Assembly: GCF_003667545.1 (NCBI RefSeq)
Contig: NZ_RCUV01000020.1
Location: forward strand, 1-64,000
Direction: 5' to 3'
Source of the DNA: Mycetocola manganoxydans
GTDB lineage: Bacteria > Actinomycetota > Actinomycetes > Actinomycetales > Microbacteriaceae
DNA: 64,000 bases
Each line of letters starts with the position of its first letter. Positions within the stretch are counted from its first letter, which is position 1. The position numbers were made by a program, and so were the translations under genes. Shown here piece by piece: positions 1 through 64,000 of the stretch. The notes below the pieces were generated by a model. It was not told where the DNA came from, ran no database searches, and was given only the letters and a program-made list of their open reading frames with translations.

Positions 1-491
1 CCCGCTCCACCGACACCCCCACCGTCTCCGGCGCCTCCCCCACCGTCATCGTCCGCGTCGACGCCGACGTCCTCGAAACCCACACCGGAACCGGAGAAAT
101 CGTCGGAATCCCCGACCCGATCCCCTCCTCCGCGATCAAACAACTCCTCTGCGACAGCAGCACCATCCCCGTCTACCTCAAACCCGACGGTGGTATCGCC
201 GCGATCGGCACCGAGAAACGCACCTTCAACCGCACCCAACGCGCCGGAATGATCGCCCGCGATGGACCCACCTGCGCCCTCCCCAACTGCCACATCCCCG
301 CCACCGCCTGCGAAGCCCACCACATCGAGGAGTACCACAACGGAGGACCCACCCACGTCGACAACGGCATCCTGCTCTGCTGGTTCCACCACCACATGGT
401 CGACACCAACATCTTCACCATCACCATGAGTAACGGCACACCCACCATCACCGCCCCCGACTGGCTCACCCACCGCCCCTACTTCCACTGA
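1..491 (+). CDS. HNH endonuclease / DUF222-type protein, C-terminal part
   Basis: The reading frame is open from base 3 at the left edge, so the N-terminus lies outside the window; the stop is TGA at 489-491. The visible 162 residues end in an HNH nuclease fold: two CxxC-like cysteines (CALPNC), the His pair of EAHHIEEY, an Asn in HVDNG, and a final CWFHHH. Actinobacteria carry many such proteins with an N-terminal DUF222 region followed by HNH, often in multiple copies. Their role is unproven; mobile-element and defence functions have been suggested. The segment before the HNH (KQLLCDSSTIPVYL, then KRTFNRTQR) fits that family. No neighbour clarifies its job. Confidence 0.85.
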   Translation, partial: RSTDTPTVSGASPTVIVRVDADVLETHTGTGEIVGIPDPIPSSAIKQLLCDSSTIPVYLKPDGGIAAIGTEKRTFNRTQRAGMIARDGPTCALPNCHIPATACEAHHIEEYHNGGPTHVDNGILLCWFHHHMVDTNIFTITMSNGTPTITAPDWLTHRPYFH

Positions 492-510
492 CACCACGGA
501 CGCACAAGCG

Positions 511-546
511 CCGCAGCCGCAGCCGCAGCCGCAGCCGCAGCCGCAG
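511..546. repeat. CCGCAG hexanucleotide array, six copies
   Basis: Six perfect head-to-tail copies of CCGCAG lie 20 bases after the stop of the HNH gene and 37 bases before the stop of the convergent ABC-F gene. The array is outside any supported coding region. Simple repeats like this change length by replication slippage. No terminator hairpin was seen between these two convergent genes. Confidence 0.9.
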
Positions 547-582
547 CCATCATGGCCGCGCCGCCTTAGGAATCGCCGGAGG

Positions 583-2172
583 TCAGGCCGCGCGAACCTC
601 GAGTTCGCCAGGCGCAGCACCGTCACTGCCGAAGATGATCTTGCGGTTGGCGACCTTGTCGCTGAAGAACCGGTCGTGGCTGACCACGACGACAGCGCCG
701 GGAAAGTGCACGAGGGCGCGTTCCATCACCTGGGTACTGGGCATGTCGAGGTGGTTCGTCGGTTCATCGAGAATCAACACGGATGCGCCGGAGAGCAGGC
801 ACTGAGCCATCGCGACCCGGGCACGCTGACCTCCCGAGAGCGTGCCGATGCGCTGCTTCAGTTCGGCCTCGGAGAACTGGAACATCGCGAGGAACCGGCC
901 GACAGACTTCCGGGTGGCCGCGAACGCGAGACTGCCAGGCGCAGCATTCACGGCATGTGTGATCGTGTCGTCGTTGTCGAGGTCGGCGAGCATCTGGTTA
1001 TAGGAGACGACGCCCGAGCCTTTGGCCCAGACCGCTTCACCGGAGTCGGCCTTCTCTTCTCCGGTCAGCACTCGGAGCAGAGTGGACTTTCCGCTTCCGT
1101 TCGCGCCGAGAACGACGATGCGATTGCCGCGCCGGATCTCGAACGTCAGATCCGAGAACAGCGTCTTGTCGCCATACGATTTCGACAGTCCGGTCACCCG
1201 GCACAGAACGTCCTTGACGTGCAGGCCGCCGTAGATCTCCGTGATGATCTGGTCCACCGGGCGGGGCGCGCGCGACTTCTTGATCCCGGAAAGTTTCTTG
1301 TCGAGTCCCCTGCTCGCCGCCTTCGCCGCAGCGCGTCGGTCGGCAATTCCCTCCGCCTCGAACGCGAGCAGTTCCGACTCGTGCACGTACTGCTGTTCGA
1401 GCGTCTTGAGCCGGAACTGCTTCTGCACCACGTATTCAGCGAAATTGCCCGGGTACTCGTGCAGGTGGAAGTTCTCGAGCTCGACAATTCGGGTGACAAC
1501 GGCGTCGAGGAAGGTCCGGTCGTGCGAGACGATGATCGCGGCGCCGCGGAAGTCACGGAACCAGGATTCGAGCCATTCGACGCCGGCAACGTCGAGGAAG
1601 TTCGTCGGCTCATCGAGCAGCAGAACGTCGGGGCGTTCGAGAACGATCTTTGCGAGGGCGGCGCGGTTCCGCCAACCCCCGGACAGGTCGTCGATCGGGC
1701 ACACGCGATGGGCCTCTTCGAAACCGAGCCGAGTGAGCGCCTCATCGATCCTGCGCGGATAGTCCCACCCATCCAGCCGGTCCATTTCCTCGAACAACTC
1801 CGCCTGGCGCCGGATGAGAGCATCGAGGTTCGCAGTCGGGTCGGCGGCGATGGATGCGTCGATGGACGCCAGTTCCGCCTCAACCGCCTTGATCTCACCA
1901 AACACGTCGTCGAGGACCTCGGTGATCGAGGCGGTGCCGTCGAGTTCGGAGAACTGCGAGAAGTACCCGATCCGGATGCCGTCGTCGAGCGTGAGCGTTC
2001 CGGCATCCGCTTCGATCTGTCCCAGGATGAGTTTGATGAGCGTTGTCTTGCCGGATCCGTTGCGGCCGATGAGACCCACGCGATCACCGGTCTCGAGGCG
2101 GAAGAACGCCTCACGAAGAACGGGTGTGTTCTCGAAGCGGATGTGGACGTCGTTCAGTCGGATCAGGCTCAT
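583..2172 (-). CDS. ABC-F family ATP-binding protein
   Basis: A soluble protein of 529 residues with two ABC ATPase domains and no membrane segments, typical of ABC-F proteins that act on the ribosome (translation factors or antibiotic-resistance proteins). The first Walker A is at residues 36-43 (GRNGSGKT), with signature LSGGW and Walker B ending LLLDEPTNFLD. A charged linker follows. The second set is GANGSGKST, LSGGQ and LILDEPTNHLD. The start at 2172 (MSLIRLND) is chosen because GAGGAGG lies just upstream and the domain begins at once; a longer frame extends upstream but into the next gene. The subfamily cannot be assigned from sequence alone. Confidence 0.92.
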   Translation of the reverse strand: MSLIRLNDVHIRFENTPVLREAFFRLETGDRVGLIGRNGSGKTTLIKLILGQIEADAGTLTLDDGIRIGYFSQFSELDGTASITEVLDDVFGEIKAVEAELASIDASIAADPTANLDALIRRQAELFEEMDRLDGWDYPRRIDEALTRLGFEEAHRVCPIDDLSGGWRNRAALAKIVLERPDVLLLDEPTNFLDVAGVEWLESWFRDFRGAAIIVSHDRTFLDAVVTRIVELENFHLHEYPGNFAEYVVQKQFRLKTLEQQYVHESELLAFEAEGIADRRAAAKAASRGLDKKLSGIKKSRAPRPVDQIITEIYGGLHVKDVLCRVTGLSKSYGDKTLFSDLTFEIRRGNRIVVLGANGSGKSTLLRVLTGEEKADSGEAVWAKGSGVVSYNQMLADLDNDDTITHAVNAAPGSLAFAATRKSVGRFLAMFQFSEAELKQRIGTLSGGQRARVAMAQCLLSGASVLILDEPTNHLDMPSTQVMERALVHFPGAVVVVSHDRFFSDKVANRKIIFGSDGAAPGELEVRAA

Positions 2173-2258
2173 GCCCGGTGCCTCCTCAGGGAAAAGATGT
2201 CGTTGAGGGCCGGCGGAACCTGAACGGTGGAGCGAGTCCACTTTAACCGAATGCGCCT

Positions 2259-2582
2259 CTAGTGGACGTCGTCGACGAGCTTGAGACCGGCGATGCAGCC
2301 GATGAGGCCCAGCAGGAGCGCGATCTTGACCCACGACACATCCGTATCGCCGGTGATCATCGACCACACCACGGTGAGCGACGCCCCGATGCCGACCCAC
2401 ACCGCGTACGCGGTACCGATCGGGATGTCACGCATCGCCCAGGCGAGGCCGCCCATGCTGAGAGCGAGGGCACCGACGAAGAGGAGGCTCGGCCAGAGTT
2501 TCGTGAAGCCTTCGGACTTGCCGAGGGCTGTGGCCCACACGGCTTCGAGAGCACCGGAGACAATGAGGATGACCCAGGACAT
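2259..2582 (-). CDS. gdx: SMR-family guanidinium exporter (Gdx/SugE type)
   Basis: A 107-residue, four-helix small multidrug resistance protein. The start at 2582 gives MSWVILIVSGALEAVWA, which matches the Gdx/SugE branch: the proton/substrate-coupling Glu is at residue 13, followed by the W and the GTAYAVWVGIG segment of that branch. Gdx proteins work as dual-topology dimers that exchange guanidinium for protons. The gene directly follows a guanidine-III riboswitch, which makes guanidinium the likely substrate rather than general drugs. It ends 86 bases before the ABC-F start and may be co-transcribed with it. Drug export remains possible but less likely given the leader. Confidence 0.92.
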   Translation of the reverse strand: MSWVILIVSGALEAVWATALGKSEGFTKLWPSLLFVGALALSMGGLAWAMRDIPIGTAYAVWVGIGASLTVVWSMITGDTDVSWVKIALLLGLIGCIAGLKLVDDVH

Positions 2583-2593
2583 GAGTGAACTTT

Positions 2594-2636
2594 CTGGCCA
2601 GTCTTGTCGCGTTCCGGGTACTGATCCGTCGTCCGG
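2594..2636 (-). promoter_or_regulatory. guanidine-III (ykkC-III) riboswitch
   Basis: On the minus strand the leader of gdx contains, in order, CCGGACGA, TACCCGG and GACAAGAC, the conserved blocks of the guanidine-III class. CCGG at the 5' end can pair with the second CCGG to form the pseudoknot. The variable helix pairs TCAGT with ACTGG (one G-U pair), sitting exactly between the blocks where the class has its stem. The element ends about 11 bases before the ATG, so control of translation start is likely. Identification rests on remembered consensus, not on a covariance search. Confidence 0.85.
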
Positions 2637-2862
2637 GGCTGCTCGGCACAACCTACGAACAGAATAGCAAAACCAGCTGTCTCTCCTCTGGGCACGGATG
2701 CTCGTCCAGCGCGTCCTGCCGCTCCCTCCGTCGGCCGTTCAGGCAACGTGTCAGACCCCTGTGAGACAATGGAGTGAAGCCAAGCTCGCGGCTCCGGGGC
2801 ATTCTCGCCTCTGTGAAACGCCCCGTCCGCGTGCGCTTCCCGCGCACCCGGAGGAACATTCC

Positions 2863-3387
2863 ATGCAGTTCACACAAGGCCAGACCGTCGTTTACCCCCA
2901 CCACGGACCCGCCACCGTCACCGAGATCTTCAGCCGGACGGTGAAGGGCAACGTCATCGAGTACCTGAAGCTCGAGGTTCACGAATCGAAGCTCTCCGTC
3001 AGCGTCCCCGTCTCGAAGGCAGATCAGGTCGGGATCCGCGCTGTTCTCGACTCAGCCAAAATGGATGCGCTGTTCGACGTTCTTCGGGCACCCACCGTCG
3101 ACGAAGAAGAGAAGTGGTCGCGACGGATGAAGGACAACCAGGAGAAGATCAAGGTCGGCGACATCTTCACCATCGCCGGTGTTGTCCGCGACCTCAGCCG
3201 CCGCAACGACGACAAGGGTCTCTCGCTCGCCGAGCGCGACCTGCTGCGTCACGCCCAGGGGCCGCTCGTCACCGAGATCGCCCTGTCTCTCGACATCGCT
3301 TTCGACGCTGCAGAAGCCGCTCTTCACGCCGCTCTCGCTGAGGGCTCGACCGACAAGACAGGCGGCGGCTCGACGGCCGCCGCCTGA
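2863..3387 (+). CDS. carD: CarD-family RNA polymerase-binding transcription regulator
   Basis: A 174-residue protein starting MQFTQGQTVVYPHHGPA, the beta-rich CarD/TRCF RNA-polymerase-interaction domain, followed by a helical C-terminal domain with basic residues. CarD binds the RNA polymerase beta subunit and stabilises open promoter complexes, mainly at rRNA and housekeeping promoters, and is essential in mycobacteria. The start at 2863 is preceded by GGAGGAA at a good distance, so an upstream in-frame extension is rejected. The last residues are Gly/Ala-rich because the 3' end also encodes a terminator-like hairpin. Confidence 0.93.
   Translation: MQFTQGQTVVYPHHGPATVTEIFSRTVKGNVIEYLKLEVHESKLSVSVPVSKADQVGIRAVLDSAKMDALFDVLRAPTVDEEEKWSRRMKDNQEKIKVGDIFTIAGVVRDLSRRNDDKGLSLAERDLLRHAQGPLVTEIALSLDIAFDAAEAALHAALAEGSTDKTGGGSTAAA
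3360..3385. terminator. hairpin at the 3' end of carD, between convergent genes
   Basis: Arms AGGCGGCGGC (3360-3369) and GCCGCCGCCT (3376-3385) pair perfectly over 10 G/C-rich bases around a 6-base loop, followed by GAAAAG. The hairpin lies in the last codons of carD and faces the 3' end of the GH10 gene, so it could stop transcription from both sides. There is no U-tract longer than four on either strand. Confidence 0.55.
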
Positions 3388-3414
3388 AAAGTCTGCTGAC
3401 TCGGTCCGGACGAA

Positions 3415-4671
3415 TCAGCTGACCCGAACCTCAAGGTCTGTCGTCCCGGCAGCCAGCGTGACGGATGCCGTCGATCCGTGTGCGTCGATCGCGTAGTCTC
3501 CGAAGAAGCCGCTCACCGCAACCCGGCCCTCGGCGTCCGTGCGCAGCCGGGAGCGCGGCAACCACCACTCCCCCTTGATGAGCGACTTGAGGGCGTCGAA
3601 CGACGGCTTCGGTGTCCCATCGGAGCGAATCAGGCCACCCGGGGCACCGAGCCAGGCGCCGTCGTCGGTGATTCCCCAGTAGTTGATGGCCTGCACCGCA
3701 GGGTGGCCGACGAGGGAGCGGTAGTGCCGCTCGATCTCGTCTGCCTGCCGTGCTTCACCATCGGGCGTCGAAGGCCACGAGGGGATCTGGTAATCGTTGA
3801 GGTCGACGATCTCCGGTGGCATCAGATCGCCGGACAGCAGGGTCGTCTCAGTCAGGTGAAGCGGAAGGCCGTAACGGGCGAACCGGTCCACCATCGCGAG
3901 CATTTTCTCCTCGCCCCAGTAACCCTGGTGCATGTGTGTCTGCAGTCCGATGGCATCCACCTGGATCCCCGCTTCGAGAACTCCCTCGATGAGGCACTCG
4001 TACGCACTCGACAGGTCGAAATCGTTGAGGATGAGCGTCGCAGCGGGGTTTGCTTCCCGTGCCTCCGTGAAGGCGAGGCGGATCATCGGGATCCGGCCGA
4101 TCCGACGGGCGAGCCGCGTGATCGCGTTCTCCTCTGCGGTGAATACGGGCATGATGACGACCTCGTTGATGGCGTCCCACGTGTCGATGACGCCGGAGAA
4201 GTTCGACACCTCCCGGCGAATCCGCCCGCGCTGCAGCTTCTCCACCTCCGCGTCCGGCCGGCCGAGCAGCCACTCGGGAGCCAGGGTGTGCCAGGTGAGC
4301 GGATGTCCCTTCACCGTCACGCCGCGATCGGCAAACCAGTGCGCCGTCGTGAGAAGTCGCTCAGTATCCGGCACCCCTTCGGTCGGCTCGAAACCGCGCC
4401 AGTAGAACGGAAGGGTCGCGGTGTTGAACAGCTCCAGCCAGTGCTCGGAAAGCGAGGTCAGTCCCTCGAGCGATGCGCCGCCGAATGCAGCCCGCGACGC
4501 GGCATCCTCCGTCGTCTCGGCGTTTGCGAGGGGGATGAGGTCGAAACCGATGTTGCCGAAGGCGAACGCGTGCCGACGCTGTTCAACAGTGACGTCCGTG
4601 TCACGGAGCGGTTCGCCTCGAGCGTCGAGAACCCTGACGTTTGCGGTCGTCCTCCGGTGGTCGACACTCAT
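3415..4671 (-). CDS. GH10 endo-1,4-beta-xylanase, apparently intracellular
   Basis: A 418-residue glycoside hydrolase of family 10. The acid/base Glu is residue 170 in WDAINEVV and the nucleophile Glu is residue 275 in LHLTETTL. Other GH10 landmarks are GHPLTWH (122-128) and IGLQTHMHQGYW (241-252). No signal peptide is present, so it probably cuts imported xylo-oligosaccharides inside the cell. The ATG overlaps the stop of the GH3 gene by four bases (ATGA), showing translational coupling. It is the last gene of a sugar operon (binding protein, two permeases, GH3, GH10). Residues 10-45 before the catalytic barrel look like a small beta domain. Confidence 0.9.
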   Translation of the reverse strand: MSVDHRRTTANVRVLDARGEPLRDTDVTVEQRRHAFAFGNIGFDLIPLANAETTEDAASRAAFGGASLEGLTSLSEHWLELFNTATLPFYWRGFEPTEGVPDTERLLTTAHWFADRGVTVKGHPLTWHTLAPEWLLGRPDAEVEKLQRGRIRREVSNFSGVIDTWDAINEVVIMPVFTAEENAITRLARRIGRIPMIRLAFTEAREANPAATLILNDFDLSSAYECLIEGVLEAGIQVDAIGLQTHMHQGYWGEEKMLAMVDRFARYGLPLHLTETTLLSGDLMPPEIVDLNDYQIPSWPSTPDGEARQADEIERHYRSLVGHPAVQAINYWGITDDGAWLGAPGGLIRSDGTPKPSFDALKSLIKGEWWLPRSRLRTDAEGRVAVSGFFGDYAIDAHGSTASVTLAAGTTDLEVRVS

Positions 4672-7040
4672 GCGGTTTCCCGGCTGATCTCGTCGATTCG
4701 CGGGTGGAGTTCGCGGTCGAATCCGACCGTCCGGGTCGAGCCGGTGAGGCGCACGGTGTGCGTCACCCGGATGTCGGAGCTCGAGGCACCGAGTCCGAGA
4801 ACGATGTCGCCCGTCTCCACGATTCGGTCGCCGGAGCGCCCGGTGAAACTGGTGACATCGGCAGGGACGGAGATCGACAGGTCGACGCTTTCTCCCGGTT
4901 CGAGGTCGACGCGCGCATAGCCCACAAGTCTCTGCACGGGACGGACAACGGATGCGACGGGGTCGGCCAGGTAGACCTGCACGACGTCGGTTCCTGCGCG
5001 CGTTCCTGTGTTGCGAACGCGCACGCCGACGCTGGCGGTCCCGTCGGTGGGCACCGACGCTGGCCCATGTTCGAGGGCGGTCCATTCGAACGTCGAGTAA
5101 CCGATGCCGTGCCCGAATGCGAACGCGGCTGTGGGGTCGATGTTCGAGACCCCGCTCGACCGCGCAAGGGGCGCGGCGAGGTAGGTCGAGGGCTGGGTGC
5201 CTTCCGTCGCGGGAATACTGACCGGCAGCCGCCCGCTGGGGTTGACCCGACCGGTGAGAACGCCGGCGAGCGCTGCAGTGCCCTCTTCGCCGGCGAAGAA
5301 CGTCTGCACGATCGCTCCTGCCGCGGTCGTCGCCGAGCCGAGCGCGTATGGCCGCCCGGCGAGGAGCGTGACCACGGTTGGCGTTCCCGAGGCGAGGACC
5401 GCTTCGAGCAGATCCTGCTGGGCACCGGGGAGGCGAAGGGATTCGGCGTCGCAGCCTTCACCGCTCGTGCCCCGGCCGAATAGTCCCGCTCGGTCACCGA
5501 GCGCGACGAGAACGACATCCGCTCCCTGTGCAGCAGCAACAGCGGCGTCGAATCCGTCGGTCTCCCCACCATCAATGGTTGTCCCGGCGATGTACTCGAT
5601 CTCCGCATCCGGGAACTCGAGCCGCAGGCTCTCCAGGAGCGTCGGCAGCTCGATACCCATGGGGGTCTCGGGATGCCTCACGCCCACGTGCGCGGGGAAG
5701 GAATAGCACCCGAGAACTGCGAACGGATCCCCAGCGGTCGGACCGACGACGGCGATCCGACGGGGCGCAGCCAATGGGAGCACCCCATCATTGGTGAGCA
5801 ACACAATCGATTGCTCGGCGATCTCGCGGGCGAGGGATCGGTTGCCTGACCCGTCGAGGTCGACGGAACCGCGAAGGCTCTCAGCGTTCTCGAGGTTCGC
5901 TCCGCGGAGCGCCTCGGGCACGGCATCCCACTCGGGATCGAGCAGACCGAGTTCGATCTTCTGGGAGAGCACGCGACGGAGAGCCCGGTCGACGATGGCC
6001 TCGTCGAGCTCACCCGAACGCACGGCGTCGACGAGCGGAGCACCGAACGTCTTCACGGTGGGAAGCTCGACGTCGACGCCCGCCGTGAGCGCGAGCGCCG
6101 CGGCTTCGCCCCACGACCCGGCGAGTCCGTGCAGCATCTTGAGGAACGCGATGCCGAAATAGTCGGCGACGACGGTGCCGTCGAATCCCCAGGTGTCGCG
6201 CAGCAGTCCGGTGAGCAGCTCTTCGTCAGCGACGGACGGGATTCCGTCGATGTCGGTGTACGCGTGCATCACCGAACGCGGCTTGCCCTCACGGATCACC
6301 ATTTCGAACGGGGTGAGGAGAACGTCGGCGAGCTCGCGCCGTCCGATCGAGACCGGGGCGAGGTTTCGCCCAGCCTTCGACGCCGAATAACCCACGAAGT
6401 GCTTGAGCGTCGAAACGATTCCCGCCGCTTCCAGACCGCGGACGTACGCTGCGCCGACGGTACCGACAAGGTACGGGTCCTCCCCGATGGTCTCCTCGAC
6501 GCGGCCCCACCGTGCGTCACGCACGACATCGAGCACCGGGGCGAGCCCCTGGTGGATCCCGACGGAACGCATGTCGGTTCCGATGCGGTGTGACATCCGT
6601 TCGATGAGGTCCGGGTTGAACGACGCTCCCCAGGCCAGCGGAACCGGGTATGCGGTGGCGCCCCACGTGGCGAAGCCTGCGAGGCACTCTTCGTGTGCGA
6701 CAGCCGGGATGCCGAGTCGGCTCGCGGCGACGATCCGGCGCTGGCTGCGAAGCAGCGACAACGCTCCCAGAGCCGGATCGACGGGCGCGGACCCGAACGG
6801 CCGGGTCAGCTGGCCCAGGCCGTTCGGGAGGAGTGCGTCGAGGTCGATGAGGTCGTCCATGTCGTGCTGGTGTGGTGCGACGTCACCACCCTCGCTAGAT
6901 GCTCCGACCCAGACTCCGAAGAGCTGGGCGATTTTCTCCTCGAGCGTCAGTTCCGCGACGAGCGTGTCGACACGGTCATGAAGCGAGGCAGTGGTGTCCC
7001 GCCAAACGGGCAGGGTTGTCGTGGTGAATGTGGTGCTCAC
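4668..7040 (-). CDS. GH3 beta-glycosidase (beta-xylosidase or beta-glucosidase)
   Basis: A 790-residue family 3 glycoside hydrolase. The nucleophile Asp is residue 293 in GTVVADYFG; KHFVGY (213-218) and the N-terminal GLGQLTRPFG region line the active site. The C-terminal half contains the alpha/beta sandwich (VVGPTAGDPFAVLGCY) and a fibronectin III-like end. No signal peptide is seen. It should release monosaccharides from the ends of imported oligosaccharides. Placement between an ABC importer and a GH10 xylanase favours xylosidase activity, but GH3 substrate range cannot be read from sequence. Its ATG lies nine bases after the permease stop. Confidence 0.9.
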   Translation of the reverse strand: MSTTFTTTTLPVWRDTTASLHDRVDTLVAELTLEEKIAQLFGVWVGASSEGGDVAPHQHDMDDLIDLDALLPNGLGQLTRPFGSAPVDPALGALSLLRSQRRIVAASRLGIPAVAHEECLAGFATWGATAYPVPLAWGASFNPDLIERMSHRIGTDMRSVGIHQGLAPVLDVVRDARWGRVEETIGEDPYLVGTVGAAYVRGLEAAGIVSTLKHFVGYSASKAGRNLAPVSIGRRELADVLLTPFEMVIREGKPRSVMHAYTDIDGIPSVADEELLTGLLRDTWGFDGTVVADYFGIAFLKMLHGLAGSWGEAAALALTAGVDVELPTVKTFGAPLVDAVRSGELDEAIVDRALRRVLSQKIELGLLDPEWDAVPEALRGANLENAESLRGSVDLDGSGNRSLAREIAEQSIVLLTNDGVLPLAAPRRIAVVGPTAGDPFAVLGCYSFPAHVGVRHPETPMGIELPTLLESLRLEFPDAEIEYIAGTTIDGGETDGFDAAVAAAQGADVVLVALGDRAGLFGRGTSGEGCDAESLRLPGAQQDLLEAVLASGTPTVVTLLAGRPYALGSATTAAGAIVQTFFAGEEGTAALAGVLTGRVNPSGRLPVSIPATEGTQPSTYLAAPLARSSGVSNIDPTAAFAFGHGIGYSTFEWTALEHGPASVPTDGTASVGVRVRNTGTRAGTDVVQVYLADPVASVVRPVQRLVGYARVDLEPGESVDLSISVPADVTSFTGRSGDRIVETGDIVLGLGASSSDIRVTHTVRLTGSTRTVGFDRELHPRIDEISRETA

Positions 7041-7049
7041 GGGGTGTAC

Positions 7050-7925
7050 CTAACCTTTGACAGCGCCGGTCAGACCACCGACGATGCGGCGCTCGAACAG
7101 GGTGAAGAAAATAAGAGCCGGAATCATCGAGAGAGAGGTGAAGGCGAGAACCTTCGCGGTGTCGACCGAGTATTGCGACGCGAACGCCTGTACACCGAGA
7201 GGGAGGGTGTACATGTCCTGGTCGCCCAGGATGAACAACGGCAGCAGGTAGCTGTTCCAGCTCGCGACGAAAGCGAGGATGCCGGTTGTCACGACACCGG
7301 GCAGAGACAGTGGAACGACCATCCGGAAGAAGAATCCGAGCCTGCTGGTGCCGTCGATCGCCGCGGCCTCTTCGATCTCATCCGGGATGGCTTTGAGGAA
7401 CGGCACCAGGATGATGACCGTCACTGGCAGGCCGAACGCGATCTGAGGAAGAATCACTCCGGTGAGGCTGTTCATGAGCCCCAGATCCTTGATGACGATG
7501 TAGAGCGGCGTGATCGCGACTGTCATGGGGAACATGAGTCCCGCTGCGAACAGCGAGTACATGGCACCCCGGCCGTTGAACCGGTAGCGGGCAAGGATGT
7601 AGCTCGCCATGAGGCCGAGAATCACGACACCGAGAGTGGTGGCGATTCCGGCGATGGCCGAGTTGCCGACCTGACGCCAGAACGTCGAACTTGCGAGCAC
7701 CTCCTGATAATTGTCGAGTCGCCACGGGCCCGGAAGACCAGCGGGATCCATGGTGATCTGTGAGTTGTCGCGGAAACCGCCGAGGATGATGTAGATGACG
7801 GGTCCCAGGCAGAGCGCGATGAAAACGAACGCGATGAAATAGGTCGCCGGGCTTCCCCACTGCTGCCGATCCGTGGCGGACCGATTGCCCCGCTTGAGCG
7901 GTGCCTTCGTGATAGTTGCGGTCAT
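7050..7925 (-). CDS. carbohydrate ABC transporter permease (MalG type)
   Basis: A 291-residue inner membrane permease with six predicted helices. The EAA loop that docks to the ATPase is visible as EAAAIDGTSRLGFFFRMVVP. It pairs with the upstream MalF-type permease to form the channel of a CUT1 sugar importer. The ATG at 7925 overlaps the preceding stop (TGATG); a GTG one codon earlier is also possible. No ATPase gene is present in this operon, as is common in actinobacteria, where one shared MsmK-like ATPase serves several importers. Confidence 0.92.
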   Translation of the reverse strand: MTATITKAPLKRGNRSATDRQQWGSPATYFIAFVFIALCLGPVIYIILGGFRDNSQITMDPAGLPGPWRLDNYQEVLASSTFWRQVGNSAIAGIATTLGVVILGLMASYILARYRFNGRGAMYSLFAAGLMFPMTVAITPLYIVIKDLGLMNSLTGVILPQIAFGLPVTVIILVPFLKAIPDEIEEAAAIDGTSRLGFFFRMVVPLSLPGVVTTGILAFVASWNSYLLPLFILGDQDMYTLPLGVQAFASQYSVDTAKVLAFTSLSMIPALIFFTLFERRIVGGLTGAVKG

Positions 7926-8920
7926 CACTTCTTTCCTTCTGTGAGGGCGCCTTCGGTGTCACGTCGGAGAATGAAGCGCTGGTAGACGAGCGCGATCGCC
8001 AGCGAGATGAGGAACATGACGACGGCGACAGCGCTGCCGTAGCCGAAGTTGCCCGACGTCCGGCCGTTCGCGACCATGTAGGTCGCCATGGTCGACGTTC
8101 CCGCGGTCGAGGCGACGTACTGGCCCCAGATGATGAACACAAGGTCGAACAATTGCAGTGAGCCGATGATGGAGAGGAACGCCCAGATCCGAACCGTGGG
8201 TCCGAGAAGCGGCAGTGTGATGCTGCGCTGGATCTGCCAATAGCTGGCTCCGTCGATCGCGGCGGCCTCGAAAAGTTCGTCGGGGATGCTCTGGAGACCC
8301 GCGAGAAAGAGGATCACGGCGAAGCCGATGTACTTCCAGGAGATGATCACCATGAGCGACCAGATGGCTATCTTCGGATCCGACAGCCAGTCGGCCTGGA
8401 ACTGACCCAGTCCGATATTCTCCAGCAGCCCGTTGACCGATCCGGAGGTCTGGAGCATGAGGCCCCAGCCGATGCCGACGATCACTTCGGAGATGATGTA
8501 CGGCACGAAGATGAGCACGCGGATGAGAGACCGGCCGCGGATCTTCTGGTTGAGAAGAAGTGCGAGGACGATGGCGATCGGTCCCTGGATGACGAGCGAC
8601 ATCACGAGGATGAAGCCGTTGTGGCGCAGCACGTCGTGAAACGCGCTGTCGCCGAGGATGATCATGTAGTTGTCGAAACCGACGAAGTCGGTGGCCGGCC
8701 CGTAGCCCTTCCAGCGGAAGAAACCGTAGTAGCCGGCGAGGATGACCGGGTAGATCACGAAGCCGATGAAGACGACGATCGCGGGCCCGGCCAGAAGCGT
8801 GATTTCGAGGCGCTTGCGCCAGTCCGTTTTGCGCCGTCGGGGCCGCGGTGCAGCAGGGGATGCCGCGCGAGCGCCATCCCCTGCCGTTACCGTGCCCTGC
8901 GGCGGTTGCTGGTCAGACAT
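7925..8920 (-). CDS. carbohydrate ABC transporter permease (MalF type)
   Basis: A 331-residue permease with an N-terminal cytoplasmic basic tail (RPRRRKTDWRKR), six helices and the EAA loop EAAAIDGASYWQIQRSITLP. It forms the heterodimeric channel with the MalG-type partner. The start at 8920 (MSDQQPP) is preferred because GGGGGT precedes it; an ATG ten codons upstream (8950) has no clear ribosome site. The gene follows the binding-protein gene by about 40 bases, or 10 bases if the longer start is used. Confidence 0.9.
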   Translation of the reverse strand: MSDQQPPQGTVTAGDGARAASPAAPRPRRRKTDWRKRLEITLLAGPAIVVFIGFVIYPVILAGYYGFFRWKGYGPATDFVGFDNYMIILGDSAFHDVLRHNGFILVMSLVIQGPIAIVLALLLNQKIRGRSLIRVLIFVPYIISEVIVGIGWGLMLQTSGSVNGLLENIGLGQFQADWLSDPKIAIWSLMVIISWKYIGFAVILFLAGLQSIPDELFEAAAIDGASYWQIQRSITLPLLGPTVRIWAFLSIIGSLQLFDLVFIIWGQYVASTAGTSTMATYMVANGRTSGNFGYGSAVAVVMFLISLAIALVYQRFILRRDTEGALTEGKK

Positions 8921-8959
8921 CGACGTAGCACCCCCTGCAGGTTTAGTCATTATCTGGTG

Positions 8960-10258
8960 CTATCCCTTTGCTGCTGCGTCGGCGACAGCAGAGACGATGT
9001 CTTCTGCTGAGCCCTGACCGGCGAACAGGTCGACGACGCCCGTGTTGAGCGCGTTTCCGACGTTCTGTCCGAACAGCGTGTCGAGCCAGACGGTGACGTA
9101 CGGTGCCTCGTTGTAGGACTCGATGATGGCGAGAAGTGCCTCGTCTTCAACGACTTCCTGGGCATCCTGGTTCGCGGGGATCGTCTGGAACGCCTCCGCG
9201 TAGCCTTCCTGGTACTCCTTCTGCATGAAGAAGTTGAGGAATGCGGAGCACTCCTCCTGCGGTGCTTCAGCGGAGCAGGTGAATCCGTCAACGCCGCCCA
9301 TCATTGCGCCAGGCTCGCCTTCGCCGCCGTCAACCTCGGGGAACGGGAACCAGCCCAGGTCGGGGAGCGGCTTCTCGTCCGGAGTCAGCGAAGCGATGAC
9401 GCCGGGGTTCCAGGCGCCCATGAGCTCCATGGCAGCCTGCTTGTTGGCGAGAAGTCCAGCCGAGCTACCAGCGCCCTGCTGAGCCGACGTGGTGAGGAAT
9501 CCGTTGTTGAACGGCTCCGTGTCGACGAAGTCCGACAGGTTCTGTCCGGCCTCGAGCCAGCACGGGTCGTCGAACTTCATGGTCTCGGCTGCCGTGTTGA
9601 GCGTGTCCTGCGAGCAGGCCCTGACCGCGAAGAAGTAGTACCAGTGTGCTGCCGGCCATGCGTCCTTCGCACCGACGGCGATCGGGTCGACTCCGGCGCC
9701 CTTGAGCTTGTCAACGGCGTCGCCGAGTTCGTCCAGCGTTGCCGGTGTCTCTTCGATACCCGCTTCAGCGAAAAGGTCTCCGCTGTAGTAGATACCACCG
9801 GGCAGCACTGCGGTCGGCATTCCGTAGATCTTGCCGTCGATCGCGAAGGCACTGAGGACGCCCTCGGGCACAGCCGCCCTGGTTTCGTCGTCGATGAGAT
9901 CGGTGATGTCCATCGCCTGACCGGCTGCAACCACGTCGGCGAGCTTGCCGCCGCCGCGTGCCATGAAGATGTCAGGGGCGTCGCCGGAGTTCAGCGCGGT
10001 CTGGAGCTTCCCATCCATTTCTTCGTTCTGGATGGACTGGGTCTTGATGGTGACACCGGGGTTCGCCTCTTCGAAATCTGCGACCGTCGAGTCCCAGAAT
10101 GCCTTGCCGGCGCCGGTTGTTGAGTTGTGCCAGAAAGTCATGGTGACGTCGCCACCCTCACTTCCGGCGTCGCTCGGGCTGCAAGCTGCAAGGCCGGCGA
10201 GGGAGACTGCCGTGACAGCTCCTGCCGCAAGCAGCTTCCTCATGGTGCGATTGTTCAT
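8960..10258 (-). CDS. extracellular sugar-binding lipoprotein of the ABC importer
   Basis: A 432-residue family 1 solute-binding protein. The signal peptide starts MNNRTMRKLLAAG and ends at the lipobox LAAC, so the protein is lipid-anchored. The mature part has the usual two-lobe features, such as MTFWHNSTTGAG near its start. The ATG at 10258 is preceded by GAGAGG. It is the first gene of the operon and sits behind a promoter and two overlapping palindromes. Xylo-oligosaccharides are the inferred ligand, from the neighbouring GH10 and GH3 genes; other beta-glycans cannot be excluded. Confidence 0.9.
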   Translation of the reverse strand: MNNRTMRKLLAAGAVTAVSLAGLAACSPSDAGSEGGDVTMTFWHNSTTGAGKAFWDSTVADFEEANPGVTIKTQSIQNEEMDGKLQTALNSGDAPDIFMARGGGKLADVVAAGQAMDITDLIDDETRAAVPEGVLSAFAIDGKIYGMPTAVLPGGIYYSGDLFAEAGIEETPATLDELGDAVDKLKGAGVDPIAVGAKDAWPAAHWYYFFAVRACSQDTLNTAAETMKFDDPCWLEAGQNLSDFVDTEPFNNGFLTTSAQQGAGSSAGLLANKQAAMELMGAWNPGVIASLTPDEKPLPDLGWFPFPEVDGGEGEPGAMMGGVDGFTCSAEAPQEECSAFLNFFMQKEYQEGYAEAFQTIPANQDAQEVVEDEALLAIIESYNEAPYVTVWLDTLFGQNVGNALNTGVVDLFAGQGSAEDIVSAVADAAAKG

Positions 10259-10271
10259 CCTTGAACGCCTC

Positions 10272-10298
10272 TCGAAAGTTTCGACTTCCACGTCGAAA
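10272..10298. promoter_or_regulatory. two overlapping palindromes, probable LacI-family operator
   Basis: TCGAAAGTTTCGA (10272-10284) is a perfect 13-base odd palindrome. It overlaps a second inverted repeat, TTTCGAC then GTCGAAA (10279-10298, 6-base spacer). Both share the CGAAA half-site and lie between the inferred promoter and the start of the binding-protein gene, the right place for repression. The GAAA-N-TTTC core resembles operators described for xylanase genes of streptomycetes. The divergent LacI protein is the obvious candidate binder. Confidence 0.6.
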
Positions 10299-10315
10299 AT
10301 GATTAGGATGAGGCG

Positions 10316-10344
10316 AGCCTATGCATCAGCGAGGCTTCGCGCAA
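10316..10344 (-). promoter_or_regulatory. candidate sigma-70-type promoter of the xylan operon
   Basis: On the minus strand, TTGCGC (10339-10344) and TAGGCT (10316-10321) are separated by exactly 17 bases. Transcription would start near 10309, so the two palindromes at 10272-10298 fall just downstream of the start point. Confidence 0.4.
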
Positions 10345-10377
10345 GTTGTCTTGTACAACAAATAGGAAACGGTTCCC

Positions 10378-11394
10378 ATGGTCGACGTCGATCCGAAGGT
10401 AAAACTGGCCCAACTCGCCGAGGACGCGGGGGTTTCGCTCTCGACGGTGTCGAAAGTTCTGAACGGCCGCCCGGACGTTTCCGCCCGCACGCGAGCCAAG
10501 GTCGAGGCCATCCTCGATGCGCAGGGCTACCAGCGTCGGGCTGGCCTACCCGGCCGAGGCACCCTGATCGAACTCGTCTTCCCGGAGCTTGAGACCGCGT
10601 GGGCGATGGAGATCATCCGCGGCGTCGAGAACGTCGCCAGGGCCCACGGCCTCAGCATCGTCCTCACGGAGTCCGGTGACCGCCACTCCCCCTCGGCAAG
10701 CTGGATTGACGGTGTTCTCCGCCGTCGCCCCGTCGGTGTCGTGCTCGTCTTCTCGGATCTTGCTGACGAGGCGAAAGCCAAATTGCGCTCGCGGGCGATT
10801 CCGTTCGTCATCATCGATCCGGCCGGGGACCCGGCATCCGACGTCCCATCGGTGGGATCCGCGAACTGGGCAGGCGGCCTCGCCGCGACCCGTCACCTCA
10901 TCGAATTGGGGCACACACGCATCGCGGCGATCACCGGACGCGACGACATGATGTGTTCGTTCGCCCGGGTCGACGGTTACCGCTCGGCGATGAACTCGGC
11001 CGGCATCGAGGTCGACGAACGATTCGTGCGGTTCGGCAACTTCCAGGTTGACGGCGGCAGGAACATCGCACTCGAACTTCTTGACGCTCCGGACCGCCCG
11101 ACGGCGATATTCGCGGGAAGTGACCTTCAGGCCCTCGGCGTGATCGAGGCGGCGAGGACCCTCGGGCTTCGAGTTCCCGATGATCTCTCCATCGTCGGTT
11201 ACGACGACCTCCAGTTGGCGAAATGGTCCAGCCCCGCCCTCACCACGGTGCACCAGCCCCTGACAGCGATGGCGGAGGAGGCAGCGAGACTCGTCATCCG
11301 GATGAGCGACAGCCCGCTCGGGTCGATCCCTCGGATGGACCTCGCCACTCGGCTCGTCGTGCGGGAGAGCTCGGCGCCGCCCGCAGGTGCCTGA
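10378..11394 (+). CDS. LacI-family transcriptional regulator of the xylan locus
   Basis: A 338-residue regulator with an N-terminal helix-turn-helix (residues 6-32, LAEDAGVSLSTVSKVLNGR) and a periplasmic-binding-protein-like sensor domain (IIDPAGDPASD, then GSDLQALGVIEAARTLG, then DDLSIVGYDDL). It is divergent from the binding-protein gene and should repress the sugar operon until an oligosaccharide binds. AGGAAA precedes the ATG. The ribosome site lies inside GGAAACGGTTCC (10365-10376), an imperfect palindrome with central CG typical of LacI operators, and GTTGT/ACAAC arms lie at 10345-10359, so self-repression is possible. Confidence 0.92.
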   Translation: MVDVDPKVKLAQLAEDAGVSLSTVSKVLNGRPDVSARTRAKVEAILDAQGYQRRAGLPGRGTLIELVFPELETAWAMEIIRGVENVARAHGLSIVLTESGDRHSPSASWIDGVLRRRPVGVVLVFSDLADEAKAKLRSRAIPFVIIDPAGDPASDVPSVGSANWAGGLAATRHLIELGHTRIAAITGRDDMMCSFARVDGYRSAMNSAGIEVDERFVRFGNFQVDGGRNIALELLDAPDRPTAIFAGSDLQALGVIEAARTLGLRVPDDLSIVGYDDLQLAKWSSPALTTVHQPLTAMAEEAARLVIRMSDSPLGSIPRMDLATRLVVRESSAPPAGA

Positions 11395-11464
11395 CGCCAG
11401 CCACTTCCGGCGCGCGCCTCCAGGTGGCACGATTGACGCGCAACTGGATGCGAAGGCGGATGCG

Positions 11465-12052
11465 ATGACTCTCGTGGTGAGGCCGGCCCACAATTTCGAC
11501 GACGTGGCCGTCATACTTGGCCCGAAGAATCCCGAATCGTCGGTGTGCTGGTGCCTGTCCTGGCGGCTGAGTTCCAAAGAGAACCGCTCACTGGAGGGAC
11601 CGGCACGCGCAGACAAGGTGCGGGAGCTGTGTGCCCGCGATCGGGCGCCAGGAGTACTCGCGTATCTCGACGACGAGGTCGTCGGCTGGGCCGGAATCGC
11701 CCCGCGCTCCGAGTTGCATCCCATCCAGAACTCGCGAAAGATTCCGCATCTCGACGATCTTCCGGCGTGGTCGCTGTGGTGTATTCGCGTGCGTCCGGGC
11801 TTTCGAAAGCAAGGTGTGACCCAGGCGCTCATCGCCGGTGCCGTCGAGTACGCGGATGCCGCGGGAGCTCCCGTTGTCGAAAGCTACCCGGTCGACAACA
11901 AGGGCGAGAGAGTCGATCAGACCTCGGCATTCGTCGGGACCCGGGGCATGTTCGAGAAGGCGGGGTTCACCAAGGCAGCGGACACGTCATCCGTCTCCAG
12001 CGGAATCCCCCGCATACTGATGCGGCGGACGTTGCGGAATGGGTCGATATGA
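11465..12052 (+). CDS. GNAT-family N-acetyltransferase
   Basis: A 195-residue GNAT protein. The acetyl-CoA loop is RPGFRKQGVTQAL, preceded by the strand LWCIRV. The N-terminal part has two close cysteines (CWCLSW), a feature of a GNAT subgroup of unknown substrate. The ATG at 11465 follows AAGGCGG; an in-frame ATG at 11387 lies inside the 3' end of the LacI gene and is less likely. Its stop overlaps the next start by four bases (ATGA), so it is translationally coupled to the polymerase-domain gene. No functional link between the two is known. Confidence 0.85.
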   Translation: MTLVVRPAHNFDDVAVILGPKNPESSVCWCLSWRLSSKENRSLEGPARADKVRELCARDRAPGVLAYLDDEVVGWAGIAPRSELHPIQNSRKIPHLDDLPAWSLWCIRVRPGFRKQGVTQALIAGAVEYADAAGAPVVESYPVDNKGERVDQTSAFVGTRGMFEKAGFTKAADTSSVSSGIPRILMRRTLRNGSI

Positions 12053-13278
12053 GTTCGAAAAGTCCGACCGTGACGCTGGAAGCGGCCGGTCGCGACGTGC
12101 AGATCTCCAACCCGGATAAAGTCGTCTTCCCCGAACCGGGGATCACGAAGCTCGACCTGGTTCGGTACTACCTCACCGTGTCGGACGGCGCGCTCCGCGG
12201 CGTCGCCGGGAGACCCATGGTTCTCAAGCGCTTCGTCAAGGGCATCGGCCAGGAGGCCTTCTTCCAGAAGCGGGCGCCCGAAAAGCGTCCGGACTGGATC
12301 GACACCGCCACGCTGCACTATGCGTCGGGGAGTTCGGCGGAAGAGGTGGTGGTCCGGGATGCCGCGGCCCTCGCGTGGGTCGTGAACCTCGGTTGCATCG
12401 ATCTCAATCCCCATCCGGTGAGGGCAGAAGACCTCGATCACCCCGACGAGCTTCGCGTGGACCTCGACCCGATGCCGGGAGTGGACTGGCGTCAGATCGT
12501 CGACGTCGCCATGATCGCGCGAGAGGTTCTCACCGATCACGGCCTTGTCGGCTGGCCCAAGACATCCGGCTCCCGAGGCATCCACATCTATGCGCGAATC
12601 GAACCGCGCTGGGATTTCCGTCAGGTACGGCTGGCGGCGGAGACGCTGGCCCGCGAGGTCGAACGGCGGGCGCCGGGTCTCGCCACCGCGAAATGGTGGA
12701 AGGAGGAGCGCGGGGAAAGCGTGTTCGTCGACTTCAACCAGAATGCGAAAGACCGCACCGTCGCATCCGCGTACTCGGTGCGACCCCTGCCAGACGCGCG
12801 AGTGTCCACGCCGCTCGACTGGGACGAGGTACCCACCTGCCGCCCCGAGCAATTCACGGTGCGCACCGTCATCGAGCGGTTCGCACAGAAGGGCGACGCG
12901 GCATCAGGAATCGATGACGCTGACGGCAGCCTTGATTCTCTGCTCGCCCTCGCGGAGGAGATGGGGCCGGCTGAGAAGGCACCGAAGTCGTCGGACGGCT
13001 CGGGCCGCAGGGCATCGACGATGCCCTTGATCGAGATCGCCAGGGCGAAGACGAAGCCGGAGGCGCTCGAGGGGCTCGAGCGCTGGAAGTCGCGGCACCC
13101 CGATGTGGTGAGCCTGCTCGAACCCGCCGATATTCTCGTCGACGGCATGCGCGGCTCGAGCTCGCTGTGGTATCGAATCCGGGTGAACCTGCAGCACGTG
13201 CCGGAGAAGAAGCGACCGGAGCAGGCGGAGCTCGAGGTCGACTACGACCCGTGGGCGGGAAAACACTCCGCGCAATGA
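12049..13278 (+). CDS. LigD-type primase-polymerase domain protein (stand-alone)
   Basis: A 409-residue protein of the archaeo-eukaryotic primase superfamily, LigD polymerase branch. The metal-binding Asp pair is in VDLDP (residues 138 and 140), SGSRGIHIY spans 173-181, and the third Asp (228) is in VFVDFNQN. In bacterial end-joining this domain adds nucleotides, including ribonucleotides, at breaks held by Ku. Here there is no ligase or nuclease domain; about 130 C-terminal residues after the polymerase core are not recognised. No Ku gene is in the window. Start ATG overlaps the GNAT stop. Confidence 0.88.
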   Translation: MSSKSPTVTLEAAGRDVQISNPDKVVFPEPGITKLDLVRYYLTVSDGALRGVAGRPMVLKRFVKGIGQEAFFQKRAPEKRPDWIDTATLHYASGSSAEEVVVRDAAALAWVVNLGCIDLNPHPVRAEDLDHPDELRVDLDPMPGVDWRQIVDVAMIAREVLTDHGLVGWPKTSGSRGIHIYARIEPRWDFRQVRLAAETLAREVERRAPGLATAKWWKEERGESVFVDFNQNAKDRTVASAYSVRPLPDARVSTPLDWDEVPTCRPEQFTVRTVIERFAQKGDAASGIDDADGSLDSLLALAEEMGPAEKAPKSSDGSGRRASTMPLIEIARAKTKPEALEGLERWKSRHPDVVSLLEPADILVDGMRGSSSLWYRIRVNLQHVPEKKRPEQAELEVDYDPWAGKHSAQ

Positions 13279-13288
13279 TGCGGAGTGT
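13263..13288. terminator. hairpin after the LigD-polymerase gene
   Basis: ACACTCCGC (13263-13271) and GCGGAGTGT (13280-13288) pair over nine bases with an 8-base loop. The polymerase-gene stop lies in the loop. The next gene is convergent, so it may act on both transcripts. There is no U-tract. Confidence 0.5.
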
Positions 13289-13307
13289 GAGTCACTCCAT
13301 GTGGTTC

Positions 13308-13709
13308 TCAGCTCCCGGACTCGTATCCGATCAGCCAGTGCAGTCCATGTCTGTCGATGACCTGCCCGTCCACGGCACCCCAGGGCTTGCTGGACAGCGG
13401 GTCGACGATTCTTCCCCCGACGGCAAGCTTGTTGAACCACGTGTGCAGCGTCTCTCCTTCCGCCGTGCCAAGAAGGGAAAGCATGACGCCCTGGACCTTG
13501 ACGCTCTCCTCTCCGGATGCGGCGTCGGATCCCGCGAGCGAAACGACACCCTCGAGCGTTCCGTGAGCGATCGCGTCGGGCGGACCGTCACTGCGCCCGA
13601 ACTCCTCATAGGTGTGCAGCGACAACTCACCGCCGAAAACATCGGCGTAGAAGCTGAGCGCGTCGCGCGCCGTTCCAGGGAACATGACGTAGATCTGCAG
13701 TGCTGCCAT
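13308..13709 (-). CDS. VOC-fold (glyoxalase/PhnB-like) protein
   Basis: A 133-residue protein of the vicinal oxygen chelate fold, PhnB/3-demethylubiquinone methyltransferase-like branch. Landmarks are YVMFPGTARDALSFYADVFGG at the N-terminus (a paired beta-alpha-beta-beta-beta start) and KPWGAVDGQVIDRHGLHW at the end. Members bind small ligands or metal; the function is mostly unknown. The ATG at 13709 is chosen over a GTG two codons upstream. It stands alone. Confidence 0.85.
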   Translation of the reverse strand: MAALQIYVMFPGTARDALSFYADVFGGELSLHTYEEFGRSDGPPDAIAHGTLEGVVSLAGSDAASGEESVKVQGVMLSLLGTAEGETLHTWFNKLAVGGRIVDPLSSKPWGAVDGQVIDRHGLHWLIGYESGS

Positions 13710-13739
13710 GCGCACACCATATACCGGTGCGCCGCTTTC

Positions 13740-14075
13740 TCAGCCCTCGACCCAGAGCCACTGATCGGGCTGCGGCTTCGGCGGCGTCCAAGGGCTTGCC
13801 TCGCCGAGTTCGAGTTCGAGATCCATCAGGTCGGCCTGGCTCGCAGTCAGGTGCCATGACTGCACCTGGATCCGCTCGCCCGGCGCCGGTTTCCGCCAGG
13901 CAACGATTCTGCCCGCACGGAGCCGCACCATCACGTCGAGCGGCCCGCCTTTCGCGCCCTCGGGCACCCGCAGCCTCGCGAACTCGCCGTCGAGGTCCTG
14001 GCCGTCGCGGACCTCGACGATGACGACCGAGAGCGGACGCTCCCAGCCATAGTGTTCGCTACTGCCTAGTCTCAC
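13740..14075 (-). CDS. hypothetical protein
   Basis: A 111-residue protein I do not recognise. The GTG at 14075 is preceded by GAGGGAC at a good distance, which decides the start. The protein begins VRLGSSEHYGWERPLSV and is rich in charged residues, with no membrane segment or signal peptide. The C-terminus is acidic then Pro/Trp-rich (DLELELGEASPWTPPKP). It lies 28 bases after ychF on the same strand and may be co-transcribed. Confidence 0.65.
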   Translation of the reverse strand: MRLGSSEHYGWERPLSVVIVEVRDGQDLDGEFARLRVPEGAKGGPLDVMVRLRAGRIVAWRKPAPGERIQVQSWHLTASQADLMDLELELGEASPWTPPKPQPDQWLWVEG

Positions 14076-14103
14076 GTGAAGTCCCTCAGCGCTGCGTCCC
14101 GAG

Positions 14104-15177
14104 TCAGACGTTGAAGCGGAACTCCACCACGTCGCCGTCGGCCATGACGTAGTCCTTGCCCTCCATGCGGGCTTTGCCCTTGGCACGTGCCTCGGCAACG
14201 GAACCGGTGGCGACGAGGTCATCGAACGAGATGATCTCCGCCTTGATGAAACCGCGTTCGAAGTCCGTGTGGATGACACCGGCTGCCTGGGGCGCCTTGG
14301 CACCCTTGGGGATCGTCCAGGCTCGGGTCTCTTTCGGACCCGCTGTGAGGTAGGTCTGAAGTCCGAGAGTGTCGAACCCGATGCGCGCGAGCTGGTCGAG
14401 CCCGGACTCCGCCTGGCCGGTTGACTCGAGCAGTTCCGCGGCTTCAGCAGCGTCGAGGTCGATGAGCTCGGACTCGAGCTTGGCGTCGAGGAAGATCGCC
14501 TGCGCTGGCGCGACGAGAGCGGCGAGTTCCGCGAGCTTCGCGTCATTCTGCAGCACGCCCTCGTCGATGTTGAAGACGTAGATGAACGGCTTCGAGGTGA
14601 GAAGTCCGAGTTCCCTGATCGGCTCGAGGTCGAGACCAGAGCTCGACAGCGGCTTGCCGGTGTCGAGGTACTCTTTCGCCGCGAGAGCCGTCGACAGCAC
14701 GGCCGGGTCGAGACGCTTGCCCTTGACGTCCTTCTCGAACCGCGGCAGCGCCTTCTCGAGCGTCTCGAGGTCAGCGAGGATCAGTTCGGTGTTGATGGTT
14801 TCCATGTCGCCGGCCGGGTTGACCGCGCCGTCGACGTGGATGACGTCTTCGTCGGAGAATCCGCGAACGACTTGTGCAATGGCATCCGCTTCTCGGATGT
14901 TGGCGAGGAACTTGTTGCCGAGCCCCTCTCCCTCGCTTGCGCCACGCACGATCCCGGCGATGTCCACGAAGGACACGGCGGCAGGCAGGATGCGCTCGCT
15001 GCCGAAGATCTCAGCGAGAACCGGCAGGCGGGAGTCGGGCAGGTTCACGACACCCACGTTCGGTTCGATCGTGGCAAACGGGTAGTTTGCCGCGAGCACC
15101 GAGTTCTTGGTGAGCGCGTTGAAAAGGGTTGACTTGCCGACGTTGGGGAGACCGACGATTCCGATAGTTAGAGCCAC
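14104..15177 (-). CDS. ychF: redox-regulated ATPase YchF (Obg-like)
   Basis: A 357-residue P-loop protein of the Obg/YchF family. The G1 motif is [14 protein letters not shown] (residues 8-21), G3 is DIAG, and the C-terminal TGS domain ends in [10 protein letters not shown]. YchF prefers ATP over GTP and associates with ribosomes; it limits the oxidative-stress response in E. coli. The length matches the family. The start codon lies six bases after the stop of the DMT transporter's reading frame on the complementary map, that is, ychF is upstream-adjacent to no clear promoter. Confidence 0.95.
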
Positions 15178-15183
15178 GAGGGT

Positions 15184-16119
15184 CTATCGTACCGGGCCGC
15201 GCTCCGAGATCCCTGCGTCTGCGGTGGTCGCTGGTGTGGGGATGCCTCGCTCCGCTCGCGCGGGACGGCTCGTCAGCCAGACACCGGTGATGACGAGCGC
15301 ACCGCCGATCAGCTGCACGAGGGTGATCGGGGCGCCCATGGCGAGAGCGATCAGGGCGGTGAACACCGGCATGAGGTTGAGGTAGATCCCGGCCCGCGCT
15401 GCGCCGATCTTCTTGACCGAGATATTCCACAGCATGAGGCTCAGCACCGACGGGAAGATACAGATGTAGAGCACGCCCCACCAGCCGGCGGTGTCGAGGG
15501 TGATCGGTCCTCCGACGGCGAGTGCGATCGGGGCGAGCGCGACGGCCGCCATGACGGCCTGGACCGCAGCGGATGTCACGGGGCTGGTTCTCAGCGTCCG
15601 GCCGATGATCGTGTATGCGCTCCACACCGCGACGGCGCCGAGCATGAACAGCCCGCCGACGTTGTACTCCGTCGTGAACACCTCGAGCAGCCGGCCGTGG
15701 GTGAGGATGAGGAGGACGCCGAGCAGGGAGATGAGGAGTCCCGCGATGCTGCTCGATCGCATCCGCTGCCGGATGATCAGCGCCGCGACGACGGCGATGA
15801 CCACCGGGTTCGTCGCACCGACGAGTGCGGTGTCGAGCGCCGTCGTGCGTGCGAGCGCTTCGTAGCTGAACAGGCAGAACGCGACAAGGCCGAGCGACGC
15901 CTGCAGCAGGTGCATCGGCCACTCCCGCAGCGCTTCGCGCCAGTTCGGCTTCTCGAGGAGGGTCGCGAACGCGATGAGCAGGGGCGCGGCGACTGCCCAC
16001 CGGATCGCCGTGAGCTGCAGCGGCGTGATGTCGCCGGCGAGGAGATTGCCGACGACGTAGTTGCCCGACCAGAACAGGGTGGCCAGCACGAGGAAGAGGT
16101 ACACGCGCCACGAAGCCAT
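15184..16119 (-). CDS. DMT-superfamily (EamA) transporter
   Basis: A 311-residue membrane protein with about ten helices arranged as two EamA repeats (first repeat includes LFWSGNYVVGN; second repeat AGIYLNLMPVFTALIAL). EamA proteins export amino acids or other metabolites; no substrate can be deduced. The ATG at 16119 starts MASWRVYLFLVLATL; upstream in-frame sequence lacks membrane character. The gene ends six bases before the ychF start, so the two are probably co-transcribed. Confidence 0.9.
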   Translation of the reverse strand: MASWRVYLFLVLATLFWSGNYVVGNLLAGDITPLQLTAIRWAVAAPLLIAFATLLEKPNWREALREWPMHLLQASLGLVAFCLFSYEALARTTALDTALVGATNPVVIAVVAALIIRQRMRSSSIAGLLISLLGVLLILTHGRLLEVFTTEYNVGGLFMLGAVAVWSAYTIIGRTLRTSPVTSAAVQAVMAAVALAPIALAVGGPITLDTAGWWGVLYICIFPSVLSLMLWNISVKKIGAARAGIYLNLMPVFTALIALAMGAPITLVQLIGGALVITGVWLTSRPARAERGIPTPATTADAGISERGPVR

Positions 16120-16295
16120 TGCTCGATCGTATCGAGTCCTCCATGACGCCGTGCGGATGTTGCGGTGCCGTTCGAGAGGCGCAGAACGCCGCGAGACGCG
16201 CGGCTGGCCGCAGTGGGCGTCGCCTGCGAACGCGGATCGCAACGCGCGGGTGGCGGTGCCGGGGCGGTGTCGGCGGTCGGGTACACACTGGGGTC

Positions 16296-17723
16296 ATGGA
16301 CCCTCTCCTCACCCTCGTGCTCGGACTTCTGCTCGGCGGCGTTCTCGGCGTGCTCGCGACACTCGTCGTCGTGCGTTCCCGCCGGTCCGGTGCGGATGCC
16401 TCGAGCCCCGTTGCCGAGGCTCGGCACGAATCCGAGCTGGCCAGGCTCCGTGCCGTCGAAGCCGAGCGTCACGCACAGCTCTCCGAACTCCTCGCCCGCG
16501 CGGAGACGCGGGCCGATGCCCTGCAGGAACGGATCGACGCACAGCGCGAGCAATACCAGGATCTCGTCGAGCGACACCGCCGTGAACGTGAACAGGAGGC
16601 AGAACGTGCTCGCTCCGAGAGCCTCGTTCTCCAGGCGCTCGCGCCGGTGCGCGAGAGTTTGCAGGAGATGCACCAGAAGGTCACCGAGCTCGAAACCCAG
16701 CGCAGCCGCCAGCACGGTGAGCTTGCTCAGCAGCTGCGCAGCGCGACGGAGTCCGAGGAACGGCTCCGGTCCACCGCTGAATCACTCGCCGCCGCCCTCA
16801 ACAACAATTCGACGCGCGGCGTGTGGGGCGAGACCCAGCTTCGAAGTGTTGTCGAAGCAGCCGGGCTGCTCGAGCGCGTCAACTTCGACGTGCAGTCGAG
16901 CATCACGAGCGACAGCGGCGCCGGTCGCCCGGACATGGTTGTGTACCTGCCAGGCGGCAAGAGCATCGCCGTGGACGCCAAAGTACCGTTCAGCTCGTAC
17001 ATCGAGGCGAGCGCCATCCCGCTGACGGCATCCGACGCTGAACTCGCCCGACGCGCCCAACTGATGAAGGCGCACGTGAAGGCCGTGCGCGATCACATCG
17101 TCGCCCTCGGCAGCAAAACCTATTGGGATGGCCTCGACGCCAGCCCCGAGATGGTCATCGCGTTCATCCCGAGCGAGTCGCTCGTGTCGAGCGCACTCGA
17201 AGCCGACCCGACGATCATGGAGTTCGCGTTCAGCAAACGGGTTGCCCTCTCCTCCCCCGTCACGCTGTGGTCGGTGCTCAAGACCGTGGCATTCAGCTGG
17301 CAGCAGGACGTCGTCTCCCAGGAGGCGAAGACCCTCTTCGACCTCAGCCGCGAGTTGTACGGCCGGCTCTCGACGATGGCCGGGCACATCGACAAGCTCG
17401 GCCGCTCGGTAAAGGCGACGGTGACCGACTACAACCGATTCGTCGGCTCACTCGAACGCCAGGTGCTGCCGTCGGCACGCAAACTGAACGTGCTCGATGA
17501 GTCGAAGACGATCCCGGCTCTCGCTCCCCTCGACGACACGTCGCGAGACCTCGCGGCCATCGAACTCGTCTCCGAGCTGGATGCCGCCGGGCGGCTCCAC
17601 GTCGACCCCGCCGCCATGCTCGATGCGTCGTCCGTGCATGACAGCGTCATCCCGCCGCACGTGCGCGATCGGGCCGCCGCAACGGCTCAGTCGCGGCCGG
17701 CGCCTGTGCCCGACGAGAAGTAG
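16296..17723 (+). CDS. rmuC: DNA recombination protein RmuC homologue
   Basis: A 475-residue protein with one N-terminal membrane helix (LLTLVLGLLLGGVLGVLATL), a long coiled coil (about residues 45-165), and the RmuC nuclease-like core (NNNSTRGVWGETQLR, then GRPDMVVYLPGGKSIAVDAK). RmuC limits recombination at inverted repeats in E. coli and is related to restriction-endonuclease folds. TACACA (16282-16287) lies eight bases before the ATG with no ribosome site, suggesting a leaderless transcript. Confidence 0.92.
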   Translation: MDPLLTLVLGLLLGGVLGVLATLVVVRSRRSGADASSPVAEARHESELARLRAVEAERHAQLSELLARAETRADALQERIDAQREQYQDLVERHRREREQEAERARSESLVLQALAPVRESLQEMHQKVTELETQRSRQHGELAQQLRSATESEERLRSTAESLAAALNNNSTRGVWGETQLRSVVEAAGLLERVNFDVQSSITSDSGAGRPDMVVYLPGGKSIAVDAKVPFSSYIEASAIPLTASDAELARRAQLMKAHVKAVRDHIVALGSKTYWDGLDASPEMVIAFIPSESLVSSALEADPTIMEFAFSKRVALSSPVTLWSVLKTVAFSWQQDVVSQEAKTLFDLSRELYGRLSTMAGHIDKLGRSVKATVTDYNRFVGSLERQVLPSARKLNVLDESKTIPALAPLDDTSRDLAAIELVSELDAAGRLHVDPAAMLDASSVHDSVIPPHVRDRAAATAQSRPAPVPDEK

Positions 17724-17908
17724 CAGCGGTCACACGCCGCGCTGCTACGCGCCGCGCTCGTCGACCGGTGACGGTCGTTATCCCGCTGCTCGGTCAGTAG
17801 TGGTCGTCCGGGCCGCCTGCTCGGTCACAAACGGTCGAAACCTCCGACCTGGTCTAGCCAAAAATGGCCGAGCAGCGAAGGCCGCAGCCAAAAGTGACCG
17901 AGCGCCGC
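17720..17908. repeat. inverted-repeat cluster between convergent rmuC and glpX
   Basis: The rmuC stop sits in a hairpin (GTAGCAGCG 17720-17728; CGCTGCTAC 17740-17748), probably its terminator. Then GCTCGGTCA occurs at about 17788 and 17819, and its inverse as GGCCGAGC near 17866 and TGACCGAGC at 17895-17903. GCTCGGTCAC (17819-17828) and GTGACCGAGC (17894-17903) are a perfect 10-base pair. Variable four-base runs (GTAG, CAAA, AAAA) follow or precede each copy. The cluster may be a bidirectional terminator or a small extragenic repeat. Confidence 0.6.
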
Positions 17909-17910
17909 GC

Positions 17911-18894
17911 CTACAACCACTTCGCGGCGAGGTGGTCGGCGCTGATCCGGCGGATCGTGCCCGACTTCGACCGCAGCACGACACTCTCGGTCCGGATGAT
18001 GGGTCCCAGCCGCCGCACACCCGCGACGAGCCCACCGTCGGTGACACCCGTTGCAACGAAGAATGTGTTGTCGCTCTCGACGAGCTCGTCGGCTTCGTAG
18101 ACATGGTCCATCTTGAGTCCAGCGTCGATCCCGCGCTGGCGTTCGACGTCATCCTTCGGCGCGAGTACCCCCTGGATGAACCCACCGAGCGCTTTCACCG
18201 CACACGCCGTGACGATTCCCTCGGGGCTTCCGCCGACGCCGACACACATGTCGATGCGGGTTCCGTACCGAACGGCGTTGATCCCTCCCGCGACATCCCC
18301 GTCGAGCATCAGGCGTGTTCCTGCACCGGCAGCGCGCACGTCGTCGATCAGTTGTGCGTGACGGGGACGGTCGAGGATCGCGATCGTCATGTCGCCGACG
18401 TCCTTGCCCTTCGCCTTCGCGAGCGCACGGATGTTGTCACCGATCGGGTTCCGAATGTCGACGATCCCGATCCCCTCGGGTCCCGTGACGATCTTGTCCA
18501 TGTAGAAAACGCTCGAGGCGTCGAGCATGGTGCCTCGATCCGCCACCGCGATCATCGACAGCGCGTTCTGGCGTCCGGCGGCGGTGAGGCTCGTTCCGTC
18601 GATCGGGTCGACGGCGATATCGCACGACGGGCCACGCCCGTTGCCGACCCGCTCCCCGTTGTACAGCATGGGCGCTTCGTCCTTCTCGCCCTCACCGATG
18701 ACGACGACGCCATCGAAGTTCACCGTGCCAAGAAAGGCCCGCATCGCGTCGACTGCGGCTCCATCAGCAGCGAGCTTGTCACCCCGACCGATGTACGGAA
18801 CAGCGCGAATTGCGGCTGCCTCGGTCGCCCGCACAAGTTCGAGCGCGAGGTTACGGTCGGGATGGGTCAGCAGAGAAGAGGTGTCTGGGCTCAC
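17911..18894 (-). CDS. glpX: class II fructose-1,6-bisphosphatase
   Basis: A 327-residue GlpX phosphatase that removes the 1-phosphate of fructose-1,6-bisphosphate in gluconeogenesis. The metal/phosphate motifs are GEGEKDEAPML, then VDPIDGTSL, then GVGGSPEGIVTACAVKALGG. The GTG start at 18894 (VSPDTSS) follows AGGA; a longer frame to 18951 lacks a ribosome site. It lies downstream of a second, divergent GlpX-like gene and opposite the aldolase gene, so both directions of the aldolase/FBPase step sit together. Confidence 0.92.
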   Translation of the reverse strand: MSPDTSSLLTHPDRNLALELVRATEAAAIRAVPYIGRGDKLAADGAAVDAMRAFLGTVNFDGVVVIGEGEKDEAPMLYNGERVGNGRGPSCDIAVDPIDGTSLTAAGRQNALSMIAVADRGTMLDASSVFYMDKIVTGPEGIGIVDIRNPIGDNIRALAKAKGKDVGDMTIAILDRPRHAQLIDDVRAAGAGTRLMLDGDVAGGINAVRYGTRIDMCVGVGGSPEGIVTACAVKALGGFIQGVLAPKDDVERQRGIDAGLKMDHVYEADELVESDNTFFVATGVTDGGLVAGVRRLGPIIRTESVVLRSKSGTIRRISADHLAAKWL

Positions 18895-18980
18895 AATGGT
18901 CCTATCGAAACGTCGTTGGTTGCGATGGCGGGTTCGCGTGGACGCTTCCACCCTATCGGCGGGATGCCGGTCGGGTCACG

Positions 18981-19943
18981 TCACTGCACGGATGTGCGAG
19001 CGGACGTCCTCCGCTGCAGAATCCCCGGGCCCGCGCTCCAGGAGGCCGTGACAACGTGCGATCGGTCGAGCCGAACGCCGGGGAGCATCCGACCGGAGTC
19101 CAGTCGGCAGTCGGTGATAGCGGTGAGGAACAGCCAGGCGTCACCCGAGCAGAGGTCGTCGAGAGCGAGCACGCGTGACACGTCGAGTCCGGCGTCCCTC
19201 ACCCGCGCGGCCTCACGGCGGCGCTGCGGCGCAAGCCTGCCCTGCATGTGCCCGCCGAGGGCCCGGATCGCGGCGGCGGTGAGCACTCCCTCGGGTGCTC
19301 CCCCGATGCCGACAACGAGGTCGATGGCGGTGCGGGGCTGCGCGGCGAGCAGACACCGCTCCACGTCTCCGTCGGCGAACAGGTCCACACGCGCACCCGC
19401 CGCTCGTGCAGCGGCAACGTACTCATCGTTCCGTGGCCGGTCCTGCACCGCGACGACGAGGTCGGGCACCGTTGCACCCCGAGCCGACGCGAGTCTCGAC
19501 AGGTTTTCTGCGAGCGGCGCGGCGAGGTCGAGGGACGCCCCCGAGGCATCCGTCACGAGCTTCTCCATATAGTGCGCGGGGCCGATATCGAAGATAGTGC
19601 CGCGGGCGGCGACCGCGAGGACCGCGAGGGAGCCGGGAAGGTTCTCTGCAGCGAGTCGTGTTCCGTCGACCGGGTCGACGGCGATGTCGACCGCCGGGCC
19701 TGTGCCGCTCCCGAATCGCTCGCCCAGGTGGAGCATCGGCGCTTCGTCCTTCTCGCCCTCCCCGACGAGCACGAGCCCGTCGACGTCGATCCCGGCGAGC
19801 GCATCGCGCAGCGCTGTGACGGCGACCCGGTCAACCTCGTGCTTGTCGCCCGAACCCAGGAGGCCCAGCGTCGCGACGGCCGCATCGCGGGTGGCGCGGG
19901 CGAAGCCCTCAAGGACGTCCGCGGGCAGGCTGGGTGTACTCAT
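18981..19943 (-). CDS. second GlpX-like phosphatase, tandem paralogue
   Basis: A 320-residue GlpX-family protein, 86 bases upstream of glpX on the same strand. It keeps GEGEKDEAPML, VDPVDGT and GIGGAPEGVLTAAAIRALGG, so the phosphatase core appears intact. It differs from its neighbour near the sugar site (RLAAENLPGSLAV instead of SLTAAGRQNALSM) and in the C-terminal half. A bisphosphatase with altered substrate (for example sedoheptulose-1,7-bisphosphate) or an auxiliary subunit are both possible. The start at 19943 gives MSTPSLPADVLEGF. Confidence 0.88.
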   Translation of the reverse strand: MSTPSLPADVLEGFARATRDAAVATLGLLGSGDKHEVDRVAVTALRDALAGIDVDGLVLVGEGEKDEAPMLHLGERFGSGTGPAVDIAVDPVDGTRLAAENLPGSLAVLAVAARGTIFDIGPAHYMEKLVTDASGASLDLAAPLAENLSRLASARGATVPDLVVAVQDRPRNDEYVAAARAAGARVDLFADGDVERCLLAAQPRTAIDLVVGIGGAPEGVLTAAAIRALGGHMQGRLAPQRRREAARVRDAGLDVSRVLALDDLCSGDAWLFLTAITDCRLDSGRMLPGVRLDRSHVVTASWSAGPGILQRRTSARTSVQ

Positions 19944-20037
19944 TCGTCCATCCTGCCCTGTCCGACACATCGAAACCGGCGAGAAGGGGCATCGCTACAC
20001 TGATTGGCGAAGACATCCATCTCGTCAAGGAGAAGCT

Positions 20038-21063
<1,026 letters not shown>

Positions 21064-21077
21064 CCGACCGATCGCGA

Positions 21078-21119
21078 AATGACGGATGCCCCGACCAAAT
21101 GGTCGGGGCATCCGTCATT
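21078..21119. terminator. 20-base-pair perfect hairpin, bidirectional terminator
   Basis: The arms 21078-21097 and 21100-21119 are perfectly complementary over 20 bases (AATGACGGATGCC... and its inverse), with CCAAATGG at the tip. It lies between the convergent aldolase and membrane-protein genes and ends in ATT/AAT on both sides, so it can serve both transcripts. Confidence 0.85.
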
Positions 21120-21134
21120 GTCTCGAGCGGCTGG

Positions 21135-21683
21135 TCAGCGCATCCGGCTGACGTACTCGCCGAACGCAGGATCACCGGTCATGGCGACCGCGATACAGCC
21201 GAACATCACGACGTTGGCGACGACTCCGAAAACGAGTGGAATCCACCACGCCTTGCGGCCAGCACGAAGGGTCCGCAACGACAACCAGAGCGCGGTGATC
21301 CAGAGCGCTGCCTGGACGAGAAGCGCGGTCCACCCCATGGCGGCACCGAGGGACTCGGTCGAGTAGGTGCCCACATCGAGCTGGACGAAGGTCGTGCGGA
21401 TCGCGGTGGGCAGATCGATGAGGGCGGAAGCCGACAGAACGACGGTCATCAAACCGACACCCAGAAGGATCATCGTCGCGATGCGGTCACCGCTCGGGCC
21501 GGCGGCCGGCGCCGTCGCAACGGCGTCGCGGCCACCCTGCACGCTGATATGGCTCGACGTCGACTCCTGCGACTCAACGGGAATCGACTCGGCGTCGTCG
21601 AGTGGAACCTTGATCGCGTTCCGCTGCTCCTCGGGAGTGGCGTACTCGCCGAACTGCGGGCGAGGGCGCTGGGGATCACTCAC
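21135..21683 (-). CDS. four-helix membrane protein, DUF6264-like
   Basis: A 182-residue protein with a polar N-terminal half ([16 protein letters not shown]) and about four helices in the C-terminal half. The N-terminal motif resembles small membrane proteins of Microbacteriaceae annotated as DUF6264; this is from memory and not certain. Function is unknown. The ATG overlaps the ispH stop by four bases, so the two genes are translationally coupled. Confidence 0.75.
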
Positions 21684-22741
21684 GACTGGTTCCGCGGACC
21701 GGGCGCCTGCTTGTTTTTGGCACCCTTGAGGTTGGTGCGGAGCTCCTTGGGCAGCGAGAACATGAGGTCCTCCTCGGCCGTCTTCACTTCCTGCACGTCC
21801 AGGTAACCCGCGGAAGCGAGGCTTTCGAGCACCTCATCGACGAGGACCTCGGGTACGGACGCGCCACTGGTGACGCCAACGGTCTCGACACCGTCGATCC
21901 ATTCCTGACGGATCTCGCTCGCGTAGTCCACGCGGTAGGCGGCCTTCGCACCGTACTCGAGGGCGACCTCGACGAGGCGGACGGAGTTGGACGAGTTGGC
22001 GGAACCGACGACGATCACGAGGTCGGCATCCTGCGCCACCTTCTTGATCGCGACCTGGCGGTTCTGGGTGGCGTAGCAAATGTCATCGCTGGGCGGGTCC
22101 TGCAGATTCGGGAACCGGGTACGCAACCGGCGCACCGTCTCCATCGTCTCATCGACGCTGAGGGTCGTCTGCGACAGCCAGACGACCTTGTTGGGGTCCT
22201 TCACCTCGACGGTGTCGGCTTCGTCCGGACTTCCCACGAGCGTCGTGTGCTCGGGTGCCTCTCCGGCGGTTCCCTCGACTTCTTCGTGGCCTTCGTGGCC
22301 GATGAGAAGAATCTCGAAGTCGTCGCGGGCAAACCGAACGGCCTCACGGTGAACCTTCGTCACGAGAGGGCAGGTCGCGTCGATGGCCTGGAGCCCACGG
22401 TCGGACGCGGCGTTGACCACGGCGGGCGAGACACCGTGGGCGCTGAAGACGATGTGTGACCCTTCCGGGACCTCGTCCACTTCCTCCACGAAGATCGCGC
22501 CCTTGCTCTCGAGCTCCGAGACGACGTGGATGTTGTGCACGATCTGCTTGCGCACGTACACCGGAGCGCCGTAGTGCTCAATCGCCTTCTCGACGGCTAT
22601 GACGGCACGGTCAACACCGGCGCAGTAGCCACGGGGCGCAGCCAGCAGCACCCGCTTATGTCCGACCACCGGGGTATCCTTGAGCCTCGAACGCACGCCG
22701 GGAATCCTCGGCATGGGCAGGCTGATTGTCGTGTCACTCAC
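21680..22741 (-). CDS. ispH: 4-hydroxy-3-methylbut-2-enyl diphosphate reductase
   Basis: A 353-residue iron-sulfur enzyme making IPP and DMAPP in the last step of the MEP isoprenoid pathway. The three cluster cysteines are in [11 protein letters not shown] (residue 40), [11 protein letters not shown] and [10 protein letters not shown]; the catalytic Glu/Thr region is [12 protein letters not shown]. The length is typical for actinobacteria. It is divergent from xseA. A prenyl transferase (uppS) in the same window uses its products. Confidence 0.95.
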
Positions 22742-22802
22742 ATCTCAATTCTAGGCTGTTGCCTCTGTGCACATGCTGGACGACCAAGGAGCGAGAAAAC
22801 GG

Positions 22803-24038
22803 ATGCCGGATTCCCCCGCCACAGTCGAGAATCCATGGCCGGTCGGGCTCCTCGGGGCAAAGCTCCGCGACTACATCGATCGGCTCGGAACGGTCTGGGT
22901 CGAGGGTGAGCTCGCCCAGTGGGGAACATCCGCCGGCAACGTCTACGGCAAGCTCAAGGACCTGGGCGGCGACGCCACCGTGAGTTTCACCATCTGGTCA
23001 TCGGTGAAGGCCCGCATCCCCGCTGATCTCAAGCACGGCGACCACGTCGTCGCCCTGATCAAGCCGAACTATTGGGTCAAGGGCGGTTCGCTCACGATGC
23101 AGGTTCTGCAGATGAAGCACGTCGGAATCGGCGACCTGCTCGAGAGACTCGAACGGTTGCGTACCCAGCTCGCCGGGGAAGGACTGTTCGAGCTCTCCCG
23201 CAAGAAACGGCTCCCGTTCCTTCCCCACTGCATCGGCCTCATCACCGCCAAGGACTCCGACGCCGAGAAGGACGTCCTCCGCAACGCTCAATTGCGTTGG
23301 CCCGCCGTTGACTTCCGGGTCGTCCACGCCGCAGTTCAGGGTGACCGGACCGTGCCGGAGGTCATCTCGGCGCTCAAACGGCTCGACGCCGACCCCGAGG
23401 TCGACGTCATCATCGTCGCGCGTGGCGGAGGCGACTTCCAGAATCTCCTCGGGTTCAGCGACGAACGCCTCGTGCGGGCGGCTGCCGCGTGTACCACCCC
23501 TCTCGTGAGCGCGATCGGGCACGAAGCCGACCGACCCCTGCTCGATGATGTCGCCGACCTGCGGGCGTCGACCCCGACGGATGCCGCGAAGCGCGTCGTC
23601 CCTGACGTCACCGAAGAGCTGTCCCGCGTGCACCAGGCCCGCGCGCGCCTCGGCACGCGGCTCTCGACCTACCTCCACACCGAGACCGCTCGGATCGGGC
23701 AATTGCGCTCCCGCCCTGCTCTCGCGTCCGCGACCTGGATCATCGACTCACGCGCTGAGGAACTCACGCGATATGTCGCTCGGGGCACCGAACTGGTCGA
23801 CCGGATCCTCGAGCGGTCGGGCCGTGAGATCGGTGACCTGCGTTCGCATCTGCGCGCTCTGTCGCCCCAGCGCACGCTCGACCGTGGCTACGCGATCGCG
23901 CAGAGCGCAGATGGGCACATCCTTCGCGAGGCGCCGGACGCCCCGGCCGGGACCCCCTTCACCCTCACCCTCGCCTCCGGCCGGATCGCTGCCCACTCCG
24001 ATGGCCAGACAAATTCGTCGTCCACCGACCCCAGATAG
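22803..24038 (+). CDS. xseA: exodeoxyribonuclease VII large subunit
   Basis: A 411-residue protein with an N-terminal OB fold (VWVEGELAQWG) and the catalytic region VIIVARGGGDFQNLLGF, followed by coiled coil and a C-terminal RTLDRGYAIAQSADG motif. ExoVII degrades single-stranded DNA from both ends during repair. The ATG at 22803 follows AAGGAG; an ATG 12 codons upstream lacks one. The small subunit gene follows after nine bases. Confidence 0.95.
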   Translation: MPDSPATVENPWPVGLLGAKLRDYIDRLGTVWVEGELAQWGTSAGNVYGKLKDLGGDATVSFTIWSSVKARIPADLKHGDHVVALIKPNYWVKGGSLTMQVLQMKHVGIGDLLERLERLRTQLAGEGLFELSRKKRLPFLPHCIGLITAKDSDAEKDVLRNAQLRWPAVDFRVVHAAVQGDRTVPEVISALKRLDADPEVDVIIVARGGGDFQNLLGFSDERLVRAAAACTTPLVSAIGHEADRPLLDDVADLRASTPTDAAKRVVPDVTEELSRVHQARARLGTRLSTYLHTETARIGQLRSRPALASATWIIDSRAEELTRYVARGTELVDRILERSGREIGDLRSHLRALSPQRTLDRGYAIAQSADGHILREAPDAPAGTPFTLTLASGRIAAHSDGQTNSSSTDPR

Positions 24039-24047
24039 GATTGGACC

Positions 24048-24281
24048 ATGCCAGAAACCCGTGAGGTCGCCAGCCTCAGCTACGAGGACGCACGCGATGA
24101 ACTCGTCCGCGTCGTCTCCGAGCTCGAGCAGGGAGCACCCACGCTCGAACAGTCACTTGCGCTCTGGGAGCGCGGCGAGGCGCTGGCACGTCGGTGCGAA
24201 GACTGGTTGATCGGCGCGAAAGCCCGGCTCGACGCAGCACGCGCAGCCACCCAATCGAGCGAGGCGCAACAGTCCGAATGA
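24048..24281 (+). CDS. xseB: exodeoxyribonuclease VII small subunit
   Basis: A 77-residue helical protein with the family pattern [20 protein letters not shown] then [14 protein letters not shown]. It binds XseA, several small subunits per large one. AGGAT precedes the ATG. Its stop overlaps the start of the DUF4245 gene by four bases. Confidence 0.93.
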
Positions 24282-24931
24282 GTTCCCCCCGTCGCCAGCC
24301 GCGGGTCGTCGCCGAGCTCGGCCGCCCCGAAACTCCCCAGGAGACAGCCGACCGCAAGGCCGAGAATTCCCGCAACTACCGCAAGCGGAAGACGATCAAC
24401 AACCTCGTCTACTCGCTGCTGGTCTGCGTCGGTCTCGTGCTGATCATCGCGCTGGCCGTGCCCAGGGCTGATAGCTCTCTCCTGACCGAAGTCGATTACC
24501 GGTCAGTTGCCGCCGATGCCCAGGCGTCATCCGAGTACACGCTGGCGAACCCCGAACTGCCCGAGCGCTGGAGCGCCAACCGGGCGGAGACCGACTCGTC
24601 CGGCGGCGTCTCGTCCTGGAACATCGGTCTCCTCACTCCCTCGAGCGAGTACATCGGGGTCACACAGGGGTTCGACGCCAACGAAACATGGCTGGCGGGG
24701 CAGCTCCGGCAGTCTGCTGCGTCGAGGACCGTGACCGTCGACTCCATTGAGTGGACCGTGTACGACAACCGTGGCCGGGAGAACGTCGGTAACGTCGAGT
24801 ATGCGATGGCGACGGAATCCGGGGATTCCACGTTCATCCTCTTCGGAACGGCGGCCGACGGCGAATTCCTCACCGTGGCATCCGCCCTCACCGACCAGAT
24901 CCTTGCAAACCAGACGGAAGGAACCGACTGA
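24278..24931 (+). CDS. DUF4245 membrane-anchored protein
   Basis: A 217-residue protein with a basic N-terminal tail, one membrane helix (about residues 43-65, [19 protein letters not shown]) and an extracytoplasmic domain starting [14 protein letters not shown]4245 proteins occur in actinobacteria beside xseAB and fumC; the function is unknown. Start and stop overlap the neighbours (ATGA and TGATG), so it is part of one coupled operon. Confidence 0.88.
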
Positions 24932-25584
24932 TGCCCACCCTGCGGCCCAACAAAGCGTGGTCAGTCATGATGCGCGGGAACGCGCGATTCGTCGCGGGAG
25001 AACCGCGGCATCCGCGTCAGGACGTCGAACGTCGTGAATCACTCGCGCACATCCAGAACCCCGACGTGGTTCTGTTCGGATGCTCCGACTCGCGCCTCGC
25101 GGCCGAGATCATCTTCGACAAGGGGCTCGGCGACCTGTTCGTCGTCCGCAACGCCGGGCAGGTGATCTCGGACTCGGTCGTCGGTTCGCTCGAGTACGCC
25201 GTCGGAATCCTGCACGTCCCGCTCATCGTCGTGCTCGGCCACGACGAGTGCGGCGCTGTCCGCGCCGCGATCGATTCCGTCGCCCCGGATGCCACACCGC
25301 TGCCCCCGCACATCGACTCGCTGATCCAGCAGATCGTGCCCGCCGTGAAGCGCGTGGGCAAAGCCAGGTCCGTGGAACCGTGGACAGCCGACCCGCTCGA
25401 AGTAGGCCGGGAACACCTGCGCGACACCGTCGCCGAACTGCTCGAGCGGTCGGAGATGATCAGCGATGCGGTTGCCGCCGGGATCCTCGGTATCGTCGGA
25501 GCGAACTACAAACTGCTGGAGGGCACAGCGGTACCGGACATCATCATCGGAAACATCGACAAACAGGCCGCCGGCGCAGCGTAG
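24931..25584 (+). CDS. beta-class carbonic anhydrase
   Basis: A 217-residue cytoplasmic enzyme interconverting CO2 and bicarbonate. Zinc ligands are Cys51 (GCSDSRL, with the Asp53-Arg55 dyad), His104 and Cys107 (LGHDECGAV). The length and the NAGQVISD motif fit clade II-type beta anhydrases of actinobacteria. The ATG overlaps the DUF4245 stop (TGATG), and fumC follows after 27 bases, so xseA to fumC is probably one operon. Confidence 0.93.
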   Translation: MPTLRPNKAWSVMMRGNARFVAGEPRHPRQDVERRESLAHIQNPDVVLFGCSDSRLAAEIIFDKGLGDLFVVRNAGQVISDSVVGSLEYAVGILHVPLIVVLGHDECGAVRAAIDSVAPDATPLPPHIDSLIQQIVPAVKRVGKARSVEPWTADPLEVGREHLRDTVAELLERSEMISDAVAAGILGIVGANYKLLEGTAVPDIIIGNIDKQAAGAA

Positions 25585-25611
25585 CGCCACCACACGAGGA
25601 GAAGACAGACA

Positions 25612-27009
25612 GTGTCAGACACAACCGAGTACCGCATCGAGCACGACACGATGGGCGAGGTCCGGGTTCCGGCCTCAGCGTTGTACAGCGCCCAGACGCA
25701 GCGCGCCGTCGAGAACTTCCCGATCTCCGGTGCCGGGCTCGAGTCAGCCCAGATCGCCGCACTGGCGCGCATCAAGAAGGCTGCAGCAGCGGCAAACGCC
25801 CAGCTGGGCGTCCTCGATGCCGCCATCGCCGAGGCGATCGGCGGCGCTGCCGACGATGTCATCTCCGGCCGCCACGACGGTCAGTTCCCGATCGACGTCT
25901 ACCAGACCGGTTCGGGCACGTCGTCGAACATGAACATGAACGAGGTCCTCGCGAACCTCGCGACGAACCGTCTCGGCTCGCCGGTGCACCCCAACGACCA
26001 CGTGAACTGCTCGCAGTCCTCGAACGACGTGTTCCCCACCTCGGTACACATCGCCGTGACGAGCGCGCTCATCGATGACCTCATTCCTTCCCTCGACCAC
26101 CTCGCCGTCGCCTTCGAGGCGAAGGCCGAGCTGTGGAAGAGCGCGGTCAAGAGCGGTCGCACCCACCTGATGGATGCCACGCCCGTCACCCTCGGCCAGG
26201 AATTCGGCGGTTATGCCCGCCAGATCCGTCTCGGCATCGAGCGGGTCCGCTCGGCACTCCCCCGCGTCGCAGAGGTACCGCTCGGTGGCACCGCCGTCGG
26301 AACAGGCATCAACACTCCTGCCGGCTTCCCGCAACTCGTCATCCAGCTGCTGGTGGACGACACCGAGCTTCCGATCACCGAGGCGGCCGACCACTTCGAG
26401 GCGCAGGCCAACCGCGACGGCCTCGTCGAGGCATCCGGTGCTCTTCGCACGATCGCCGTGAGCCTCACCAAGATCTGCAACGACCTGCGCTGGATGGCGT
26501 CCGGCCCGAACACCGGCCTGGGGGAACTGCACATCCCCGACCTGCAGCCCGGATCGTCGATCATGCCAGGCAAGGTCAACCCGGTCATCCCGGAGGCCGT
26601 TCTCATGGTCTGCTCGCGCGTGATCGGAAACGACGCGACGATCGCCTGGGGCGGAGCATCCGGGTCATTCGAACTCAACGTTCAGATCCCCGTGATGGGC
26701 ACCGCGCTGCTCGAGTCGATCCGCCTGCTGTCGAACGCGTCACGCGTGCTCGCGGACAAGACGATCGACGGGCTCGAGGCGAACCTCGAGCGTGCCGAGG
26801 CGCTTGCGGGCATGTCACCGTCGATCGTGACGCCGCTCAACAAGATCATCGGTTATGAGAAGGCGGCCAAGATCGCGAAGCACGCTGTCGCCGAGGGCGT
26901 TACCGTGCGGGAGGCCGTCGTAGCGCTCGGATTCGTCGAACGCGGCGACATCACCGAGGAGCAGCTCGACAGTGCGCTCGACCTGCTGTCGATGACGCAC
27001 CCGGGCTAG
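25612..27009 (+). CDS. fumC: class II fumarate hydratase
   Basis: A 465-residue fumarase of the iron-independent class, acting in the TCA cycle. The superfamily signature [12 protein letters not shown] and the substrate-binding [14 protein letters not shown] and SSNDVFPT are all present. The GTG start at 25612 is preceded by GAGGAGAAG. The length matches the family. Confidence 0.95.
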
Positions 27010-27021
27010 TCCCAACCCGAG

Positions 27022-27071
27022 TTGCCCGGTTTCGGGGGTCCTGTTCGCACAGAACCCGCGAAACCGGGCAA
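27022..27071. terminator. long hairpin between convergent fumC and aldo/keto reductase
   Basis: TTGCCCGGTTTCG (27022-27034) pairs with CGAAACCGGGCAA (27059-27071) over 13 bases. Inside, GGGT/ACCC and CTGT/ACAG extend the stem. The site lies between two convergent stops and can act on both strands. Confidence 0.75.
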
Positions 27072-27085
27072 TTCGCGTTACAGGG

Positions 27086-28069
27086 TCACCACCGGCTGTG
27101 CACCTGGGACTTGATGTCTGCGTCGTAGATCGAGCGGACCGCGTCGAGGTAAGCCGTGGGGAGCGGACCGGTTTCGCCGGCGGCGGCGTTGGCCCTGGCC
27201 TGCTCGATGGAGCGGGCGCCGGGGATGACGGAGGTGACACCGTCCTGCTGGCTGACCCACGCGATCGCTGCCTGGGCGGCAGTGAGACCTTCTGGCACGA
27301 AGCCCGCGAGTTCGGCGGCCGCGCGCACACCGGTCGAGAAGTCGACGCCGGCAAACGTCTCACCGACGTCGAAGGCGCTGCCGTCGCGATTGTAGGTGCG
27401 GTGGTCGTCTGCTGCGAACTCCGTCGTCGGCGTGTAGCGGTTGCTGAGCAGCCCAGACGCGAGCGGCACGCGCGCGATGATGCCGACCCCGGCTTCTTTG
27501 GCAGCGGGAAGAACCTGTTCCAGCGGCTTCAGCCGGAACGCATTGAGGATGATTTGAACGCTCGCGGTGCCCGGGCGGGCGATCGCAGCGAGTGCTTCGT
27601 CGCAGGTCTCGACGCTGACACCGTAGTTGGAGATCACACCATCGGAGACAAGGGTGTCGAGGGCGTCGTACACCGCGTCGGTCGAGAACACCGGGGTGGG
27701 CGGGCAGTGCAGCTGAACGAGGTCGAGCTGGTCGACGCCGAGGTTCTTGCGTGACCGGTCGGTCCACTCCCGGAACTTGGCGAGAGTGAAGTTCGCGGGG
27801 TCCTGCGCTTCACGGCGGCCCATCTTCGTCGCGGTGAACACGTCGACGCCCGGGTTGGCGGCGAGGAATTTGCCGATGACCTGCTCGCTCCGGCCGTCGC
27901 CGTAGACGTCGGCTGTGTCGAAGAGCGTGACACCGGATGCGACGGCTGCATCGAGGACGGCGAGGGCGTCGGTCTCAGAAACCGTCCCCCAGTCCGAACC
28001 GAGCTGCCAGGTTCCGAGGCCGATGATTGAGACGGGGCGGCCGGTGCGGCCGAGAATGCGCTGTTCCAT
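27086..28069 (-). CDS. aldo/keto reductase
   Basis: A 327-residue NADPH-dependent TIM-barrel oxidoreductase. The catalytic tetrad is recognisable: Asp in DTADVYGDGRSE with Tyr, Lys in TATKMG, and His in QLHCPP. SIEQARAN near the end belongs to the cofactor site. The substrate cannot be deduced. It stands alone, 37 bases downstream of the prepilin peptidase stop on the other side of its own start. Confidence 0.92.
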   Translation of the reverse strand: MEQRILGRTGRPVSIIGLGTWQLGSDWGTVSETDALAVLDAAVASGVTLFDTADVYGDGRSEQVIGKFLAANPGVDVFTATKMGRREAQDPANFTLAKFREWTDRSRKNLGVDQLDLVQLHCPPTPVFSTDAVYDALDTLVSDGVISNYGVSVETCDEALAAIARPGTASVQIILNAFRLKPLEQVLPAAKEAGVGIIARVPLASGLLSNRYTPTTEFAADDHRTYNRDGSAFDVGETFAGVDFSTGVRAAAELAGFVPEGLTAAQAAIAWVSQQDGVTSVIPGARSIEQARANAAAGETGPLPTAYLDAVRSIYDADIKSQVHSRW

Positions 28070-28106
28070 TGCTCCAGCCTAGGGGTGCAGTCGTGAACTT
28101 GACCGG

Positions 28107-28694
28107 TCAGAGCGCAGGGGTTGCGAGCGCAGGCAGAAGTGCAACGGTGACCCAGAACCCGGCCAGCAGAAATGGGCCGAATGGGACGTGCGTTCCGCTG
28201 CCGCCGACGCGCCTCGCCAGCACCACGATGCCACCGATCCCGCCGAACAGGAACGCGAGCGCGATCCCGACGATCGCAGGCACGATACCGATCGACCCGA
28301 GGCACAGTCCGAGCAGACCGGCGAGCTTCACGTCTCCCATGCCCATTCCGCCGCCGAGGTTCAGCAGCAGGAAGAACAGGAACCACCCGGCGCAACACGC
28401 GAGCGCAGCGGTGGGCGCTGAGTCCGTGACCAGACCGTGCGCGGCGATGCCGGCAAGGGCGACGGGATACCCGGGCAGCACGAGCCTGTTGGGAAGCCGA
28501 TGCGACTCGATGTCGATCCTCGCAAGATCGGCGCTCACCCAGGCCAGGTAGCCCGGTCCGAGGAGCAGCGCGCTGGGACCGATCGCGACGATCGTAAGGA
28601 TCCCGAGCAACGCAGCGACCGCAACTCGCCCGACCGGCCGCGTGCGCCGCTCACCGCCATCCGTTGTGATGCGCGGTTCGATGCCGGTCGTCAT
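28107..28694 (-). CDS. A24-family prepilin peptidase-like membrane protein
   Basis: A 195-residue membrane protein of the type IV leader peptidase family. The two catalytic Asp motifs are visible: DIESHRLPNR and GMGDVKLAGLLG. It lacks the N-terminal methylase half of classical PilD, as is common in actinobacteria, where such enzymes serve Tad/Flp-like pili. No pilin gene is in the window. Confidence 0.88.
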   Translation of the reverse strand: MTTGIEPRITTDGGERRTRPVGRVAVAALLGILTIVAIGPSALLLGPGYLAWVSADLARIDIESHRLPNRLVLPGYPVALAGIAAHGLVTDSAPTAALACCAGWFLFFLLLNLGGGMGMGDVKLAGLLGLCLGSIGIVPAIVGIALAFLFGGIGGIVVLARRVGGSGTHVPFGPFLLAGFWVTVALLPALATPAL

Positions 28695-28755
28695 GCCGAC
28701 ACGCTAACCGGGCTGTGGCACCAGGAGGCGGTTATCCACAGCCCGGTTCGTGCGT

Positions 28756-30132
28756 TCAGGCGAGTTCGTTGCCCTCCAGGAGTTCGGTGACGAGCGCGGC
28801 GATCGAGCTGCGCTCGGACCGCGTCAGGGTGACGTGCCCGAAGAGGTTGTGACCCTTGAGCGTTTCGATGACGGATGCGACACCGTCGTGGCGACCCACC
28901 CGGAGGTTGTCCCGCTGGGCGACGTCGTGGGTGAGGATGACACGGGAGTTCTGCCCGATCCGGGAGAGCACGGTCAGCAGCACATTGCGTTCGAGGGACT
29001 GCGCCTCGTCGACGATCACGAACGCGTCATGCAGTGACCGGCCACGGATGTGGGTCAGCGGCAGCACCTCGAGGATGCCGCGGTCGATCACCTCGTCGAG
29101 GACGTTCTGTGACACGACCGATCCGAGGGTGTCGAACACCGCCTGGCCCCACGGGCTCATCTTGTCGCCCTGGTCCCCCGGCAGGTAGCCCAGTTCCTGG
29201 CCGCCGACAGCGTAGAGCGGACGGAACACCATGATCTTGCGGTGCTGCTGGCGTTCGAGTACCGCTTCGAGTCCCGCACAGAGGGCGAGCGCAGACTTCC
29301 CCGTCCCGGCTCGACCTCCCAGGGAGACGATTCCGACCTCGGGGTCGAGCAGCATCTCGATCGCGAGTCGCTGCTCCGCGCTCCTTCCGTGCAGGCCGAA
29401 CACATCCCGGTCGCCGCGAACGAGCTTGAACTCACGCTTGCCTGTGACACGACCGAGCGCGGATCCGCGGTCGGAGTGGATGACGAGACCCGTGTTCACC
29501 GGCAGATCTTCGACCTCTTTCGAGAGCCCGGTCTCAGATTCGTACAGATCGCTCATGGCGTTCGCGGAGATCGTGATGTCAGCCATACCGGTCCAACCGG
29601 AGTCGATGGCTTGCTCGGCCAGGTATTCCTCGGCCATCAACCCGATGGAGGCAGCTTTCACCCGCAACGGCAGGTCCTTCGACACCACGGTCACGGCGAG
29701 CCCGTCGGTCGCGAGGTTCTGCGCAACGGCGAGGATTCTCGAGTCGTTGTCGCCGAGCTGAAGGCCGCTCGGGAGTACCGACATGTTCGAGTGGTTGAGT
29801 TCAACGCGAAGGGAGCCGCCGTCACCGACAGGCACCGGGAAGTCGAGTCTCTCGTGTTCGATCCGCAGTTCATCGAGAAGGCGCAGAGCCTGGCGGGCGA
29901 AATACCCGATCTCCGGGTCGTTCCGCTTCTTCTCGAGCTCGGAGATGACGATGACGGGAATGACGACACTGTGCTCGGCGAACCGGAACAACGCCTTCGG
30001 GTCAGACAACAAAACCGAGGTATCCAATACATAGGTACGCTCGGTCTGCTTCTGAGGTGCTGGTTGTGAAGTTGTGGTCTGGTGCTGCCCTTCCGTGTCG
30101 TGCTGCAGTGCGTGGGTACGTATCGCGGTCAT
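28756..30132 (-). CDS. PIN-PhoH fusion ATPase/ribonuclease (PhoH2 type)
   Basis: A 458-residue protein with an N-terminal PIN nuclease domain ([15 protein letters not shown], then VISELEKKR and [10 protein letters not shown] acidic residues) and a C-terminal PhoH ATPase (Walker [14 protein letters not shown], Walker [12 protein letters not shown]). PhoH2 proteins of mycobacteria are ATP-driven RNA-cleaving helicases and form a toxin-antitoxin pair with a small upstream protein. No such small upstream gene could be supported here. The ATG at 30132 follows GGGAG; a start 17 codons upstream is less likely. Confidence 0.9.
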
Positions 30133-30336
30133 TGCCACTCCCAGCCGAACCTGTCGGTTCGGATCTCCAGCGAGTGCGACCACGAGCGTCCCGAGTCGAA
30201 CTTATGTGGCCGTCTCGACCAGGCGCCGTGCCTGGTAACTCAGACGTTACGACTCGGTGCCGGGACTTTCCATGACGACACGCAGGGTTGACATTGCGGG
30301 GAAGTAAACATTCGCTGCGTGCCGGATGAATGCGGT
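30133..30336. promoter_or_regulatory. 204-base region between the PLP-enzyme and phoH genes
   Basis: Both flanking genes are on the minus strand, so this region follows the PLP-enzyme stop and must carry the phoH promoter and leader. It contains a hairpin, ACCAGGC (30218-30224) with GCCTGGT (30230-30236), 7-base arms and 5-base loop. No antitoxin-sized gene with a ribosome site was found on the minus strand. Confidence 0.45.
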
Positions 30337-31458
30337 TCAGTAGGCGACGGCGGTGGAGAACGACACGAACGAATCGCGAAGCATTCCGAGCGTCTCGCTC
30401 GTCGTTCCGGCGTGGACGCTCAGCCGGATCCGGTTCTGCCTGATGGTGGTTGTGACACCGTGGTTGTGCAGGGATGCGCTGAGCAACGCCACCTGATCCT
30501 CAGCCGGGTCGAGGATGACGATACCCGCACGCTCGTGTTCGGCCCGCGGTGAGACGACACCGATGGCGAATTCGTCGGCAAGGCTGAGCGCCTCCCCGAC
30601 CCGGTCGGCGACGGCGGCGCTGATGTTCCCTATTCCGGCGGCCGCGATTTCCTCGAGCGCCGCCGCCAGCCGGCCTGCGGCCGAGAAATCGGGGTTCGCC
30701 ACGCTGTAGGCCCGGGCCGTTTTCGATGGCGGGGGCACGGAATCCCACGGCTCGGGCTCGTCCGTGCCTGTGTAACCACTGACGACGGGTTCGAGGTGCT
30801 CGAGCGCCCGGTCACTGAGGGCCAGAAAGCCCGTTCCCCAGCCCGACCGCAGCCATTTCTGCCCACCGGATGCCACGACATCCGCCACCTCGAACGGAGC
30901 GTCCACGACGCCAAGCCCCTGGATCGCGTCGACGATCAGCAGTCGGTCCCCGATGACCTGCCGGATGCCGTCGAGGTCGGCGAGGTACCCGGTGCGGGTG
31001 TCGACGAGGCTCACCGCTACAGCCGTGATCGACGGTGTCAGCTGTTCGCGGATCGTGTGCGGTGTCACCCGGCCGTGATCGGTTTCGAGCCACGTGGGGG
31101 TGAGGACCTGCATCGATTCCGACGCGCGCGCCGCCGCGACGGTGAGGCTGGGGAAATCGCCGGCTGACAGCAGTACCGAGCCGGTGATCCCGAACATCGT
31201 GTGCATGAGACCCATGCTCGTGTTGGGCTGGCTGACGATGTTGTCGGCGGGAAAGCCGAGAAGAGCGGCAACAGCGTTGCGCATCCGCTCGTCCTGGCCG
31301 CGAAGCTGGTCGATCGCGCCGTATCGTGCACGGCCGAGCAGATCAAGCTGGGAGCGGATCTCAGCCTGCACGACTCCGGCGAGGGGGCCGACCCGTCCGT
31401 AGTCGAGATACCCGGATTCCTCTCCGAATCCGCGCAGATAGTCGTCGATCCCGGTCAT
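30337..31458 (-). CDS. class V aminotransferase-fold PLP enzyme
   Basis: A 373-residue fold type I PLP protein. The Schiff-base Lys is in VASGGQKWLRSG, with the cofactor Asp in LLIVDAIQGLG. The closest general type is the aminotransferase class V/cysteine desulfurase-like group, but the Cys loop of NifS-type desulfurases is not visible, so a desulfurase role is not claimed. It lies two bases downstream of uppS and probably shares its transcript. Confidence 0.85.
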   Translation of the reverse strand: MTGIDDYLRGFGEESGYLDYGRVGPLAGVVQAEIRSQLDLLGRARYGAIDQLRGQDERMRNAVAALLGFPADNIVSQPNTSMGLMHTMFGITGSVLLSAGDFPSLTVAAARASESMQVLTPTWLETDHGRVTPHTIREQLTPSITAVAVSLVDTRTGYLADLDGIRQVIGDRLLIVDAIQGLGVVDAPFEVADVVASGGQKWLRSGWGTGFLALSDRALEHLEPVVSGYTGTDEPEPWDSVPPPSKTARAYSVANPDFSAAGRLAAALEEIAAAGIGNISAAVADRVGEALSLADEFAIGVVSPRAEHERAGIVILDPAEDQVALLSASLHNHGVTTTIRQNRIRLSVHAGTTSETLGMLRDSFVSFSTAVAY

Positions 31459-31460
31459 CT

Positions 31461-32243
31461 CTATCCTCCGAAGCGGCGTTGTCTTCTCGAGTAGTCGCGG
31501 AGGGCGCGCAGAAAATCGACCTCGCGGAGATCGGGTCCGAGCGCTTCGACGAAATAGAACTCGCTGTGGGCACTTTGCCAGAGCATGAAGTCGCTGAGGC
31601 GCTGTTCACCCGACGTCCTGATGACGAGGTCGGGGTCCGGCTGGCCGCTTGTATACAGATGTTCGCCGATGAGATCGGGGGTGAGAAGCTCCGCGAGCGA
31701 TTCGAGATTCCCGCCGGTGAGGTGGTGCTTCTCGACGATGCTTCGCATGGCGTGGACGATCTCGGTCCGCCCGCCATAACCGACAGCGAGATTGATGTGC
31801 ATGCCTTTTTTCTGGGCGGTGCGTGAGTCGGCTGCATTCAGTGCGGCGACGAGAGGCTCGGGCAGGCCGGCCGTTGCGCCGACCTGTTGAACACGCCAGT
31901 TCCGATAGTGCGAGAGCTCTTCGGCGAGGTCGGCGATGATCTCGATGAGGTCGTGAAGTTCTTCCGGCGACCGGGACGTGAGGTTGTCGCTCGAGAGCAG
32001 GTACAGAGTCACCACTTTGACCCCGAGATCGTCACACCACTCCAGGAACTCACGCATCTTGGCGGCCCCGGCCCTGTGCCCGTGTGCAGCCGTCTCGTAA
32101 CCGAGTTGCTTCGCCCATCTGCGGTTGCCGTCGATGATCATGGCCACGTGGTGAGGCAGCGTCTCCGAGCTGAGGGCGCGACGAAGCCGCTTCTGGTACA
32201 GGTTGTAGAGAAACCCGGGTCCCGGCTCTGACTGGCTGTTCAT
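31461..32243 (-). CDS. uppS: isoprenyl transferase (cis-prenyl diphosphate synthase)
   Basis: A 260-residue cis-prenyl transferase. The catalytic Asp is in IIDGNRRWAKQLG, and the C-terminal substrate motif is RTSGEQRLSDFMLWQ. It extends allylic diphosphates to Z,E-farnesyl- or undecaprenyl-type products for cell-wall carrier lipid. Actinobacteria often have two such enzymes; which one this is cannot be told. The ATG at 32243 is used; a GTG one codon upstream is possible. Confidence 0.93.
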   Translation of the reverse strand: MNSQSEPGPGFLYNLYQKRLRRALSSETLPHHVAMIIDGNRRWAKQLGYETAAHGHRAGAAKMREFLEWCDDLGVKVVTLYLLSSDNLTSRSPEELHDLIEIIADLAEELSHYRNWRVQQVGATAGLPEPLVAALNAADSRTAQKKGMHINLAVGYGGRTEIVHAMRSIVEKHHLTGGNLESLAELLTPDLIGEHLYTSGQPDPDLVIRTSGEQRLSDFMLWQSAHSEFYFVEALGPDLREVDFLRALRDYSRRQRRFGG

Positions 32244-32298
32244 CACACCGTTACGTTAGTGCAGATTGAGCCCGGTGGTGCCGCGTATCCTGTGATCT

Positions 32299-33105
32299 AT
32301 GCCCCAGCCGTCGTTCCCTTCCTCACGCCCGGATCCCTCCAGCTACAAGGCAACAGCAGGGCCGGATCCCGATGTGGACGCCGCTGTCGCGCGTGACGAT
32401 GCTCAGGGCCCCGACCTGCCGAATATCCCGCTGCTCGACGACACGATTGCGCGTCCCGAGGAGTCGAAGCCGACCTGGCGAGGCTGGATCCACGCGGGCA
32501 CGTTCCCGCTCACCATCGTCGGCGGCATTCTGCTCGTCTCGCTCGCGGATGGGGCAGCGGCGAAGTGGAGTACAGCGGTCTTCGCACTGAGCTCGATGCT
32601 GCTGTTCGGGATCTCAGCGCTCTACCACCGGATCAACTGGTCACCGCGTTCGAAGGTTCTGCTCAAGCGGATGGACCACGCCAACATCTTCCTGCTGATC
32701 GCGGGGAGCTACACGCCCGTCGCGGTGCTCGCACTGCCGCCGGAGAAGGGGACGTTGCTCCTCGTACTGGTGTGGGGAGGCACGATCATCGGCATCACGT
32801 TCCGGATGTTCTGGCTGCACGCGCCTCGCTGGCTCTACGTGCTGCTCTACATCGTGCTCGGCTGGGCCGCGGTCATGTACCTCTTCGACATCCTCCGGGT
32901 GAACCCGGCGACGATGATCCTGATCATCGCCGGCGGGCTCCTCTACACCGGAGGTGCCGTCGTGTACGCGATGAAACGACCGAATCCTCTGCCGGGGCAC
33001 TTCGGATTCCACGAAATCTTCCACTCCTGCACGGTGCTTGCTTTCGGATGCCACTGGGTCGGCATTCTCCTGCTCGCGATCGACCCCACCTACCCGGTCG
33101 GCTGA
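32299..33105 (+). CDS. hemolysin III family (PAQR/TrhA) membrane protein
   Basis: A 268-residue protein with a 70-residue soluble N-terminus and seven helices. The metal-site residues of the PAQR superfamily are visible: SALYHRINW (Ser and His), DHANIFLLIAGSYTP (Asp and His), and HEIFHSCTVLAFGCHW (two His). These proteins resemble adiponectin receptors and may be zinc hydrolases acting on lipids; haemolytic activity is not implied. It is the last intact gene before the island junction. Confidence 0.92.
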   Translation: MPQPSFPSSRPDPSSYKATAGPDPDVDAAVARDDAQGPDLPNIPLLDDTIARPEESKPTWRGWIHAGTFPLTIVGGILLVSLADGAAAKWSTAVFALSSMLLFGISALYHRINWSPRSKVLLKRMDHANIFLLIAGSYTPVAVLALPPEKGTLLLVLVWGGTIIGITFRMFWLHAPRWLYVLLYIVLGWAAVMYLFDILRVNPATMILIIAGGLLYTGGAVVYAMKRPNPLPGHFGFHEIFHSCTVLAFGCHWVGILLLAIDPTYPVG

Positions 33106-33112
33106 CGCCGGG

Positions 33113-33166
33113 TCAGTCCCTGCGGGTCAGCACGAAGACAGGAATCTCGCGCGTCGTCTTCTTCTT
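33113..33166 (-). pseudogene. 3' end of a deazaflavin (F420)-dependent nitroreductase-family gene
   Basis: On the minus strand 17 codons followed by TGA encode KKKTTREIPVFVLTRRD, the characteristic C-terminus of nitroreductase-family deazaflavin-dependent oxidoreductases. Upstream of the first Lys codon the similarity stops abruptly and sequence belonging to a different gene on the other strand begins. The rest of the gene is absent from the window. Confidence 0.7.
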
Positions 33167-33526
33167 GAGCTGTTCTACGGCTCCGCGGACGATTTCGTGC
33201 GCGAGCGGCTGCGGTTCATGTACTCGCGGCGCGTTGGGCCAGGCAACGCTTCTTTTCGGTGGTCCGCTCGCTGGTGGGAGCATCCCGAAGCACTCGCGCG
33301 GATCGACGCTCTGTGGCGCTCATGGGAGCACCTTCGTCTCGACGCAGCCACCGGTTCGAGTACGTGGTGGATCGAGCATGCCGATCACCACATGCCAATT
33401 TTGATGAGCCCGGAAGGGCCATTCGCCAAGTCCGAGGACAAGAACACTCCTGGCGAGCCGTTGCCCTATGAAGCGCCTCCGGCTGGTTTGTTTCCCGACA
33501 TGCGAAGACAACATCACGAAGGTTGA
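33167..33526 (+). pseudogene. N-terminally truncated DUF4913 gene
   Basis: From ELFYGSADDFVRERL to the stop TGA, 119 codons encode the DUF4913 domain, with its WWEHPEALARIDALWRSWEHL and STWWIEHADHHMPIL segments. DUF4913 proteins are found on actinobacterial plasmids and conjugative elements. Nothing before residue GAG at 33167 fits the family. GTG at 33197 or ATG at 33218 could start a short product, but neither has a good ribosome site. The fragment marks the left end of the acquired region. Confidence 0.75.
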
Positions 33527-33654
33527 ACTGTCCGAACTAACCCGTGCCGGTCGGGTCTTCGCCTCGCGTTCACAGTTCTCTCAGTCTGACGACCGCGGCA
33601 TCGCGTATCCTTGTCGAGACCTATGTGAATGCGAGCGTATCGATCGGAGTGACT

Positions 33655-34098
33655 GTGTTTGCAAGCAGCCATCCTTCGTTGGCCTCGACCTCAGCTTCGG
33701 GCGGATTCGCCCGAACGATATTCCTAGCGCTGTCGTTCTGCGCAATTCTGGTCGGCCTCCTTGCCTTCCACTCGTCAACTGGATCGCACGCCTTCGCTGG
33801 CGTGCCACTGGCGCATCAAACGCACGCAACTCCAGTGGCGGCGACTACAAGCGTCGACTCCTCGCCCACCACACCATCCTCGATGGCGTGTGACGTCGAA
33901 TGCCTCGTGGGATATGCAATCGCGTTGCTCGCCTGCCTCTCGTTGCTTGTTTTGATGGCGCTCGCTTATTTTTTCCGCGTGCCGACATCCCGAGCACAAC
34001 CACGCGATCGCGGCCCCACCGCGACATTCACGATTCGCGGCCCCGGCTTCTCATTTTCTCAGCCGTCGCTGACGGCGCTCTGCGTCATTCAGGTTTAG
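33655..34098 (+). CDS. DUF6153-like small membrane protein, copy A
   Basis: A 147-residue protein with two helices (about residues 17-36 and 87-107), a Thr/His-containing loop between them (HQTHATPVAATTS, then CDVEC), and a C-terminus PSLTALCVIQV. Two similar genes in the window end PAQLSISRT and PSLTVLSISRT, a hallmark of DUF6153 proteins linked to copper loci. The GTG at 33655 follows CGGAGT; longer starts are possible. It precedes an M23 gene, as copy B does. Function unknown; metal sensing or membrane partnering are guesses. Confidence 0.6.
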   Translation: MFASSHPSLASTSASGGFARTIFLALSFCAILVGLLAFHSSTGSHAFAGVPLAHQTHATPVAATTSVDSSPTTPSSMACDVECLVGYAIALLACLSLLVLMALAYFFRVPTSRAQPRDRGPTATFTIRGPGFSFSQPSLTALCVIQV

Positions 34099-34121
34099 AG
34101 CCCATCCGGAAGTCGTCGAGC

Positions 34122-34165
34122 CTGCTACGGCGAACTAATCCCAGCTGATTAGCTCGCCCTAGCAG
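34122..34165. repeat. 44-base near-perfect stem-loop
   Basis: Three consecutive perfect stems, CTGCTA/TAGCAG, GGCGA/TCGCC and CTAATC/GATTAG, are nested with single mismatched bases between them and a 6-base loop (CCAGCT). That gives 17 pairs. It lies between the DUF6153-like and M23 genes with no following U-tract, so it may be a terminator, a leader structure, or a recombination site. Confidence 0.7.
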
Positions 34166-34254
34166 ACCGCCGACAAGATGGCCCCGATCCTTAGACGATC
34201 GGGCGATGGTTACCAACCCGGCCGTCGCCCCGTCGCGCTGACCAGAAGTAGTCA

Positions 34255-35166
34255 ATGCCTGAAGTACATAACCCCCGCCCAGCAGAAGCACCGATTTACC
34301 CGACTCGCCGGAGCCTGCGCGAGTCGAGTAGTCAAAAAATTGCTCCCCCTCGTCCGAAAAGAGCCAGCCCACCGAAGGCTCGTCCGACACCGACGGGTCC
34401 GCGCAAAGGTAGGGGAAGTCGCCTGACCGCCCGACTTGCGGCGTTTCTCGTTGTGCCTGCCCTCTTCGGAACGATGGCGCTCCCGGCCTTCGGTGCACCA
34501 GCTCCGACGACAGGTGCCGACGACGTCATCGGTACTACCGATGCGCAGAGTCTCATCGTTGGCTCGGATGTCACAGCGGCCACCGTCCAGCGAGACGGCT
34601 ACTCAGCAACAACGAAGCAAGAGCTGCAAGCGGCGGCGGCTGCTGCCGCTGCGGCCGCGGCGGCGGCAGCAGACCGCGCCCGGACCGGATCAGCGTCCAG
34701 CTACAACTACAACGACACGGACCTTATCGGCTTCCTCGGTTCTGATGGGCAGACCTGGCAGCGCCCCATTGGCGCTTCTATGACGTCGGCATACGGCCCT
34801 CGTCGGATCATCTGTAATGGAGCTGGGTGTTCGAACGGTTTCCATGACGGTGTCGACTTCGGCGCGTCTTGCGGGACACCGATCAGGGCGGTGTCTGCGG
34901 GACGAGTGGTCTTCGTCGGATCTGCAGGATCGTATGGGAACCGCGTGATCGTCGACCACGGCGGCGGCGTTGAATCGATCTACGGTCACGTCGGCGGAGG
35001 TTCGTACCGGGTCTCGGCCGGGGAGCTCGTGCAAGCGGGAACAGTCGTCGCAAGTGTGGGTCGCACCGGAGTCGTCACCGACTGCGTCCTCGATCTGAAG
35101 ATCCGCATCAACGGAGCCTTCACCGGCCCGGTGCCGTTCCTCGCTTCCCGAGGCGTCAACCTTTAG
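34255..35166 (+). CDS. M23-type peptidase-like secreted protein A, altered active site
   Basis: A 303-residue protein. A long basic, Pro-rich N-terminus leads to a membrane/signal segment (about residues 60-83, ending ALPAFGA). A run of about 14 Ala sits near residue 130, and an M23 (LytM-like) domain fills the C-terminal 125 residues. His197 and Asp201 (FHDGVD) keep the first zinc motif and YGHV is present. The second motif, normally HxH, reads CVLDLK, so both His are missing. Cell-wall binding without cleavage is likely, unless Asp replaces His. Cysteines in CNGAGC and ASCGT may form disulfides, fitting the DsbA-like gene that follows 33 bases later. Confidence 0.82.
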   Translation: MPEVHNPRPAEAPIYPTRRSLRESSSQKIAPPRPKRASPPKARPTPTGPRKGRGSRLTARLAAFLVVPALFGTMALPAFGAPAPTTGADDVIGTTDAQSLIVGSDVTAATVQRDGYSATTKQELQAAAAAAAAAAAAAADRARTGSASSYNYNDTDLIGFLGSDGQTWQRPIGASMTSAYGPRRIICNGAGCSNGFHDGVDFGASCGTPIRAVSAGRVVFVGSAGSYGNRVIVDHGGGVESIYGHVGGGSYRVSAGELVQAGTVVASVGRTGVVTDCVLDLKIRINGAFTGPVPFLASRGVNL

Positions 35167-35199
35167 CCCAGCGCACCATCGCCACAGAAAGTATGCCTT

Positions 35200-35853
35200 G
35201 TGAAGAAGAGCACCAAGATCAATATTGCGGTCACTGCCGCAGTCGTCGCCGTCCTGGCCATCATCGTGTTCATTGCCGTCGCGAAACCGTTCTCGCCGCC
35301 CCAGGAAGAGACGGCCGCCGCGACGCCGATCGTCGCGGAAAACAGCCACCGTCTTGATGTTGCGGAAGACGGGAAGGCGACGCTGGTCGAGTTCCTCGAC
35401 TTCGAGTGTGAAGCGTGTGGAGCGGCGTATCCCTCCGTTGAACAGATCCGGGAAGAATATGCCGGCGAGATCACTTACGTGCTGCGGTACTTCCCCATCC
35501 CTTCTCATCAGAACTCGATGAACGCCGCGATCGCTGCGGAGGCCGCAGCGCAGCAGGGTGAACTGGAATCGATGTACCGGAAGCTGTTCGAGACCCAGAC
35601 GGCGTGGGGCGAACAACAGGACTCGAAGGCAGGGCTATTCCGCCAATACGCCCAAGAGCTTGGCCTCGACATGGCGGCCTACGACGAAGCGGTGGCTGAC
35701 CCTGAGACTCAGGCACGCGTGAAGTTCGACTTCGATGCTGGTGTCGCGCTCGGGGTCGAGGGGACGCCCACGTTTTTCGTCAACGATGAGATGGTCTCCG
35801 TGACCTCATCCGGTGACATCCGTGCAGCCCTCGACGCCGCTCTTGACAAGTGA
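35200..35853 (+). CDS. membrane-anchored DsbA-like thiol oxidoreductase
   Basis: A 217-residue protein with an N-terminal anchor helix (about residues 8-28) and a DsbA-type thioredoxin fold. The active site is Cys70-Glu-Ala-Cys73, in VEFLDFECEACG, and the cis-Pro is in VEGTPTFFVN. It should form or shuffle disulfides in secreted proteins outside the membrane. The start is GTG. Its stop overlaps the next gene's GTG (GTGA), coupling it to the CopD-CtaG fusion. Confidence 0.9.
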   Translation: MKKSTKINIAVTAAVVAVLAIIVFIAVAKPFSPPQEETAAATPIVAENSHRLDVAEDGKATLVEFLDFECEACGAAYPSVEQIREEYAGEITYVLRYFPIPSHQNSMNAAIAAEAAAQQGELESMYRKLFETQTAWGEQQDSKAGLFRQYAQELGLDMAAYDEAVADPETQARVKFDFDAGVALGVEGTPTFFVNDEMVSVTSSGDIRAALDAALDK

Positions 35854-37766
35854 GTACCCCGGTACAACGACATCGGACAAAACGGGTAGTTCTCGCTGCC
35901 GCTAGCCTTCTCGCTTGGATCACCCTGCTGGTGCTTGCGGCGACGCTTGGCTTCGGTGGGGGAGTAGTTCCGCAGCCGTTTGAGGACCCGGGCCCCGTGG
36001 TGAGATGGGGTCTGCCTGTGTCGAAGCTGGCCTTTAACGTCTGCGCGGCAGTTACGATCGGCGCCCTCTTTTTCGCGGCGTTCGTTCTGCCGCCGTCGAC
36101 AACAAGCCATGCCCGTTCCCTGAGGATCGCGTTGTTTGCCGCAGGCGCTTGGACAATGGTCTCGGTTTTCGGGCTCGTATTCGCCTTCCTCTCGCTCGTG
36201 CCAATGAGCTTGTTCGATCCGGGCTTTTTCACTCAGTTCGTCTACTTCGCGCAGGCGATCCCCCTCGGGCAGACCTGGCTGGTCACCATTCTGCTGACAG
36301 CCAGCATCAGCCTCATCGCGCTACTCGCGCAGCGGCCGGGACATGCTGCCGCGGGCGGTGCTCTTGCCGTTGTGGCCCTGCTACCGATGGCTCTGACTGG
36401 TCACGCCGCCGGGGACCAAGGCCACAGCACGGCTGTGACGGCGCTGGCGCTGCATATGCTTGGGGCGGCGGTGTGGCTCGGTGGACTCATTGTGCTGGTC
36501 GCGATCCGTCCGCAACTGAATCCGGACCGATTGAAGGTGGTCATCCAGCGGTACTCCGTGGTTGCTCTGTCCGGGTTCATTCTGGTCGCAGCTTCGGGTG
36601 TCGTCATCGCAGTCGTTCAGCTGAACGATGTCATCAACCTCACCACCCCTTACGGACTGATCGTGCTAGCCAAGGCGGTCGTCCTCGTGCTGCTCGGCGG
36701 TGCTGGCGCGTGGAACCGGCTTCGTCTGATCCGGCGGTTCGGCCAACCGGGAAGCAGAGCCGCGAGAACATTCTGGCTCGTTGTCGGCTCCGAACTTGTC
36801 CTCCTCGGGATCGCGTCGGGTCTGGCGGCGGGCCTGGGCCGCACTCCGCCACCGGAGCAACCCATTCCGGCTAACTTCCCGCCACCAGCTGAGGCAGTGA
36901 CAGGCAACCCCACTCCGCCCGAGCCCAGCGTGGTGACCCTGTTCACCGAGTGGCGGCTCGACCCGCTGTGGGCGCTCGTGTCCGTGGCCGCTCTGATCCT
37001 CTATTTCCTGGGAGTTCGGCAGTTGCGTGCCCAGGGACGACGGTGGCCTGTGGGCCGCTCCGTGGCCTGGGTTCTGGGACTGGGCCTCCTGTTCTACGCG
37101 ACCAACGGAAGCGTCGTTGTGTATCAGGACTACCTCGTCGGGTTCAACGTGGTTTCGCTGCTCCTGATCTGCGTCATGGCACCCGTCGCGCTGCTTGCTG
37201 CACGACCGGGAACGTTAGTCCGCTCAGTCGTGGCGTCGAGGACAGATCGAACGATCGGGTTCGCCGAAGCCTTCGTTTCAGCGGGACGGTTCAGCGCTCT
37301 GCGAGCGATCAGTAGTCCCGTCCTGTGGGCGATCCTTCTGCCGTTTTCGTTTGCGGTGTTCCTTTTCACTCCATTGGTCGAGTGGTCACTGCGGGAGCCG
37401 TTCGGCTATCACCTCACAATCGTCTGCTTCCTGACTCTGGGCGTGTTGTTGACTCGGACGGTCCTCCAGGCCCGCACGACGCGGATCGCGCTGGTGGCTG
37501 TCGGGGTTTTCCTGATCGGGATGCTTGTCCTGGCACTTGCCCTATACACACATGGGGCAGTGCTGGGGGCGGGTTGGTTCCTCAGCTTGGAGCTGGACTG
37601 GCGTGGAGGCCCACTGAGTAGTCAGCAGGCCAGCAGCTATCTGGTCGCCGGGGTCGCCGTCGTGTGGTCGGCAGTGCTGGCTGCGACGTTGCAGCGACCC
37701 GCCCACAGTGCGCAAACACCGACTGATGTGCCCCTGGCGAAATTGACTCCTGAAAGGACGAGTTGA
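35850..37766 (+). CDS. CopD-CtaG fusion membrane protein
   Basis: A 638-residue protein with about sixteen helices. The N-terminal half is CopD-like (copper import), including LHMLGAAVWLGGLIVLVAIRP. The C-terminal half is a CtaG (caa3-type oxidase assembly factor) domain, with VSLLLICVMAPVALL and LEWSL-like turns. Together with CopC, encoded next, it should bring copper across the membrane and hand it to cuproenzymes such as cytochrome oxidase. This fusion is common in actinobacteria. Start GTG overlaps the DsbA-like stop; its own stop overlaps the copC start (TGATG). Confidence 0.88.
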   Translation: MSTPVQRHRTKRVVLAAASLLAWITLLVLAATLGFGGGVVPQPFEDPGPVVRWGLPVSKLAFNVCAAVTIGALFFAAFVLPPSTTSHARSLRIALFAAGAWTMVSVFGLVFAFLSLVPMSLFDPGFFTQFVYFAQAIPLGQTWLVTILLTASISLIALLAQRPGHAAAGGALAVVALLPMALTGHAAGDQGHSTAVTALALHMLGAAVWLGGLIVLVAIRPQLNPDRLKVVIQRYSVVALSGFILVAASGVVIAVVQLNDVINLTTPYGLIVLAKAVVLVLLGGAGAWNRLRLIRRFGQPGSRAARTFWLVVGSELVLLGIASGLAAGLGRTPPPEQPIPANFPPPAEAVTGNPTPPEPSVVTLFTEWRLDPLWALVSVAALILYFLGVRQLRAQGRRWPVGRSVAWVLGLGLLFYATNGSVVVYQDYLVGFNVVSLLLICVMAPVALLAARPGTLVRSVVASRTDRTIGFAEAFVSAGRFSALRAISSPVLWAILLPFSFAVFLFTPLVEWSLREPFGYHLTIVCFLTLGVLLTRTVLQARTTRIALVAVGVFLIGMLVLALALYTHGAVLGAGWFLSLELDWRGGPLSSQQASSYLVAGVAVVWSAVLAATLQRPAHSAQTPTDVPLAKLTPERTS

Positions 37767-38413
37767 TGACGACCATCAATGAAACCAGACCCCGGATGCC
37801 GCGAGCGTTCCGGCTCGCTTCGCTGACAGCGATCGCCGCGATGCTCGCGGCCGTCTTCATGGCGAGCGGCACACAGCCCGCCCGAGGACACGACTATCTG
37901 GTCTCCGCGTCCCCTGCAGCCGACGCCACGATTGAAAGCCCGCTCACCAGTGTGTCGCTGACGCTGAGCGAAGCGCCCCTGGAAGGTCTGGATACGAGCT
38001 CGTACATCTCAGTTGTGGCGGCCGACGGACGGACGGCTTCGGCGGAGGAGGTCATCCTCGAGGGTTCAACGTTGTCGGTGCCGGTAACGTTCGGGAACCC
38101 GGGTATCTACACAGTGACCTGGCAAACCGTGTCATCCGACGGGCACCCAATCTCCGGCAGCTACTCCTTCACATGGCTCAGCAACGGGGAAGGAGAATCT
38201 AGCGCTCCGACGGCAACGAGTTCGCCAATCCCGTCAGCCACCGAAACGCCGTCGACGCCGGCTGCGCCAGCCGAGGCTGGAGATAGTTCATCTGCGGTCG
38301 GAGTCCTCTTCTGGGCAGCGGCACTCGTCTTGTTCCTGGGATTGGGCGCCACCGCCTACCTCGTATTCCGGGCGCAGAGGCGGAGAGCCCAAGATTCGGG
38401 CAGAGCACCATGA
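37766..38413 (+). CDS. CopC domain protein with C-terminal membrane anchor
   Basis: A 215-residue exported protein. The signal sequence ends near ARGHDYLV, giving a mature protein with an early His as in CopC copper sites; a second His occurs in SSDGHPISGSYSF. A Thr/Pro/Ser-rich linker leads to a C-terminal helix (LFWAAALVLFLGLGATAYL). It binds copper outside the membrane and works with CopD. The gene is coupled to its neighbours by overlapping starts and stops. Confidence 0.9.
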   Translation: MTTINETRPRMPRAFRLASLTAIAAMLAAVFMASGTQPARGHDYLVSASPAADATIESPLTSVSLTLSEAPLEGLDTSSYISVVAADGRTASAEEVILEGSTLSVPVTFGNPGIYTVTWQTVSSDGHPISGSYSFTWLSNGEGESSAPTATSSPIPSATETPSTPAAPAEAGDSSSAVGVLFWAAALVLFLGLGATAYLVFRAQRRRAQDSGRAP

Positions 38414-39015
38414 GGAAGGTCACCGGCATACGTGGGCTTGCGTCGGCGGGGATCGCCCTCGCTCTGGCGCTCACCGTCTCGGCGTGCTCACCGAACGATC
38501 CGCTCTCCGAACAGTATCTGGAGGGAAGTAACAAGGGGTACATCGCCGGCGACGGTTCCGTAACCGAGATCCCTGTCGACGAGCGCACCGAAGCGATCAC
38601 ATTCGACGGGGTCGACGAACACGGGAAACCGTTCAACTCGGCCGAGTTCGCAGGCGAAGTCCTCGTGGTGAACTTCTGGTATGCCGGCTGCGCTCCCTGC
38701 CGGGCCGAGGCTCCACAGCTTCAAAGCCTGTGGGAAGAGTATTCGCGCCAGGGTGTGCAGTTCGTCGGCGTCAATGTTTACGACCAACCTGACACGGCGA
38801 TCTCATTCAACGAGACCTACGGGATCACCTACCCGTCGATCATCGACGTCGGCACCGGTGCAGCGAAACTGGCGTTCACGGGGACGGTCCCGCCACAGGC
38901 CGTTCCGACCACTCTCGTGCTCGACAGGGACGGTCGTGTCGCCGCTCGGATCCTTGGACAATTGCCCGACGAATCAGTCCTATCCACCCTGATCAAAGAC
39001 ACCGTCGCAGAATGA
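38410..39015 (+). CDS. TlpA/ResA-like thioredoxin lipoprotein 1
   Basis: A 201-residue lipoprotein. The lipobox Cys is residue 26 (TVSACS), and the thioredoxin active site is Cys94-Ala-Pro-Cys97. It should reduce disulfides of apocytochrome c or copper chaperones outside the membrane, receiving electrons from a CcdA protein. The sequence EQYLEGSNKGYIAGDGS near the N-terminus is also found in TlpA 2 at 61769-62356. The ATG overlaps the copC stop by four bases. Confidence 0.92.
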   Translation: MRKVTGIRGLASAGIALALALTVSACSPNDPLSEQYLEGSNKGYIAGDGSVTEIPVDERTEAITFDGVDEHGKPFNSAEFAGEVLVVNFWYAGCAPCRAEAPQLQSLWEEYSRQGVQFVGVNVYDQPDTAISFNETYGITYPSIIDVGTGAAKLAFTGTVPPQAVPTTLVLDRDGRVAARILGQLPDESVLSTLIKDTVAE

Positions 39016-39090
39016 GTATTCAGCCCACGATCCGCAGCACAGTGCGGCAGTCGGTCAACGACACAACCCACCTCCCCACTTCGGACGAAA

Positions 39091-40119
39091 ATGAACGCCG
39101 ATATTGACGGCCCGGTCTGGGTCCCCACCCTGCCGCCAAGCTTTGAGCAGCTCCTCGCGCCCAACCTGCAACCCATCCCACTTCTCCCGGCGATCGCCCT
39201 ACTGCTCGCGACGGCATACACAATTGGTGCCATCCGGTTGTGGATGCAAGGACGGCGCTGGTCAGTTATCCGCACCATCTGCTTCCTGATCGGCTGCACC
39301 CTTCTCGCGGTCGTAACCGGTGCGGGTATTGAGGGATATGGCTATGAACTGTTTTCAGTCTTCATGTTCCAACAGCTAACCCTGATGATGGTTGTCCCGC
39401 CGCTTCTTATCCTCGGCTCACCCGGAACACTGCTGCTGCGAGCAACACCGCACGGCGGGCTTGGGCGGACAACCCTGCGAGTCGCCCTCGGCGCTTTGCG
39501 CTCGCCTGCCGCACGACTTGCAGTGCACCCGGCGACGGTAATCCCGCTTGCGGCGCTGAGCTACCTGGGACTGTACTTGACCGGCGCAGCCGATGTTCTT
39601 CTTCGCACCTGGATCGGTCACGTCGGTCTGGAGATCGCGTTCTTGTGCATTGGCATTCTGGTGGCGACGCCGCTGATTTCAGCCGACCCGCTTCCGCGAC
39701 GAACGTCCTTCGTGTTTCGTGTGGTCGACACGTTCGCGGAGATGCAGATCCACGCGATCTTGGGATTGGTGCTGATGCTGACCCACACTCCCATCATTCC
39801 GTTCTTCGCCACCATCCCGGAGTCGTGGAACATCGATCCGGCGATCGACCAGTCCGCGGCCGGCATCCTCGCCTGGACCTACGGAGAGCTTCCTCTGCTG
39901 ATCATTCTGATCGTCACGCTCTCCCGGTGGGAACGACGCGACACCAGACAGGCGACCACGATGCAAGCCCTTAACGACGCCGAACTGGATGAATACAACG
40001 AGTACCTCCGCCGGCTGAGTCCGGACACGACGCAGCCGACGCCGACGCACAGCGACGGCGCTTCGTCCGCTTCCGCGCCGCCCGAGGCGCGCCCCCACAG
40101 TAAGGCGCAACACGAATGA
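39091..40119 (+). CDS. CtaG-type cytochrome oxidase assembly protein
   Basis: A 342-residue membrane protein with about seven helices of the caa3 CtaG family (MFQQLTLMMVVPPLLILGSP, then ADPLPRRTSF, then TYGELPLLIIL). CtaG proteins deliver copper to cytochrome oxidase. A second CtaG domain is in the fusion protein at 35850-37766. The 55-residue C-terminal tail is polar and Pro/Ser-rich. Its stop overlaps the ccdA start by four bases. Confidence 0.88.
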   Translation: MNADIDGPVWVPTLPPSFEQLLAPNLQPIPLLPAIALLLATAYTIGAIRLWMQGRRWSVIRTICFLIGCTLLAVVTGAGIEGYGYELFSVFMFQQLTLMMVVPPLLILGSPGTLLLRATPHGGLGRTTLRVALGALRSPAARLAVHPATVIPLAALSYLGLYLTGAADVLLRTWIGHVGLEIAFLCIGILVATPLISADPLPRRTSFVFRVVDTFAEMQIHAILGLVLMLTHTPIIPFFATIPESWNIDPAIDQSAAGILAWTYGELPLLIILIVTLSRWERRDTRQATTMQALNDAELDEYNEYLRRLSPDTTQPTPTHSDGASSASAPPEARPHSKAQHE

Positions 40120-40865
40120 ATCCCGGAACAATAGTGATGGACGGGCAACTCCTGCTTGCCGTTCTGGTGGCACTGCTGGCGGGGCTCGTGTCATTCGCGT
40201 CCCCGTGCGTCCTTCCACTGGTGCCCGGCTACCTGGGCTATGTCGGCGGCATGTCCACCGCAAGCCCGACGGATGCGGGCCTTCGCGCCCGAAAACGAGT
40301 TGCGCTCGGAGCGGCGCTATTCGTCCTCGGGTTCTCCGTCGTCTTCGTCACGCTCGCCGCATTCGCCGGAACAATCGGCTCCTTCGTCATCCAATGGCAG
40401 GATCTGATCACCCGCATCCTCGGCGTCGTCGTGATGCTGATGGGCCTCGTCTTCATTGGACAGGTGTCGTTCCTTCAGCAATCACTCAAGACGTCCTTCC
40501 GGCCTGTTACCGGGCTTGCCGGTGCCCCGCTTCTCGGCATGACATTCGCCATCGGTTGGACGCCGTGCTTCGGACCGGCGCTCGTGGCAATCAGCGCCCT
40601 GAGCCTTGAAACCGGGTCCGTCTGGCGCGGCGCCCTGCTGGGGTTCGTCTACTGCGTCGGTCTGGGCATCCCGTTCATCCTCATCGCTCTGGGCTTCAAC
40701 TGGGCCACGGCAGCGACCGGGTTCTTCCGTCGGCACATCAGGGCAGTGAACCTCGCCGGAGGCGCCCTCCTGCTTCTTCTCGGGCTTTTCATGGTCAGTG
40801 GTCTGTGGGGACGCCTCATGTCCTCACTTACCGGAGTCATCGGCGGATTCACGACCCCGATTTGA
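40116..40865 (+). CDS. CcdA-type thiol electron transporter 1
   Basis: A 249-residue membrane protein with six helices. The two redox cysteines are in [16 protein letters not shown] (residue 31) and [11 protein letters not shown] (about residue 150). It carries electrons from cytoplasmic thioredoxin to TlpA-type proteins outside. It is one of two intact copies in the window; a third is only a remnant. The ATG overlaps the ctaG stop. Confidence 0.92.
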   Translation: MNPGTIVMDGQLLLAVLVALLAGLVSFASPCVLPLVPGYLGYVGGMSTASPTDAGLRARKRVALGAALFVLGFSVVFVTLAAFAGTIGSFVIQWQDLITRILGVVVMLMGLVFIGQVSFLQQSLKTSFRPVTGLAGAPLLGMTFAIGWTPCFGPALVAISALSLETGSVWRGALLGFVYCVGLGIPFILIALGFNWATAATGFFRRHIRAVNLAGGALLLLLGLFMVSGLWGRLMSSLTGVIGGFTTPI

Positions 40866-40890
40866 TCGGAGCGAAATACCAACTCAGGCC

Positions 40891-40938
40891 TTGAGCAGAT
40901 CGCTGCACAACGCTACTATCGCTATATGCCGATGATAG
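40891..40938 (+). promoter_or_regulatory. leaderless promoter with overlapping inverted repeat, cmtR-like gene
   Basis: TTGAGC (40891-40896) and TACTAT (40914-40919) are 17 bases apart, and the ATG at 40926 lies seven bases after the -10 box, so the transcript is probably leaderless. CTATC (40916-40920) and GATAG (40934-40938) form an inverted repeat across the start point, the expected place for an ArsR-type operator. Confidence 0.5.
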
Positions 40939-41309
40939 AGATTGATTCCCACAGGGAAGATGCTGAACGCGACCTCGGTCCTGCCGCGGCACTCTTCCAC
41001 AGCCTCGCTGACCCGACACGGCTCGGTATTCTCCAGCACCTGGCGGCCGGGGAACATCGCGTCCGCGACCTAACCGACCATCTCGGATTCGCCCAAAGCA
41101 CGGTCAGCGCTCACCTGGCATGTCTGCGCGATTGCGGATTGGTCACGTCCAGGCCACACGGCCGGGCTTCCATGTTTTCCCTCGCGACAAGCGCTGAGTT
41201 ACTCACGCTGCTCTCCGCAGCGGAAGAACTCCTAGCGGCCACTGGCTACGCCGTCACTCTGTGCCCCAACAACGACAGCGCACAGGTTGGTAGAAGGGTG
41301 ACGGCATGA
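40926..41309 (+). CDS. ArsR-family metal sensor, CmtR-like
   Basis: A 127-residue winged-helix repressor. The recognition helix FAQSTVSAHLACLRDCGL contains Cys66 and Cys70, and a third Cys (113) lies near the C-terminus (VTLCP). This pattern matches mycobacterial CmtR, which senses Cd(II)/Pb(II) through two cysteines in the recognition helix and one in the tail. It overlaps the following cation exporter by four bases and should repress both until metal binds. Metal specificity is inferred. Confidence 0.88.
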   Translation: MPMIEIDSHREDAERDLGPAAALFHSLADPTRLGILQHLAAGEHRVRDLTDHLGFAQSTVSAHLACLRDCGLVTSRPHGRASMFSLATSAELLTLLSAAEELLAATGYAVTLCPNNDSAQVGRRVTA

Positions 41310-42217
41310 GTCACGATCACGACCACGCAAGCAACGGCAACACGACACGACTTGCGATCGCGTTCGGCATCACCGCCACGATCCTGATCGCAGAAGTCGT
41401 CGGCGCGCTCCTCACCGGAAGCCTTGCCCTCCTGGTGGATGCGGCTCACATGCTCACAGACGCCGGCGGCCTACTGATGGCGCTCATCGCAGCTCGCCTC
41501 GCTCTCAGCGCTCCGACATCCCGCCGCACGTGGGGGTTCCGACGAGCCGAAGTTCTCTCAGCGACGGCGCAAGCTGCCATCCTTCTTGCCGTCGGACTGT
41601 ACGCCTTCATTGAAGGGGTTCAGCGGCTCTTCTCTCCGCCCGAGGTGTCGGCCGGTGGCCTTCTCGTTTTCGGCATCATCGGGCTGGTCGGCAACATCGT
41701 TGCCATCGCCATTCTCAACTCTCGGCGCTCCGCGAACCTGAATCTCAGAGCCGCGTTCCTGGAAGTGCTCAACGACGCCCTTGGCTCTGTCGCAGTGATC
41801 ATCAGCGCAATCGTCATTGCAACCACAGGATGGACTCAAGTCGACGCCATCGCTGCCATGATCATCAGCGCGCTCATCATCCCGCGCGCCGTCATTCTGC
41901 TCCGCGAAACCGCCAACATTCTCCTCGAGTCGACACCGAAAGGCTTGGACCTGGACGCGGTACGCAACCACATCCTCGGATTGCCCCACGTGCTCTCCGT
42001 GCATGATCTCCATGCGTCCCAGATCGCTACTGGTCTACCAACGCTGAGCGCGCACGTCGTCGTCGATGACTCCTGCTTTTACGATGGACACGCCCCCAAG
42101 ATGCTGACTGATCTTCAGGCGTGCGTTGCGGAGCACTTCGACGTCAGCGTTGAGCACTCCACGTTCCAGATTGAAGGCGTTGGCCATACCGAGTCTGAGG
42201 CCTCAACCCACGCGTGA
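41306..42217 (+). CDS. cation diffusion facilitator exporter (CzcD-like)
   Basis: A 303-residue CDF protein with six helices and a cytoplasmic C-terminal domain. The N-terminus is His-rich (SHDHDH). Transport-site residues are His48 and Asp52 in helix 2 (DAAHMLTD) and Glu plus Asp in helix 5 (LEVLNDALGS), where many zinc transporters have His in place of that Glu. It should export Zn, Cd or similar ions in exchange for protons, under control of the CmtR-like sensor encoded just upstream. Confidence 0.92.
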   Translation: MSHDHDHASNGNTTRLAIAFGITATILIAEVVGALLTGSLALLVDAAHMLTDAGGLLMALIAARLALSAPTSRRTWGFRRAEVLSATAQAAILLAVGLYAFIEGVQRLFSPPEVSAGGLLVFGIIGLVGNIVAIAILNSRRSANLNLRAAFLEVLNDALGSVAVIISAIVIATTGWTQVDAIAAMIISALIIPRAVILLRETANILLESTPKGLDLDAVRNHILGLPHVLSVHDLHASQIATGLPTLSAHVVVDDSCFYDGHAPKMLTDLQACVAEHFDVSVEHSTFQIEGVGHTESEASTHA

Positions 42218-42297
42218 CCGACGGGCGGTTGCTCGCTTTTGGTTCCAGCAGGCGTGGCCTTGCTTCACAAACACCGGCACAGCTTAGGATGGTCGGG

Positions 42298-42750
42298 ATG
42301 AAAGAACTGGTTGGAGGACGTGCGCCGCACGGCGGTGCCGTCGCTCGCGCCTTCCGCGTAGTGATCCTCTCGCTCATCGTTACCGTTTTTGCTGCGTTCG
42401 CAGCGCATCATGCGGAGTCCTTACTTACCCCGCAGCACACGAATGCCGTCACTCAGCACGCCGCGATCGCTGCGGACGCGGACCCCCTCCCGGACGCCGC
42501 ATCGCCAGCTAAGACAGTTGTCTCTATGTCGGTCACTGACCTTGACGTCCTGCAATTTGTGGGATTCGGTTGCGCAGCGCTCGCGCTGTGCGCTCTCCTC
42601 GGCGCGCTCCTGAAAAGCGCAGCGCTGATCGGGCGCCATGGACGCCTCCTGGGCGGCCGCACAGCGAGAGTTGTCGCCGTGGCGGTATACGCCGTTTCAC
42701 GTATCCCGGTGGCACCTTCGCCAGCGCAACTTTCCATCAGCCGAACCTAG
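42298..42750 (+). CDS. DUF6153-like small membrane protein, copy B
   Basis: A 150-residue protein with two helices (about residues 22-40 and 81-101), a loop between them with His residues (HHAESLLTPQHTN, TQHAA), and the ending SPAQLSISRT. TAGGAT (42285-42290) lies seven bases before the ATG at 42298, suggesting a leaderless transcript; an ATG three codons upstream is an alternative. It precedes M23 protein B. Function unknown. Confidence 0.65.
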   Translation: MKELVGGRAPHGGAVARAFRVVILSLIVTVFAAFAAHHAESLLTPQHTNAVTQHAAIAADADPLPDAASPAKTVVSMSVTDLDVLQFVGFGCAALALCALLGALLKSAALIGRHGRLLGGRTARVVAVAVYAVSRIPVAPSPAQLSISRT

Positions 42751-42946
42751 AATCCGCTTTCGGCGCCGTCGCACTCCATCTTTTTACGTAGTTGCGCAGT
42801 CGCCGTCAGGCGTCGTGGATCCAGGGCTGACGCTCGTGGCTTGAATGCCCTGCGGGGTCTTCGCCCGCGACCAACGGTTCCCACGCGGCACCGAGCAACA
42901 TTCGCCGTTCACCGGCCCCAGTATCGATGAATTTGAAGGAATCCAC

Positions 42947-44317
42947 GTGAAGAACCAGGACGATACCGCACAAGCCCCGCCCGGGAAGCGGCTCACTCGT
43001 CGCCGACGGGCGCTGACGATGCTCGTCAGTCTCATCTTCGTCGCGACGGTGTTCGGGCCAGCTCCGGCGAACGCCGCGCCGGACTATCCTGACTGGGCCG
43101 ATGTTGAGGCCGCGAAGCAGAATGAAGCCAGCAAGAACGCTGAAATTGAGAAGCTCAACGCCCTGATCTCCGAACTACAGGTGAGCTCCGACTCATTACG
43201 CCAGACGGCGAATGAGGCGGCTGCAAAGTATGAAACGGCACTCCAAATTGCGCTCGAAGCCGAACTGAAATCCGATGACCTGGCAGCCCAACTCACTGAC
43301 GCTGAGGCGACTGCGGCCGATTCGAAGCAGCAAGCCGGTGCGCTTTTTGCTCGTATGGGGCGGATGAACAGCACCAACGTTTCGCTCGAGCTCTTTCTCG
43401 AGTCAGAAGCAACGGACGACACGCTTTATAAGCTCTCCGCGATGGCCAAGTTCACCGAGCGTTCCACCGAGGTTCTTCAGTCGGCGCGGCAGGACGCCAA
43501 CCATGTCTCCTCGGTTACCGCGCAAGCCAAGGTGGCAGCCGAGACGCTCGAGGAAGCGAGAGCGGAGGCGGAAACCCAACTCGCTGTCGCCCAGGAAGCT
43601 GCAGACGTCGCCCTTGCAGCTTTGCAGGAGCAGCAGGTGCGCGAATCCACTCTCGTCGAACAGTTGGCGTTTTTGAAGGACACGCGTGCATCGGTGGAGC
43701 GTGACTACCTGGCGGGAGTCGCAGCGAGGAAAGCCGCCGAAGAGGCCGCCGCCGCTGAAGCAGCGAGGAAAGCCGCCGCTGAAGCAGCGAGAGGTAACGG
43801 TAGTAGTGGCAGTAGCGGAGGCGGGAGCAGTAGCGGGGGCGGAAGCAGCGGGGGCGGCACCAGTAGCGGGACGGCAGGAAGCTACTTCGTGCCGTCTTCC
43901 CAGGGTTGGTGGCGCCCGGTGCCCGGCCCTGTCACCTCTCCGTATGGGCCGCGCAGGGTCATTTGCAACTCGGCCGGATGCAGCAACAACTTTCACGCCG
44001 GCGTCGACCTCGCAGGCAGTTGCGGCACGAAGATTCGCTCGGTAGCTGCGGGCAGGGTCGTATCAGCCAGGAACGCGGGAGCGTTCGGAAACCGCGTCAT
44101 TGTCGACCACGGCGGCGGGGTCCGATCGGTGTACGGTCACATGCAGACAGGATCCTTCCGTGTGTCAGAGGGGCAGCAGATCGCGGCCGGGACCTTCATC
44201 GGCGGAGTTGGCGCGACCGGTGTTGTGACGGGTTGCCATCTCGACATCAAAATGACGGTCAACGGCGGTGGCGTGAACCCATCAACGTTCCTGCGCGGGC
44301 GCGGGGTCAATCTATAG
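42947..44317 (+). CDS. coiled-coil M23 peptidase-like secreted protein B
   Basis: A 456-residue protein: signal segment (LTMLVSLIFVATVFGPAPANA), long coiled coil (about residues 55-290), Gly/Ser linker, and C-terminal M23 domain, an architecture like EnvC/RipA-type cell-wall hydrolases or their activators. The first zinc motif is intact (FHAGVD, about residues 350-354). The second reads CHLDIKM: the first His of HxH is kept, but the metal-binding second His is Asp. The GTG at 42947 follows AAGGAA. The M23 domain closely resembles that of protein A, including cysteines in CNSAGC and GSCGT. Confidence 0.85.
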   Translation: MKNQDDTAQAPPGKRLTRRRRALTMLVSLIFVATVFGPAPANAAPDYPDWADVEAAKQNEASKNAEIEKLNALISELQVSSDSLRQTANEAAAKYETALQIALEAELKSDDLAAQLTDAEATAADSKQQAGALFARMGRMNSTNVSLELFLESEATDDTLYKLSAMAKFTERSTEVLQSARQDANHVSSVTAQAKVAAETLEEARAEAETQLAVAQEAADVALAALQEQQVRESTLVEQLAFLKDTRASVERDYLAGVAARKAAEEAAAAEAARKAAAEAARGNGSSGSSGGGSSSGGGSSGGGTSSGTAGSYFVPSSQGWWRPVPGPVTSPYGPRRVICNSAGCSNNFHAGVDLAGSCGTKIRSVAAGRVVSARNAGAFGNRVIVDHGGGVRSVYGHMQTGSFRVSEGQQIAAGTFIGGVGATGVVTGCHLDIKMTVNGGGVNPSTFLRGRGVNL

Positions 44318-44326
44318 GGGGGTGCG

Positions 44327-44470
44327 GTGCGATTGTTCGATTTCTTCCCTCTCTTGATCAACCGGCCCCGGCGAGTGCAGCCTCGAATCCGGGAAGATCA
44401 TATGAGCGCCGAAGATTTGTCTCCTGCACACGGGTTTTCTGAGGGCGGCGACGAGGCTTGCCGGCTTTAG
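44327..44470 (+). CDS. possible small protein coupled to M23 protein B
   Basis: A 47-codon frame begins with GTG at 44327, nine bases after the M23 stop, and is preceded by AGGGGGG, a strong ribosome site. It encodes VRLFDFFPLLINRPRR and then a polar tail ending GGDEACRL. There is no similarity I recognise, and the case rests on position and ribosome site alone. Confidence 0.3.
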   Translation: MRLFDFFPLLINRPRRVQPRIREDHMSAEDLSPAHGFSEGGDEACRL

Positions 44471-44747
44471 TCACCGCCATGGTTACTTATGTTGCGTGAC
44501 CGTGGCCTTCCAATCTTTCTCCATCCTTTCTGTAGTCAGCTTCGGGGCAGGATGCGCCTACGTTCGAGGCCTGCGAGAGACAAATAGCCTCGCATATGAA
44601 CAGTCCGATCAGCCCGCATCCAGACACCGCAAGGCGTGGATATTCGGCGCACCGCATCAGCTGCCCCGCATTCCGTGCCGATGTGGTGCAGGGCATCATG
44701 GGCGGTTTGGACCGCTACTGCTGCGCTCCGACGCCAAACGCCGACTC
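44471..44747. other. intergenic stretch with no supported gene
   Basis: The 277 bases between the small frame and the lnt stop carry open frames on both strands but none with a ribosome site and protein-like composition. No clear hairpin, repeat or promoter stood out. Confidence 0.5.
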
Positions 44748-46334
44748 TCAACCACGGAGGCGGTTCTTAACTCGCATCGCGAGGAAACCGGCCGCGGCGA
44801 ACCCGGACAGACCGCCAAGCACGGTGCCCAGTTCGATTACCTGCCCGGCCGCCATCGCCGGCGTGATTGTGGTGCTCAGTGGCACGCTCTGTACCATCGC
44901 TCCGGGTGTGAAGGTGGGCAGCCGGTCGATGGTGCTCCCGTCCGGGCCTATCATGGCGGACGTCCCGACCGTGGAGATGTTCACCACGCTGCGTCCGGCC
45001 TCGATGGCGCGCAAGCGCGCTATAGCTAGTTGCTGGGCGCTTTGGTCGGTGCGTCCAAAGTCGGCGTTGTTCGTGGGCGCGAGGATGACCTCTGCACCGC
45101 GACCGACCATCTCCCGGATCAGGGTGTCGTCCACGATGTCAAAGCAGATGGCAAGCCCGGCCTGCACCCCGTCGATGTCGAAAACATTCGGTCGTTCCCC
45201 GATGGAGAAGTCCCTCGGGATGAGAGAAAACAGCTCCGGCGCTAACGGGTACCAGAAATCACGGTCGGGTAGGTACTCAGCGAACGGAACGGGATGCTTC
45301 TTGTCGTACTGCGCCTTCGCCCCGATGCCCACCTCCCACAGCAGCAGGCTGTTGAACATCTCTTCGTCGGTCTGCGTCACGGTACCGACGACAACGGGTG
45401 CATCCATCCGTGCGGACACCAGGTCGAGTGCGGCAGCTGCGGCAGGATACTCCAGCGGGTTGAGGTCGGAGGCGTTCTCCGGCCACACCACCAGGTCTAC
45501 CGGTTCGTCGAGGACCGGAATGGTTGCGGCGACGTGGTCGTTAAGGATCCGTCCCGGCTGGTTCGCCGCGAGCAGACCTGCGTCCGAGTTGCCTTGGACG
45601 GCCGCGACCCGAAGTTTCCCGGTTTCCTGGACAGGGAACGGCGGAACGGCTGCAAGCCCCACGAGCGCAACCGCGGCGACCGCGAACACTGCGCGTGGGC
45701 GTCCGGCGCGGGCGGTCCGGGCGGTTTGGACCACAAGTGCGCTGACCCAGGCGATGAGGAAGGATAGTCCGGCAACGCCCACCCACGCAGCCAGATCACC
45801 GTAAGGGCTTTCCGATTGGGAGAATGCGAGCCGGCCCCAGGAGAAGCCACCGTACGGCCAGTTGCTTGTGACATACTCGCGGGCCGTCCACAACGCGGCT
45901 ATCACGACAGGCGTCACCCCTGACCGAAGCCAGGGCCGCACGAATACCGCATCGGTGGTGCGCCAGGCAAGAGCGATGACGACCGCTCCGGCGGTGAGGA
46001 GCACCGTTTCCAGGCCGGTCAGCGCCGCCCATGGGGCCGGCCCGAGGTACACGGTCAGCCAAAAAATATGGGTGCCGAGGAACGTGGCCCCGCCGAGCGC
46101 GCCGGCCCCGACCGCAACCCAGGTTCGGCGGGCGGTGAGGCTTGCCAGCAGCAGCGGCGTGCCCACGAAAATGAGCGGCCACCAACCGGCGCTGGGGAAC
46201 GCGAGCGCATTCAGCACTCCGCCGACCGCGGCCGCGGCGAGAGGCCCCCACACTCCCGTTGGGACGACGCGGCGTCGTATCGGCGTTGTCGGCAGGGGTG
46301 GGGTGTCGAGGTCAGTCAGTGTGGGCATTGACAT
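44748..46334 (-). CDS. lnt: apolipoprotein N-acyltransferase
   Basis: A 528-residue membrane enzyme that adds the third acyl chain to lipoproteins. The N-terminal half has about seven helices; the C-terminal half is a nitrilase domain outside the membrane. The catalytic triad is visible: Glu (about 286, VVWPENAS), Lys (about 345, QYDKKHPVPF) and Cys (about 396, LAICFDIVDD). GGAAG precedes the ATG. It is the only Lnt in the window and sits directly downstream of a tlpA remnant, beside several lipoprotein genes, so it may process the island's own lipoproteins. Confidence 0.92.
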   Translation of the reverse strand: MSMPTLTDLDTPPLPTTPIRRRVVPTGVWGPLAAAAVGGVLNALAFPSAGWWPLIFVGTPLLLASLTARRTWVAVGAGALGGATFLGTHIFWLTVYLGPAPWAALTGLETVLLTAGAVVIALAWRTTDAVFVRPWLRSGVTPVVIAALWTAREYVTSNWPYGGFSWGRLAFSQSESPYGDLAAWVGVAGLSFLIAWVSALVVQTARTARAGRPRAVFAVAAVALVGLAAVPPFPVQETGKLRVAAVQGNSDAGLLAANQPGRILNDHVAATIPVLDEPVDLVVWPENASDLNPLEYPAAAAALDLVSARMDAPVVVGTVTQTDEEMFNSLLLWEVGIGAKAQYDKKHPVPFAEYLPDRDFWYPLAPELFSLIPRDFSIGERPNVFDIDGVQAGLAICFDIVDDTLIREMVGRGAEVILAPTNNADFGRTDQSAQQLAIARLRAIEAGRSVVNISTVGTSAMIGPDGSTIDRLPTFTPGAMVQSVPLSTTITPAMAAGQVIELGTVLGGLSGFAAAGFLAMRVKNRLRG

Positions 46335-46352
46335 TTATCTTCCGTGAACGCT

Positions 46353-46400
46353 CTACTCGTCGATCGCGTCACAAATGAGAGTTCGCGGGATGGATGCTTC
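46353..46400 (-). pseudogene. 3' tail of a tlpA-like gene
   Basis: On the minus strand the frame ending TAG at 46353 encodes EASIPRTLICDAIDE. The intact TlpA 2 ends EASILSTLVSDAIDE, with 11 of 15 residues the same, and the DNA shares CTACTCGTCGATCGCGTC. Similarity fades upstream after two more codons. The rest of the gene is missing. It lies 19 bases upstream of lnt on the same strand. Confidence 0.75.
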
Positions 46401-46588
46401 CTGCAAGCATTCCGCCGTATTGGACCAAGTGACTATCAATGGCTACCACGTGTTCCATTCTACGCGTCGTAGAAGTAGGCACGAGTCCGGGGCCCTAGCC
46501 CGCCCTCATGCGCATCCGCTTCTGGCCGCTCGGCGTGATGTCTCGCCTTACCATGGAGGTTCATCACAGTTTTTTCGAAGGACGTGTC

Positions 46589-47518
46589 GTGCCGAGTAGC
46601 GCCCGCAAATCAGCCAGCCCCCGGATCTGGAGCCGCCGCATGGCGGCAGCGGTCATCGTGGCAACTTCAACCCTCCTGTGGACTGGGTGCTCCGTCACCG
46701 TCGCGCCAAGCGACTCCCAACCACAGGCGAGCAGCACAGCCACGCCGGTCCCTGTCGCCGAAGTGACAGCGATGTCACCGACATCCGGATCGGTGACCGG
46801 CGGCACCACACTCACCCTCACAGGCACCGGGTTGGCGGATGTCACCGACGTCACCATCGGCGGCATCCCGGCCACCGACGTGACGGTCACCGAGGACGGC
46901 ACCGTCACCGCAGTCGCGCCCGCGGCCCTGCACTACCAGCCGGCGGACGCTGCCGTCGTCGTCTCCAGCGGCGACAAGGTCGTCGAGCAGTCAGAGCCGC
47001 TGAATTACGCGTATTCGGTGATCACTGGTGTGGACGCGCAGATGCAGTACGCGCTGAAGCACTGGAACGACTACAACTCGAACACGTGGGGCAACCTCAA
47101 CCCGGTCGGCGGGGACTGCGCCAATTTCGTCAGCCAAACCCTGATCCAGCGCGGCTGGACGCAGAACGAGACCTGGTTCAACAAGAACGCTGCGGCCACC
47201 CTTTCCGACTGGAGCCCCGCCTGGGGATATGTTCCGGCGATGGACAACTGGTTGGCGAGCGACGACAGCCTCGGCCTGACGAAGCTCACACTCGACCAGC
47301 GCGACCAGGTGAAGCTGGGAGACATCGCCATCTTCGACTGGAACCTCAACGACATCCCTGACCACGTGATGCTCGTGTCGAGTGTGAAAGTTGTCGACGG
47401 CGTCACGAAGATTACCTTCGCAAGCCACAACCGCGACGGCGATTACCGCGACCTCGACGACGTTCTCACGATCGACCATCCGGGTGGGAACGCCTGGTTC
47501 TGGAGCATCCCCGCATAA
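46589..47518 (+). CDS. amidase-like secreted lipoprotein with IPT/TIG domain
   Basis: A 309-residue lipoprotein with signal MPSSARKSASPRIW... and lipobox LLWTGC (Cys34). An IPT/TIG immunoglobulin-like domain follows (VTAMSPTSGSVTGGTTLTL). The C-terminal 170 residues are an Amidase_6-type domain: GGDCANFVSQTLIQRGW supplies the Cys, and IPDHVMLVSS and FASHNRDGDYR supply His residues. Such proteins act on peptidoglycan or related peptides. The GTG at 46589 follows GAAGGA. It is divergent from lnt. Confidence 0.85.
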   Translation: MPSSARKSASPRIWSRRMAAAVIVATSTLLWTGCSVTVAPSDSQPQASSTATPVPVAEVTAMSPTSGSVTGGTTLTLTGTGLADVTDVTIGGIPATDVTVTEDGTVTAVAPAALHYQPADAAVVVSSGDKVVEQSEPLNYAYSVITGVDAQMQYALKHWNDYNSNTWGNLNPVGGDCANFVSQTLIQRGWTQNETWFNKNAAATLSDWSPAWGYVPAMDNWLASDDSLGLTKLTLDQRDQVKLGDIAIFDWNLNDIPDHVMLVSSVKVVDGVTKITFASHNRDGDYRDLDDVLTIDHPGGNAWFWSIPA

Positions 47519-47566
47519 GGCGCTGCTCGTCGCAGACGTGTCGCGTCCTTCTTGGTAATCCTTCGC

Positions 47567-47704
47567 TCACAGGCGAGTTCTCACGAGCCGGTAGAGCCCT
47601 CTCCGCCCGCCCTGCCGGGTCGCGACGATTCGTCCCAGACGCAGCTTCGCCAAATGTTGGAAGACCACCGCCGGGGATCTGTTGTCGGCTTTTTCGGTGT
47701 ACAC
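47567..47704 (-). pseudogene. 3' end of an ArsR-family regulator gene
   Basis: The minus-strand frame ending TGA at 47567 encodes a helix-turn-helix end: EKADNRSPAVVFQHLAKL followed by RLGRIVATRQGGRRGLYRL and seven further codons. This is the recognition helix and wing of ArsR-type repressors. The part upstream of 47704 does not fit the family, and no N-terminal half is present. It lies beside the csoR promoter region. Confidence 0.6.
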
Positions 47705-47764
47705 CGATGCTCGCGCAACTGCACCGGATGGCGACGACCGTCCCTCACCCAAGCTGCGCAGGTA

Positions 47765-47812
47765 TTGCGCACGTATACCCCCTCGGGGTATGCTCATACC
47801 CCGAGGGGGTAC
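47765..47812 (+). promoter_or_regulatory. csoR promoter with two CsoR operator boxes
   Basis: ATACCCCCTCGGGGTAT (47775-47791) is a CsoR-type operator, and ATACCCCGAGGGGGTAC (47796-47812) is its inverse, four bases away. TTGCGC (47765-47770) and TATGCT (47889 minus 100, that is 47789-47794) are 18 bases apart, placing the first box between the -35 and -10 elements. CsoR without copper should block this promoter and so control csoR-copZ-copA. Confidence 0.85.
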
Positions 47813-47839
47813 CCGCGTTCTGAGGTTCAAGGAGACGGA

Positions 47840-48121
47840 ATGAATGGCTACGTCGACAATAAGGAAGATCTCATCAAACGGCTCCGCCGCGCGGAAGGCC
47901 AGGTTCGGGGCATCCAGAAGATGGTGGCGGATGACACCTACTGCATCGATATTCTGACCCAGGTCTCGGCTGCAACGAAGGCCCTGGAGACCGTTGCCCT
48001 GTGCCTCCTCGAAGATCACCTCGCGCACTGCGTTGCAGAGGCAGCCGAGCAGGGCGGGGCGGTAGCCGAACAAAAACTGCGCGAGGCATCGGCTGCCATC
48101 GGCCGACTCGTCCGTTCCTAA
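47840..48121 (+). CDS. csoR: copper-sensing repressor CsoR
   Basis: A 93-residue all-helical repressor. The Cu(I) ligands are Cys35 (DDTYCIDIL), His60 and Cys64 (LEDHLAHCV), the full C-H-C set. Copper binding releases it from GC-rich palindromes such as the two boxes 28-65 bases upstream. AAGGAG precedes the ATG. It heads the csoR-copZ-copA operon. Confidence 0.95.
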   Translation: MNGYVDNKEDLIKRLRRAEGQVRGIQKMVADDTYCIDILTQVSAATKALETVALCLLEDHLAHCVAEAAEQGGAVAEQKLREASAAIGRLVRS

Positions 48122-48191
48122 CGGACCGCCCCCACGATGCGAACCTACCCCCGAGCCAATTCAGCCCCATCATCACCGAGGAGAACTGACC

Positions 48192-48539
48192 ATGTGCACA
48201 CCGAACGCCACGAATGACCTGGGCCTCACGGACGCGAATAGCAGCTGCACGTGCGGAAGCCACGGAACCCACGGCGACACTGTTGAGGGGCACCCAACGG
48301 GTCACTCCGCGGCTGCCCACGTTGAGCACTACCTTGTGGACGGGATGACCTGTTCACACTGCGTTTCCAGTGTGACTGAAGAACTTTCGGCGTTGCCGGG
48401 CGTCGAATCGGTTAAAGTGAAACTCAATGCAGGCGGCACCTCCCAGGTCATGGTTGAAAGCAGCACCGCGCTGGACGTCGACGCGGTCCGCACCGCTCTC
48501 GACGAGGCAGGTTACGAACTGGCGAGCACAACGAAGTGA
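48192..48539 (+). CDS. copZ: copper chaperone CopZ-like protein with Cys/His-rich extension
   Basis: A 115-residue protein. The C-terminal 68 residues are a heavy-metal-associated domain with [11 protein letters not shown]. The N-terminal 45 residues add extra Cys and His ([11 protein letters not shown], then [14 protein letters not shown]), a possible second metal site or store not found in short CopZ proteins. It should pass Cu(I) to CopA, whose GTG start overlaps its stop. GAGGAGAA precedes the ATG. Confidence 0.92.
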
Positions 48540-50833
48540 GTGCGGTGGACCTCGAACTCGATATCGGTGGGATGACCTGCGCGTCCTGTGCGAACCGGAT
48601 CGAACGGAAGCTGAATCGGGTCCCGGGAGTCGAGGCGTCAGTCAACTATGCGACGGAGAAGGCACGCATTCACGCGAGCGCTGAGATTGACGCAGCGGAC
48701 CTGATAGCCGTCGTCGAGGCCACCGGCTACACCGCGTCCGTTCCTGCGCCCCGACAGACGGGCGAGCAACCGAGTGTTGAGCCCGCTCAGACGGAAGCCT
48801 CGAGCCTTTTCCGGCGTTTGCTGATCTCCGGGGCCCTGGCATTACCGGTGGCCGTTCTTTCGATGGTGCCGGCGTTGCAATTCACGAACTGGCAGTGGCT
48901 GGCGTTAACGCTCGCCTCACCGGTTGCGGTCTGGGGTGCGTGGCCGTTTCACCGTGCCGCGTGGATCAATGCACGGCACGGCGCAGCCACGATGGACACC
49001 CTGATCAGCGTCGGTGTGATCGCCGCGTACGGCTGGTCACTGTATGCCCTGTTCTTCGGAATGGCCGGGACGCCGGGGATGAAGATGAGCTTCACGCTGT
49101 TCGCTTCCCCCGGCGCTGGTCAACACGAGATCTATCTGGAAGTCGCCGCCGCGCTCACCGTTTTCATCCTCGCGGGACGTTACTTCGAAGCACGCGCGAA
49201 ACGGGAGTCCGGCGCTGCGCTTCGTGCCCTCCTCGAACTCGGCGCGAAGGAGGCAGTCCTACTTCGAGATGGGCAGGAGACCCTGGTTGCAGTAGCCTCC
49301 CTCGCCGTCGGTGACCGGTTCGTTGTTCGCCCCGGCGAGAAGATCGCAACCGACGGACTCGTTGTCGACGGTGTATCGGCCGTGGATATGAGCATGCTCA
49401 CGGGAGAATCCGTGCCCGTCGAAGTCGGGCTTGACGACCGGGTCGTAGGAGCGACCGTCAACGTCGGCGGTCGCCTCGTAGTCGAGGTCACGAAGGTCGG
49501 CGCTGACACCGAGCTCGCCCGCCTGGGACGACTGGTCGAAGAAGCCCAGACCGGTAAAGCCGAGGTTCAGCGGCTGGCTGACCGGGTCTCCGGCGTCTTC
49601 GTTCCCATCGTCATCGGGCTTTCGATACTGACCTTCGTCACGTGGCTCGTTCTCGGCGGGTCTCTCGAGTTTGCGTTCACAGCGGCCGTGGCCACGTTGA
49701 TCATCGCCTGCCCCTGCGCGCTCGGGCTGGCGACACCGACCGCCCTTCTCGTTGGAACCGGTCGAGGTTCGCAGCTCGGAATTCTGATTCGAGGGCCGCA
49801 GGTGCTTGAACAGACACGCAAAATCGACACGGTCGTCCTGGACAAGACTGGAACTGTTACGACCGGGCGTATGGCGCTCTCATCGATCGCGCTGGTCGAC
49901 GGCCAAGTAGAGCGCGAACTGCTTCGCCTGGCGGCGTCCGCGGAGTCAGGTTCGGAGCATCCGATTGCTCGCGCAATTCTCGAGGACGCCCGATCCCGCG
50001 GGATCGACGTCGGTTCGCCCGAGTCCTTCCTCTCGCACACCGGACAGGGGGTGCAAGCGATGGTCGGCAACCATCTCGTTGTCGCCGGCCGTGGCTCCTG
50101 GCTGCAAAGCGACTGGGGGATTGAGATTCCTGAGTCTCTCGCACAAGCGATTACGCAGAGCGAAAGTCAGGGCAAGACGGCAGTCGTTGTGGCCTGGGAT
50201 GGTGAGGCTCAGGGAGTGCTCTCCGTCGGTGACACGGTGAAGCCCACCAGCCGGGAGGCGGTGGAACTTTTCAGACGGCTCGGTCTGACTCCCGTCCTGC
50301 TCACCGGCGACAACGACGGGGCGGCACGCGCGGTCGCAGCCCAGATCGGCCTGGACGATGTGCGTTCCGGCATCACACCGCAGGGCAAGCTGGCGGTGAT
50401 CCGCGAACTGCAAGCTGATGGACATGTCGTGGCGATGGTCGGGGACGGGGTCAATGATGCTGCTGCGCTTGCCGCGGCGGACCTCGGCATTGCTATGGGT
50501 GCCGGCACGGATGCGGCGATCGCTGCCGCGGACATCACCGTCATGAGCGGTGACCTGACCACCGTCGGCGACGCCATCCGGCTGTCCAGGCGGACACTTG
50601 GAATCATCAAGGGCAACCTGTTCTGGGCCTTCGCCTACAACGTTGCGGCGATCCCGATCGCGATGTTCGGCTTACTCAATCCGCTCCTGGCGGGCGCGGC
50701 TATGGCGTTGTCATCCGTTTTCGTGGTGTCAAACAGTCTCCGACTGCGATCATTCCGGGCTTCCCGGTCCGCACCGCTCAGTAACCACGCGCTGGACGAC
50801 CCGGTGCGAGAGCCAGCCCAACAACAGCGCTGA
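48536..50833 (+). CDS. copA: Cu(I)-exporting P1B-1 ATPase
   Basis: A 765-residue P-type ATPase. It has one N-terminal metal-binding domain (Cys15 and Cys18 in GMTCASC), the transport motif CPC (about residue 392, ACPCALGL), the phosphorylated Asp in DKTGT (about 435), and [10 protein letters not shown]. The last helices contain FAYNVAAIP and [13 protein letters not shown], the Tyr-Asn and Met-Ser-Ser residues of Cu(I) pumps. It exports copper from the cytoplasm and is coupled to copZ. Confidence 0.94.
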
Positions 50834-50896
50834 ACTTTGAACTCCGGATGTCCACCGAGGTTCACGAGTCTCTCAGCCGTCATCTCGGCCACCCGG

Positions 50897-50915
50897 ATAC
50901 CCTAGGGGGGGGTAA
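50897..50915 (+). promoter_or_regulatory. CsoR-like box upstream of DUF6153-like copy C
   Basis: ATACCCTAGGGGGGGGTAA resembles the csoR operators (ATACCCC...GGGGTAT), with TACCC and GGGTA ends. It is less symmetric than the csoR boxes. It lies about 40 bases before the GTG of the DUF6153-like gene and after the copA stop, which suggests a separate copper-controlled transcript. Confidence 0.6.
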
Positions 50916-50955
50916 CCAGTAGGTCGGTCCACAACAACGAGGAAGCGAGAACGAG

Positions 50956-51420
50956 GTGCGCCTTTTTGCGATGAGCCCCCTTCCGCTTGTCCGTTTGTCG
51001 CCGTTCAACCGGATCCTCATTGTCGCCCTGGTTCTCGGGGCGGTGCTCATCGGCTCGCTCGCCCTGCATTCCGTGACCGGTGCACGGGGAATGGAAGCTT
51101 TCTCGTCGTCGACGACGCAGTCGCATGCGGATGACGAGAGCGCACATCAGGCGGCCGCAACCGCTGGAGGCGCAAACGTCCAGTCCGGTGCGATCACGCA
51201 GAATGTGACGTGCGACGAACAGTGCGCACTGGACTGCGCCCTCATGGCCATGATGTGCGTTCTGCTTCTGATCCTCACCGTCATCACAATCCTGGCCAGG
51301 CACCCGGACATTCGTCGCCGGCTGGTTCAATCGTCGCGGCGATCAATCGATGCCATCGCTGCTGCCAGACAGCACATCTATCGGCCGTCGCTGACCGTTC
51401 TTTCCATCAGTCGAACCTAA
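50956..51420 (+). CDS. DUF6153-like small membrane protein, copy C
   Basis: A 154-residue protein with two helices (about residues 20-39 and 94-113). The loop between contains HADDESAHQ and the second helix starts CDEQCALDCALMAMMC, rich in Cys and Met. The end is PSLTVLSISRT. GTG at 50956 is used; an ATG five codons later is an alternative. A CsoR-like box precedes it and a DUF305 gene follows, tying it to copper. Function unknown. Confidence 0.72.
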   Translation: MRLFAMSPLPLVRLSPFNRILIVALVLGAVLIGSLALHSVTGARGMEAFSSSTTQSHADDESAHQAAATAGGANVQSGAITQNVTCDEQCALDCALMAMMCVLLLILTVITILARHPDIRRRLVQSSRRSIDAIAAARQHIYRPSLTVLSISRT

Positions 51421-51504
51421 GCCGAACACCGTTTTCTCTTTGCCACCGCCGCCTTTCCTGGTGGCGTGGCTCACAGTGTTCTTGATTTGAAATGGAATGA
51501 AACA

Positions 51505-52086
51505 ATGATCAACCCTCGTAAATATGCAATGGCCGCCGCCGCATTAGCCGTAGCCATCACGCTCAGCGCCTGCTCCACCGGAGGAACCGGTGACACCCCA
51601 GCGCCCGCGCCGAGCGCCAGTGCCGAAGCGACGTTCAACGACGCCGACGTCACGTTCGCCCAGATGATGATCCCCCACCACGAACAGGCCGTTGAGATGA
51701 GCGACATGCTCCTGGCTAAGGACGGCATCGACGCACAAGTGGTGAGCCTCGCCACCCAGATCAAGGACGCCCAACAGCCAGAGATTGAGCAACTGAACGA
51801 GTGGCTTGACGCCTGGGGCGCCGACGACAGCATGGGCGGCATGGAACACGACATGGACGGCATGATGTCCGACGAGGACATGCAAACCCTCGAAGATGCG
51901 TCCGGTGACGAGGCCAGCAAACTGTTCCTCGAACAGATGATCAAACACCACGAAGGCGCCGTCGAAATGGCTCAGGCCGAGATCAACGACGGCGTGAACG
52001 CTGACGCGATTCAGATGGCTGAAACGATCGTCGAGACGCAGACTGAAGAGATCAACGTCATGCAGAACCTCCTCGGCTCTCTCTAA
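51505..52086 (+). CDS. DUF305 lipoprotein, probable extracellular copper binder
   Basis: A 193-residue lipoprotein with lipobox LSAC. It has two DUF305 half-motifs, [15 protein letters not shown] and [13 protein letters not shown], and between them a Met/Asp-rich stretch ([18 protein letters not shown]). DUF305 proteins such as CopM bind Cu outside the membrane through His and Met. The ATG at 51505 is preceded by GGAAT. It lies 84 bases after the DUF6153-like gene. Confidence 0.9.
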
Positions 52087-52145
52087 CAGCGGGACTTGGA
52101 CCCGTTCGCGTGTCCACCGGGAGCATGCTTCGAGTAGCTGCTCTC

Positions 52146-52180
52146 AGGGGGTGGGGTCGTTCCCCTACGGTCCCACCCCT
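52146..52180. terminator. GC-rich hairpin after the DUF305 gene
   Basis: AGGGGGTGGG (from 52146) can pair with CCCACCCCT (52172-52180) with one bulged G. It follows the DUF305 stop by 60 bases and precedes the tlpA remnant. There is no U-tract. Confidence 0.35.
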
Positions 52181-52209
52181 CCCACTTCTGCCACACGGGG
52201 AGGGGGATG

Positions 52210-52293
52210 GCCTCTCGAACCCTCGGCCACCTACCCGCCGAATCCGTCCTATCAACACTCATCCGAGAAACACGCAAGGAGCCGACCAACTGA
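52210..52293 (+). pseudogene. 3' tail of a tlpA-like gene before ccdA 2
   Basis: In the frame ending TGA at 52291 the codons read [18 protein letters not shown], then RETRKEPTN. Intact TlpA 1 ends with [18 protein letters not shown] and then KDTVAE, so most positions agree. Similarity is lost upstream of 52207. The ccdA 2 ATG follows at once, so an ancestral tlpA-ccdA pair has lost nearly all of tlpA. Confidence 0.78.
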
Positions 52294-52294
52294 T

Positions 52295-53056
52295 ATGAAC
52301 CCTGGATCGATCATCATGGACGGACAGCTGCTTCTCGCTATCCCGCTCGCCCTGCTTGCTGGGCTCATATCGTTCGCGTCACCCTGCATTCTCCCGTTGG
52401 TGCCCGGATATTTGGGGTACGTCACTGGGATATCCGGAGGGCCCATCAGTCGCACGGAATCGTCCGCTGCCGCTATCTCCCGGTTCCGACCTGCGTTCGG
52501 CGCGCTGCTGTTTGTGCTCGGATTTTCTGTCGTCTTCGTCCTGATCTCGGCATTCGCGGGCACGATCGGTGCGACTCTCATCCAATGGCAAGACCCGCTC
52601 ACCCGGCTCTCCGGAATCGTTGTCCTCGTCATGGGACTGGTTTTTATCGGACAGGTCTCCTTCTTCCAGCGAACCCTGAAGATCCTATTCCAGCCCCGGA
52701 CCGGACTGGCAGGAGCTCCTCTCCTGGGGATGATCTTCGCAATCGGTTGGACACCCTGCTTCGGCCCGACCTTGATCGCCATCAGCGCATTGAGTCTTCA
52801 AACCGGGTCTTCGGGACGCGGTGCCCTGCTTGGCCTTGTCTACTGCCTCGGTCTGGGCATCCCATTTCTCGCCCTCGCACTCGGTTTCGGCTGGGCGACC
52901 CGATCCGTCGCCCTCCTCCGTCGCCACATCCGCAGTGTGAACGTTGTTGGAGGGTTGATGCTTATCCTTCTCGGCCTTGTGATGATCAGCGGCATATGGG
53001 GGGTCATCATGTCCCGGCTGGGAGCAACGATCAATGGATTTTTGCTACCGCTCTAG
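52295..53056 (+). CDS. CcdA-type thiol electron transporter 2
   Basis: A 253-residue six-helix protein closely similar to CcdA 1 (both begin MNPG and contain MDGQLLLA). Redox cysteines are in [16 protein letters not shown] and [11 protein letters not shown]. It should supply electrons to TlpA-type proteins. Its former tlpA partner is reduced to a tail just upstream, so it must serve a TlpA encoded elsewhere, for example the one at 61769. Confidence 0.92.
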
Positions 53057-53214
53057 CAATTTCCCGCGGTGACAAGAATCAGAGGCAGCAGCATGACCTT
53101 TCACTGAGTTCGGCAAGCTGGTGAACGCTTCCCGCCGCGCAATAGTTGCTGTCGGGTCGTGATACCGCCCCGCGGTGCACCAACATAAGCCCGGGCGCCC
53201 CCAGTGGAAGCGTA

Positions 53215-53448
53215 TTATTCGCCGCGGAGGTCGGCGCTGCGCTGCCGGAACTCGTCCTGGCTGAGTTCCCCAGCGGCGTAGCGGATCCGGAGTCTCTCCT
53301 CGGCGGAATCGATTCCCCGGCTTCCGCCGCTCGTCAGGTTACGGATGAACCAGATGATTGCCAGAACGACCAAGGTCAGCAGCGCGAGGCCGAACAGCAG
53401 CCAGAAGCCCGTCATCCAGCCCATGCCCATCATCATGCCGTCCATCAC
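53215..53448 (-). CDS. small SHOCT-domain membrane protein
   Basis: A 77-residue protein. The N-terminus is Met/Gly-rich (MMDGMMMGMGWM), one helix follows (FWLLFGLALLTLVVLAIIWF), and the C-terminal half is a SHOCT domain (AEERLRIRYAAGELSQDEF). Such proteins occur next to copper genes; the Met cluster might bind Cu(I). GGAGGG precedes a GTG-ATG pair at 53448-53443, so either codon may start. Confidence 0.85.
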   Translation of the reverse strand: MMDGMMMGMGWMTGFWLLFGLALLTLVVLAIIWFIRNLTSGGSRGIDSAEERLRIRYAAGELSQDEFRQRSADLRGE

Positions 53449-53552
53449 TGGTCGGCCCTCCTTCGGGGGTTTGGGGATGCTTCACGCTGAAGGCTCAGCG
53501 CCGCACCCACACTGCAGTTCCGTGATCGCGCATAAGAAGCGCAGGACCCGTG

Positions 53553-54467
53553 TTAGGTCACCTTCAGGATAGTCCAGGAGACTCCGATGTCATCAGTGAA
53601 TGCGATGCCACGGTCGTCAGCCACAAAGAGCCGGTCACCGGAGATTGTGAGGGCCTGAGGAGTGCCGCTCACCGTGCCACCACTCACCCAGGTTCCCGAC
53701 GCATCTCGAACCCATGCCGTGCCCGAGGTGTCGACTCCTGCGAACGCACCAGTGCCTGAGTCAATGCTGGCGAGGAATAGCGGTGGGGCTTCCGTGTCGG
53801 CGGTGAAACTGGCACCATCGTCGATGCTCACCGCGAAGCCATTCTCCGTGGTTGCATAGACGGTTCCTGGCGTAGCCGGGTCGGCGGTGAGGTCGCGGGC
53901 GACGAGTTCAGCGCCGTCACTCCAGGTTGCGCCCCCGTCGAAGCTGCGCTGCAGAGCCTGCTTGCTCGTATCCAGGCCGAAGATGGTCCCCTCACCGCCG
54001 TCAGTGGCCTGCGCTCCTAAGGCCAGGTCGTGGAAGTCCGTTTGCCCGGTGAGCGAGATGTTGCTCCAGGTTTCGCCTCGGTCGGTGCTTTTGATCAGGC
54101 CAAGATTGGGGGTACCGAAGCTGGCCGGGGTAGTGGGTCCAGGATGTCCCGACGCGTACGCGATGTCGTCTCGCATGGTGAAACCCATCGGGTCAAAATC
54201 GAGGCCGCCGATCGGTCCTTTCGCCGTCGCGGTTCCCGAGCCGTCGAAGGTGAGCTCATATAGCCCCTCGTGCGTACCCACGAGAAGGTCACCACGTTCC
54301 GGGTCGACCATGAGCGAGTGGATGTGCTGGAACGCCCCGGGTGCAGACGCGGGTGCCTCAGTGCCGTCATCTTCGGGCACAGTGGCACAGCCGACGAGCA
54401 CGACGGCCGCTCCCAGAAGTGCCAGTGCGACCGTGCCTCGACGCTTCCGTTGAAGTCGGTCATTCAT
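53553..54467 (-). CDS. F510_1955-type beta-propeller lipoprotein
   Basis: A 304-residue lipoprotein (lipobox VLVGC) predicted to form a propeller with sialidase/BNR-like Asp-box repeats such as STDRGETWSN, SFDGGATWSDG and SIDDGASFT. Proteins of this kind are annotated F510_1955 family glycosylhydrolases, but no catalytic residues are evident, so an enzymatic role is doubtful. Family members often lie beside copper genes; here it follows copB on the same strand by 72 bases. AGGAGAA precedes the ATG. Confidence 0.82.
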   Translation of the reverse strand: MNDRLQRKRRGTVALALLGAAVVLVGCATVPEDDGTEAPASAPGAFQHIHSLMVDPERGDLLVGTHEGLYELTFDGSGTATAKGPIGGLDFDPMGFTMRDDIAYASGHPGPTTPASFGTPNLGLIKSTDRGETWSNISLTGQTDFHDLALGAQATDGGEGTIFGLDTSKQALQRSFDGGATWSDGAELVARDLTADPATPGTVYATTENGFAVSIDDGASFTADTEAPPLFLASIDSGTGAFAGVDTSGTAWVRDASGTWVSGGTVSGTPQALTISGDRLFVADDRGIAFTDDIGVSWTILKVT

Positions 54468-54539
54468 CGCGTTCTCCTAGGGATCATCGGAGTTCTGAAT
54501 GACCCCGCGCAGCGAAGGTTGGTTCACACGCCGATGCGT

Positions 54540-56747
54540 TCATCTTATGCCGACAGCCTCCGGCACGTTCTTGGCAGGGGTCCGCCCAAGGATGGACTCG
54601 ACACTTGTTTGTGGACGAAGGTCCAGCCGCCGAAGCAACTGCGCGTTGAGCGCAACAACGATCGTGGACAGTGACATCAGGATAGCGCCGACCGACATCG
54701 GAAGGACGAAACCGACGGGGGCCAGCACGCCGGCGGCGAGCGGGACGGAGATCAGGTTGTACCCGGCAGCCCACCATAGGTTCTGTTTCATCTTGCGGTA
54801 GCTCGCGCGTGAGAGCTCCATGATCGACAGCACGGATCGCGGGTCATCGCTGGCCAGGATCACCCCTGCGGACGCAATCGCAACGTCGGTGCCGGCGCCG
54901 ATCGCAATACCGACATCTGCCTGCGCCAACGCTGGCGCGTCGTTGACTCCGTCACCAACCATGGCGACCTTGCGTCCTTCAGCTTGAAGCTCGGCGACCT
55001 TCGCAGCCTTGTCCTCAGGTCGCACGCCGGCGAAGACACGGTCGATACCCAACTCATCAGCCACCGACCGCGCAACCGCTTCGGCGTCGCCGGTGATCAT
55101 CACGACCTGGATGCCCAGGGCATGCAGTGCGTCCACGGCCTGACGGGATTCCTCACGAATCTCGTCCGCCAACTTCAAGGCGCCAATCACCTGGCCGTCT
55201 GCGAGGACGTGCAGGATGATGGCGCCGTCGTTGCGCCACTGCTCGGCGACGGGGAGTTCGCTGACCTCGTGGTGCTCAAGCATGTATGGGCCGCCAACGC
55301 TGATCGTGCGTCCGCCGACATGGCCGACCACGCCCATGGCGGGGGACGACTGGAAATCGGTCGCAGTGGGGATATCCAGCTTGCGGGACCGCGCAGCAGC
55401 GACGATCGCTCTAGCCAGAGGGTGCTCGCTGTCGCTCTCGGCCGCTGCAGCCAAGGCGAGCACCTCGTCTTCCGATTGTCCGTCGGCCGTCTTCGTGGAA
55501 GAAACGACGGGCTCACCCTTTGTGAGAGTGCCGGTCTTGTCAAACAGGACAGAAGTGACGGTGCGCATGCTCTCCAGCGCCAGTCGATCTTTGACCAGCA
55601 CGCCGCCCTTCGCTGCCCGCTCTGTGGCGATCGACACCACAAGAGGAATGGCTAGCCCTAACGCGTGGGGGCAGGCGATAACAAGAACGGTGATTGTCCG
55701 GACGACCGCTGCATCAGGGAATCCGAGGAGACTCCACACGAGAGCTGTGACGGCTCCGGCGCCGAGCGCGAACCAGAAGAGCCAGCCCGCCGCCGTGTCA
55801 GCCAGACGCTGCGCACGAGACGACGATGCCTGTGCATCGGCGACCATGCGCTGGATCCCAGCCAGTGCGGTGTCGTCACCAACCGCAGTGATCCGAACTC
55901 GGATCGCAGTGTCCGTTGCCACCGTTCCTGCAACCACCGCGTCTCCCGGGCCACGGCTCACCGGTCGTGACTCACCGGTGACCATCGACTCATCGACGTC
56001 TGCAGTCCCCTGCTCGACTCTTCCGTCGGCTGGCACACGGCTACCAGGCCGAACAATCACCAGGTCACCCACAGCGAGATCCGCCGGCGAAACGACCTCG
56101 ATCTCTTCGCCGTCAAGCCGTTCCGCCTGATCAGGCAACAGCGCGGCCAAAGACTCCAACGCGGTCGACGTTTGAGCCAAGGATCGCATCTCGATCCAAT
56201 GCCCAAGGAGCATGATCACGATAAGAAGAGCAAGCTCCCACCAGAAATCCAGCGCGTGGTCCAGGATGCCGAGACTCGCACCCCAGGAAGCGACGAACGC
56301 AACGGTGATCGCGAGTCCGATGAGCAACATCATGCCGGGCTTGCGTTGCTTGATTTCAGCCACCGCCCCGGTGAGGAATGGTCGTCCGCCCCAGACGTAC
56401 ATAACCGTTCCGAGGAGCGGGGAAATCCACCGGATCCATCCGACGTCCGGGAGTTGGTACCCGAGAACCATGGCGAACATCGAGCTGAAACCAACAACGG
56501 GGACCGCGAGAAGCAGCATCACCCAGAACAGGCGACGGAACTGAGCCACGTGGTCGCCATGACCAGAGTGGCCCTCCTGCCCGCCGTGGCCCTGATGCGA
56601 CGAGTGACCAGCCTGATCGGGCCGGGAGGAATCGTTCGGCGAGCGGTCAGCGGCCGCCGAGTGAGCGTGATGCATGGTCGAGTGGTCGCCATGCGTTTGC
56701 GTCGGCTGTGATACTGGCGCCGGCGCGTGTGCGTCTTTACGGTGCAT
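54540..56747 (-). CDS. copB: CopB-type P1B-3 copper ATPase
   Basis: A 735-residue P-type ATPase. The cytoplasmic N-terminus is His-rich (HGDHSTMHHAHS, then HSSHQGHGGQEGHSGHGDH) in place of a CxxC domain. The transport motif is CPH (about residue 358, ACPHALGLAIPL), with DKTGTLTKGE (about 402) and GDGVNDAPAL. CPH and His-rich tails define the CopB branch, associated with Cu(II) or Cu(I) export. The ATG at 56747 is preceded by GAGGATCGGGAG. Confidence 0.93.
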   Translation of the reverse strand: MHRKDAHAPAPVSQPTQTHGDHSTMHHAHSAAADRSPNDSSRPDQAGHSSHQGHGGQEGHSGHGDHVAQFRRLFWVMLLLAVPVVGFSSMFAMVLGYQLPDVGWIRWISPLLGTVMYVWGGRPFLTGAVAEIKQRKPGMMLLIGLAITVAFVASWGASLGILDHALDFWWELALLIVIMLLGHWIEMRSLAQTSTALESLAALLPDQAERLDGEEIEVVSPADLAVGDLVIVRPGSRVPADGRVEQGTADVDESMVTGESRPVSRGPGDAVVAGTVATDTAIRVRITAVGDDTALAGIQRMVADAQASSSRAQRLADTAAGWLFWFALGAGAVTALVWSLLGFPDAAVVRTITVLVIACPHALGLAIPLVVSIATERAAKGGVLVKDRLALESMRTVTSVLFDKTGTLTKGEPVVSSTKTADGQSEDEVLALAAAAESDSEHPLARAIVAAARSRKLDIPTATDFQSSPAMGVVGHVGGRTISVGGPYMLEHHEVSELPVAEQWRNDGAIILHVLADGQVIGALKLADEIREESRQAVDALHALGIQVVMITGDAEAVARSVADELGIDRVFAGVRPEDKAAKVAELQAEGRKVAMVGDGVNDAPALAQADVGIAIGAGTDVAIASAGVILASDDPRSVLSIMELSRASYRKMKQNLWWAAGYNLISVPLAAGVLAPVGFVLPMSVGAILMSLSTIVVALNAQLLRRLDLRPQTSVESILGRTPAKNVPEAVGIR

Positions 56748-57157
56748 CGACTCCCGATCCTCGCCATCTATAAACCTCGCGGGATGACCAAATACGGGCA
56801 ACGTAGACGCCTGGGCCAGATTAGTCGGCCCGCGGCGTGACCCTTTGAAAGCGAAGAGGAATCACCTTCAAAACGTTAAATACCTATTTGATCAGGTATT
56901 TTCCCATGCCGATAATGGTTCTTATGTCAAGACGCTTGAGTCACGGCGTTATTCACGTCTGCTGAGAAATGGGCGGTCGTCCCCACACTTCCCTGCCTTT
57001 CGCGCCACTTGTGACCCGGCCGCCATCGCATCCCGCGCGGCTTCAGCCCCTCTGGTCGATCTAGCGCCGACTTGCTGCCGCCGCTGCTCTTTTCGAGAAA
57101 TCGTTCTCGTGATCGCACGGCAAGGGTCCCCGGCTGGGCGGCGATGATAAATTGGAT
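56748..57157. other. 410-base intergenic region with an AT-rich operator-like repeat
   Basis: This region separates the divergent copB and small membrane-protein genes. It holds the 24-base inverted repeat listed separately and is richer in A/T around 56860-56945 than its surroundings. A 100-codon frame at 56845-57147 has Arg/Ser-rich shadow composition and no ribosome site, so it is not called. Confidence 0.5.
56879..56902. promoter_or_regulatory. 24-base AT-rich inverted repeat, operator candidate
   Basis: AAATACCT (56879-56886) and AGGTATTT (56895-56902) are perfect 8-base arms around ATTTGATC. The low GC stands out in this genome. Size and symmetry fit a winged-helix (ArsR-type) operator. 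It lies 132 bases upstream of copB and 256 bases upstream of the small membrane protein. Confidence 0.55.
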
Positions 57158-57388
57158 ATGTTGGCTACTGGCCTGACCACGATTGGATGTGCGCCCGTGA
57201 AACGCTGGACCTTCACCACCTGCGCCATCGGCGCATTCGTCGCCACCGCCCTGGCCTTGTTCGTCTTGGTCATCAACGCCGTGACAGGGAATGAGCTCCT
57301 TCAGGTTTTGCTGCCCGTCGCGATTACGGCGTTGGTCAGTGGCGGCGCGCTGTCGGCGCGAGCGCGCATCTTGTGGCTGAAGGGGTGA
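57158..57388 (+). CDS. small two-helix membrane protein
   Basis: A 76-residue protein with two likely helices (TCAIGAFVATALALFVLVIN and LLQVLLPVAITALVSGGAL). It is not recognised. TGATAA lies eight bases before the ATG at 57158, consistent with a leaderless transcript, but a GTG at 57197 is an alternative start. It precedes the CPBP-like gene on the same strand. Confidence 0.5.
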   Translation: MLATGLTTIGCAPVKRWTFTTCAIGAFVATALALFVLVINAVTGNELLQVLLPVAITALVSGGALSARARILWLKG

Positions 57389-57551
57389 CGCCCGCGGGGA
57401 CGAGGCATGTGCCACCCGACCCGGGTCCCCGTCGCGCGCCGGCGGGGCTCGTTTCATTTACGCCCGCTGTCCGCCCACAGCCGTTCCCTCGCTGTTGAAC
57501 GGGAGCAAGGCCGGTACCCTCGAAGGATCCCCCGCACACCCGGAAGGACCC

Positions 57552-58379
57552 ATGACTATCAACCTGCCGATGACCCGGCCGGACACTCGCCGGGCGGCCA
57601 GCTGGAACCTGCTGCCCGGCGTGCTCCTGGCGGCATCCGGCTTGTTGCTCTTCGGGCTGCATTGGCGACCGGGCGGATACTTCATCCTCGCCGCTGCCCT
57701 CCTTGCCGCCGTTCTGGTGAACCGCGCCCTCGCCAAGGACCTGTTTCTTATCGGGGCCGGTCTCGTCATCATCAGCCTCGTCGAGATCAACACCGATATC
57801 TCGTGGGACCACATGCTGGTGATGGGGGTCGCCCTCGCTGCAGCGGTGATCCTGCCTTATCTGGTTTCCCGATTCCTGTACCGTGACCACGCCATCCGGT
57901 TCCCGGTCCTGACCGGGAAGCGCTGGACGCGGGTTGAGTTCTGGTACCTCGTCGCCGTGCTCGTGCTCGGCTGGTTCCTCCTGCCGGTGTACATGATTTC
58001 CACCGGCGTCTTCGAGAATTGGCCGGCGGCAACCGACCCCTCGTCCATCGGCCGGTTGTTCCTCGGCACCAATGCCCTGGGCATCTGGGACGAGTTGTTC
58101 TTCATCTGTACGTGCTTCACCCTGCTGCGTCGGCACTTTCCAGACTGGCAGGCGAACGTTCTGCAGGCTGTGCTCTTCACGTCGTTCCTGTGGGAACTTG
58201 GCTTCCAATCCTGGGGTCCATTCCTCATCTTCCCTTTTGCGCTCGTCCAGGGCTGGATCTTCAAGCAGACGAAATCGCTTTCCTACATCGTCAGTGTCCA
58301 TCTCCTGTTCGACTTCGTCCTGTTCCTCGTGCTGCTGCACGCGCACAACCGCGATTGGCTGGGTTTGTTCCTCTATTGA
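57552..58379 (+). CDS. CPBP-type intramembrane protease-like protein
   Basis: A 275-residue protein with about eight helices. A DELFF motif in helix 5 (IWDELFFICTCFTLLRR) and His/Asp in SVHLLFDFVLF resemble the catalytic motifs of CPBP (Abi) membrane proteases, but the usual double Glu (EExxxR) is Asp-Glu here. GAAGGA precedes the ATG at 57552, and GGTACCCT upstream could be a -10 box. Its substrate is unknown. Confidence 0.65.
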   Translation: MTINLPMTRPDTRRAASWNLLPGVLLAASGLLLFGLHWRPGGYFILAAALLAAVLVNRALAKDLFLIGAGLVIISLVEINTDISWDHMLVMGVALAAAVILPYLVSRFLYRDHAIRFPVLTGKRWTRVEFWYLVAVLVLGWFLLPVYMISTGVFENWPAATDPSSIGRLFLGTNALGIWDELFFICTCFTLLRRHFPDWQANVLQAVLFTSFLWELGFQSWGPFLIFPFALVQGWIFKQTKSLSYIVSVHLLFDFVLFLVLLHAHNRDWLGLFLY

Positions 58380-58551
58380 TTCTCTCCTCGTCGGAGGCTG
58401 AGCCCTCCGCCGCGTCCACGCCGAACGGCTACCGGGCAGGGCAGTGACTCTGCCCCACCGTCGAGCCGACCTTGAGGTCTCGGCGACCGGACGTCTCATC
58501 GCTGCGTCAGACCGAACTCGGGGACGGTCTGACACAGAATGGTCTGTTGAG

Positions 58552-58659
58552 GTGACCATCTGGAACATGCTCAGAAACGGAGACGCTTACACCGAACTCG
58601 GCCCGGACCACTACGCCAACTGCAATCCTGAAACGGCGGGGAACCGAGCCCCGAAGTAA
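58552..58659 (+). pseudogene. possible transposase C-terminal remnant
   Basis: The frame ending TAA at 58657 encodes VTIWNMLRNGDAYTELG then PDHYANCNPETAGNR. This resembles the C-terminal end of IS transposases (IWHLL...YxDLGxDYY...NP), possibly IS110-like. The frame upstream does not look like a transposase. No terminal repeats were found. It lies between the CPBP-like and ccsA genes, where two island blocks meet. Confidence 0.4.
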
Positions 58660-58764
58660 CTCCCGCCCCCTCGGACGCCCAGGTCCACGTCACCCGCCGG
58701 TGCATAACGCGCCAGCGTGCTTCGAGCAGACCCGGGGCCCGCAGGCAGGGGTGGGAGCGCAGGG

Positions 58765-59766
58765 CTACAGGCCCGAGTAGGCGTGCAGACCCTTGAAGAA
58801 CAGGTTGACCACGGAGAAGTTGAACATCACGGCCAGGAATCCGATGATCGCCAGCCACGCCGAGCGCGATCCGCGCCAGCCGCGAGTGGCCCGCGCGTGG
58901 ATGTAGCCCGCGTAAATTACCCAGATGATGAAGGTCCAGACCTCTTTGGTGTCCCAGCCCCAGTAGCGACCCCAGGACCGCTCCGCCCAGATAGCGCCCG
59001 CGATGAGGGTGAAGGTCCAGAGGATGAATCCGACGATGTTCGTGCGGTAGGCGAGATTTTCCAGATGTGCAGCCGTCGGCAATGTCGCGAGGAACTTCAG
59101 CCGGAGCTTAGTGAGGTCCTCCCCGCCGACCTCACGACGGTGCTGCACGAGCTGCAGCACGGAGAGAGCGAACCCGAGGGCGAAGAACGCGGTGCCTGCG
59201 GAGGCGACGAAGACGTGGACCACGAGCCAGGCGGACTGGAGTGCGGGTGGCAGTGGCATGATTTCGACGTAGTAGTCGACTGCCGCGATGCCGAGCAGCG
59301 CGAGGACGAGACCGGTGATGAAGGTGCCGAGGAACCGCAGGTCGATCCGGAGCAGAACGACGAGGTAGACCGCGATGATCAGCAGTGTGCCGGTGAGCGC
59401 GAACTCGTACATGTTTGCCCACGGCACTCGGCCGGCTGCGACACCGCGTGTGATTGTGGCGACCAGGTGCAACAGGAAACCGAGAACCGTGAGCGCGAGT
59501 GCGACTCGGAGTACCGGCGAGTGCCGCGCCTGGACCTGCGGGGCGTCGCTGTCCGTGCGGGCCAGAGTGGTCACCGGGCGGCCCGAAACTATTTCACCCC
59601 TCGCCTCCGTGGCTTCGAGCGTCGATGCCGTGGCTGCTGCCTTGGTGGCGGCGGCCGTCACGTCGGCTGAGCGTCGGGCGAGGTCCAGCGCGAACGCGAT
59701 AAAGGCGAGCATGTACATCGCCATGGCCGACCAGAGCGATAGCACGGACAGTTCATTCAGATCCAC
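58765..59766 (-). CDS. ccsA: cytochrome c assembly protein CcsA/CcsB
   Basis: A 333-residue membrane protein with about eight helices. The haem-handling WWD motif is clear (WAERSWGRYWGWDTKEVWTF), flanked by conserved His residues. With ResB it forms the system II machine that moves haem out and attaches it to apocytochrome c. The start is GTG. It is the last gene of the minus-strand cluster ATPase-tlpA-(ccdA remnant)-resB-ccsA, separated from resB by 190 bases in which nothing else was recognised. Confidence 0.93.
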   Translation of the reverse strand: MDLNELSVLSLWSAMAMYMLAFIAFALDLARRSADVTAAATKAAATASTLEATEARGEIVSGRPVTTLARTDSDAPQVQARHSPVLRVALALTVLGFLLHLVATITRGVAAGRVPWANMYEFALTGTLLIIAVYLVVLLRIDLRFLGTFITGLVLALLGIAAVDYYVEIMPLPPALQSAWLVVHVFVASAGTAFFALGFALSVLQLVQHRREVGGEDLTKLRLKFLATLPTAAHLENLAYRTNIVGFILWTFTLIAGAIWAERSWGRYWGWDTKEVWTFIIWVIYAGYIHARATRGWRGSRSAWLAIIGFLAVMFNFSVVNLFFKGLHAYSGL

Positions 59767-59956
59767 GATTTAGGGGTGCCTCTCGATTTTGCGGGAAGGT
59801 TCGGCGGATGCCGCTCGGTTGTGCGAACGGCGGAAGATCACGACGTGGCCGCACGCCACACAAAGGCAGCACGGCTGGGGCCGTCCGATCGGGACGACAT
59901 AGCAGAGTCGCCCACCAGGCTGATCCCGTGGGTGAGGATTACCGAAGTGCGCGGGT

Positions 59957-61639
59957 TCATCGCTGTAGGCCGAGAGCAGTGCCGTGTCGGAAGGCGAGGG
60001 CGTCAACGGCCTCACCCAATCCGGGGTCCTCACCGCGGGCCAGACCGGCGTACTCCACCCGTACCGTGCCGTCCGCGTTGTCTGTCGCCTTGATCCATAC
60101 CCGCCGGCGCGGGACGAACAGCGAGGTCAGTAACCCGCCGAGGATGAGGATCGCGAAGGTGAGCACCCAGCCCACGGTCGGGTCGGTGTGGACATCGAAG
60201 GACGCGAAGCGGGCAACGGAACCGGCGTAGTCAGTGGTCGTAGCGTCCTGATCAGCGGGTGCCCCGGCATCCGGATTCACGTTCTCAAAGGTGATCGTGC
60301 CGCGCCCGTCCGGCAGTTCCTGGCTCTGCCCAGGCATCAACTCGATCGAATCCACGCCCGACTCGCCGCCGCTCAATTGCGTCATGTCATCCACGTTGAG
60401 CTCGTACACCGACTTCGGGGCGCCGTCGTTGATGCCGAGGTCCCCCGCGAACACATTGAGCGTCAGCACCGGGAAGACGAGGTCAGGGTACGTGGAGGTG
60501 TACGCGCCGGTCTCCATCTTGTAAGCCGTGGGATAGAGGAAGCCGATCATGCCGATCTGCTCGTCCAGCCCGTCGGGGATCTTGATCACGCCGAGGGAGG
60601 TCAGGTTGCCGTCCTGCGGAAGGAAAGGAACGGAATCAGTCCAGACCACGCTGCCCTCCGGGTCGCGGACCGTGATCTTAGGCGCGTACCCGTTGCCGAG
60701 CAGGTAGATGTCGGCGCCCTCAAACCGGAGCGGGTCGTTCACCCTGACGACCCGCTTCTCGGTCTCGCCAGTCGGCAACCGCATGGTGACCCGAGTGGTG
60801 AAGTCGATCGGCTGGCCATACGCGTTAAGGTTTTTCTGCTCGTAGGTCACGTCGAATTTGTCGAGCGTCATGGCGAACGGTGCGAGGTCGTCCGGGTTGT
60901 AGAACCGCCCGGGGTTGAACGAGTTGTAGTCCAGCAGAGTATTGACGAAAGTCTGTCCCTCGACGATGACCCGCTGAGCGGCATATCCGAATCCGCCGCC
61001 GATCCCGACGGTGAGGAGCATACCGACGAGCGCCGAGTGGAAGACCAGGTTGCCGGTCTCTCGGAGGTACCCGCGCTCGGCTGAGACCGACACGTCACCG
61101 TTCCGGCCCTGGTAGAGCTCGGTCCGGTAGCCGGACTTCTTGAGTAGCGCGTGCGCCGACTCGATCGCGGTACCGGCGTTACCACCCTCGAGGGTGACCT
61201 CGGTGTGCGCGGCGAGGCGCTGAAGCCGGGCAGGGGTGCGCGGCGGACGCGACCGCATCGCCTGGAAGTGGTGCTTCGTGCGAGGGATCACGCAGCCAAT
61301 CAGCGACACGAACAGCAGCAGGTAGATGCTCGAGAACCAGACCGAACCGTAGACGTCGAACATCTGGATACTCTCGAGCATCGGCGCGAGATCGGGATTG
61401 TTGTCGAAGTACTGGATGACACCGTTCGGGTCCGAACTGCGCTGCGGCACCAGCGACCCGGGCACCGCCGCGACCGCCAGCAGCAGCAACAGCAACAGCG
61501 CCGTGCGCATGCTCGTCAGTTGCCGCCAGATGAACCTCAGCGTGCCGACGAAACCGAGCTTCGGCTGGACGATACCGTCGCCGGGGCCCTCCGCCTGGGG
61601 ACGGGCCCCGGCGTCAACGTAATCAGATGGTCGTGACAT
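59957..61639 (-). CDS. resB: cytochrome c assembly protein ResB
   Basis: A 560-residue protein with three N-terminal helices (TALLLLLLLAVAAVPGSL; VWFSSIYLLLFVSLIG; LVFHSALVGMLLTVG), a large extracytoplasmic domain, and one C-terminal helix (VGWVLTFAILILGGLL). It is the ResB/Ccs1 partner of CcsA in system II haem attachment. Its ATG lies inside the last codons of the degraded ccdA, preserving what was a normal overlap between the two genes. Confidence 0.93.
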   Translation of the reverse strand: MSRPSDYVDAGARPQAEGPGDGIVQPKLGFVGTLRFIWRQLTSMRTALLLLLLLAVAAVPGSLVPQRSSDPNGVIQYFDNNPDLAPMLESIQMFDVYGSVWFSSIYLLLFVSLIGCVIPRTKHHFQAMRSRPPRTPARLQRLAAHTEVTLEGGNAGTAIESAHALLKKSGYRTELYQGRNGDVSVSAERGYLRETGNLVFHSALVGMLLTVGIGGGFGYAAQRVIVEGQTFVNTLLDYNSFNPGRFYNPDDLAPFAMTLDKFDVTYEQKNLNAYGQPIDFTTRVTMRLPTGETEKRVVRVNDPLRFEGADIYLLGNGYAPKITVRDPEGSVVWTDSVPFLPQDGNLTSLGVIKIPDGLDEQIGMIGFLYPTAYKMETGAYTSTYPDLVFPVLTLNVFAGDLGINDGAPKSVYELNVDDMTQLSGGESGVDSIELMPGQSQELPDGRGTITFENVNPDAGAPADQDATTTDYAGSVARFASFDVHTDPTVGWVLTFAILILGGLLTSLFVPRRRVWIKATDNADGTVRVEYAGLARGEDPGLGEAVDALAFRHGTALGLQR

Positions 61640-61760
61640 AGCCGTTGATCAGCTCTCCAACCCGTGGCATGAGCGTTCCCCCGGGACCCGCCCCGCCACT
61701 CGAGCGATCGGAATGGCCGCGAACATCCGGCCGTTGAGGGGCGATTCCACCTGAATTCAT
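61624..61760 (-). pseudogene. ccdA remnant with large internal deletion and frameshift
   Basis: The start region reads ATGAATTCAGGTGGAATCGC; skipping one C gives MNSGGIALNGRMFAAIPIA, matching CcdA N-termini ([19 protein letters not shown]). The end, in another frame, encodes PRVGELINGYVTTI and a stop, matching CcdA C-termini ([14 protein letters not shown]). Only 137 of about 760 bases remain, and both redox cysteines are gone. It sits between tlpA 2 and resB, the usual place of ccdA. Confidence 0.85.
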
Positions 61761-61768
61761 AATGCGTC

Positions 61769-62356
61769 CTACTCGTCGATCGCGTCGCTGACAAGCGTAC
61801 TGAGGATGGATGCTTCCTTCAGCTGGCCAAGGATGCGGGCTGAGACCCGGCCCTCCTTGTCGAGGACAATCGTGGTCGGGACTGCTTTCGGCGGCACCGT
61901 TCCTGTGAAGGCGAGCTTCACGGCACCGTCCTGGACGTCAAGGATCGACGGGTAGGTGATGCCGTACGTTTCGTTGAACGAGAGCGCCGTGTCCGCCTGG
62001 TCGTAGACGTTGACGCCGATGAACTGCGCACCTTTGCCGTCGTACGCGGCACTGAGCTCCTGCAGGTCCGGTGCTTCGGCCCGGCAGGGGGCGCATGCGG
62101 CGTACCAGAAGTTGACGACGAGCACCTCACCGGCGAAGTCGACGGAGGAGATCTGGTCGCCACCCTCTGTGGTGCCGGAGAAGCTGATCGACTCGCCCCG
62201 CTCGGCCTCGGGAATTTCGGTCACAGATCCGTCGCCCGCGATGTATCCCTTGTTACTGCCCTCTTTGTATTGCTCGGCGAGGGGGTCGCTGGCGCAGCCG
62301 GTAAGAAGCAGCGCGGCGGCGATTCCGATCGCCGCCGCTCGCATCCGTCGCGTCAT
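61769..62356 (-). CDS. resA: TlpA/ResA-like thioredoxin lipoprotein 2
   Basis: A 195-residue lipoprotein. The lipobox Cys is residue 21 (LLTGC) and the active site is Cys88-Ala-Pro-Cys91. In a cluster with resB and ccsA it should reduce the haem-binding cysteines of apocytochrome c (the ResA role). It needs electrons from CcdA, but the ccdA next to it is broken. Its ATG overlaps the ATPase stop by four bases, and a tail like its own is found at 46353. Confidence 0.92.
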   Translation of the reverse strand: MTRRMRAAAIGIAAALLLTGCASDPLAEQYKEGSNKGYIAGDGSVTEIPEAERGESISFSGTTEGGDQISSVDFAGEVLVVNFWYAACAPCRAEAPDLQELSAAYDGKGAQFIGVNVYDQADTALSFNETYGITYPSILDVQDGAVKLAFTGTVPPKAVPTTIVLDKEGRVSARILGQLKEASILSTLVSDAIDE

Positions 62357-64000
62357 ACCGCCCGCACGTCGGCGGGACTCGCCGCGAAAACAGCCGCGGG
62401 GTTGGTGTGGCTGATGTCGGGGGTACGTGCGGCTCGGAGGCCGTTGAGGATGACGATCACTTCGGCGATCTCGTGGACGAGCACGACCGCGGCAAGCCCG
62501 AGGACACCAAAGAGCGCGAGCGGCAGAAGTACGACGATGATCAGCAGCGACAGGACGATGTTCTGGTTGATGATGCGCCGGCCCCGGCGAGCGTGGTCAA
62601 ACGCGCGAGGAATGAGTCGCAGGTCGTGGCCCGTGAAGGCCACGTCGGCGGACTCGATCGCCGCATCGGAACCGGTCGCGCCCATCGCGATGCCGATGTC
62701 CGCCGCCGCCAGGGCCGGGGCATCGTTGATGCCATCGCCGATCATCGCCGCAGGCGCGACGGCCGTGAGTTCCGAGATCGCCGCGGCCTTATCCTCCGGG
62801 CGCATCTCGGCCCGCACGTCGGTGATCCCGGCCTGCGCTGCGAGAGCGTGGGCGGTGCGGACATTATCGCCGGTCAGCATGGTCACCCCGATGCCCTGAC
62901 CGGTCAGAGTGCGAACGACCTCCGGCACTTCCGGGCGCAGCTCGTCGCGCACACCGATCGCACCGACATGCTCGCCGTCGCGGTGCACAATCACCACCGT
63001 CATGCCCTGCTCTTCCAGGCTTGCGACACGATCGGCCAGGGCGCCCGGGTCAAGCCAGCGGGGACTGCCGACCGTGATCGTGATGCCATCGACGACGCCC
63101 TGGATGCCGTGCCCGGCGAGTTCGGTGACATCAGCGGCCGCGGGAGTATCGGGGGCGGCGGCAGCGATCGCGGTGGCGAGAGGATGGGTGCTGTGTTGCT
63201 CCAGCGCGGCCGCCCAGCCCAGCACCTGGTCTACGTCGGCCCCGTCGACGGTGAGCACAGCAGTGACGGTCGGCTTGTTGCGGGTGAGGGTACCGGTCTT
63301 ATCGACTGCGACGTGGCGCACGCCGCCGAAGCGTTCGAAGATTGCGCCGGACTTGATGATCACACCGAACTTGCTGGCTGCTCCGATCGCCGCGACGACG
63401 GTGATCGGGACCGAGATCGCCAGCGCGCATGGGGACGCGGCCACCAGCACCACCAATGCTCGGGTGATCCATAGCTCCGGGTCGCCGAATAGCGACCCGA
63501 TCACTGCGACGAGGGCGGCGAGGATCAGCACTCCCGGCACGAGCGGCTTCGCGATCCGATCTGCGAGCCTGGCTCGGTCGCCCTTCTCGGCCTGGGCGCG
63601 CTCGACGAGCTCCACGATCGTTGTCAGCGAGTTGTCGGTCCCGGCCGCGGTCGCCTCGACCTCCAGTGCGCCGGCGATGTTGATCGCACCAGCTGAGACC
63701 GGGTGGCCGGGCTCGACCTCGACCGGGATTGATTCACCGGTGATCGCAGACGTATCCAGGCTGCTTTGCCCGGAATGCACGACCCCGTCGGTCGCGATCC
63801 GTTCACCGGGGCGCACCAGCATCAGCTGCCCCGCTTTGAGCTCCCTCGCGGGAATCTGCGTGGCAGTCCCATCGGTCAGGACGGTTGCCGTTTCCGGCAC
63901 GAGCTTGAGCAGCGCCCGGAGACCACCGCGGGCGCGGTCCATCGCCTTGTCTTCCAGCGCTTCGGCGATTGAGTACAGGAAGGCTAGCGCGGCGGCTTCC
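62353..64000 (-). CDS. SPC-type P1B heavy-metal ATPase, N-terminus outside window
   Basis: The frame is open to the right edge; 548 residues are visible. Motifs: TGESIPVEV, SPCALAISVPI (transport motif SPC rather than CPC), DKTGTLTRNKP and GDGINDAPAL. The last helix region contains VLVHEIAEVIVILNGLR. SPC with a His-Glu in the final helix points to the P1B-4 group (Co, Ni, Fe or Zn export) rather than copper. The stop overlaps the tlpA 2 start. The metal is not settled without the missing helices. Confidence 0.88.
   Translation of the reverse strand, partial: EAAALAFLYSIAEALEDKAMDRARGGLRALLKLVPETATVLTDGTATQIPARELKAGQLMLVRPGERIATDGVVHSGQSSLDTSAITGESIPVEVEPGHPVSAGAINIAGALEVEATAAGTDNSLTTIVELVERAQAEKGDRARLADRIAKPLVPGVLILAALVAVIGSLFGDPELWITRALVVLVAASPCALAISVPITVVAAIGAASKFGVIIKSGAIFERFGGVRHVAVDKTGTLTRNKPTVTAVLTVDGADVDQVLGWAAALEQHSTHPLATAIAAAAPDTPAAADVTELAGHGIQGVVDGITITVGSPRWLDPGALADRVASLEEQGMTVVIVHRDGEHVGAIGVRDELRPEVPEVVRTLTGQGIGVTMLTGDNVRTAHALAAQAGITDVRAEMRPEDKAAAISELTAVAPAAMIGDGINDAPALAAADIGIAMGATGSDAAIESADVAFTGHDLRLIPRAFDHARRGRRIINQNIVLSLLIIVVLLPLALFGVLGLAAVVLVHEIAEVIVILNGLRAARTPDISHTNPAAVFAASPADVRAV

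Follow-up and report, generated by a model that had tools for sequence, protein, structure and literature searches.

A captured cytochrome c maturation cluster in Mycetocola manganoxydans that has lost ccdA and probably works with CcdA supplied in trans

A System II cytochrome c maturation cluster on a metal-resistance island of Mycetocola manganoxydans (genome G000; 3.06 Mb, 32 contigs) retains tlpA, resB and ccsA, and its ccdA is broken. We analysed it in a window of 64,000 nucleotides, positions 1 to 64,000 of contig C8. The most probable explanation, in our assessment, is that a slice of a housekeeping locus was captured, that its ccdA was lost and tlpA-resB-ccsA remained selected, and that the module is active with CcdA supplied in trans. 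The cluster is a third copy and a backup, not an essential dependency.

System II consists of ResA/TlpA, CcdA, ResB/CcsB and ResC/CcsA, with CcdA described in PMC9145763 and PMC3884852 as passing electrons to ResA/TlpA. In the C8 cluster, on the reverse strand throughout, three of these members are present and the in-cluster CcdA is absent. The ResA-like thioredoxin gene tlpA (61769–62356) overlaps with its start the stop of a preceding metal ATPase gene and encodes 195 residues with a CXXC motif (CAPC) and Redoxin/AhpC-TSA domains. The resB gene (59957–61639) encodes 560 residues that match PF05140 over profile positions 1–485 of 486 (E 3e-135), and ccsA (58765–59766), corresponding to resC, encodes 333 residues with a PF01578 match (E 1.4e-44) and the WGRYWGWD motif. 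The three genes, the tlpA being the one numbered 2 in the initial annotation, had been described there as looking intact, and all are indeed whole, with the expected domains and motifs. What departs from the known system is a ccdA reduced to 138 nt and the position of the cluster as a third copy on a metal island. Beside it, on the forward strand, lies a Mycetocola-type gene for an Rce1-like (CPBP) protease (57495–58379), with 85% nucleotide identity to Mycetocola sp. RYN_94 and a relative at 80% on contig C1 of the same genome; the island has thus picked up a second core-like gene. Protein F510 matched no Pfam family.

The ccdA remnant (61623–61760, reverse strand) comprises roughly the first 23 and the last 22 codons of the gene. 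From the old start codon at 61760 to the old stop at 61623 it spans 138 nt, against 747 nt including the stop for the intact ccdA of RYN_94 (G003), a net loss of 609 nt, and its stop overlaps the resB start (61639) as in intact clusters. In alignment, the 70 nt on the 5' side match one end of intact ccdA genes and the 3' piece matches the other. The best local alignment scores were 52 for the 5' piece (with Mycetocola miduiensis, G001) and 50 for the 3' piece (with G003), compared with top scores of 36 and 35, respectively, among 300 block-shuffled controls; against more distant ccdA genes, single pieces scored within the range of the controls, as did the 3' piece when aligned to the copy on contig C6 (25). 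Missing from the remnant is the middle of the gene with both cysteine-containing motifs, which are the catalytic motifs of CcdA. The reading frame shifts within the remnant and the deletion compensates for this, so that 45 codons can be read without interruption between the former start and stop codons. The earlier description of a ccdA reduced to its two ends, with a frameshift, is thus borne out, the frame change being compensated by the deletion. This open frame may preserve translation coupling to resB, and at such a length it could also be open by chance.

An assembly artefact was rejected as the source of the broken ccdA because, in addition to the deletion, many substitutions in the remnant are private to it. 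Of 398 family genomes, six of them from the genus, 69 gave some match to this region and its flanks, and no match other than the genome's own crossed the deletion point; with a search at the DNA level and no more than two candidates scored in each genome, a deletion shared with a distant genus could escape notice. Among these 398 genomes, the loss of ccdA so far appears private to M. manganoxydans.

By its homology, the C8 cluster is a slice of the Mycetocola housekeeping locus, nearest to M. miduiensis and RYN_94 and distinct from the resident copy on C6. Nucleotide identity over the cluster is 85.7% to RYN_94, 84.0% to M. miduiensis, 81.2% to the C6 cluster and 78.4% to the cluster on contig C28. 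In the tree of concatenated tlpA, resB and ccsA, C8 splits from the rest together with M. miduiensis and RYN_94 (support 90), with C6 outside (83), and the resB tree likewise places C8 with these two species (95) and C6 outside. The tlpA tree is weakly supported (57), and in the ccsA tree C8 adjoins C28, apart from a group of M. miduiensis, RYN_94 and C6 (82). Duplication of the resident C6 cluster was ruled out by the identities together with the concatenated and resB trees. A search of plasmids recovered no near-identical copy of the whole cluster.

One end of this slice can be located within the gene preceding tlpA. This gene encodes a P-type metal ATPase (62353–64000, reverse strand, continuing to C8:64329) and stands at the head of the presumed operon; an ArsR gene heads the group just outside the window (C8:64302–64661). 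Homology to Mycetocola starts near 62408 and homology to other ATPase genes stops near 62421, which brackets a junction at about 62408–62421. The last 17 or so codons of the ATPase gene (62353–62408) are an in-frame tail of gpm, the histidine-phosphatase gene that precedes tlpA in Mycetocola: the C-terminal residues ...HTNPAAVFAASPADVRAV align, in the same frame, with the C terminus encoded by gpm of RYN_94, ...YTDPAGVLAAGATDVGAV. From this we conclude that a gpm-tlpA-ccdA-resB-ccsA slice was joined to a foreign ATPase gene. The ATPase gene with its gpm tail is itself a gene fusion created by the capture junction.

Of 150 family genomes, 25 contain relatives of the ATPase, its own genome included (E 1e-180). 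At this threshold there was no match in G001, G002 or G005, and at most short DNA matches (up to 363 nt, 66–81%) were found in the five other genus genomes, which include Mycetocola zhadangensis (G004). In 28 retrieved stretches of about 5 kb, an ArsR gene always lay near the ATPase gene, and tlpA lay near it at two places, C8 and one place in G022 (L118); one further place shows a ccdA (L110) and another a resB (L114). The sequence thus shows that a slice consisting of the gpm end, tlpA, ccdA, resB and ccsA was captured onto the metal-resistance island, that an illegitimate junction fused it in frame to the end of the ArsR-linked ATPase gene, and that the captured ccdA subsequently lost its middle. 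Two further observations concern the surroundings. A DUF3093 gene (C8:65945–66490) lies not far from the ATPase gene, and the same kind of gene follows resB at four other loci (L080, L081, L082 and L132), at which the stretch shows no ccsA match or annotation. At the contig end, a MobA/VirD2-type relaxase gene (C8:72936–74576, L013) suggests a mobilisable element beside the metal genes.

To compare the fate of the remnant with that of its neighbours, we counted private changes, defined as C8-only differences at sites where C6, M. miduiensis and RYN_94 agree. In the remnant these affected 5/33, 7/39 and 8/22 sites at codon positions 1, 2 and 3, respectively, and in tlpA, resB and ccsA together 30/957, 29/1016 and 94/550. 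At first and second positions combined, the remnant had changed at 12/72 sites (16.7%) and the three genes at 59/1973 (3.0%; one-sided Fisher test, 3.5e-6), a contrast that rests on small remnant counts, with 72 informative first and second positions. Over nearly the same ccdA stretch, the control lineages had changed at 2/72 (M. miduiensis), 1/71 (RYN_94) and 4/74 (C6) of these positions, counted with two references each. The most constrained of the three genes was tlpA, with 2 changes at 345 first and second positions.

Codon-based maximum likelihood on eight sequences and 1075 codons gave an omega of 0.047 on the C8 branch and 0.044 elsewhere (2dlnL 0.15). By gene, the values on C8 and elsewhere were 0.024 and 0.048 for tlpA (2dlnL 2.64), 0.059 and 0.035 for resB (4.79), and 0.046 and 0.052 for ccsA (0.19). 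The raised resB value is a hint of mild relaxation and speaks against a fully unrelaxed cluster. Fixing the C8 omega at 0.10, 0.15 or 0.28 lowered the log likelihood by 11.8, 26.8 and 55.8 units, costs that were nearly unchanged under a second topology. The divergence of the remnant corresponds to a neutral time of about 0.4–0.5 on a branch of 2.0. Given this drift and the low omega of its neighbours, the latter were under constraint for much of the period that followed the break in ccdA; within the small remnant counts, the comparison of substitutions thus shows purifying selection keeping tlpA, resB and ccsA for some time after the loss.

These rates bear on a simpler account, in which the whole C8 cluster is a decaying redundant copy, ccdA was the first gene to go, and the others have kept their frames through chance or through the recency of the loss. 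The two complete clusters elsewhere in the genome would make the copy redundant, the loss has been seen in no other genome, and the raised resB omega points in the same direction. A neutral phase as long as the 16.7% change in the remnant implies would, however, predict an omega of about 0.2–0.3 for the neighbours, at the likelihood costs given above, and purifying selection on tlpA, resB and ccsA after the loss is hard to square with a dead cluster. We therefore consider decay largely refuted by the rates, on small remnant counts, and unlikely overall.

The genome contains four CcdA (DsbD_TM) genes above the cut-off, two of them in the window, one on C6 and one on C28. Within the window, ccdA1 (40116–40865, forward strand, 249 residues) belongs to a gene row copD-copC-tlpA1-ctaG-ccdA1, with tlpA1 at 38410–39015 on the same strand, and ccdA2 (52295–53056, forward strand, 253 residues) lies in a copper island. 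Both had been noted as intact, and both are whole and exceed the DsbD_TM cut-off. One of them had also been described as orphaned from its own tlpA, in agreement with a remnant of a tlpA 3' end that precedes ccdA2 (52153–52281, forward strand) and resembles the last 44 residues of TlpA1 (48% identity, E 8.6e-8 for a 1.8-kb region). The ccdA2 gene is thus what survives of a broken tlpA-ccdA pair; on C28, a complete tlpA-ccdA-resB-ccsA cluster occupies the space between the DUF305 and CopB-type ATPase genes. The genome in fact carries two related copper islands (window 48000–57000 on C8, and C28:61000–77000, L012), which share CsoR, CopZ, CopA, DUF305 and CopB types with 70–77% nucleotide identity in their aligned parts. 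A second, partial ccsA match lies on C28 just past the CopB-type gene (L012, 14736–14964; pieces of 68 and 87% identity).

ResB was found at three places in the genome (C6, C8 and C28), and CcsA likewise at three. In the C6 cluster, each of the four genes tlpA, ccdA, resB and ccsA has an uninterrupted frame with the domains expected of it; the cluster is flanked by a histidine-phosphatase gene on one side and by enolase-like and enoyl-CoA-hydratase-type genes on the other, here labelled gpm, menC and menB, and past these comes a gene for a class II tRNA synthetase. This is the housekeeping site, with the same gene order in M. miduiensis (L079). On C28, a complete tlpA-ccdA-resB-ccsA cluster lies between a DUF305 gene and a CopB-type ATPase gene in the copper island. 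In each of the five genus peers there is a single ResB, with one or two DsbD_TM matches. A c-type cytochrome client, found in a search with the Cytochrome_CBB3 family, is a 277-residue open frame with two such domains (C25:129565–130059); among the genes called on contig C8, no CXXCH motif was seen.

The initial annotation had proposed that cytochrome c synthesis in this cell depends on the island genes ccdA1 or ccdA2, and had itself named a complete tlpA-ccdA-resB-ccsA cluster elsewhere as grounds against this; the genome has two, on C6 and C28, each with its own ccdA. Both island genes are intact, as that proposal supposes, but the CcdA of C6 is far closer to the CcdA of the clusters nearest to C8: its identity to the RYN_94 and M. 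miduiensis proteins is 93.5–94.4%, compared with 85% for C28 and 65–66% for the products of ccdA1 and ccdA2. By that criterion, a dependency of the cell on the island genes is refuted. What survives is the more general idea of CcdA in trans, which the selection after the loss favours for this cluster, with C6 in place of ccdA1 and ccdA2 as the best-matching possible, and probable, donor.

A further reading would let the C8 cluster work with no CcdA at all, its TlpA being reduced in some other way or needing no reduction. PMC9145763 and PMC3884852 indicate that the loss of CcdA or ResA in Bacillus subtilis is suppressed by inactive BdbC/BdbD or by a reductant, and a bypass is thus conceivable. 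Yet among the three proteins TlpA shows the strongest constraint (omega 0.024 on the C8 branch), and it has kept its CAPC motif; and with four intact CcdA genes in the cell no such route is needed; we regard this reading as improbable. The strong constraint on TlpA makes a CcdA-free mode unlikely; supply of CcdA in trans is the simplest answer. Our model is that the C8 TlpA-ResB-CcsA set most likely still matures cytochrome c, its TlpA being re-reduced by a CcdA encoded elsewhere, probably that of C6. CcdA of B. subtilis is described in PMC9145763 as reducing StoA too. Since ArsR and ATPase genes head the gene row, we infer that it is metal-induced, and the module would probably be co-expressed with the metal pump, raising cytochrome c maturation under metal stress. 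With two complete clusters present, no need for a third is evident.

To place this cluster in a wider context, we surveyed ResB in the family and on plasmids. ResB was present in 79 of 80 family genomes, at 91 places, with at least two places in 10 genomes. We inspected 12 places taken as extra, beyond one per genome; for four genomes (G022, G036, G045 and G000) the housekeeping place was read as well, and for six (G011, G030, G040, G064, G070 and G079) the copy was assumed to be extra, partly since it had no adjoining ccdA. Copper-type genes lay within the stretch read at 10 of the 12 (the exceptions being L082 and L087) and at none of five housekeeping-site loci (L011, L079, L088, L091 and L092), an association in a small sample whose labels (CopA, CopB, CopC, CopZ and CsoR) come from tblastn with proteins of the window, the weakest being a CopC match of 31% at L090.

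A DsbD_TM match lay downstream at five of the 12 extra places, 2.7–3.4 kb from resB (start to start). Overall, 15 of the 91 ResB places had no DsbD_TM match within 1 kb on the same strand, including five in genomes without any such match (probable model misses) and one at a contig end. On plasmids, ResB occurred in 94 of 72,556 records. Five of the six plasmid places read were beside metal genes, the exception being Pseudarthrobacter, and three of the six, in Cryobacterium arcticum, Cnuibacter and Pseudarthrobacter, had no annotated ccdA in the stretch, in gene tables that are incomplete. The member that is displaced or absent is thus ccdA in more than one case. Genes for lipoprotein processing (signal peptidase II, lgt and lnt) recur beside resB or tlpA on metal plasmids (L129, L130, L131 and L133), and an lnt gene is found in the C8 island (window 44748–46334). 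In open-licence literature, searched by title and the start of the abstract, we found among the matches listed no paper on additional System II clusters that lie on actinobacterial copper islands.

The C8 cluster thus combines features of several known arrangements. It shares gene order, sequence and a gpm tail with the housekeeping gpm-tlpA-ccdA-resB-ccsA locus, as found in Corynebacterium glutamicum (cg0519–cg0524), on C6 and in M. miduiensis, but has an ATPase gene in place of gpm, which is reduced to the fused tail, lacks the men genes, and has its ccdA deleted. Similarly, it resembles the island and plasmid clusters of Micrococcales (for example C28 and those on plasmids of Microbacterium sediminis, Leifsonia shinshuensis and Arthrobacter sp. 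FB24) in having an extra resB beside metal genes. In those clusters resB is often accompanied by tlpA, ccdA and ccsA, and the position of ccdA varies; C8 differs in being of the Mycetocola housekeeping type, with its capture junction within the ATPase gene. In B. subtilis, resABC lie together and ccdA is located elsewhere on the chromosome. C8 would likewise be a resA-resB-resC set whose CcdA comes from elsewhere, but here a deletion within a captured copy brought about the split, and the cell retains complete clusters.

In C. glutamicum under excess copper, expression data in PMC3140484 (Table 1) give a 236-fold increase for tlpA and increases of 3.6- to 4.6-fold for hemL, a phosphoglycerate mutase gene, a periplasmic thioredoxin gene, ccsA and ccsB. 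One could tentatively suppose that, in Microbacteriaceae, System II modules are kept in reserve on metal islands as part of metal tolerance, C8 being a metal-induced TlpA-ResB-CcsA set that shares a chromosomal CcdA, although we would not yet call this generalisation likely. The cluster is a natural example of CcdA being lost from among partners that stayed under selection, an argument that System II copies can share a CcdA, and it shows a route by which a housekeeping cytochrome c maturation locus can enter a metal-resistance gene row. The family pattern, with extra System II copies beside copper genes, fits the harm done by copper to cytochrome c assembly, as reported in PMC6247083, citing Durand et al. 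2015.
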